From: Curvibacter sp. | GTDB lineage: Bacteria > Pseudomonadota > Gammaproteobacteria > Burkholderiales > Burkholderiaceae_C | DNA: 35,142 nucleotides | NCBI GenBank assembly: GCA_019233055.1 | Contig: JAFAMV010000079.1 | Coordinates: forward strand, 1 to 35,142 | Reading direction: 5' to 3' | Shown: positions 1 through 35,142 of the stretch, piece by piece | How the letters are laid out: the number at the start of each line of letters is the position of its first letter | Position numbering within the stretch: position 1 is the first letter of the stretch | Translations under genes and position numbers: made by a program | Notes under the pieces: generated by a model | Seen by the model: only the letters and a program-made list of their open reading frames with translations | What the model was told of the DNA's origin: nothing | The model's database searches: none

Positions 1-952
<952 letters not shown>

Positions 953-1396
953 TTAGGGGCTGGCGGGCAAGCCCACCGCAGGCGGCCGGGGGTCGGCCAC
1001 GAAACCGATGCGGCTCAGGCCCGCCTTCTGCGCCAGCCCCAGCACCTCGACCACCCGGCCATAGGGCACCTGGGCATCGGCTCTCAGCTGGACCTCGGTC
1101 TGCGCATCGTCGGCGGCGATCCCGGCCAGTTGCCGCGCCGCCGCCTCGGCCGACAACGGAACTTCGTTGAGGTAGATCTGCCCGGCCGCATCGACGGCCA
1201 GGGACACCGAATGCCCGGCGCGCACCGGCAAAGCGGCATCGGTGTGCGGCAGGTCCAGGCGCAGGCTGCTGGCCAGCAGGGGCGCCGTGATGATCAGGAT
1301 GACCACCAGCACCAGCATGACGTCGACCAGGGGCGTGACGTTGATGTCGCTCATGGGCGCAGCGCCCTGGCTGCGTTCGAGGCGGCCGAAACTCAT
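953..1396 (-). CDS. exbD: ExbD/TolR-family biopolymer transport protein
   Basis: A 147-residue inner-membrane protein with one N-terminal transmembrane helix (about residues 20-42, VDVMLVLVVILIITAPLLA) and a periplasmic domain. The segment DINVTPLVDVMLVLVVILII is the ExbD/TolR signature; its Asp in LVDVML is the proton-relay residue. I start at the ATG at 1396 because the in-frame extension upstream (to 1456) runs into exbB and does not look like this family. It lies 13 bp after exbB. With ExbB it should form a proton-driven motor that energises a TonB- or Tol-type partner. No tonB, tolA or pal is nearby, so the partner is unknown and the ExbD versus TolR label is not settled. Confidence 0.9.
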   Translation of the reverse strand: MSFGRLERSQGAAPMSDINVTPLVDVMLVLVVILIITAPLLASSLRLDLPHTDAALPVRAGHSVSLAVDAAGQIYLNEVPLSAEAAARQLAGIAADDAQTEVQLRADAQVPYGRVVEVLGLAQKAGLSRIGFVADPRPPAVGLPASP

Positions 1397-1409
1397 GCCC
1401 GGCCCCGCC

Positions 1410-2057
1410 TCACGACACCTGCCCCGAGGCGAACAGCTCGCGCAGATCGCGGGCAAAGCCCTCCAGATCCGCCTCGATGCGCCCGATCAGGCGGCCCATG
1501 ACGTTGTAGGCCAGCACGGCGGGAATGGCCACCGCCAGCCCCGCGGCCGTCATCACCAGGGCCTCGCCGACGGGACCTGCCACCTGGTCCAGGGTCAGTG
1601 TCCGCACGCCGCCCAGGGCGGTCAGCGCATGGAAGATGCCCCAGACCGTGCCCAGCAATCCGACAAAGGGGGCGATGGATCCGACGGTGGCCAGCACCAC
1701 CTGCCCCCATTGCAGCCGCAGCAGCACCGCATGCAGGGCATCACGGAGTTGGCGGGTGAGTTGCTGCTCGCGGCCTCCGGCACCGGCCAGCGTCCCGGAG
1801 GCCGCGAGCACGGAGGCCTCGACCAGGGGCCGCACCGAGCGGTCGCGATCAAAGCCCGCCAGGCGCTCCAGGGCGAGCGCCCGCGACGGGGCCTGCCAGA
1901 AGGCCGCCGTGCTGCGCGGCACATCATGCAAGACGCGCCGCAGCAGCCAGCTCTTGCGCAGGATCACCACCCAGCTGCTGATCGACATCAGCAGCAGAAG
2001 CATCACCACGCCACGCGACAGCGCATCGGCGTCCACCAGGGTCTGCAGGCTGCTCAT
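1410..2057 (-). CDS. exbB: ExbB/TolQ/MotA-family proton channel
   Basis: A 215-residue inner-membrane protein with three predicted helices: residues 16-34 (RGVVMLLLLMSISSWVVIL), about 123-150 (VVLATVGSIAPFVGLLGTVWG) and about 163-185 (EALVMTAAGLAVAIPAVLAYN). The GSIAPFVGLLGTVWGI block and the EAL(V)xTAxGLxVAIPAV block are the hallmarks of the ExbB/TolQ channel core. It partners the ExbD encoded 13 bp downstream to conduct protons. The start is 17 bp after the dapB stop, so the two are very probably cotranscribed. It may be TolQ-like rather than ExbB-like; sequence alone does not decide. Confidence 0.92.
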   Translation of the reverse strand: MSSLQTLVDADALSRGVVMLLLLMSISSWVVILRKSWLLRRVLHDVPRSTAAFWQAPSRALALERLAGFDRDRSVRPLVEASVLAASGTLAGAGGREQQLTRQLRDALHAVLLRLQWGQVVLATVGSIAPFVGLLGTVWGIFHALTALGGVRTLTLDQVAGPVGEALVMTAAGLAVAIPAVLAYNVMGRLIGRIEADLEGFARDLRELFASGQVS

Positions 2058-2074
2058 GGGCCGGCGCGCAGGAC

Positions 2075-2887
2075 TCAGTTCAGCCCGAGCACGTCGAACA
2101 TGTCGAACAGGCCCTGGGACTGGCCGGCCAGGAAGCGCACCGCACGCAGGCTCCCCTGCACATAGGTCGCCCGGCTGGACGACTTGTGGGTGATCTCGAT
2201 GCGCTCGCCGATGCCGGCGAACAGCACCGTGTGGTCGCCGACGATGTCGCCCCCGCGCACCGTCGCAAAGCCGATGCTCGAAGGATCACGCTCACCGGTG
2301 ACCCCCTCGCGGGCGTAGACCGCACAGTCCTTGAGGTCGCGGCCCAGGGCCTGGGCCACCACCTCGCCCATCTTCAGCGCGGTGCCCGAAGGGGCGTCGA
2401 CCTTGTGGCGGTGATGGGCTTCGATGATCTCGATGTCGTAGCCGGTGGCCAACGCCCGGGCCGCCATGTCGAGCAATTTGAGGGTGACATTGACGCCGAC
2501 ACTCATGTTGGGCGCCATGACGATGGCGATGTCGCGCGCCGCTGCGGCGATCTCGGCTTTCTGGGCGTCGCTGAAACCGGTGGTGCCGATGACCGCCTTG
2601 ACCCCCAGCTCCCGGCAGACCCGCAGATGCGCCAGAGTCCCTTCGGGCCGGGTGAAGTCGATCAGGACCTCGGCCGGCGACAGGCCCTGGCGCAGGTCGG
2701 CGGTGATGGCCACACCGCTGGCATGGCCCAGAAAACCCGTGGCGTCACTGCCGAGGGCCGGACTGGTGGCGACATCCAGGGCGCCGGCGATGCGGCAATC
2801 GTCGGTGGTCCGGATGGACTCCAGCAACATGCGACCCATGCGGCCCGATGCGCCTGCCACGGCGATTCTGTGCAAACTGGCACTCAT
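2075..2887 (-). CDS. dapB: 4-hydroxy-tetrahydrodipicolinate reductase
   Basis: NAD(P)H-dependent reduction of hydroxy-tetrahydrodipicolinate in the diaminopimelate/lysine pathway, supplying peptidoglycan and lysine; cytoplasmic. The 270-residue length is normal. The N-terminal Rossmann fingerprint is [12 protein letters not shown]. The catalytic and substrate-binding block reads [20 protein letters not shown], with the His pair, Lys and the PSGTA loop intact. The C-terminal [20 protein letters not shown] is also typical. It sits 54 bp after bamE and 17 bp before exbB in one transcription direction. Confidence 0.97.
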
Positions 2888-2941
2888 CTTCTGTTCATCC
2901 TGTGGTTCGGATCGGCGCCCGGTTGGCGCCCGATCGGTGAC

Positions 2942-3493
2942 TCAACGTGCTGCGGGCTCAAGAGGCGGGTAGGACGCCGACGCCGCCGAGACCGGGGCCG
3001 CACTGCCGCTGTCGCCCGCAGGGGCCGGCACCGGGTATTTGGACAGCTGCGCTTCGCTGGCCTCCAGTTCCGGCACCTTGTGGGAACGGGTGCGCGCATC
3101 GAGCTGCGCCACGAATTCGGCCTCGCTGGGCATCTCGTCGCCGTCGAAACGCTCCAGCGCATCACCCTTGAAATAGACGGTCAGGCGTCGTGCCTGTTCG
3201 GGCACGCCCTGGCGCCGCAAGGTGAAGACGTAGTCCCAGCGATCGGCATGGAACACGCTGACCACCAGCGGCGACCCCAGCACCTCCTTGACCTGCTGAC
3301 GGCTCATGCCGACCTGCAGCGCCTCGACCTGCTCCTTCGACACGAAATTGCCCTGGACCACCTCGATCCTGTAGGGGGTCACGGCATTGGCCAGGCGCTT
3401 GCCGGCCCCATCGAACGAGCTGCAGGCGGCAAGGCCGGCGACCAGCGCCATCAACAGGCTCAGCCGGGCAACACGGATGGGATAGGCAGACAT
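2942..3493 (-). CDS. bamE: Outer-membrane assembly lipoprotein BamE (SmpA/OmlA family)
   Basis: A 183-residue lipoprotein of the Bam beta-barrel assembly complex, anchored at the inner face of the outer membrane. I start at 3493 (MSAYPIRVARLSLLMALVAG), because this gives a signal peptide with a lipobox LAAC and Cys at residue 24; the open frame upstream overlaps fur. The SmpA/OmlA core is visible as YRIEVVQGNFVSKEQVEALQ, GMSRQQVKEVLGSPL and the FHADRWDYVFTL strand. The Ala/Pro/Ser-rich C-terminal tail (about 30 residues) exceeds the E. coli protein and may be disordered. It is divergent from fur, an arrangement I recall from Burkholderiales. Confidence 0.93.
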   Translation of the reverse strand: MSAYPIRVARLSLLMALVAGLAACSSFDGAGKRLANAVTPYRIEVVQGNFVSKEQVEALQVGMSRQQVKEVLGSPLVVSVFHADRWDYVFTLRRQGVPEQARRLTVYFKGDALERFDGDEMPSEAEFVAQLDARTRSHKVPELEASEAQLSKYPVPAPAGDSGSAAPVSAASASYPPLEPAAR

Positions 3494-3578
3494 GGAAGGG
3501 AAGGTAGCGATATGATCGGGCCATTGTAGCGGCAGGGCCTGGCGAAGCGGCCCGGCGCTGCCAGCGGAAAGACTCTTC
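3494..3578. promoter_or_regulatory. bamE-fur divergent promoter region
   Basis: The 85-bp gap must hold both promoters. A TATGAT hexamer at 3511-3516 on the plus strand is a good -10 candidate for fur. TACAAT at 3523-3528 on the minus strand is a candidate for bamE, giving a leader of about 20 nt. Neither has a convincing -35, and I see no clear Fur box. GGAAAG before the fur ATG may serve as ribosome-binding site. Confidence 0.35.
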
Positions 3579-4001
3579 ATGGCGAATATCGAGGAACTGA
3601 AAAACACCGGGCTGAAAGCCACCCTGCCGCGGCTGAAGATCCTGGAGCTCTTTCAGAAGGGCCGCCAGCGTCATATGACGGCCGAAGACGTCTTCCGGGT
3701 GCTGCTCCAGGAACAGTCGGACATCGGCCTGGCCACCGTCTACCGGGTGCTGACCCAGTTCGAGCAGGCCGGCATCCTGAGCCGCAGCCATTTCGAAAGC
3801 GGCAAGGCCGTCTACGAACTCAACGAGGGCCAGCACCACGATCACCTGGTCTGCACCAGTTGCGGCAAGGTCGAAGAGTTCTACGACGCCGAAATCGAAC
3901 GCCGCCAGCAGATGGTGGCCAAGGCCAAGAACTGGCTGCTGCAGGAGCACGCCATGTCGCTCTACGGCCTCTGCGCCAACTGCGTGCAGACCGCCCGCTG
4001 A
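3579..4001 (+). CDS. fur: Ferric uptake regulator Fur
   Basis: Iron-responsive transcriptional repressor, 140 residues, the usual length. The N-terminal winged helix contains [16 protein letters not shown] and the recognition region [20 protein letters not shown]. The dimerisation and metal-binding part has [16 protein letters not shown] with the conserved His cluster and CxxC, and a second CANC pair near the C-terminus (structural zinc). It is divergent from bamE and convergent with hprK (28-bp gap). I call it Fur rather than Zur or PerR from the very close match to betaproteobacterial Fur proteins. Confidence 0.96.
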
Positions 4002-4011
4002 CCACCCCGCC

Positions 4012-4029
4012 AGCCGCCAGGCTGCGGCT
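4012..4029. terminator. Possible bidirectional hairpin between fur and hprK
   Basis: AGCCGC (4012-4017) and GCGGCT (4024-4029) form a six-bp stem with the loop CAGGCT in the 28-bp gap between the convergent fur and hprK stops. There is no T-run on either side, so intrinsic termination is doubtful. Confidence 0.25.
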
Positions 4030-4980
4030 TCAGAGGTCGTGTTCCATGGCGCGGCGGTGCCGCTCGACGAATTCCTGGTAGGTATCGATGCCGCGCAACT
4101 GCAGGATGGTGTTGCGCACGGCCGCCTCGACCAGCACCGCGATGTTGCGCCCGGCCACGACCTGGATCACCACCTTGCGCACCGGCACGCCCAGCACGTC
4201 CTGGGTCAGGGGCTCGTAGGGCAGGCGCTCGTAGTCGCGCTCCATGGTCTCCTTGCGCACCAGATGGACGATGAGCTTCAGCCGCATGCGGCGACGCACC
4301 GCCGTCTCGCCGAAGATGGCGCGGATGTCGAGCAGGCCGATGCCCCGCACCTCGAGCAGGTTCTGCAGCAGCTCCGGACAACGCCCTTCGATGGTGGCCT
4401 GGTTGATGCGGAAGAGATCGACCGCATCGTCGGCCACCAGGCCATTGCCACGGGAGATCAACTCCAGCCCGAGCTCGCTCTTGCCCAGGCCCGACTCGCC
4501 GGTGATCATCACGCCGAGGCCCAGGATGTCCATGAACACGCCGTGCATCGAGGTGCGATCGGCGAAATGCTTGGACAGGTAGGCGCGCAGCACATCGATG
4601 ACGAAGGCTGAGGATTCGACCGTCGAGAACATCGGGATCTGGGCGCGCTCGCACATCGACAGCAGGGCGTCGGGGGCCAACTGCCCGTCGGCCAGGATCA
4701 GCACCGGCGGCTCGAGCGTCACGATGCGGGAGATGCGGCGCGCACAATCCTCGGCGGTGGCATTGACCAGGTAGGCGATCTCGCGCTCACCGAGGATCTG
4801 GACCCGATAGGGGTGGATGTAATTGAGGTAGCCGACCAGATCGGCGCCCGAGCGGGCCGCACGCACCACCACCTCGTCAAAACGGCGCTCCGAGGCCCCG
4901 AGTCCGGCGACCCACTCCCACTTCAGGATGGAGCGGAACTCTTCGAACAGGGCGTCGGCGCTGACCGCGGTGGGCTTCAC
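4030..4980 (-). CDS. hprK: HPr kinase/phosphorylase
   Basis: Bifunctional enzyme that phosphorylates and dephosphorylates a seryl residue of HPr. In Proteobacteria it belongs to the regulatory nitrogen-PTS rather than sugar uptake. The P-loop is GESGLGKS, preceded by the conserved His in [11 protein letters not shown] and followed by [11 protein letters not shown]. The [16 protein letters not shown] block is the family signature. I choose the GTG at 4980 (protein begins [16 protein letters not shown], 316 residues) over the ATG at 5034. The longer form would overlap ptsN by 32 bp, its extra 18 residues do not resemble the family, and relatives begin MKPT-. Upstream of either start the ribosome-binding site is poor. 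Co-oriented with ptsN and hpf. Confidence 0.94.
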
Positions 4981-5002
4981 GAGAGGAAACGCAGCGGGAA
5001 GA

Positions 5003-5470
5003 TCAAGCGGCCTGGGTCGACTGCCAGGTGGCAATCATCTGGTGCAGGCCGCCGGCGTCGGTGCAGGCCTTGATGCGCTCCCGGAGGGGCGCATCACTCA
5101 GCAGCTCGGCGATTTCGGAGAGGATTTCAAGGTGCTTCTGCGTCGCGGCCTCAGGCACCAGGAGAAAGATCAGCAAACCGACCGGCTGCTCATCGGGCGC
5201 ATCGAATCCGATCGGATGGGCCAGCTGGAACACCGCCGCCATCGGCGACTTCAGGCCCTTGATGCGGCCGTGCGGAATGGCCACGCCATGCCCCAGACCG
5301 GTGGAGCCCAGCCGTTCACGGGCGAACAGGCTGTCGGTGATCAAGGCGCGGCTCAGACCATGCTGACTTTCGAACAGCAGGCCGGCTTCTTCGAACGCAC
5401 GCTTTTTGCTCGTGGCATCGACGCTCACGAGCACCTGGGCAGGAGGGAGGATGGACGCAAGACGGTTCAT
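5003..5470 (-). CDS. ptsN: Nitrogen-PTS EIIA component PtsN
   Basis: A 155-residue EIIA-Ntr-type phosphocarrier that takes phosphate from NPr and modulates potassium, nitrogen and stress functions by protein contacts. The phosphorylated His lies in [16 protein letters not shown]. The neighbouring [10 protein letters not shown] and the [20 protein letters not shown] segment are typical of the family. It is 22 bp upstream of the chosen hprK start. The translation signal is weak and the candidate promoter is very close to the ATG (see separate entry). Confidence 0.95.
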
Positions 5471-5484
5471 GATTTGTAAGGGCG

Positions 5485-5514
5485 ATTATGCACCGGTCCC
5501 CAAGCTTCGTTGAA
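5485..5514 (-). promoter_or_regulatory. Candidate ptsN promoter
   Basis: On the minus strand TTCAAC (5514-5509), an 18-bp spacer and CATAAT (5490-5485) resemble a sigma-70 promoter. Transcription would begin near 5478, leaving only about 8 nt before the ptsN ATG at 5470. Being downstream of the hpf terminator, this would give ptsN-hprK their own transcript. Confidence 0.35.
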
Positions 5515-5542
5515 AAACCGTCATCGGCTTGCAACTGACATG

Positions 5543-5574
5543 AAAAAAGCCGCTGAATTGCAACAGCGGCTTTT
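5543..5574 (-). terminator. Rho-independent terminator of hpf
   Basis: On the minus strand AAAAGCCGCTG (5574-5564), an 8-nt loop and CAGCGGCTTTT (5555-5545) make a perfect 11-bp stem, and the T-run continues to 5543. It lies 37 bp after the hpf stop and before ptsN, so it should end most hpf transcripts. This is the clearest terminator in the window. Confidence 0.85.
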
Positions 5575-5610
5575 GTACAGCAAAACCCGGCAAAAATGCC
5601 AGTTCCGAGC

Positions 5611-5940
5611 TTACATCAGGCGTTTGGCGGAGTCGTGGTGATGATCCTGCACCCGATCCTTGTGGCGCACCACCTGTCGGTCCAGCTTGTCCATGAGTTC
5701 ATCGACGGCTGCATAGAGGTCTTCATGGGAGCTTTCAGCGAACATGTCGCTGCCCTTGACATGCACATTGCACTCGGCGCGTTGGCGGCGCTGCTTTTCC
5801 TTCTGCTTTTCGACAGTGAGCAAAACCTTCACGTCCACCACCTGGTCGAAATGCCGGGTGATGCGGTCCAGCTTGGTCGTCACGTAGCTGCGCAGGGCGG
5901 GGGTGACTTCGAGGTGATGACCGCTGATCGTCAAGTTCAT
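5611..5940 (-). CDS. hpf: Short ribosome hibernation promoting factor
   Basis: A 109-residue RaiA/HPF-family protein that binds the small ribosomal subunit and promotes ribosome hibernation in slow growth. The start [20 protein letters not shown] and the middle [20 protein letters not shown] match short HPF. The [25 protein letters not shown] helix is the family C-terminal half, and no long-form dimerisation domain is present. A strong AGGAGG (5952-5947) sits 6 nt before the ATG. The leader contains a terminator-like hairpin. In many Proteobacteria rpoN precedes hpf; here a diguanylate cyclase gene does. Confidence 0.94.
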
Positions 5941-5968
5941 GAGTAGCCTCCTGTTGCACTCAGGGTTG

Positions 5969-5992
5969 AAAAAGCCGCCCGTCCAGGGCGGC
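5969..5992 (-). terminator. Terminator-like hairpin in the hpf leader
   Basis: On the minus strand GCCGCCC (5992-5986), loop TGGAC and GGGCGGC (5980-5974) form a perfect 7-bp GC stem followed by TTTTT (5973-5969). It ends 28 nt upstream of the hpf ATG and 16 nt before the AGGAGG. It may terminate upstream transcription or act as an attenuator of hpf. Confidence 0.55.
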
Positions 5993-6182
5993 CATGCGAA
6001 GCACTATTCCTGTGAAGGTGAGTTCACTATGCCCGGGCGGGGGGGGAAAAGCAATCGCTTTTCATAAAACCGTCACCGAAAAACAGGTGACTCGGGAAAG
6101 CCCTTGGATTCCCCTCAAACTCCGGCGGATGAGCCCTTGACGGGCGCCCGATCTGCCCTCAAATTGGGTGGCTGGCCGGCAC
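5993..6182. other. Non-coding gap between the cyclase and hpf
   Basis: This 190-bp gap should contain the hpf promoter, but I cannot point to a convincing one. It holds a run of eight G (6039-6046; C on the hpf sense strand) and, directly after, AAAAGC-AATC-GCTTTT (6047-6062), a short inverted repeat. No open frame with coding character was seen. Confidence 0.5.
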
Positions 6183-8423
6183 TCAACCCAGCGCGAACTG
6201 GCCCTTGCCGGCCGCCTTGGCCTGGTACATGGCCGCGTCGGCGCGTTTGAGCAGGCTCTGCGCCGTCAACCCCGCCGGCGCGTCCTGTGACGACACGGCC
6301 ACCCCGATGCTCGAGGACAGCACCACCTCGCGCCCGCCGATCAAGGCCGGCCGGCCCAGTTCGTGGATCAGCTTGCGGGCCACCTGTGCCGCCTGGAGCG
6401 CTGGATCCGACAACCCTTCCAGGATCACCGTGAACTCGTCTCCTGCCAGGCGGGCCACGCCGTCGGTCTCCCGGACGCTGTCCAGCAGGGTTCTGGCGAA
6501 ATGCCGCAGCACCGCGTCGCCGAAATCGTGCCCATGCTGGTCGTTGTATCCCTTGAACCCATCGAGGTCCAGGAACAGCAGGGCCAGGCCGACGTGCTGG
6601 CGGCGCGCCCGGGCGAGCGCCTCGCTCAACTGGCGCAGAAAGGCCCGGCGGTTGGGCAGCCCCGTCAGGGCGTCATGACTGGCCTCATGCTTGAGCTGTT
6701 GTTCGAGCAGGTACTGTTCGGTGATGTCCTGGGCGAGAACATAGAAACCATAGGGGGGCCCGTCCATCGCCGTGTCCGGGATCAAGGCGGTGTGCACCCG
6801 CAGCTCACCATCGAGGGTGCGCATGAGGCCCTCGAAGCTCACCGCCCGACCCTCCTGGACCCGCTGCACCTGGGGCTTCATGTCGTCAAAGGCCGCGGCG
6901 CCCACGAAGTCGGGCAGGCTGCGCCCGACGATGGCCTCGGGGGCCACGCCGAACCAGTGCTGATAGCTCAGGTTGTTGAACTGGTAGACCAGGTGTTCAT
7001 CGACATAGGCGACCAGGGCCGGCAGGTTGTCGGCCAGCAGACGCAGACGCGCCCGGCTGGCCACCAGTTCGCGCTCCCGCGCCTTGCGCCCGGTGATGTC
7101 GTGCAGGAAGGCATTCACCCGCAGGCGCCCGCCATGGCGGATCTCACTGAGCGACATCTCGACCGGGAACAGGCGTCCGTCACGGTGCTGGGCCAGCACC
7201 TCGAAGCGCTGCTCGAAACGCTGTCCTGGCCCCACGGACAGGTAGGCCCGGAAAGCGTTCCCGTGCGCCAGCTGCTGTCCCGAGGGCACGATCAGATCCG
7301 ACAGGCTGCGGCCGATGGCCTCCCATGCCGTCCACCCGAACGCCTGCCCCGCAGCCTGGTTCCAGCCGGTGACCCAGCATCGCTCATCGACCTCGACAAA
7401 GGCATCGGTCGCATTGGCCAGAGTGGCCCGGAAATGCTCCTTCTCCTGCTCCAGGGCCTGCTGGGCGGCTTCGCGGCGGAGCACTTCCTGGCTCAGCTCC
7501 GCCGTGCGGGCCTCGACCCGGTGTTCGAGTTCGAGCTGCAGCACCGCCAGGGCCTGCTCGGACGCCTTGCGCACCGAGATGTCCGTGGCCATGAGCAGGA
7601 ACCCGCCATCCAGCCCTTCGAGCCGGCAAAGGCCGAGCAGACACCAGACCAGTCGCCCGTCGGGCCGGCTGAAAAGCACCTCATGCTCGCCCGCTGGCGC
7701 CGCCGCCCCGTCACGCAGGGCGGCCATCGAAGAGGCCAGGGCCTGGGCCTCGCCTCCGAACAAGACGGTGGCCAAGGCAGTTCCCGCCAGATCCTCGGGA
7801 GACCGGCCCAGCATCAAGCCCAACTGCGCATTGGCCCGCAACCAGAGTCCTTCGTCGGTCACCAGGCCCATGCCGATGGTGGCGTGGGCAAAGATCTGTC
7901 CGAACTGGGTTTCGGACAGGCTCGCCCTGCGGGCGGCCTCGATGCCCTGCAGATGCTGCTCGACCAGGGCCGCCAGGTCCTGCAGGTCCTGGCATTGCGC
8001 CGCATCGAAATGGTGAGGCTGGCGGTCCATCAGGCACAAGGTCCCCAGCGCGTGACCGCGGGTCGATCGCACCGGGCAACCGGCATAGAACACCAGCCCC
8101 GACTCGCCCCGCACCGCCGGGTTGTCGGAGAACCGCACATCCAGCCGGGCATCCTCGATCACGAAGACCGCCGGCTGCAGGATCGCATGGGCACAGAAGG
8201 ACAGCGCCCGCGGCATCCGGGCACGCGGCAGGCCGTGGCTGGAGCAGGTCTGCTGCTCGTCGTGCAGCACGAGGTTGACCATGGCCACCGGCACGTCGAA
8301 ATGCCGGGCAGCCAGCCGGGTGATGCGGTCCAGTTCGGGCGAGGACCGCAATTCCAGGCCCCCCAACGCTTCCAACGCCCGCAGGCGGGCGGTTTCGTCA
8401 GCGGGCAGGCCGGGAAATTCCAT
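6183..8423 (-). CDS. Soluble GAF-PAS-PAS-PAS-GGDEF diguanylate cyclase
   Basis: Predicted to make cyclic di-GMP from two GTP; cytoplasmic, as no signal peptide or membrane helix is seen. It has 746 residues from the ATG at 8423 (protein MEFPGLPADETARL), chosen for an upstream AAGGAGAGG; an in-frame ATG at 8465 would add 14 poor residues. Order: GAF about 20-160 (PVAMVNLVLHDEQQT, YAGCPVRSTRGHALGTLCL), PAS about 170-290, a coiled linker, PAS about 325-445, PAS about 460-575, GGDEF about 585-745. The active site reads AGDEF (near 660), a tolerated variant of GGDEF. An RETD product-inhibition site precedes it at the proper five-residue distance. No EAL or HD-GYP domain. The multiple sensor domains suggest input from redox state or small ligands, which I cannot specify. 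Confidence 0.9.
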   Translation of the reverse strand: MEFPGLPADETARLRALEALGGLELRSSPELDRITRLAARHFDVPVAMVNLVLHDEQQTCSSHGLPRARMPRALSFCAHAILQPAVFVIEDARLDVRFSDNPAVRGESGLVFYAGCPVRSTRGHALGTLCLMDRQPHHFDAAQCQDLQDLAALVEQHLQGIEAARRASLSETQFGQIFAHATIGMGLVTDEGLWLRANAQLGLMLGRSPEDLAGTALATVLFGGEAQALASSMAALRDGAAAPAGEHEVLFSRPDGRLVWCLLGLCRLEGLDGGFLLMATDISVRKASEQALAVLQLELEHRVEARTAELSQEVLRREAAQQALEQEKEHFRATLANATDAFVEVDERCWVTGWNQAAGQAFGWTAWEAIGRSLSDLIVPSGQQLAHGNAFRAYLSVGPGQRFEQRFEVLAQHRDGRLFPVEMSLSEIRHGGRLRVNAFLHDITGRKARERELVASRARLRLLADNLPALVAYVDEHLVYQFNNLSYQHWFGVAPEAIVGRSLPDFVGAAAFDDMKPQVQRVQEGRAVSFEGLMRTLDGELRVHTALIPDTAMDGPPYGFYVLAQDITEQYLLEQQLKHEASHDALTGLPNRRAFLRQLSEALARARRQHVGLALLFLDLDGFKGYNDQHGHDFGDAVLRHFARTLLDSVRETDGVARLAGDEFTVILEGLSDPALQAAQVARKLIHELGRPALIGGREVVLSSSIGVAVSSQDAPAGLTAQSLLKRADAAMYQAKAAGKGQFALG

Positions 8424-8528
8424 GAGAACCTCTCCTTGAGCACGGGGCTGGCAGCACTGTAACAAGAGCCACCCGTCTCGACCAGTGCGCGCCGTCCAGA
8501 TGCGGAGACCCGCCCTGTGCCGGCAGCG

Positions 8529-9500
8529 TCAGGGACCGGCCGCAGGCGGATCCGGATACCGCTGGATCCTGTCGAGGAAGTGGGCATCCACGGTGTCGGC
8601 AAACAGTTTCCAGGGGATCGGGATCTCGACGTGGGCCGGCCCCATGCCGTAGTCATACCCCTGCCCGGTGACCGTCAGCGCCCGGGCGCCCAGGGCCCAG
8701 CTGGCCGGGTTCTGCGCATCCCTCAGGGCGCTGCCGTCCGCATTCTCGACCTCATGCTCATCGTGCAGATAGTGCCGGACCTGGGCCGTGATGACCCGCC
8801 GATAGGCCTCGCCCGGAAACAGATCGACCGACCGGATCTGCCCGGGCCGCGACAGCCACCAATGCAGGTGCTGCTCGCTGCTGGCCACCGGGTCCGCCTG
8901 CCGGACCTGCTCGGACAACACCGCGTCCAGGCTGAGGACCTCGGGTGACACATAGTCGATCAGGTAGCGGCGGCGCACCATGACGCGGTCGCAATGCGGC
9001 GCGTCACGACCGCAGGCCGGCACCGGCCTGGGCCCCGTGCCGGCCAGATCATCCGGCAGTTCCTGCCAGACCCGGTCCACCCAATGGTTGTACACGGACG
9101 CGCCGGGCAGCGGGCTGAGCACATAGGGCGGGTGGGCATCGCCGTCCAGGCGCAGCAGGCTCACCGAGTTGACGGTCACCACGGCATGTCGCAAGCGCTC
9201 CAGGCGCCCGCGCAACGCCCCCCGCAGATCCGCTTCGTCCGACAGGGATCCGAGCCAGGCCTGCTGCACGGCCTGCAGGCGCGGGCGGTAGGCCTCGCCG
9301 ACCTCGGTGAGCTGGCGCTGGTACACGTCTTCGATCTGCTGGTCGAGCTGGCGCAAGGCCCCGTCTGCGCACAGGCGTTGCTCGACACGGCTGCCGGTCC
9401 GGCTGCAATCGAGGCCGCCCGCCCAGGCCGCCCGCCCCGCCAGCATCGGCAGCAGGACAAGCAGCAGCCATGGCCGCGCGCGACGAGCAAGGATCGACAT
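8529..9500 (-). CDS. Secreted LprI-like (DUF1311) protein
   Basis: Predicted periplasmic protein of 323 residues from the ATG at 9500, which begins MSILARRARPWLLLVLLPML; the ATG at 9506 adds two residues. A signal peptide likely ends at GRAAWA/GG. The mature N-terminus (LDCSRTGSRVEQRLCADGAL, then RQLDQQIEDVYQRQL) carries the paired Cys and helical pattern of the LprI/DUF1311 lysozyme-inhibitor-like domain. The C-terminal half (strands ending in EIPIPWKLFADTVDAHFLDRI) resembles DUF3298/RsiV-like domains. Two further Cys occur near residue 165 (PACGRDAPHCDR). A lysozyme-binding or lipoprotein-chaperone role is only an inference from the domain family. It is 105 bp upstream of the cyclase on the same strand. 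Confidence 0.72.
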   Translation of the reverse strand: MSILARRARPWLLLVLLPMLAGRAAWAGGLDCSRTGSRVEQRLCADGALRQLDQQIEDVYQRQLTEVGEAYRPRLQAVQQAWLGSLSDEADLRGALRGRLERLRHAVVTVNSVSLLRLDGDAHPPYVLSPLPGASVYNHWVDRVWQELPDDLAGTGPRPVPACGRDAPHCDRVMVRRRYLIDYVSPEVLSLDAVLSEQVRQADPVASSEQHLHWWLSRPGQIRSVDLFPGEAYRRVITAQVRHYLHDEHEVENADGSALRDAQNPASWALGARALTVTGQGYDYGMGPAHVEIPIPWKLFADTVDAHFLDRIQRYPDPPAAGP

Positions 9501-9622
9501 CAACACCCCTGGGACCGGATCAGAACCATGGCGCGCATCTTAGATGACCGTGGCCCACCCGGGCCGGCCCGAGGCGGCCTGGGGCCGTAAGATACCCCCC
9601 CTCATACCACCCCAGCCCATCC
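9501..9622. promoter_or_regulatory. Divergent intergenic region, lprI-like gene / methyltransferase
   Basis: A 122-bp gap between divergent genes. TAAGAT occurs at 9588-9593 on the plus strand and again at 9542-9537 on the minus strand, each suitably placed as a -10. No -35 is recognisable in the GC-rich stretch between them. Assignment is tentative. Confidence 0.25.
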
Positions 9623-10561
9623 ATGCAAGCCCTGCTCGACGCCATCGCCCGGATGGACCTGCCCCACGATGCACAGCGCGTCTTCCATGGCCGCGGCGGT
9701 CTGTACCCGGGCTGCGAGCAATGGACGCTCGATGCCTTTCCACCGGTCTGGGTGTTGACCAGCTTCCAGCCGGTCGACGACGATGCCCTGGCACAGCTCC
9801 AGTCCGCCCTGTCGGCGCGCTGGCAGCAGTTGGCCCCCGGCCAGCCCCTGAACTGGGTGTTCCAATGCCGGCATCCGGGTCAGACCGAAACCCGCCTCAT
9901 GGCCGGCGCGGTGCCCGAGCCCCATGTGGTGCAGGAGCAGGGCGCGCACTACAAGGTCCATGTGCTCAAGGGCCAGAACCATGGCCTGTTCCTCGACATG
10001 GCCGAGGGGCGACGCTGGGTGCGCCAGCATGTGGCGGCCCATCCGGGGCTCCGGGTGCTGAACCTGTTCGCCTACACCTGCGCCTTCTCGGTCGTCGCCT
10101 GCCAGGCCGGTGCCGACCAGGTGATCAACCTGGACATGAGCTCGGCCGCCCTGGCCATCGGCCAGCAGAACCACCGGCTCAACGGGATCACGGCAGGTGC
10201 CAGCTTCCTGGCCCATGACCTCTTCAACTCCTGGGGCAGAATCTCCAGGTCGGGCCCCTACGGGCTGGTCATCGTCGATCCGCCGAGCTACCAGAAGGGC
10301 AGCTTCGTGGCGACCAAGGATTACGCCCGGCTGCTGCGCCGCCTGCCCGACCTGCTGAGCCAGGGCGGCCACGCACTGCTGTGCCTCAATGCGCCCGAAC
10401 TCGGTCCGGACTTCGTGCACGGGCTGGTGCAGACGGTGGCACCGGCGCTGCGCTTCGTGCAGCGCCTGCCCAATCCGCCGGCCTTTGACGACCGGGCCCC
10501 GGACCGGGCCCTGAAGGTGCTGCTGTACCGGGCGCCGGAGGCTACGGCGCCCAGTGCGTGA
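9623..10561 (+). CDS. Class I SAM-dependent methyltransferase, RlmI/RlmK-like
   Basis: A 312-residue cytoplasmic protein. The SAM-binding loop is VLNLFAYTCAFSVVACQAGA, followed by the acidic INLDMSSAAL that contacts the ribose. The catalytic loop is VIVDPPSYQKGSFVATKDY. This DPPS/DPPK-type loop and overall length match the Methyltrans_SAM family that includes the 23S rRNA methyltransferase domains of RlmI and RlmK. It lacks an N-terminal PUA domain, having instead a short alpha/beta region (1-110). An RNA substrate is likely, but base and position are not deducible. Its 3' end overlaps the convergent cyclase gene by 20 bp. Start at 9623 is the first ATG with protein MQALLDAIARMDLPH. Confidence 0.82.
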   Translation: MQALLDAIARMDLPHDAQRVFHGRGGLYPGCEQWTLDAFPPVWVLTSFQPVDDDALAQLQSALSARWQQLAPGQPLNWVFQCRHPGQTETRLMAGAVPEPHVVQEQGAHYKVHVLKGQNHGLFLDMAEGRRWVRQHVAAHPGLRVLNLFAYTCAFSVVACQAGADQVINLDMSSAALAIGQQNHRLNGITAGASFLAHDLFNSWGRISRSGPYGLVIVDPPSYQKGSFVATKDYARLLRRLPDLLSQGGHALLCLNAPELGPDFVHGLVQTVAPALRFVQRLPNPPAFDDRAPDRALKVLLYRAPEATAPSA

Positions 10562-11603
10562 TCCGGTTCCGCCCGTCTTTCTTCGACTGGTACATCGCCT
10601 GATCAGAGCACATCAGGGCCGACTCCAGCGTGGTGGCCGGCGGTCTCGAATGCACCAGGCCGATGCTGACCGAGCAACGCAGCGGGGACCGGTTCGCAAC
10701 TCTGAATTCGTGCTTCTCGACGGCCAGCCGGATCCGTTCGGCCACCTGAGAGGCCTCGGCCAGCGCCGTCCCGGGCAGGAGCAACGCAAACTCTTCGCCA
10801 CCGAAGCGACACAGCACATCGTGCATGCGGACCTGGGCCTGGATGAGGCTGGACAACTGCTGCAGCACCAGGTCGCCGGCCTCGTGCCCGTGGCTGTCGT
10901 TGATCAGCTTGAAATGGTCGATGTCCACCAGCATGGTGCAGACCGACGCCTGCTCGCGGCCGCACCCCGACCAGAGCCGGCGCCCGGCCTCGAAAAAGGC
11001 ACGCCGGTTGAACAGCCCGGTCAGAAAATCGAAACTGGCTTCGCGGCGCAGCCGGTCCTCCAGCTCGAGCCTGAGTCGGAAAGTGTGGTGGGCCTGTTGG
11101 CAGACCGCCAGCAGCATGAGCTGCGCGGCGCCGATGAGGAAGTTGACCAGGGCGAACTCCTGCCAGGTGGCGTCCATATGGACCAGGCCGACGTTCAGGC
11201 TGAGCAGCATCACCGGCAGGGTGGTCCAGATGCCGGTGCGCAGGACCGCCACGATGCCCAGGCACATCAGCACCTGCAACTGGGCGGCGATCACCAACAT
11301 GGGGTTGCGGTGGATGTACAGGAAGATGACCGAGACCACGGCCGCACTGCAGGGCGACCCTATGGCCAGCAGCCAGGGCAGCAGGCGCTTGAAACGAGGG
11401 CTTTCCGACATGGCCGCGCCGGCAGCGCACATCACCGCGCCCGCCAGGCGCCAGGGCAGGGTGCGCGACACGGACCCGGGCGCCGCCAGCCAATCCACCG
11501 CCATGTACAGCACGAAGAGCAGCGAAGAGCCCCAGGCGACCGCCCTGACCGTGCCGCGGTGCAGCTCGGTCCAGCACATTTCGACTTCGGCAGCGCTGCG
11601 CAT
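10542..11603 (-). CDS. Membrane-bound GGDEF diguanylate cyclase
   Basis: Predicted to make cyclic di-GMP at the inner membrane. It has 353 residues from the ATG at 11603 (MRSAAEVEMCWTELHRG); the long open extension upstream lies antisense to nothing sensible and contains no family sequence. Six hydrophobic helices fill residues about 20-190, resembling MASE-type sensors, then the GGDEF domain from about 205. The active site is intact GGEEF (268-272) in LCRFGGEEFALLLPG, and an RMHD inhibitory site sits five residues before it. Metal- and nucleotide-binding DIDHFKLINDSHGHEAGD is also intact. The Shine-Dalgarno sequence lies inside a perfect inverted repeat (separate entry). Nothing indicates the ligand. 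Confidence 0.9.
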   Translation of the reverse strand: MRSAAEVEMCWTELHRGTVRAVAWGSSLLFVLYMAVDWLAAPGSVSRTLPWRLAGAVMCAAGAAMSESPRFKRLLPWLLAIGSPCSAAVVSVIFLYIHRNPMLVIAAQLQVLMCLGIVAVLRTGIWTTLPVMLLSLNVGLVHMDATWQEFALVNFLIGAAQLMLLAVCQQAHHTFRLRLELEDRLRREASFDFLTGLFNRRAFFEAGRRLWSGCGREQASVCTMLVDIDHFKLINDSHGHEAGDLVLQQLSSLIQAQVRMHDVLCRFGGEEFALLLPGTALAEASQVAERIRLAVEKHEFRVANRSPLRCSVSIGLVHSRPPATTLESALMCSDQAMYQSKKDGRNRITHWAP

Positions 11604-11611
11604 GTCTCCGG

Positions 11612-11640
11612 CTCCTCGCACAGCCTTGCCGTGCGAGGAG
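11612..11640 (-). promoter_or_regulatory. Inverted repeat covering the ribosome-binding site of the membrane cyclase
   Basis: CTCCTCGCAC (11612-11621) and GTGCGAGGAG (11631-11640) are perfect 10-bp complementary arms with a 9-nt loop. In the minus-strand mRNA the 3' arm ends in GAGGAG, exactly 8 nt before the AUG, so folding would hide the best ribosome-binding site. TTCCCG/TACCAT (11670-11665 and 11647-11642) could be a promoter starting near 11635, in which case the repeat might instead be an operator. Confidence 0.6.
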
Positions 11641-11715
11641 GATGGTAACTCGGTGCATCGACGACGGGAATCAGACCGCCAGCACGCCGGCAGCCCGCAC
11701 CGGAACCCGCAGACC

Positions 11716-12546
11716 TCAGGGCTTGTGGGCCCAGGTGGCCAGGAAAGTCGGCAGATAGGGGTCGATGGCAAAACGCGGCTGCGGCTGGAAATCCTCATGG
11801 AAGCCCCGCAGCACGAAGCCGGCTTCGAGCTGGCCCCCGATCTGCTCCTCAAGGCTGTGGCCGAACACCAGGGCCTCGCCACGTGCGCGCTTGTCGGCCA
11901 GCGCACCGGCCTCCAGGTCACGGATGTCGGCATAGGGCAGGCGGTACATCGGCCTGATCAGCCCCTGCCGGCCCCAGGCAGGGTCACGATCGCCGACGAA
12001 CACGACTGGATTGTAAAAACTGCTGAGCAGGCGGCCCCCCGGGCGCAGCACGCGATGGCATTCGCGCCAGACCGGGCGGATGTCGGGCACATAAAGGTTG
12101 GAGATCGGATGGAAGATGAGGTCGAATCCACCATCGGGGAAGACCGACAGGTCGCGCATATCGCCCAGCACGGTGCGCAGGCTCAAGGCTTCGCGCTGCG
12201 CGACCTTCCGGTCCTGCGCAAGTTGCAGATCCGACGCGTCGAGCACCGTGACGTCCGCCCCTGCAGCGGCCAGCAGAGGCGCCTGCTGCCCGCCGCCGGA
12301 GGCCAGGCACAGGATGCGCGATCCGGTCACCTCGCCCAGCCAGCCGGCCGGCAGAGGCCCCGGCGTCAGTCGCACCCGGCAATCGCCCTGGCGCGCAGCA
12401 GCGACCTCGGCACCGTCCACAGGACGCGACCAGTCGCCTTGCTGCGCGGCCTGGCGATTCCATGCGGCGCGGTTGTGTTCGAAAAGATCCAGGCTCCCGG
12501 CCTCGGAAGCGGATGAAGAAACAGATTGATCTTGGTGGACAGGCAT
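11716..12546 (-). CDS. Class I SAM-dependent methyltransferase (Methyltransf_11/25-like)
   Basis: A 276-residue cytoplasmic protein; start ATG at 12546 (MPVHQDQSVSSSASEAGS). The motif I loop ILCLASGGGQQAPLLAAAGA is followed by VTVLDASDLQL (ribose-binding acidic residue) and the motif IV region FDLIFHPISNLYV. Motif V/VI, WRECHRVLRPGGRLLSSFYN, is a classic small-molecule methyltransferase pattern. A Trp-rich N-terminal cap (NRAAWNRQAAQQGDWSRPV) resembles uncharacterised methyltransferases of the UbiE/Methyltransf_11 group. Substrate unknown. It precedes the membrane cyclase gene on the same strand with a 112-bp gap. Confidence 0.82.
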   Translation of the reverse strand: MPVHQDQSVSSSASEAGSLDLFEHNRAAWNRQAAQQGDWSRPVDGAEVAAARQGDCRVRLTPGPLPAGWLGEVTGSRILCLASGGGQQAPLLAAAGADVTVLDASDLQLAQDRKVAQREALSLRTVLGDMRDLSVFPDGGFDLIFHPISNLYVPDIRPVWRECHRVLRPGGRLLSSFYNPVVFVGDRDPAWGRQGLIRPMYRLPYADIRDLEAGALADKRARGEALVFGHSLEEQIGGQLEAGFVLRGFHEDFQPQPRFAIDPYLPTFLATWAHKP

Positions 12547-12795
12547 GTTGATTTCCGGTTCAGGACAAAACAACTGCCAGGACGCCAGTGCCGCGCAATG
12601 ACCGGGCCGGGCCGGAGCCCGCCAGACCGGAAGTCGCCATCTCAGCAATGCGCAAGCAACCCGCGCCTGTGGCAGCGAGAGGCTTGAAGATGCAAATGCA
12701 TCCCTGCATTACTGGTTCATTTCGATGGACTCCGGTGATGAGAACGACAGGCGTGGATTCTAGGACCTGCAAGCCCTTTTTTCCGCCGGGGCAAA
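12547..12795. other. Intergenic region without a supported gene
   Basis: Between the methyltransferase start and the hairpin after the beta-propeller gene I find no convincing coding sequence. A 70-codon minus-strand frame (12560-12772) has no family resemblance and no good ribosome-binding site. The methyltransferase promoter should be here but is not identifiable. Confidence 0.4.
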
Positions 12796-12821
12796 GCCTG
12801 CCCCTCCCGTCCGGGGCAGGC
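12796..12821 (-). terminator. Possible terminator after the beta-propeller gene
   Basis: GCCTGCCCC (12796-12804) and GGGGCAGGC (12813-12821) form a perfect 9-bp stem with an 8-nt loop, 12 bp beyond the stop at 12833. On the minus strand only TTT follows directly; a longer T-run comes about 14 nt later. Termination is plausible but not typical. Confidence 0.4.
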
Positions 12822-12832
12822 GGCCACTGGGC

Positions 12833-13867
12833 TCAGGGCGCCTCGCCGACCACCATCAGGGAGAAGGTCCCGGGCCTGGGACTGGGTTTGGCCTTCTTGC
12901 CGCCCTGGCCGGGAGCGGTCGGCGTGCTCTCAAATTCGGCCGTCACCAGATACACCCGGTGCCGGACCGGGTCCAGCGCCAGCGTGCGGGCCCCCGGTCG
13001 GGTCGTCAGGGTCTGCTGCACGGCCCAATGGCGGTCGGCCGCCGGCTGCAGCACCGTCAGCGTCCCGTCCGCCTGGGCGCTGAACACCTGGTGATGCACC
13101 GGATCGAACGCCGTGGCATCGACGCCCTCGCCGATGCTCAGGGTGTCCATCACCGCGCCTTTGTCGGCGTCCACCGTCAGCAGGGTCTTGTTGTGGCAAC
13201 CCACGAACAGGGTGCGGCCCGCCCGGTCCAGCCCCAGGCCTGCAGGCTCGTCGCAGCCGGGCAACGGCCAGCGGCCGGTGACCTCGGCCCGGGCCAGATC
13301 GAGACGCAGCAACTCGTTGCGGTCCTCCAGCTCGACGAAGACCCGGCCCCCGCCATCGATCACCGCTGCCTCGGGCCTGCCCCCCAAGGCCAGCATGCGG
13401 ACCAGGCGGTCGTTGCGGGCATCGATGATGCTCAGGTTGTGGGATTTGCCGTTGAAGGCGAGCACCTGGTGGGAGTCCTCGTCGTAGGCCACGAAATCGG
13501 GGCCCAGCCCGGCCGGCGTCGGGATGCGTGCCAGGGTCTCCAGACTGCCGGTCGAGAACACGGTGATCGAGTTGTCGCGGCCATTGCTGGCATAGGCCTT
13601 GCCCAGATCGGCGGCCAGGGCCACGCCATGCACCCCCGGCGTGGCGGGAATGTCGCCGACCACGGAGCCGCTGTCCGCATCGACCACCTGCACATGGCTG
13701 CCACGGGCGATGAAAAGCCGCCGGCCGGTCTCGTCATAGCTCAGGTAGTCCCAACCGCCCTCGCCGCCCAGCCGATGGGTCTGCAACACCGCCAGATCGG
13801 CCGCCCCCGCTGCTGCGCACACCACGCTCCCCCAGGCCAGCAACCAGGCCCCCATTCGAAGTCTCAT
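12833..13867 (-). CDS. Secreted YncE-like beta-propeller protein
   Basis: A 344-residue predicted periplasmic protein. Residues 1-23 form a signal peptide (MRLRMGAWLLAWGSVVCAAA, ending near GAA/DL). The rest is made of blade-like repeats of about 42 residues with patterns such as GRRLFIARGSHVQVVDADSG, KAYASNGRDNSITVFSTGS and GRTLFVGCHNKTLLTVDADK, typical of YncE/YVTN-type seven-bladed propellers. The C-terminal tail is Gly/Lys/Pro-rich. Such proteins bind ligands or partners rather than catalyse; no active site is recognised. It is 113 bp downstream of the chromate-transporter gene on the same strand, so cotranscription is possible, but a functional link is only inferred. Confidence 0.8.
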   Translation of the reverse strand: MRLRMGAWLLAWGSVVCAAAGAADLAVLQTHRLGGEGGWDYLSYDETGRRLFIARGSHVQVVDADSGSVVGDIPATPGVHGVALAADLGKAYASNGRDNSITVFSTGSLETLARIPTPAGLGPDFVAYDEDSHQVLAFNGKSHNLSIIDARNDRLVRMLALGGRPEAAVIDGGGRVFVELEDRNELLRLDLARAEVTGRWPLPGCDEPAGLGLDRAGRTLFVGCHNKTLLTVDADKGAVMDTLSIGEGVDATAFDPVHHQVFSAQADGTLTVLQPAADRHWAVQQTLTTRPGARTLALDPVRHRVYLVTAEFESTPTAPGQGGKKAKPSPRPGTFSLMVVGEAP

Positions 13868-13980
13868 CTGTCTCCACCTTCCACCGATTCAGGAACACCG
13901 ACCAGGCCAGGGCCCGAGCGGCCCTTCCCTGCGGAGCCGGCCAGTATGGTCCGTCCCTGTGCAGGCTCGATGACAGGATG

Positions 13981-15186
13981 TCAGAACCGGCCCGCCACGA
14001 GTGCACAGGCCACCACCAAGGCCCAGGGCGGCACCCGCCAGAACACGGCCGCCACAAAGGCCAGCAAGGCCATCACGAAATCCGGCGCGGCCTGGATGCC
14101 ACCGGTCCAGACGGGCTGGTAGAAGGCGGCCAGCAACAGGCCGACCACGGCGGTATTGACCCCCTGCAGCGCCCGCTGCAATACCGCCAGGTGGCGCACC
14201 CGGGCCCACAGGGGCAACACCCCCAACACCAGCAGAAAGCCGGGCAGGAAGATGGCCAGCACCGCCAGACCCGCCATCAACCAGCCCTGCAGCCCGGGCA
14301 CCGCAGCCGCCCCCAGAAAGGCGGCGAAGGTGAACAGCGGACCGGGCACGGCCTGTGCCGCCCCATAGCCGGCCAGGAACAGGTTGCGGTCGACCCAGCC
14401 CCGAGGAACCACCTCCGCCTGCAGCACGGGCAACACCACGTGGCCGCCGCCGAAGACCAGGGCACCCGAGCGGTAGAACACATCGAACATCTGCACCCCC
14501 AGGCCCGAAGACTGGCGGGCCCACAGCGGCAGCAGCAGCAACAGGGCCGCGAACACCAGCAGCGCGACCAACGCGCCGCGCGCGCCCAGCGGCCGCTCTG
14601 GAGCGACCACCTCGGCGGCACCTGCCGGCGGCGCCAGAAAGAGACAGCCCGCCAGCCCGGCCAGCCCCAGCACCGCCAACTGCCCGGCCGGCCCGGGCAC
14701 CAGGAGTGCGGCGGCGGCGGCCAGGGCCGCCAGGGTGGCACGAGGACGGTCGGGGCACAGCGTGCGCCCCATGCCCCACAGGGCCTGGGCCACCACGGCG
14801 ACCGCGCAGACCTTGAGGCCATGCAGCCAGGCCGGCTGGGCCGCAGGCGACAGGCCCGCCAGGAACTGGGCGAACAACACCAGCGCCAGCACCGAAGGCA
14901 GGGTAAACCCTAGCCAGGCCAGCAGGGCGCCCGGCAGGCCCCGGCGCAGCAGACCCAGACCGATGCCGACCTGGCTGCTCGCCGGGCCCGGCAGGAACTG
15001 GCACATGGCCACCAGGTCGGCATAGGCCGCGTCATCCAGCCAGCGCCGACGCTGCACGAACTCCTGCCGGAAATAGCCCAGGTGGGCCACCGGCCCGCCA
15101 AAACTGGTGCAGCCCAGGCGCAGGAAGATCCCGAAGACCTCGAGCAGGGACGATCGGTCGTGGAGCGGCGTGGCGGGATGGGTCAT
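13981..15186 (-). CDS. chrA: Chromate transporter family protein, two-domain form
   Basis: Inner-membrane transporter of the CHR superfamily; characterised long-form members export chromate by proton motive force. It has 401 residues from the ATG at 15186 (MTHPATPLHDRSSLLEVFGI), preferred to 15270 because the N-terminus then aligns with the family. Two homologous CHR halves are visible. The first begins LGCTSFGGPVAHLGYFRQEF, with the CQFLPGPASSQVGIGLG signature. The second has SGALVFGGGHVVLPVLQAEV and GAAQAVPGPLFTFAAFLGA. About ten to twelve hydrophobic helices are present. No chrB regulator is seen. Actual chromate export is an inference from family membership. Confidence 0.88.
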   Translation of the reverse strand: MTHPATPLHDRSSLLEVFGIFLRLGCTSFGGPVAHLGYFRQEFVQRRRWLDDAAYADLVAMCQFLPGPASSQVGIGLGLLRRGLPGALLAWLGFTLPSVLALVLFAQFLAGLSPAAQPAWLHGLKVCAVAVVAQALWGMGRTLCPDRPRATLAALAAAAALLVPGPAGQLAVLGLAGLAGCLFLAPPAGAAEVVAPERPLGARGALVALLVFAALLLLLPLWARQSSGLGVQMFDVFYRSGALVFGGGHVVLPVLQAEVVPRGWVDRNLFLAGYGAAQAVPGPLFTFAAFLGAAAVPGLQGWLMAGLAVLAIFLPGFLLVLGVLPLWARVRHLAVLQRALQGVNTAVVGLLLAAFYQPVWTGGIQAAPDFVMALLAFVAAVFWRVPPWALVVACALVAGRF

Positions 15187-15367
15187 GGCAGCAGCAATGG
15201 GTTGACGGACAAGGTCGGGATGGCAGACAGTGCGTCGAGCAGGATGGGGGCGATACGGTGCCCAAACCAACTATAGTTGCATTCAGCACATGAACATCGC
15301 CGCCCCCCGGCGCAGGGCCCTGGCCGACAGCCCGGTTTGTCTGCCACCTCACTGAAAGCTGGACACG
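15187..15367. promoter_or_regulatory. Divergent region between chrA and the binding-protein operon, with a palindrome
   Basis: This 181-bp gap separates divergent genes. It contains the perfect 12-bp palindrome CAACTATAGTTG at 15268-15279, unusually AT-rich for this genome. It lies 82 bp upstream of the chrA start and 89 bp upstream of the binding-protein start. TATAGT within it could be a -10 on either strand. It is a reasonable operator or promoter candidate, but the regulator is unknown. Confidence 0.4.
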
Positions 15368-16165
15368 ATGACCCTTGGCCTGCGACATTTTCTGCGGCAT
15401 GCCCTGGCAAGGCGCGCCCTGGTGCTGTTCGGTCTGACCCTGGCAGGCCTGCATGCGGTCGCGGCCGAACCCGAACTGACGATGCTGGTGGGCAGCCTCA
15501 ATGCCCCGAAGATGTTCCTGTCCGAGGAGGGCAGGCCCACCGGCTATTTCACCGAACTGGCCGACGCGCTGGCTCGGCGTGCCGGGTATTCGCCGCGCCT
15601 TGTGGCGGTCCCCTGGCCCCGGGCCGTGCTGATGGCCGAACAGGGCGATGGCGTGGTGGCCAGCCTGTCGCGCACGCCGGAGCGCGAACGGCTCTTTCTG
15701 TTCTCGGACCCCATCCTCGAAGAGAAGATCCTGATCGTCACCCTGAAGCGCTCCAACCTCACCGCCGCCAGCCTGGCCGACCTCCAGGGCCGCAAGGTCG
15801 GGCTGAGCCGGGGCTCCAAATATGGCGCCCGCTTCGTCGAAGAGCTGCCCCTGGTCGAGACCCAGGAGGACGACAGCACCGTCGCACGCCTGAAGAAACT
15901 GTCGCTGGGCCGCATCGACGCAGCGATCGTCTATGGCGGCATGGCTTCGGTGGTCTACAACGCCCAGTTGGCCGGCGTCGACATGGCCGACCTGACGGTG
16001 CAGGGCACGCCGCTGGCGCTCGACAAGAACTACTTCGGCATCGCCAAGACACGGCCCGATGCTGCAGCGGTGCTCAGGAACCTGAATGCGGCCAACGCGG
16101 CGATGAAGGCCGACGGCGGCATCAGCGCCATCCTGCACCGCTGGGGAGAGATCGACAGGCCCTGA
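15368..16165 (+). CDS. Periplasmic substrate-binding protein, family 3 (first of two)
   Basis: A 265-residue SBP_bac_3-type protein. A signal peptide is clear (about residues 1-33, ending HAVAAEPEL). The mature part has the two-lobe pattern: NAPKMFLSEEGRPTGYFTEL, then VPWPRAVLMAEQGDG and SRTPERERLFLFSDPI in lobe 1. The crossing segment is KVGLSRGSKYGARFVEELP, and the hinge return is RIDAAIVYGGMASVV. The PWxRAxxMAE and SRTxERE motifs place it in the subfamily often found without ABC permeases. It shares these motifs with the binding protein at 17760, so the two are paralogues flanking a sensor kinase. It is 19 bp upstream of that kinase. Ligand not deducible; amino-acid-like compounds are the family norm. 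Confidence 0.87.
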   Translation: MTLGLRHFLRHALARRALVLFGLTLAGLHAVAAEPELTMLVGSLNAPKMFLSEEGRPTGYFTELADALARRAGYSPRLVAVPWPRAVLMAEQGDGVVASLSRTPERERLFLFSDPILEEKILIVTLKRSNLTAASLADLQGRKVGLSRGSKYGARFVEELPLVETQEDDSTVARLKKLSLGRIDAAIVYGGMASVVYNAQLAGVDMADLTVQGTPLALDKNYFGIAKTRPDAAAVLRNLNAANAAMKADGGISAILHRWGEIDRP

Positions 16166-16184
16166 ACACCGCCGACCGCGCCCC

Positions 16185-17747
16185 ATGCCGCCCTCGCCTG
16201 CCGCACCCACGTCGCCGCTCGGCTTTCTGCACGGAGGGCGACATTCGATCCGGTTCCGGCTGATGTCGCTGTTCACCGTGGCCATCACCTCGGTCCTGCT
16301 GGCCTCCGGCGTCTATTCCTACCTGAGGGCCAGGGATGACCTGGGCACCCAGACCCGGCTGGCCCAGCAGCGGCTGAAGCAGAGAATGCAGATCAATCTG
16401 CAGTTGCCGATGTGGAACCTGGACATGGCCACGCTGGGCGAAATCGTCAAGAGCGAACTGGGCCCCTCGGTGCGCGGCATCACCGTGCGGGACGCCAACC
16501 AGAAGACGGTGCTGAGGGCCGGTTCGGGAGGCGATGCGGACGTGCTGCCGCTGCGCTTTCCCCTGCTCTACCAGCAGACCGGCGCCGACTTCCCTCTCGG
16601 TGAGGTCGAGGTCGCCTGGTCCGACGCGCAGGCGCGCACGGCACTGGCGCAGCAGTTCGAACACCGGGTGTACGACATCCTGTTTGCCAACCTCGCCATC
16701 CTGCTGGCCCTCTGGCTGGGCCTGAGGGGCCTGGTCTTCGACCGGCTCCAGGGTCTGAACGCCGCCTTGCTGAAGCTGGCCACCCGACGTGAATCCCGCG
16801 AGACCAGCCTGGACCTGCCGGCCCAGCGCCATGACGAGTTCGACGCCATCGTCAACAGCATCAATGCGGTCATGGACCGGCTCAACCAGGACCTCCGCGC
16901 CCGTGAGGCGGCCGAGGGCGAGGCGCGCGAAGCGCTGACCAACCTGTCCAACGCCCAGGCCCTGCTGGTCCAGACCGAGAAGCTGGCCTCGCTGGGCGCC
17001 CTGGTCGCCGGCGTGGCGCATGAATTGAACACCCCGATCGGCAACGCCGTGCTGATGGCCAGTTCCCTGCAGGACAGCTTTCGCGACTTCGAGGCCAAGG
17101 TCGGGCTGAACGGCCTGAGGCGCGCCGACCTCGATGCGCTCTGCCGCGACGCCGCCGACGGCACCCGGCTGCTGCTGCGCAACCTCGAGTCGGCAGCCCA
17201 ATTGATCGGCAGCTTCAAACAGGTCGCGGTGGACCGCACCAGCTCCAACCGACGCCACTTCGAACTCGGCCCCATGGTCGACGAAGTGCTGTCGACGTTG
17301 CGCTTCAAACTCAAATCCGTCGAGCTGCAGGTCCAGATCGAGGCTGGCCTGAGCCTGGACAGCTATCCGGGCGCGGTCGGCCAGGTGCTGGTCAACCTGG
17401 TTGAAAACGCCCTCTTCCATGGCATCCAGGAGGCCGCCGCGGGCCTGCTCCGCATCGAAGGCAAGTCCGTGTCGCCAGACTGGCTGCTGCTCAGCGTGCG
17501 GGACAACGGAAAGGGCATCGCCCTCGAGCACCTGCACCGGGTCTTCGACCCATTCTTCACCACGCGCCTGGGCACGGGCGGCAGCGGCCTGGGCCTGAGC
17601 ATCACCCACAACATCGTGGTGCAGTTGCTGGGCGGCTCAATCACCGTCCACAACCACCCCGAAGGGGGCGCGCAATTCGATCTGCTGCTGCCGCGGGTGG
17701 CCCCCCTGTCCGACGCCGCCCCCGGTGCCCTGCCCCCGCAGCCCTGA
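16185..17747 (+). CDS. Membrane sensor histidine kinase between two binding-protein genes
   Basis: Predicted 520-residue sensor kinase. Two membrane helices (about 27-46 and 163-184) bracket a periplasmic domain of about 115 residues, followed by a HAMP-like linker and a coiled coil ending LVQTEKLASLGALVAGVAHE. The phospho-accepting His is H279 in AHELNTPIGNAVLM. The ATPase has an N-box VNLVENALFHG (N408), G1 DNGKGI, F-box FDPFFTT and G2 GGSGLGLSI, all intact. No receiver domain is fused and no response regulator gene is adjacent. The start is uncertain: no ribosome-binding site is seen and a later ATG at residue 27 is possible. Spacing of 19 bp and 12 bp to the flanking genes implies an operon; the binding proteins are plausible periplasmic co-sensors. 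Confidence 0.9.
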   Translation: MPPSPAAPTSPLGFLHGGRHSIRFRLMSLFTVAITSVLLASGVYSYLRARDDLGTQTRLAQQRLKQRMQINLQLPMWNLDMATLGEIVKSELGPSVRGITVRDANQKTVLRAGSGGDADVLPLRFPLLYQQTGADFPLGEVEVAWSDAQARTALAQQFEHRVYDILFANLAILLALWLGLRGLVFDRLQGLNAALLKLATRRESRETSLDLPAQRHDEFDAIVNSINAVMDRLNQDLRAREAAEGEAREALTNLSNAQALLVQTEKLASLGALVAGVAHELNTPIGNAVLMASSLQDSFRDFEAKVGLNGLRRADLDALCRDAADGTRLLLRNLESAAQLIGSFKQVAVDRTSSNRRHFELGPMVDEVLSTLRFKLKSVELQVQIEAGLSLDSYPGAVGQVLVNLVENALFHGIQEAAAGLLRIEGKSVSPDWLLLSVRDNGKGIALEHLHRVFDPFFTTRLGTGGSGLGLSITHNIVVQLLGGSITVHNHPEGGAQFDLLLPRVAPLSDAAPGALPPQP

Positions 17748-17759
17748 ACCACCCTGCCG

Positions 17760-18557
17760 ATGCCCCGATCCACCCACTTCCTCTTTGCCCTGGGGGCCCG
17801 GCTCGCCGGGCTGTGCCTGCTGACGATCGGACTGCTGACCGCGCGGCCGCTGCAGGCCGCAGAAACCGGCGCCGAGCTTCAATGGCTGGGCGGCGACCTG
17901 CCCCCCTTCGTCTGGCGCGAGCAAGGCCGGGCGCAGGGCTATGCGGTGGAACTTCTGAACGCGCTCGACCGAAAGATGGGCCGCCACAGCACCCTGAGCT
18001 TCTACCCCTGGGCCCGGGCCGTGCAGATGGCCGAGGCCGGGCCGGCCTATGGCATCTTCCCCCTCACCCGCAGCGCCGAACGCGAAGGCCGTTTCAACTG
18101 GCTCATCCCGCTGGGCCAGGTGCGGCACGTGTTCCTGGCCCGCACCGACCCGTCGGCAAAGGCCCCGACGGAGCGGACACGCCCCCTCGAAGAACTGCGG
18201 GAGGCACAGGTCGGCCTGCTGCGCGGATCCTCGCCCATCATCACCATGCTCCGGAGCAAGGGATTCACGCACATCTACGAGGCCACCGACTACCAGGAAC
18301 TGCTGCGCCTGCTGTCGCAGCACATGATCGACTATGTGTATGGCGGCGAGCCCATGTTGCGTGCCAGCCTGGCCAGCAGCCCCTACTCCGCCGGCGACTT
18401 CCAGTTCGTCGCCGCCCTGGGCGACGCCACGGTCTACATGGGCGCTTCGGCGGCCGTCTCGGCGGCCGAGGCGCAAAAGTGGCAGCAGGCCTACGAGGCC
18501 CTCAGCAAGGAAGGCGAAGTGGCGAGATTGAAAGAGAAATACCGGCTGCAGCCCTGA
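17760..18557 (+). CDS. Periplasmic substrate-binding protein, family 3 (second of two)
   Basis: A 265-residue secreted protein with a signal peptide ending near residue 34 (RPLQAAETG). Lobe 1 has PPFVWREQGRAQGYAVELLN, YPWARAVQMAEAGPAYG and PLTRSAEREGRFNWLIPLG. The crossing segment is QVGLLRGSSPIITML, with the return MIDYVYGGEPM. It shares the PWxRAxxMAE and SxERE motifs with the protein encoded at 15368 but is otherwise well diverged, so it probably binds a different ligand or the same one with different affinity. It starts 12 bp after the sensor kinase. No permease or ATPase gene follows. Confidence 0.86.
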   Translation: MPRSTHFLFALGARLAGLCLLTIGLLTARPLQAAETGAELQWLGGDLPPFVWREQGRAQGYAVELLNALDRKMGRHSTLSFYPWARAVQMAEAGPAYGIFPLTRSAEREGRFNWLIPLGQVRHVFLARTDPSAKAPTERTRPLEELREAQVGLLRGSSPIITMLRSKGFTHIYEATDYQELLRLLSQHMIDYVYGGEPMLRASLASSPYSAGDFQFVAALGDATVYMGASAAVSAAEAQKWQQAYEALSKEGEVARLKEKYRLQP

Positions 18558-18894
18558 GGCAGACGAAAAAATGCCTGCCGGATCCACAAGTGCACTGCGG
18601 CTGGATCTTCCGGCCCCTCCCTGATTGCCCTGCCGCACCGCCCTGGCTGAAAACCAAGGACCGGAACGCCACCGGCAACGAGCTCTGAGATCCATTCTCT
18701 CGCAGCGAAACGCACTTCAGACCCGACAGGCTGCAGACCACGAAGGTCATGGCGATGGGGCGGGACAGCAACGCCGCCAACACCTGGCTGTTCTACTTCT
18801 GAGTACTTGCCAAGTCACCCTCGGCAGATGTCATCAGACCACCTCGGGCCGTGCGATGGAATTACAGGCCATTACAGGCCGCCCGCACCCTGCC
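18558..18894. other. Non-coding gap with a 10-bp tandem repeat
   Basis: This 337-bp gap lies between the second binding-protein gene and the convergent EamA gene. ATTACAGGCC is repeated exactly twice in tandem (18861-18870 and 18871-18880), 14 bp after the EamA gene's 3' end. Between 18689 and 18802 there is a short plus-strand frame ending SNAANTWLFYF that lacks a good start. No terminator is clear. Confidence 0.45.
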
Positions 18895-19335
18895 TCATTT
18901 GAACGCCAGCACCACCACGCCCGCGCCCACCATCGCGATGCCCAGCCACTCGCGCAGCGAGGGCCGCTCGCCCAGGAAGAGCACGGCAAACAGCACGACC
19001 AACAGAAGGCTGAGCTTGTCGACCGGCGCCACCTTGGAGGCCTCGCCGATCTTGAGGGCCCTGAAATAGCAGGTCCAGCTGGCACCGGTGGCCAGACCCG
19101 ACAGGACCAGGAACAGCCAGGTGCGCCCGGACAGGGTCAACGGGTTCATCCAGCGGCCCGTGGCCTGCACGAACACGCCCAGCACCCCCAGGATCACCAC
19201 GGTGCGGATCAGGGTGGCCATGTCGCTGTTCACCCCGGCCAGCCCGATCTTGGCGAAGATGGCCGTCAGGGCGGCGAAGGCGGCCGACAGCAGGGCCCAG
19301 AGCAGCCAGCCGGACTGGGCGGCGGAATCGGTCAT
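18895..19335 (-). CDS. Half-size EamA/DMT-family membrane protein
   Basis: A 146-residue inner-membrane protein consisting of a single EamA repeat with five predicted helices: about 8-30, 38-58, 70-92, 103-122 and 128-145. Family features include WTCYFRALKIGEASKVAPVD and LLVVLFAVLFLGERPSLREW, which match one half of the usual ten-helix drug/metabolite transporters. Such half-size members are expected to work as dimers. I use the ATG at 19335, since AAGGA lies 8-9 nt upstream; the ATG at 19344 would overlap that site. Divergent from the DUF2835 gene. Substrate unknown. Confidence 0.85.
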   Translation of the reverse strand: MTDSAAQSGWLLWALLSAAFAALTAIFAKIGLAGVNSDMATLIRTVVILGVLGVFVQATGRWMNPLTLSGRTWLFLVLSGLATGASWTCYFRALKIGEASKVAPVDKLSLLLVVLFAVLFLGERPSLREWLGIAMVGAGVVVLAFK

Positions 19336-19492
19336 GGTGAACATCCTTTCTGCGATGCCGCGAGAGCGGGCCAGCGGGACCCGTCTCGCGCGTCAGTCGC
19401 CGATTGTCTGCCCAATCCGGCCTGCCAGGACCCCGCGTGCGTTGCGGCACAATGAAACCCAAGCCCGCGCCCCTGCGAAAGAACAGTCCCCC

Positions 19493-19714
19493 GTGAAGCA
19501 ATTCGAATTCCGGCTCAGCCTGTCTGCCGACACCTGCCTCGACTACTACCGCGGCGCGGCCAGGCAGGTGCTGGCCCGGTGCCTCGACGGAACGACCGTG
19601 CAGTTCCCGGCCGCCCTGCTCCAGCCCTTCATCACCACGGGCGGGGTCCACGGCCTCTTCAGGCTGGTCTGCGATGAACAGCACCGGAACCCCGAGTTGA
19701 GGAGGCTGGCATGA
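19493..19714 (+). CDS. DUF2835 family small protein
   Basis: A 73-residue protein starting at GTG (MKQFEFRLSLSADTCLDYYR). The YYRGAARQVLARCLDG and VQFPAALLQPFITTGGVHG blocks match the DUF2835 family as I recall it; its function is not established. The stop overlaps the start of the next gene in an ATGA (19711-19714), which implies translational coupling. A GTG start is chosen because the protein then begins exactly where family members do; in-frame upstream sequence is unrelated. The gap upstream (19336-19492) has CACAAT at 19448-19453 as a possible -10 with no clear -35. Confidence 0.78.
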   Translation: MKQFEFRLSLSADTCLDYYRGAARQVLARCLDGTTVQFPAALLQPFITTGGVHGLFRLVCDEQHRNPELRRLA

Positions 19715-20049
19715 GGATCCCCTGGGCGGATGCCCTGGCACTGCAGGCCATCCAGGGGTATCGCCGTCACCTGTCGCCCCACAAAGGCTTTGCCTGCGCC
19801 TACCGCGTCCACACCGGCCGTTGTTCCTGCTCGCGATTCGGGCAACGTGCCATCACCCGATTCGGACTGCTCCAGGGCCTATGGTTCCTTTCGGGCCGCC
19901 TGCAGGCCTGCCGCAAGGCCTATGGCCGCCTGCTGGCCCTGCGCCGTGAGGAGGACGAAAGCGCCTCGGAATGGCTGCAGCGCCACCGCGATCAGATCGA
20001 CTTCGGCTGCTGCGTCGGCGAAGCGGTCCTGGATTGCATCCCGTTCTGA
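19711..20049 (+). CDS. YidD-like small protein coupled to DUF2835
   Basis: A 112-residue protein whose core IQGYRRHLSPHKGFACAYRV, then HTGRCSCSRFGQRAITRFG, resembles the YidD (membrane protein insertion efficiency factor) family. YidD classically reads Y...SPxxGxxCRYxPTCSxYAxEAxxxxG. Here the PTCS element is replaced by TGRCSCSRFG and a C-terminal extension with CC and a final Cys is present, so it is a divergent paralogue rather than canonical YidD. Canonical yidD usually lies beside rnpA and yidC; none is near. Its ATG overlaps the DUF2835 stop. A short amphipathic membrane-associated role is an inference. Confidence 0.65.
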   Translation: MRIPWADALALQAIQGYRRHLSPHKGFACAYRVHTGRCSCSRFGQRAITRFGLLQGLWFLSGRLQACRKAYGRLLALRREEDESASEWLQRHRDQIDFGCCVGEAVLDCIPF

Positions 20050-20083
20050 GCACCTGCTCGTGGTCTCCCCGTTCCAGGACCCA

Positions 20084-20506
20084 TCACTGCTCGGCGATCA
20101 CATCGATGAACACCAGCGGCGTGGTGCCGGTGTTGGCCAGGCCATGCGACTCGCCCTTGCGCACGATGGTCACATCGCCCGCCTTGACCGGGCGCTCCTG
20201 GCCGTCCTTGTCCTTGAAACTGCCCTGGCCCGAGACGATGATGTAGGTGTCCTCGTTGCTGACATGCTGGTGGTAGCCGATCGAGTCGCCGGGCTGCAGG
20301 GTGAGCCAGCTGATCTCCTTGATGGCCTCGTCCGTGCGGGCCTTGTCGCGCGTGAAGGCATAGGCGGCATGCAGCGTGCCATGGCCGCCTGCGGCTTCCG
20401 GGCGGTCGGCCTTGATCAGCGACTCCTGCGGAAAGACATCGGCCTGGGCCATCGCGCATGACAGGGCGGCGGCGCCGAGCGCGGCCAGCAATCGGGTGGT
20501 TTTCAA
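20084..20506 (-). CDS. Secreted cupin-domain protein (TTG start)
   Basis: A 140-residue predicted periplasmic single-domain cupin. I choose the TTG at 20506, giving MKTTRLLAALGAAALSCAMA as a standard signal peptide, with GGAG at 7 nt upstream. The ATG at 20533 would add nine charged residues before it and has no ribosome-binding site. Cupin motif 1 reads GYHQHVSNEDTYIIVSG (His, His, Glu) and motif 2 GDVTIVRKGESHGLANTG (His), so all four usual metal ligands are present. The enzyme activity, if any, is unknown; many such proteins bind sugars or are metal-dependent isomerases or oxygenases. Confidence 0.8.
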   Translation of the reverse strand: MKTTRLLAALGAAALSCAMAQADVFPQESLIKADRPEAAGGHGTLHAAYAFTRDKARTDEAIKEISWLTLQPGDSIGYHQHVSNEDTYIIVSGQGSFKDKDGQERPVKAGDVTIVRKGESHGLANTGTTPLVFIDVIAEQ

Positions 20507-20596
20507 ATCAGCTCTCCGGTTGAAAGAGCCCACACCATGCCACGAAACCGGTCCGGCCAGAACCGGCCCGGCCGGCCGCTGCGGGTTTCCCTGGAG

Positions 20597-21451
20597 TCAG
20601 GCGGCTTCGAGCTGGGCCAGGCGGGCCTTCAGCGCAGCGTTCTCCGCCGTCAATTCGGCGATGGTCAGGCGCAGCCGGGCGATCACGCCTTCGGGGGTCT
20701 CGGGCTCGGTGCGCTCGACCGCCTTGGCCGCGCGCACCTGGCGGGCGGCCAGTTGCAACTCCTTCTTGCCGCCGGCCGCTGCGGCCTTCTGGGCTTCCAC
20801 CGGCAGCGTGGCCACGGTGGCCGCCGCATTGATCGAGATGGCGCCCGACTTGACCGCCGCCACCAGTTCGGGCGCCGCCGACTTCTGGATCTTCTCGATC
20901 TGGCTGAAGGTGGCCGCGCTCACCCGCGCCGCCTTGACCAGGGCTTCGCGCGACAAGCCCCCCTTGTCCGCGGCCTCCGGGGCGGCGGTGGTGGTGGTGG
21001 CCGGCGGGACGGCCGCAGCGGCGCCTTGCGGGCCCTCGTCCCAGGGAGCGCCTGCCTCGGCGGCATCCGGGGCAGCCGCGTCGGACGGCGCTTCCGGGGC
21101 GGGTGCCGGGGCCGCCGACTGCGCTCCGCGGGCTTCGAGGATCTCCTTCTTGCGCAGGGCCAGCACGCCGCGCTGGAAGTCCGAGACGCTGCGCCGGCCC
21201 AGGTGCTGGTCGATCATCCAGAGGTGGACATCCTCCATCGAGCCGAAACGGGTGTTCTGCACCGTGTTGAACGGCAGGCCGTGCTTCTGGCAGATGCTGT
21301 AGCGGTTGTGGCCGTCGACCAGGACCTCGCCCCAGAGCACCAGGGCATCGCGGCAGCCTTCGGCCAGGATGCTGCGCTCGAGCGACGCGTATTCGTCAGG
21401 GGTGAGGGGATCGATATAGGCCAGGAGATCGGGATTGACCGTGATGTGCAT
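20597..21451 (-). CDS. Orphan ParB-like protein with coiled-coil tail
   Basis: A 284-residue protein; start ATG at 21451 (MHITVNPDLLAYIDPLTPDE), although no good ribosome-binding site is seen. Residues 1-100 match the ParB/sulfiredoxin-like N-terminal fold: YASLERSILAEGCRDALVLW, LVDGHNRYSICQKHGLPF and DVHLWMIDQHLGRR. Residues about 110-165 are an Ala/Pro/Thr-rich linker. Residues about 165-235 (AARVSAATFSQIEKIQ, AVKSGAISINAAATVATLP) resemble the KorB/ParB helix-turn-helix region that follows the nuclease-like domain in phage and plasmid proteins. The last 40 residues form a heptad coiled coil (LRLTIAELTAENAALKARL). No parA or parS site is nearby and chromosomal ParB does not look like this. 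DNA binding or nucleotide hydrolysis is inferred only. Confidence 0.75.
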   Translation of the reverse strand: MHITVNPDLLAYIDPLTPDEYASLERSILAEGCRDALVLWGEVLVDGHNRYSICQKHGLPFNTVQNTRFGSMEDVHLWMIDQHLGRRSVSDFQRGVLALRKKEILEARGAQSAAPAPAPEAPSDAAAPDAAEAGAPWDEGPQGAAAAVPPATTTTAAPEAADKGGLSREALVKAARVSAATFSQIEKIQKSAAPELVAAVKSGAISINAAATVATLPVEAQKAAAAGGKKELQLAARQVRAAKAVERTEPETPEGVIARLRLTIAELTAENAALKARLAQLEAA

Positions 21452-21547
21452 GGGGTTCGAACGGCCGCTGGGGCCAAAGGCAGGGCGGGCGATTGTAAAA
21501 GCAGCCGCGCCCCGCGCCCGCAAATGGGCCGTGGGCCGTGACCCGGC

Positions 21548-21874
21548 TCAGCGATTGCCCGGCGGGGGCGGCATGTTGGCGGGCCGGCAGGCCAGCACCG
21601 TGCCGCTCGAGGACGATGCGCCGCCAGGCGGCGTCTCGCACTGGCCGCTCAGGCTCTCGCCCTGGCGCCCGGTGAAACTGCAACCGGCGCCGGCCGCCTT
21701 GCCCGAGCAGGCCGCCACCGCCTCCGGGGGCGGTCCGGGCGGGCGGCCGCCATCGCCCCCCGGCGGGCCGGACTGGGCGAGGGCCAGGCCGCTGCACAAC
21801 AGGCCGGCCGCCACGAAGCAGGCCGCCGGCCGACGGCCGCGACCCATCAGGGATGAGAGGAACTTGGATTTCAT
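21548..21874 (-). CDS. Small Gly/Pro-rich secreted protein
   Basis: A 108-residue protein with signal peptide. From the ATG at 21874 (MKSKFLSSLMGRGRRPAACF) the hydrophobic core VAAGLLCSGLALAQ is followed by a mature part starting SGPPGGDGGRPPG. The rest, PPEAVAACSGKAAGAGCSFT, GESLSGQCETPPGG and TVLACRP, has four regularly spaced Cys that could form two disulfides in the periplasm. I have seen this AACxGKxxGxxCxF pattern in proteins of unknown function. It is 96 bp upstream of the ParB-like gene, same strand. Confidence 0.65.
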   Translation of the reverse strand: MKSKFLSSLMGRGRRPAACFVAAGLLCSGLALAQSGPPGGDGGRPPGPPPEAVAACSGKAAGAGCSFTGRQGESLSGQCETPPGGASSSSGTVLACRPANMPPPPGNR

Positions 21875-21997
21875 GCGGATCAGGGCTTTCAGAACATCAG
21901 AGCCCGGATCCTGGGCCATCGCCTTGCCGCCCGGATGAAGCACCGGTGGACGCCAGGTAAAAGCCGTGTCCAGCCGGTAAATCGGGCCGGTGGCCCT

Positions 21998-22600
21998 TCA
22001 GATGCCGGCGATCACCGCCTCGATCTCGGCAAAGGTGCGGGCGATCTCGTGGGTGTGGATCTGCACCCCGAGCTGGCGCGCGATCTGGGTGGCCGAGAAG
22101 ATGCCCACCAGGACCTGCCGATGCTGGGCGTCATGCCCCACCACCAGCGCATGGGCGCGGCCGTCGACACGCAGCGTCGCCACCACATTGCCGACCCGCG
22201 ACTTGCGCACCTCTTCGATGCCCAGGGCCTCCATCTGCTCCACCGGCACCATCACGTCGACGATGCGCAGATCGCTGCGCTTGGTCTGGCGCTTCTGCGC
22301 GATGAACAGAGGCTTCTCGCCCAGCACATCGGCCGAGGTCAGGACCCCGATGATGCGGTTGCCACCCCCATCCACCACCAGCAGCAGGCGCACGCCGCGC
22401 AGGATCATGGACTGGTTGGCCTCTTCGAGCGTGGCATCGGACTCGATGGTGGCCGAGGCGACGCGCGACAGATCGGTCATGGCATCGATGGCCGGCGAAT
22501 CGGCCGTGATCTGCGAGGGGTTGAACGCTTCCTGGACATAGCAGCCTGCAGCGGCGATCGAAGCCTGGTGCAGCGGCAGGTAGTCGACGGTTTCACTCAT
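21998..22600 (-). CDS. CBS-domain pair protein
   Basis: A 200-residue cytoplasmic protein; start ATG at 22600 (MSETVDYLPLHQASIAAAGC), since the longer frame to 22783 runs into non-family sequence. After a 45-residue N-terminal extension there are two CBS motifs: about 47-105 (ASATIESDATLEEANQSMIL, VVDGGGNRIIGVLTSADVLG) and about 115-190 (VDVMVPVEQMEALGIEEVRK, HALVVGHDAQHRQVLVGIFS). CBS pairs bind adenosine nucleotides and regulate partners; no effector domain is fused. The partner is unknown. No obvious ribosome-binding site precedes the start. Confidence 0.85.
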   Translation of the reverse strand: MSETVDYLPLHQASIAAAGCYVQEAFNPSQITADSPAIDAMTDLSRVASATIESDATLEEANQSMILRGVRLLLVVDGGGNRIIGVLTSADVLGEKPLFIAQKRQTKRSDLRIVDVMVPVEQMEALGIEEVRKSRVGNVVATLRVDGRAHALVVGHDAQHRQVLVGIFSATQIARQLGVQIHTHEIARTFAEIEAVIAGI

Positions 22601-22686
22601 ACGAACACGCTTTCTGTGACTTGGAGAATGCCGTCCATGCGGTTGCACGGACCGGCGATTCATTATGGTCGCGTGCCCTGGGAGCG

Positions 22687-23133
22687 TCAAAATCCCCGAT
22701 GGTCGTAGCGGATGAAACCCCGGTGCTCGCCCAGGCGCTCGTAGAGGCGCCGGGCGCGCAGGTTGGTGGCCTGGGTCTGCCAATAGAGCCGGCTGGCGCC
22801 GGCCTCACGGGCCTGCACCGCCACCGCCTCGATGAGCTGTGCCGCCAGCCCCTGCCCCCGGCAGGCCTCGTCCACGTAAAGATCCTGCAAATAGCAGACC
22901 GTCGGCATCCACAGGCTGCCATGGAACAGGTAATGACAGATGCCCTGCAGCCGCCCCTGCTGGCGCACACCGAGGCCGAACACGCCGTCACCGGCCATCA
23001 GCCGCTGCCAGGCCTGTTGCGCAGCGGCGTCACTCAGGTCGCTGAGGTAGAAGGACTTGTAGGCCCGCGCCAGCGGCAGCCAGCGCGTCCAGTCGCCGGG
23101 GCCCAGCGGCCCCACCTCGAGCTGCGCGCTCAT
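22687..23133 (-). CDS. GNAT-family N-acetyltransferase
   Basis: A 148-residue cytoplasmic acetyltransferase. The acetyl-CoA-binding motif A is LYVDEACRGQGLAAQLIEAV (RGQGLA loop), with motif B WQTQATNLRARRLYERLGE. The ATG at 23133 overlaps the stop of the PaiB-like gene as ATGA, giving translational coupling. In Bacillus subtilis a GNAT polyamine acetyltransferase (PaiA) pairs with PaiB, so a polyamine or amine substrate is an attractive inference, not shown by sequence. Confidence 0.9.
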   Translation of the reverse strand: MSAQLEVGPLGPGDWTRWLPLARAYKSFYLSDLSDAAAQQAWQRLMAGDGVFGLGVRQQGRLQGICHYLFHGSLWMPTVCYLQDLYVDEACRGQGLAAQLIEAVAVQAREAGASRLYWQTQATNLRARRLYERLGEHRGFIRYDHRGF

Positions 23134-23777
23134 GTGCCGGCCTCCTGCGGCCAGCAGACCATCTCTTCGGCGACGCCCCGGGCACCCGGCGCACGGCTGG
23201 CCAGCAGGCCGGCCACCACGCCCTGGCGATCCGCCTCGCTGCGGTTCTGGCTGAGCTTGAACTTGCCGACCCAGCGATCGATCTCGATCTCGATGCCGAC
23301 GATGGCGCCCAACTGCCCTTCGAGATAGTCCGCCGGGGCATCGGCCAGGCGCCAGGGCCGGGCCTGGTCCGCCTCCTGGCTGTCGGTGAGGCGCCGCAGG
23401 ATGTCGCGCACCGCCGCAGGCTCGGTCACCAGCCGCAGGGCGCCATGGGCGTGCACCACCGCGTAGTTCCAGGTCGGGACCACCTTGCCATGCACCTGCT
23501 TGGCCGGGTACCAGGACGGCGACACATAGGCCTGCGGTCCGTGGAAGACCGCCACCCCCGGCCGCCCGGCCGAGCGCCACAACGGATTGGCCCGGGCCAC
23601 ATGCCCGAAGAAGGTGCCCCGGGGACCCCGCTGCGGATCCAGCCACAGCGGCAGGTGATGGACCTGCAGCGCGCCATCGGCGTCCGTCTGCACCCAGGTG
23701 GCCAGGGGATGGGCCGTCACCAGGCGCTGCATCTGGGCGGCGTCCTGGACTTCGAAGGCCTTGGGCAGATAGCTCAT
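23130..23777 (-). CDS. PaiB-like FMN-binding negative transcriptional regulator family protein
   Basis: A 215-residue protein of the PaiB/FMN-binding_2 family, with a split-barrel flavin-reductase-like fold. Family blocks: HPLATWVQTDADGALQVHHL, GTFFGHVARANPLWR, AYVSPSWYPAKQVHGKVVPT and TWNYAVVHAHGAL, then KFKLSQNRSEADRQGVVAGL at the C-terminus. PaiB in Bacillus represses sporulation and protease genes, but regulatory action in Proteobacteria is unproven. It overlaps both neighbours by 4 bp (OsmC upstream, GNAT downstream). Confidence 0.92.
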   Translation of the reverse strand: MSYLPKAFEVQDAAQMQRLVTAHPLATWVQTDADGALQVHHLPLWLDPQRGPRGTFFGHVARANPLWRSAGRPGVAVFHGPQAYVSPSWYPAKQVHGKVVPTWNYAVVHAHGALRLVTEPAAVRDILRRLTDSQEADQARPWRLADAPADYLEGQLGAIVGIEIEIDRWVGKFKLSQNRSEADRQGVVAGLLASRAPGARGVAEEMVCWPQEAGT

Positions 23778-24256
23778 GACACCCCCCCGGTGAGGTCCAG
23801 CGCCGGCTCGCAGCGGATCTCGGTCTTCACCGAATTGGCCAGGAAGCAGGCCTCGTGCGCCCGATGGTGCAGGGCCTCGAGCTGGGCCTGGCTGGGCTGG
23901 GGATCGGCGAAGCGCGTCAGGGGCTGCAGCGTGACCTGGGCCATCACCAGACGCCCCTGGCCATCGGCCGCCATGCGCCCCACCGCCTCATCGCGGTACT
24001 GCCGCACCTGCCAGCCGTCCTGGGCCGCCAGGTCGAGGAACCACAGCATGTGGCAGCTCGACAGCGCGGCGACGAAGGCCTCCTCGGGATCCACCGCCGC
24101 CGCATCCGAATAGGGCAGCGGCACCACGCTGGGCGAGGACGAAGCAGGCACCGTGACGCCGCCATCGAAATGCCAGGCATGGCGGCGGCTGTAGCGGCGC
24201 TGGGTGAAGGATGATCCCTGGTCTTGCCAGGTGACGGTGGCGGTGTGTCGGGCCAT
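23774..24256 (-). CDS. OsmC-family protein
   Basis: A 160-residue OsmC/Ohr-fold protein. The two redox Cys of the family are present in ALSSCHMLWFLDLAAQDG and AHEACFLANSVKTEI, consistent with peroxide-reducing thiol activity, though the subfamily (YhfA-like rather than Ohr) is uncertain. First gene of the operon with PaiB and GNAT; its start (24256) is preceded by AGAGG at good spacing and by a TCTAGAA direct-repeat pair shared with the divergent regulator. Confidence 0.9.
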   Translation of the reverse strand: MARHTATVTWQDQGSSFTQRRYSRRHAWHFDGGVTVPASSSPSVVPLPYSDAAAVDPEEAFVAALSSCHMLWFLDLAAQDGWQVRQYRDEAVGRMAADGQGRLVMAQVTLQPLTRFADPQPSQAQLEALHHRAHEACFLANSVKTEIRCEPALDLTGGVS

Positions 24257-24265
24257 GTCGGTACC

Positions 24266-24290
24266 TCTAGAATGGTTCTTCAGTCTAGAA
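24266..24290. promoter_or_regulatory. Direct repeats in the osmC-mocR divergent region
   Basis: TCTAGAA occurs at 24266-24272 and 24284-24290, in the same orientation with an 18-bp period, within the 66-bp gap between divergent genes. MocR/GntR-family regulators commonly bind direct repeats, so this is a likely operator for the adjacent regulator. The first copy overlaps the ribosome-binding site of the osmC gene. Confidence 0.45.
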
Positions 24291-24322
24291 AGAAATCACG
24301 CTATCCAAGGGGCCAATTCCGC

Positions 24323-25768
24323 ATGCCGCGAAGAACCAATCGCCCGGTCACGCTGCGCCAGCAGGTGTACGAACAGCTGCGTCTGGCCATCGAACAGGGC
24401 AGCCTGCCACCCGGCGCGCGGCTGCCGGCCTCGCGCGAACATGCGGTCAGCCTCGGGGTCTCGCGCAACACCGTGCTGTGGGCCCTGGAGCGGCTGCAGG
24501 CCGAAGGCTATGTGGTGGCCCGGGTGGGCGATGGCAGCTATGTGTCGCCCGGCCTGCAGGCCCCGGCCCCCGCCGCCCGCGCCGCTGCGTTGACGCCGCC
24601 CCCGCTGGGCCTGTCACGCCGCGGCCGGCTGATCGCCGACACCGTGCTGCGCTGGAACCCGCCCCTGCAGCCCGCCGGCTGCTTCCGCATCGGCGCCCCC
24701 GATGTGGCCGCCTTTCCCTTCGGCACCTGGGACCGGCTGGCGCGCCAGGCCAGTGTGGGCCAGCGCCGGCGCCAGGCCCAGTACCTGGACCCGGCCGGCG
24801 ATCCGGCGCTGCGCGAGGCGATCGCCCAGTGGCTCTGGGCCGCGCGCGGCATCCGCTGCGAGGCGTCGCGGGTGCTGGTCTGCTCGGGCTCTCAGCAGGC
24901 CATCGACCTGGCGGGCCGCTTGCTGCTGGACGTGGGCGACGAAGTGTTGGTCGAAGACCCGGGCTACCCCGGCATCCGGGCCAGCCTGCTGGGGCACGGG
25001 GTCCACGCCCGCGCGGTGGCGCTCGACGACGAAGGGATGCGCATTGCCGAAGGCGCCCGGCAGTGGCCCCGGGCCCGCATGGCGGTGGTGACCCCCACCC
25101 ACCAGTTCCCCACCGGCGTGCGCATGAGCCTGGAGCGCCGCCTGGCCCTGCTGCAGTGGGCCCGCAGCCACGACGCCTGGGTGGTCGAGGACGATTACGA
25201 CGGAGAGTTCCAGTACGGCTCGCACCGCCTGCCCGCCCTGTGCAGCCTGCCGCAGTCGGAGCGGGTGCTGTATGTGGGCACCTTCTCCAAGACCCTGCAC
25301 CCGGGGCTGCGCCTGGGCTTCGTGGTGGTGCCCCAGGCCCTGCTGCCCTCGTTCGCGATGGCCCGCGCCCTCAACGACCGCCACGCCCCCGGCGACAGCC
25401 AGGCGGTGCTGGCCCGCTTCATCGCCGAGGGCCATCTGCTGCGCCACCTGCGGCGCATGCGCGAGCTCTACCAGGGGCGCCAGCAGGTGCTGATCCGCGC
25501 CCTGGCCGAGGCCAGCCAGGGCCGTCTGCGGCTGCGCCCCAGCGAGCGCGGCATGCATCTGTTGCACGAGCTGCCGCCCGACAGCGACGACCAGGCCCTG
25601 AGCCGCCACGCCGAGGCCCTGGGCGTGACCCTGACGCCCCTGTCGCGCTACACCCTCGAGTCGCCCCGCAAGGGCTGGCTGTTCGGCTATGCCGGCTACA
25701 CGCCGGCCGCCTTGCGGGCGGCGGCGCGCAAGCTCGGCCCTCATCTGCTGACCGAGCCGGCCCTCTGA
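24323..25768 (+). CDS. MocR/PdxR-type regulator (GntR HTH fused to aminotransferase-like domain)
   Basis: A 481-residue transcriptional regulator. Residues about 10-80 form a GntR winged helix: RQQVYEQLRLAIEQGSLPPG, LPASREHAVSLGVSRNTVLW and ERLQAEGYVVARVGDGSYVS. After a Pro/Ala-rich linker follows a fold type I aminotransferase-like domain: CSGSQQAIDLAGRLLLDVGD, EDPGYPGIRASL and VVEDDYDGEFQYGSHRLPAL. The PLP lysine lies in GTFSKTLHPGLRLGFV. I start at the ATG at 24323 (MPRRTNRPVTLRQQ) with AAGGGG upstream; the frame back to 24224 overlaps the divergent osmC. It probably controls the divergent OsmC-PaiB-GNAT operon and itself. The effector (PLP with an amine or amino acid) is inferred. Confidence 0.92.
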   Translation: MPRRTNRPVTLRQQVYEQLRLAIEQGSLPPGARLPASREHAVSLGVSRNTVLWALERLQAEGYVVARVGDGSYVSPGLQAPAPAARAAALTPPPLGLSRRGRLIADTVLRWNPPLQPAGCFRIGAPDVAAFPFGTWDRLARQASVGQRRRQAQYLDPAGDPALREAIAQWLWAARGIRCEASRVLVCSGSQQAIDLAGRLLLDVGDEVLVEDPGYPGIRASLLGHGVHARAVALDDEGMRIAEGARQWPRARMAVVTPTHQFPTGVRMSLERRLALLQWARSHDAWVVEDDYDGEFQYGSHRLPALCSLPQSERVLYVGTFSKTLHPGLRLGFVVVPQALLPSFAMARALNDRHAPGDSQAVLARFIAEGHLLRHLRRMRELYQGRQQVLIRALAEASQGRLRLRPSERGMHLLHELPPDSDDQALSRHAEALGVTLTPLSRYTLESPRKGWLFGYAGYTPAALRAAARKLGPHLLTEPAL

Positions 25769-25788
25769 GGCGCTGACCTTGGGGTGGC

Positions 25789-26139
25789 TCAGGCGGAGCC
25801 GCTGCCGTCCTCGAAGCGGGCATCGCAGCCTGCGCCGGCCGCGATCCAGCGCCGGATGCAGCGGACCAGCCAGGGCCTCAGCCGAGACGCCAGCCAGCGC
25901 CAGCGCGGCCCCAGCAGGGCGGCCGGGTCTTCGAGCAGCCCGCAGCGGTATTGCGCCGCACCGGGATGCCAGCACAGGGCCGCACAGGCCCCGTGCCGCC
26001 GGCGGGACACCAGCATGCCCAGCGGGCAGGGTTCGGCCAGGCAGCACTGGCCGCAGCCGTTGCAGGGCTGGCCGAAGGCCGGCCGGTCCGGGGCCTCGCG
26101 ATGGACCTCGATGACGATGCGGCGGTCCCGCGGCCCCAT
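25789..26139 (-). CDS. YkgJ-like Cys-rich protein directly after uvrA
   Basis: A 116-residue protein with a CNGCGQCC motif at residues 26-33 followed by EPCPLG, then further Cys in GACAALC and YRCGLL. This CxxCxxCC pattern resembles the YkgJ (zinc/iron-chelating) family or ferredoxin-like cluster sites. The C-terminal half is Trp/Arg-rich (GPRWRWLASRLRPWLVR) and could contact nucleic acid or membrane. Its ATG lies one base after the uvrA stop, so it is surely cotranslated with uvrA. Function unknown; a metal-cluster link to the repair protein is speculation. It converges with the MocR-type gene, 20 bp apart. Confidence 0.75.
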   Translation of the reverse strand: MGPRDRRIVIEVHREAPDRPAFGQPCNGCGQCCLAEPCPLGMLVSRRRHGACAALCWHPGAAQYRCGLLEDPAALLGPRWRWLASRLRPWLVRCIRRWIAAGAGCDARFEDGSGSA

Positions 26140-26140
26140 G

Positions 26141-31888
<5,748 letters not shown>

Positions 31889-31996
31889 GGTGGTCGGGGT
31901 TCTGGGTGGAGGCCAAGCATTCTAGGAGCCTGTCCGCCACGGCCGCATGACAGCCCGCAATGCCCCCGCAACGCCCTCCGGCGTGGCGCCGGCCGC

Positions 31997-33664
31997 TCAG
32001 CCGAGCCGGTCGATGTCGACCTGCGCGGTCTCGGGCACGAACAGCAGGCCCAGCACCAGGGTCGCGGCCGCCACCAGCACCGGGTACCAGAGCCCATGGA
32101 AGATGTTGCCGTTCTGCGCCACCATGGCGAAGGCCACGGTGGGCATCAGGCCGCCGAACCAGCCGTTGCCGATGTGGTAGGGCATGCTCATCGAGGTGTA
32201 GCGGATGCGGGTCGGGAACAACTCGACCAGGGCCGCCGCCATGGGCCCGTAGACCATGGCCACGAACACCACCAGCAGGGTCAGGATCAGCACCACTTCG
32301 AGGACATTGATGCGGGCCGGGTCGGCGGCGGCCGGAAAGCCGGCCTCGCGCAGGGCCGCCGAGACCTCCTGGCGGAACGCGGCCAGGGCCCGCTGGCTGG
32401 CCTCGTCGAATCGCCTGTGCTGCAGGTGCAGCTCGGGCGCGGGCACCGTGCGCGCACCGATGCGCACCTGGGCCGGCTGCCCTGCGGGGCCGGCTTCGTT
32501 GTCGTAGCTGACCGCGTTCTGCGCCAGAAAGCGCTTGGCGATGTCGCAGGAGCGGGTGAAGTCGATCTCCCGGGCCAGGGGATTGCCCTGGTAGCCGCAG
32601 CCGTCCTCCGAGGCCACGACCACGACGCGGGTCGCGGCCTGGGCCTCGGCCAGGGCCGGGTTGGCCGCCTGGGTCAGGGCCTCGAAGAGCGGGAAATAGC
32701 TCAGCGCTGCCAGCAGCAGGCCCGCCAGGATGACCGGCCGGCGACCGACCCGGTCGGACAGGTGTCCGAACAGCACGAAGGCCGGGGTGGCCAGCAGCAG
32801 CGCGATGGCCATGAAGATGTTGGCCATGGTGCCGTCTACCTTGAGCACGCTGGTGAGGAAGAAGAGCGCATAGAACTGCCCCGTGTACCAGACCACGGCC
32901 TGCCCGGCCACCAGGCCGAACAGGGCCACCAGCACCAGGCGCAGGTTGCGCCACTGACCGAAGGACTCGGACAGCGGCGCCTTGGACACCTTGCCCTCGG
33001 CCTTGATGCGCTGGAAGGCCGGCGACTCGTCCAGGGTCAGGCGGATGAACACCGACACCCCGAACAGCAGGATGGAGACCAGGAACGGCACGCGCCAGCC
33101 CCAGTCGGCGAAATCCTCGGCCTCGAGCGAGCCGCGCACCACCAGGATCACCACCAGGGCCAGGAACAGGCCCAGGGTGGCGGTGGTCTGGATCCAGCCG
33201 GTGTAGGCGCCGCGCCGGCCCGCCGGCGCATGCTCGGCCACATAGGTGGCCGCCCCCCCGTATTCACCGCCCAGGGCCAGGCCCTGCAGCATGCGCAGCA
33301 GCACCAGGATCACCGGCGCGGCCAGCCCGATCGAGGCATACGACGGCAGGATGCCGACGATGAAGGTCGACAGGCCCATGATGAGGATGGTGACCAGGAA
33401 GGTGTACTTGCGCCCGATCATGTCGCCGAGCCGCCCGAAGACCAGGGCGCCGAAGGGGCGCACCACGAAGCCGGCGGCGAAGGCCAGCAACGCGAAGATG
33501 AAGGCCGCCGCCGGGTCCAGGCCCGAGAAGAACTGGCGCGCGATGTACTCGGCCAGCGCCCCGTAGAGGTAGAAGTCATACCACTCGAAGACGGTGCCCA
33601 GCGAGGAGGCGAAGATCACCTTCTTCTCTTCCGGCGTCATCGGCCTGGGACTGCTTGCTGCCAT
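31997..33664 (-). CDS. MHS-family MFS transporter with a large extra loop
   Basis: A 555-residue inner-membrane symporter of the major facilitator superfamily, metabolite:H+ symporter group (normally about 430-450 residues). Start ATG at 33664 (MAASSPRPMTPEEKKVIFAS), with GAGGAG upstream. Signatures: SSLGTVFEWYDFYLYGALAE at helix 1, the loop GRLGDMIGRKYTF, GLALGGEYGGAATYVAE in helix 4, and GHLSDRVGRRP between helices 8 and 9. Between helix 9 and helix 10 (about residues 337-452) there is an added hydrophilic segment of about 115 residues with two Cys (356 and 373), probably periplasmic. The helical core then resumes (NVLEVVLILTLLVVFVAMVY, ELFPTRIRYTSMSMPYHIGN). The substrate is probably a carboxylate or osmolyte, by family; not deducible here. 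Divergent from DUF485-actP. Confidence 0.9.
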   Translation of the reverse strand: MAASSPRPMTPEEKKVIFASSLGTVFEWYDFYLYGALAEYIARQFFSGLDPAAAFIFALLAFAAGFVVRPFGALVFGRLGDMIGRKYTFLVTILIMGLSTFIVGILPSYASIGLAAPVILVLLRMLQGLALGGEYGGAATYVAEHAPAGRRGAYTGWIQTTATLGLFLALVVILVVRGSLEAEDFADWGWRVPFLVSILLFGVSVFIRLTLDESPAFQRIKAEGKVSKAPLSESFGQWRNLRLVLVALFGLVAGQAVVWYTGQFYALFFLTSVLKVDGTMANIFMAIALLLATPAFVLFGHLSDRVGRRPVILAGLLLAALSYFPLFEALTQAANPALAEAQAATRVVVVASEDGCGYQGNPLAREIDFTRSCDIAKRFLAQNAVSYDNEAGPAGQPAQVRIGARTVPAPELHLQHRRFDEASQRALAAFRQEVSAALREAGFPAAADPARINVLEVVLILTLLVVFVAMVYGPMAAALVELFPTRIRYTSMSMPYHIGNGWFGGLMPTVAFAMVAQNGNIFHGLWYPVLVAAATLVLGLLFVPETAQVDIDRLG

Positions 33665-33948
33665 GGACTCGTCTCCTCGTGCCGGGTCGTATCGATGCCT
33701 GCGGCGACCCTTGGTCTGCGCGACTATCCGGGCAAAGTCTGACCCTCGCCTGACAGGTCCGCTGCGCCGGCGCGGCCGCTCGCCAGGTACACGGCATCTG
33801 AGATGCACATCAGGGAAACCCCCGATCAAATGGGGCGTCCTGCCCGGGCCTGCGTAAGGAGTTGGTCAGCACCGCTTTCCACAATGAATCAGCAGGCGAG
33901 GTGTTTCGCTCCTGGCCAGCCATCCATCCCATTCTTGAGGAGACAACC
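33665..33948. other. Divergent intergenic region, MHS transporter / DUF485-actP
   Basis: The 284-bp gap contains regulatory sequence for both directions. CCCC (33823-33826) and GGGG (33835-33838) flank a short loop, a weak hairpin. AGGAG at 33938-33942 is the ribosome-binding site of the DUF485 gene. No confident promoter or operator was found and no coding frame is convincing. Confidence 0.4.
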
Positions 33949-34257
33949 ATGAGCGACCCGATTGTCGAGAAGATAAAGACCCATCCCAAATACGCGGAAC
34001 TCCGCAGCAAGCGCAACGGGCTGGGCGTGCTGCTGACCATCCTGATGCTGGTGGTCTATTACGGCTACGTCTGCCTGATCGCGTTCAACAAGCCCTTCCT
34101 GGCCCAGCCGATCGGCACCGGCGTGACCTCGCTCGGCGTGCCGCTGGGCATGGCCATCATCGTCTTCACCATCGTCATCACGGGCATCTATGTGCGTCGT
34201 GCCAACAGCGAGTTCGACCAACTGACCCGCGACATCCTGAAGGACGCTGCAAAATGA
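33949..34257 (+). CDS. DUF485 membrane protein, partner of ActP
   Basis: A 102-residue inner-membrane protein with two helices (about 25-47, [20 protein letters not shown], and 60-84, [21 protein letters not shown]) between charged ends. The DUF485 family (E. coli YjcH) almost always precedes actP. The start ATG at 33949 ([19 protein letters not shown]) is supported by AGGAG 6 nt upstream. The last codons overlap actP by ATGA (34254-34257). Likely assists or stabilises the acetate symporter; its mechanism is unknown. Confidence 0.93.
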
Positions 34258-35142
34258 AAAAGCTTTCCCTTGCCCTGGGCGCGCTGGCGCTGCTGGCGGC
34301 CGGCACTGCGATGGCGGCCGGCGGCGACATCGGCCAGACCACCAAGCAGGCCACCAACTGGACGGCCATCATCCTGTTCGCGATCTTTGTCGCGGGCACG
34401 CTGTGGATCACCAAGTGGGCGGCCGCCAAGACCAAATCGGCCGCCTCGTTCTACAACGCCGGCGGCGGCATCACCGGCTTCCAGAACGGCCTGGCGATTG
34501 CCGGCGACTACATGTCGGCGGCCTCCTTCCTCGGCATCTCGGCGATGGTGATGGGCGCCGGCTATGACGGCCTGATCTACTCGATCGGCTTCCTGGTGGG
34601 CTGGCCCATGATCACCTTCCTGATGGCCGAACGCCTGCGCAACCTCGGCAAGTTCACCTTCGCCGACGTGGCCGGCTACCGCTTCCAGCAGGGTCCGATC
34701 CGCATCTTCGCCGCCATCAGCACCCTGGTGGTGGTGGCCTTCTACCTGATCGCCCAGATGGTGGGCGCAGGCCAGCTGATCAAGCTGCTGTTCGGCCTGG
34801 ACTACGGCTACGCCGTGGCCATCGTGGGCGCGCTGATGATGGTCTACGTGCTGTTCGGCGGCATGACCGCCACCACCTGGGTGCAGATCATCAAGGCCTG
34901 CATGCTGCTGGCCGGCGTGACCTTCATGGCCCTGATGGTGATGAGCCACTATGGCTTCAGCTTCGAAGCCCTGTTCGCCGCAGCGGTGAAGGTCAAGACC
35001 CAGGTCGCCCTGAACGCCGGCAAGTCGCCTGAGGACGCGGCCAAGGCCGGCCTGGCGGTGATGGGCCCCGGCGGCTTCCTGAAGGACCCGGTGTCGGCCA
35101 TCTCCTTCGGCATGGCGCTGATGTTCGGCACTGCCGGCCTGC
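34254..35142 (+). CDS. actP: Cation/acetate symporter ActP, N-terminal part (cut by window edge)
   Basis: Sodium:solute symporter family transporter for acetate and related short carboxylates; inner membrane. About 296 codons are present and the gene continues past 35142. A signal-like N-terminus ([20 protein letters not shown]) is typical of ActP. SSF features follow: [37 protein letters not shown] and [16 protein letters not shown]. Later helices include [19 protein letters not shown] and [18 protein letters not shown]. Translationally coupled to the DUF485 gene. Confidence 0.95.

Follow-up and report, generated by a model that had tools for sequence, protein, structure and literature searches.

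Results

The window, by which we mean the whole 35,142-nucleotide stretch of Curvibacter sp. DNA analyzed here, carries three tandem plus-strand genes encoding a binding protein (SBP1), a membrane histidine kinase and a second binding protein (SBP2). The first-pass annotation had described this order, with gaps of 19 bp between SBP1 and the kinase and 12 bp between the kinase and SBP2, and all three open reading frames (ORFs) were recovered with exactly this spacing. The genes and their neighbors are as follows:

13981-15270, chromate transporter gene (ChrA-like), divergent neighbor (Pfam)
15368-16165, plus strand, SBP1, 265 aa, SBP_bac_3, N-terminal hydrophobic segment
16185-17747, plus strand, membrane histidine kinase, 520 aa (Pfam and conserved catalytic residues)
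16326-16667, plus strand, periplasmic stretch of the kinase, approximately residues 48 to 161 (alignment of the 76-member module family)
17760-18557, plus strand, SBP2, 265 aa, SBP_bac_3, N-terminal hydrophobic segment
18895-19344, EamA gene (EamA-like), convergent neighbor (Pfam)

GC3 was 0.86 for SBP1, 0.89 for the kinase and 0.87 for SBP2; a promoter and terminator scan of the locus was uninformative. As the annotation had also noted, no permease, ATPase or response regulator gene lies beside the three genes. A six-frame profile scan of the window found no further SBP, PAAT-type permease or DUF3369-type receiver, the receiver profile being a narrow one that missed LytTR-type regulators elsewhere. 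Pfam searches of 25 window ORFs, a subset of all, found no Response_reg domain and no SBP-dependent transporter, and the sole ABC_tran match among these 25 was a UvrA-like protein. A local PAAT-type ABC amino acid importer operon was rejected on the lack of a permease-profile match in the six frames and on the ChrA-like and EamA-like neighbors; this test used the permease profile, with ATPases covered by the Pfam search of the 25 ORFs alone.

The kinase consists of a first membrane segment, a periplasmic module, a second membrane segment, a HAMP-like linker, HisKA and HATPase_c, with no receiver domain. HATPase_c was matched at an E value of 1.3e-22 and HisKA at 6.8e-5 (23.3 bits, under the curated 26.9), and H279, N408, D440 and the glycine-box residues are conserved across 20 aligned kinases. 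Hydrophobic segments at about residues 21 to 47 and 161 to 188 bracket about 115 residues, in agreement with the periplasmic domain previously proposed. Two bounding membrane segments and intact catalytic residues are features expected of SBP-activated kinases, as are adjoining SBP genes with N-terminal hydrophobic segments, from which export was judged. The kinase belongs to neither of the families that had been offered as models, since it scored 59.4 bits against the curated LuxQ model (cutoff, 1200) and 88.6 bits against the VirA-like model (cutoff, 647).

In the alignment of the 76 module-family members, a W is invariant. Members gave weak Pfam matches to CHASE5, CHASE8 and LapD_MoxY_N; CHASE5 (PF17149) was matched by 32 of the 76 at an E value of ≤0.1 (best, 4.6e-6), the window member not among them, and a literature search found no paper combining CHASE5 with periplasmic. 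For the window module itself, the Pfam matches were limited to HAMP (0.0059) and one spurious family. AlphaFold with 20 sequences returned pLDDT values mostly below 50 in the module, and we claim no fold. Most PDB profile matches of the family at an E value of <1e-4 were confined to HAMP and the second membrane segment; 4u64/4u65, which we take to be a LapD-like periplasmic domain, matched module columns 30 to 108 at an E value of 0.0099, which we treat as a lead only.

Both binding proteins matched SBP_bac_3 (E values of 4.2e-19 for SBP1 and 8.1e-11 for SBP2). They share the PWxRAxxMAE motif, as PWPRAVLMAE and PWARAVQMAE, and are otherwise as diverged as first thought, with 34% identity over 212 aa (E = 3e-15). 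Judging by hydrophobicity, SBP1 (segment at residues 17 to 35, no Cys) is predicted to be exported to the periplasm, and SBP2 (residues 5 to 28) probably is too. In classical SBP_bac_3 alpha-amino-acid binders, the ligand is contacted by an Arg of lobe 1 and an Asp of lobe 2. SBP1 Arg106, in TPER, aligns with the Arg of AncQR, and the same alignment places a Tyr at the lobe-2 Asp position. SBP2 keeps Arg108, which is invariant among its six relatives, and the corresponding lobe-2 motif is without Asp in SBP2 and these relatives. A search of 250 family genomes for close relatives of SBP1 yielded one nonself match at an E value of <1e-22 (31% identity).

To describe how module and SBP genes are linked, we counted immediate neighbors, defined as the next called gene within 300 bp whose product matches the SBP profile at an E value of <1e-5 and is shorter than 400 aa. 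Genes were called by a home-made rule (GC3 plus profile matches), and some calls are in the wrong frame. A search of 299 family genomes found the module in 49 proteins from 40 of them. An SBP gene was the immediate neighbor of 21 of the 49, but of none of the 58 genes in the control set (40 kinases lacking the module, most of them from the window's own genome and two possibly counted twice, 11 GGDEF genes and 7 other kinases in the same loci). The window, L106 and L107 supplied the seed proteins of the profile; without these three loci the count was 18 of 46, which differs from the controls at P = 4e-8 (Fisher test, kinship of genomes ignored). The linkage thus recurs beyond chance in the family sample. 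Among kinases in loci from a contig profile search, 0 of 101 had an SBP neighbor, nor did any of five proteins from that search with weak module matches. SBPs occupied 23 of 95 slots at ±1 and 3 of 292 at ±2 to ±5, and a broader profile that included three transporter SBPs gave 22 of 49; the size limit in these two counts was 420 aa.

The window and L107 SBPs scored 3e-28 or better with profiles omitting their own locus. The L106 SBP, which has no Pfam match, scored 1.7e-14 with a profile omitting L106. Pfam was run on only some of the module-adjoining SBP genes outside the window, of which several pass the SBP_bac_3 cutoff; those below it (26.4 bits) are L160 (24.1), L352 (25.4), the second gene of L349 (20.4) and the L261 gene at 4736-5506 (21.0), and the L353 SBP gave only a weak SBP_bac_5 match.

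These counts bear on the reading that the three genes are neighbors without a functional link and that the kinase uses its own domain to sense another signal. AgtS and AruS are precedents for it (PMC11113362, available text), and module proteins without an SBP neighbor are the majority (28 of 49 with the first profile, 27 of 49 with the broader one), but the absence of SBP neighbors from all 58 controls and the clustering of SBP genes at ±1 leave it very improbable. Selected flanking genes of SBP-free module proteins encode four carbonic anhydrases, one glutathione-transferase-like protein, one alpha/beta hydrolase and one esterase-like protein; two have no Pfam match, one of which adjoins module protein L327, whose other side carries an SBP.

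The SBP-linked modules are joined to simple kinases, hybrid kinases (receivers plus Hpt in the four scanned), GGDEF-EAL proteins (two scanned) and chemoreceptors. Five clades are common to the module and SBP trees, and one of them alternates GGDEF-EAL proteins (L159 and L171) with kinases (L181, L182 and L190). In two pairs measured across this swap, the modules are 55 to 56% and the SBPs 65 to 69% identical, so that module and SBP stay together while the output changes. Over 21 loci, module and SBP distances agreed (Mantel r = 0.94, P = 5e-5), but the 185 deep pairs showed no such agreement (r = 0.07).

The SBPs might instead feed an unlinked ABC permease and merely be encoded and expressed with the kinase. 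Transporter service is described as the primary SBP role in the available text of PMC11113362, and in this genome contigs C205 and C200 carry SBP genes close to BPD_transp_1 permease genes. Against this, the linkage survives the changes of output, and the PAAT permease profile matched at only two of the 49 module loci, L168, 13 kb from the module gene, and L171, where the match adjoins a second SBP on the other strand. We consider this explanation improbable, if somewhat less so than mere adjacency.

Only 1 of 27 order-level matches had an SBP neighbor (flanks of 1.5 kb). The search of 321 class genomes gave 28 loci that are not from the window's genome, and 8 of these had an SBP-type gene next to them. 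In G289, a diverged SBP gene lies directly before the nearest full-length kinase (40%); the pair adjoins a UvrA-like gene, an MFS gene lies close by, and these last two are 80% and 64% identical to the pair starting 7.6 kb downstream in the window. Three further lineages (G002/G003, G370 and G937) have two-SBP units, none with the same order around a kinase. The linkage of module and SBP recurs in relatives, but the exact SBP-kinase-SBP order was in none of the other loci examined. A literature search for two periplasmic binding proteins with a histidine kinase gave a sole match, which in its available text concerns the chemoreceptor Tlp3.

SBP1 alone could be the co-sensor of the kinase, with SBP2 drawn from a distinct SBP family that works with a different sensor or in a different role. 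G289 would fit, with its SBP-kinase pair lacking a second SBP in a shared neighborhood, as would the six SBP2 relatives (41 to 46% identity), each within two genes of a kinase gene; the one such locus checked by Pfam is a His_kinase (PF06580)/LytTR pair, another kinase type. However, SBP2 starts only 12 bp behind the kinase and two-SBP units recur in the lineages above, and we judge the division unlikely.

Concerning the output partner, a REC gene adjoins the kinase in at least 9 of the 27 order-level matches, a lower bound since the profile recognizes DUF3369-type receivers and missed others; the four such regulators examined in full are REC-DUF3369-HD proteins. An unpaired REC-DUF3369 regulator was rejected as an obvious partner, because the two DUF3369 proteins in the window's genome each sit beside another kinase of their own. 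In the kinase-core tree, the window lies on a long branch within a group of 13 rows (82/90), some of whose kinases have REC-DUF3369-GGDEF-EAL partners, and this placement is why the partner type is only suggested: it may be a REC-DUF3369 c-di-GMP regulator.

Discussion

We favor, at a probability of roughly 60%, the interpretation that the locus is a dedicated, transporter-free sensory unit whose SBPs dock on the kinase module. The co-sensor role first suggested for the SBPs gains from the neighbor counts against controls, the matching clades and the output swap, and loses from the scarcity of SBP neighbors at the order level. In the proposed mechanism, SBP1 and probably SBP2 would be exported and would bind small ligands in the periplasm; in conformations that depend on the ligand, they would then dock on the short periplasmic module, moving the HAMP and HisKA helices and thereby altering kinase or phosphatase activity. 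The signal would pass to a partner whose gene lies at another site and which may be a REC-DUF3369 regulator carrying c-di-GMP domains. By analogy with the two-SBP units of the three other lineages, dual input is plausible.

More tentatively, and at less than even odds, the module could be a general SBP-docking domain, interchangeable among histidine kinases, hybrid kinases, GGDEF-EAL enzymes and chemoreceptors and served by SBPs of at least three Pfam families; in some lineages, including that of the window, two different SBPs would let one receptor read two ligands. For most bacterial receptors the signal is not known, one reason being that some read it via a separate binding protein (PMC11113362, available text). 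A recognizable module that accompanies SBP genes would help to identify the ligand-binding partners of many kinases, cyclases and chemoreceptors, and its two-SBP versions lend themselves to testing how one receptor handles two ligands. To judge from relatives, modules of this type are repeatedly paired with SBPs, which may be detachable ligand detectors.

Several known systems resemble this arrangement in part. In LuxP-LuxQ, a histidine kinase has a soluble periplasmic protein as its co-sensor, but LuxQ is of the hybrid type and LuxP belongs to a different SBP family from the SBP_bac_3 proteins here. In ChvE-VirA, a sugar-binding protein, again of another family, modulates the kinase. The chemoreceptor Trg is fed by two sugar-binding proteins of other SBP families from transport operons; it shares the two-SBP, one-receptor arrangement, but the receptor here is a kinase.

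Among characterized SBP-kinase couples, 10 of 11 are encoded together according to the available text of PMC11113362. The same text describes AgtS and AruS, whose genes lie near orphan SBP genes, as here, yet whose neighboring SBPs, tested and found not to interact, are SBP_bac_8 rather than SBP_bac_3 proteins. As far as the available text of PMC8846402 describes it, RmcA of Pseudomonas aeruginosa is likewise a signaling protein fed by an SBP_bac_3 domain, which is part of RmcA itself, whereas the SBPs here are separate proteins. In NspS-MbaA of Vibrio cholerae, likened here by description and not by sequence, a periplasmic binding protein controls a membrane signaling protein and two competing ligands tune one receptor, but MbaA has a GGDEF/EAL output and a single SBP (PMC8967002, available text). 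The proposed docking resembles that of BctC-BctE of Bordetella, in which an SBP carrying its ligand docks on a histidine kinase at the periplasmic domain; BctC is a TctC-family protein and part of a tripartite transporter, whereas the SBP_bac_3 proteins described here have no adjoining transporter genes of that kind (PMC9602780, available text).

A histidine kinase gene between two solute-binding protein genes

The gene trio proposed in the first-pass annotation was confirmed in its coordinates, its + strand orientation and its intergenic gaps, which measure 19 bp between SBP1 and the kinase gene and 12 bp between the kinase gene and SBP2:

15368-16165, + strand, solute-binding protein (SBP) gene SBP1; SBP_bac_3, 4.2e-19 (Pfam)
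16185-17747, + strand, histidine kinase gene; HATPase_c, 1.3e-22, and a HisKA match under the curated cut-off (Pfam)
17760-18557, + strand, SBP gene SBP2; SBP_bac_3, 8.1e-11 (Pfam)

Over 212 aa, the two SBPs share 34% identity, and the unit is flanked by a divergent chromate transporter gene on one side and a convergent EamA gene on the other. Searching all six frames of the window with custom profiles revealed no additional SBP, PAAT-type (ABC amino-acid importer) permease or DUF3369-type receiver, and Response_reg was absent from the 25 window ORFs scanned with Pfam. By curated models, the unit is neither LuxQ nor VirA.

The window kinase has ~115 periplasmic residues between two hydrophobic segments, a stretch that we call, together with its sequence family, the module. 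Its phospho-acceptor H279, N408, D440 and glycine-box residues are conserved among 20 aligned kinases. Residues 17-252 served as the probe. The nearest full-length relatives were those of G289 (40% over residues 17-509), followed by G002 and G003 from the same genus (37%). Within the module family of 76 members, weak Pfam scores at E <= 0.1 were obtained for CHASE5 (32/76), CHASE8 (17) and LapD_MoxY_N (12). The window kinase's own module matched none of these three at E up to 0.1, and structure prediction gave no usable fold for it.

SBP genes as immediate neighbors of module genes

We searched 299 family genomes with a profile built from four kinase N-termini (E up to 1e-15), which yielded 49 matches in 40 genomes, and annotated all 49 neighborhoods. 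An SBP gene was the immediate neighbor of 21 of the 49 module proteins, or of 18 of 46 when the three loci used as seeds for the SBP profile were left out. No SBP neighbor was found for control kinases lacking the module (0/40, mostly from the window's genome, with two genes perhaps counted twice), GGDEF genes (0/11), other kinases of the same loci (0/7), kinases in named genome contigs (0/101) or weak module matches in genome contigs (0/5). Fisher's test of 18/46 versus 0/58 gave p = 4e-8, a value that ignores kinship among loci. By gene distance, SBPs occupied 23 of the 95 positions one gene away and 3 of the 292 positions two to five genes away, and they lay upstream, downstream or divergent relative to the module gene.

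Other neighbors also recurred. Module kinases in L158, L162, L164, L172, L177, L178, L193 and L195 adjoin a gene that, from its sequence start, we take to encode DNA topoisomerase III, and an SBP neighbor was found at none of these eight loci. A eukaryotic-type carbonic anhydrase gene adjoins the module kinases in L173, L174, L185 and L194.

Module and SBP remain paired as outputs change

Among the module proteins with an SBP neighbor are simple kinases, hybrid kinases (two receiver stretches plus an Hpt domain in 4/4 scanned), GGDEF-EAL proteins (L159, L171) and one chemoreceptor. Five clades are common to the module tree and the SBP tree; one of them combines the GGDEF-EAL outputs of L159 and L171 with the kinase outputs of L181, L182 and L190. 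In two pairs measured across this swap, modules were 55-56% and SBPs 65-69% identical. Module and SBP distances correlated strongly over 21 loci (Mantel r 0.94, p 5e-5), a signal that is clade-level only, because the correlation was gone in 185 deep pairs (r 0.07).

At order level (399 genomes), SBP neighbors occurred within 1.5-kb flanks at 1 of 27 module matches, the chemoreceptor of G370. A REC gene lay beside the kinase in nine of the 27, and the four of these nine regulators examined over their full length were all REC-DUF3369-HD proteins. At class level (321 genomes; selected flanking genes Pfam-scanned), 8 of 28 module loci had an SBP-type neighbor: five by custom SBP profiles, two Phosphonate-bd and one ABC_sub_bind. 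With Pfam, three of the five scored above the SBP_bac_3 cut-off, one just below it and one gave only a weak SBP_bac_5 match. Two of the eight SBP-linked modules lacked any output domain. At L350:4261-5783 and L351:5743-7324, a protein comprising only the module plus a HAMP-type end (HAMP by Pfam in L350), without output domain, is encoded next to an SBP_bac_3 gene. Module-bearing GGDEF protein genes are followed directly by a Phosphonate-bd SBP gene at L355:5617-7826 and overlap one by 4 bp at L336:53-2211.

Two-SBP units and their possible origin

The exact SBP-kinase-SBP order occurred in no other locus examined. G002 and G003 carry a tandem SBP pair divergent from the kinase gene, G937 has SBP-SBP-kinase (second SBP gene under the Pfam cut-off), and G370 has SBP-chemoreceptor-SBP plus more SBP-like genes, with one flanking SBP under that cut-off. 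At L261:2561-8009, a module chemoreceptor lies between SBP genes 4736-5506 and 7125-8009; a third SBP-like gene occupies 3938-4702 and a fourth, on the opposite strand, 2561-3358. The proposal made in the first-pass annotation is supported in part: a role of the SBPs as ligand-loaded co-sensors gains support from module-SBP adjacency that controls lacked, dual-ligand input is plausible given the two-SBP units of other lineages, and antagonistic input would be conjecture.

G289 has a single diverged SBP before the kinase, without Pfam match (1.7e-14 with a profile omitting that SBP). This SBP directly follows a UvrA-like gene 80% identical to window 26141-31888, and the MFS gene at the locus is 64% identical to the window's. 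In the window, the 1915-aa UvrA-like protein and MFS transporter genes span 26141-33829, and the same pair adjoins the G289 SBP-kinase pair. Given this shared neighborhood, the earlier arrangement may have been an SBP-kinase pair.

Six relatives of SBP2, at 41-46% identity and from six genomes (L301-L306), are each encoded no more than two genes from a sensor kinase gene and adjoin an Ada/AlkA-like gene; at the one locus checked by Pfam (L302), a His_kinase/LytTR pair stands next to the Ada/AlkA gene. For SBP1, the search of 250 family genomes yielded nothing close, the best relative being 31% identical. The locus of this relative (L312:4425-7882) has a chemoreceptor gene, without a match to the module profile, that is convergent with one SBP gene; another SBP gene is also present. 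At L170:4249-8803 (contig C228 of the window's genome), the gene for a 1027-aa GGDEF protein is overlapped at its start by a 493-aa ORF with an SBP profile match.

Proposed mechanism

We infer that SBP1 and SBP2 would serve as periplasmic ligand detectors docking on the kinase module. The lobe-1 arginine is present in both SBPs. In the alignment with AncQR, Tyr of SBP1 stands at the position of the lobe-2 aspartate, and the corresponding motif of SBP2 and its relatives lacks Asp. We presume these Arg and Asp residues to be ligand-binding, and our guess is that the ligand is not an ordinary alpha-amino acid.

The output partner gene is not adjacent to the unit. Elsewhere in the window's genome, kinase-core relatives are paired with REC-DUF3369-GGDEF-EAL and REC-DUF3369-HD regulators, the only DUF3369 proteins found there, and the window kinase core is 54% identical to the L109 kinase, which adjoins a REC-DUF3369-GGDEF-EAL gene. 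Speculatively, the window kinase might cross-signal to these two regulators.

Comparison with known systems

It is established that kinases, chemoreceptors and c-di-GMP enzymes can be under the control of SBPs (PMC11113362, PMC9602780). According to PMC11113362, characterized SBP-kinase couples are gene neighbors in 10 of 11 cases, and AgtS and AruS are reported not to bind their neighboring SBPs. Two features appear to be new: a pair of SBP genes surrounding a kinase gene without transporter genes, and evidence for one module family retaining SBP partners as outputs change. Our literature search found neither described, which is no proof of absence. The mechanism class is known, but the link between module and SBP has enough specificity to point to many receptor-ligand pairs that could be tested. 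In NspS-MbaA, as presented in PMC8967002, a single SBP lets two competing ligands tune one receptor, whereas the window kinase is flanked by two SBP genes.
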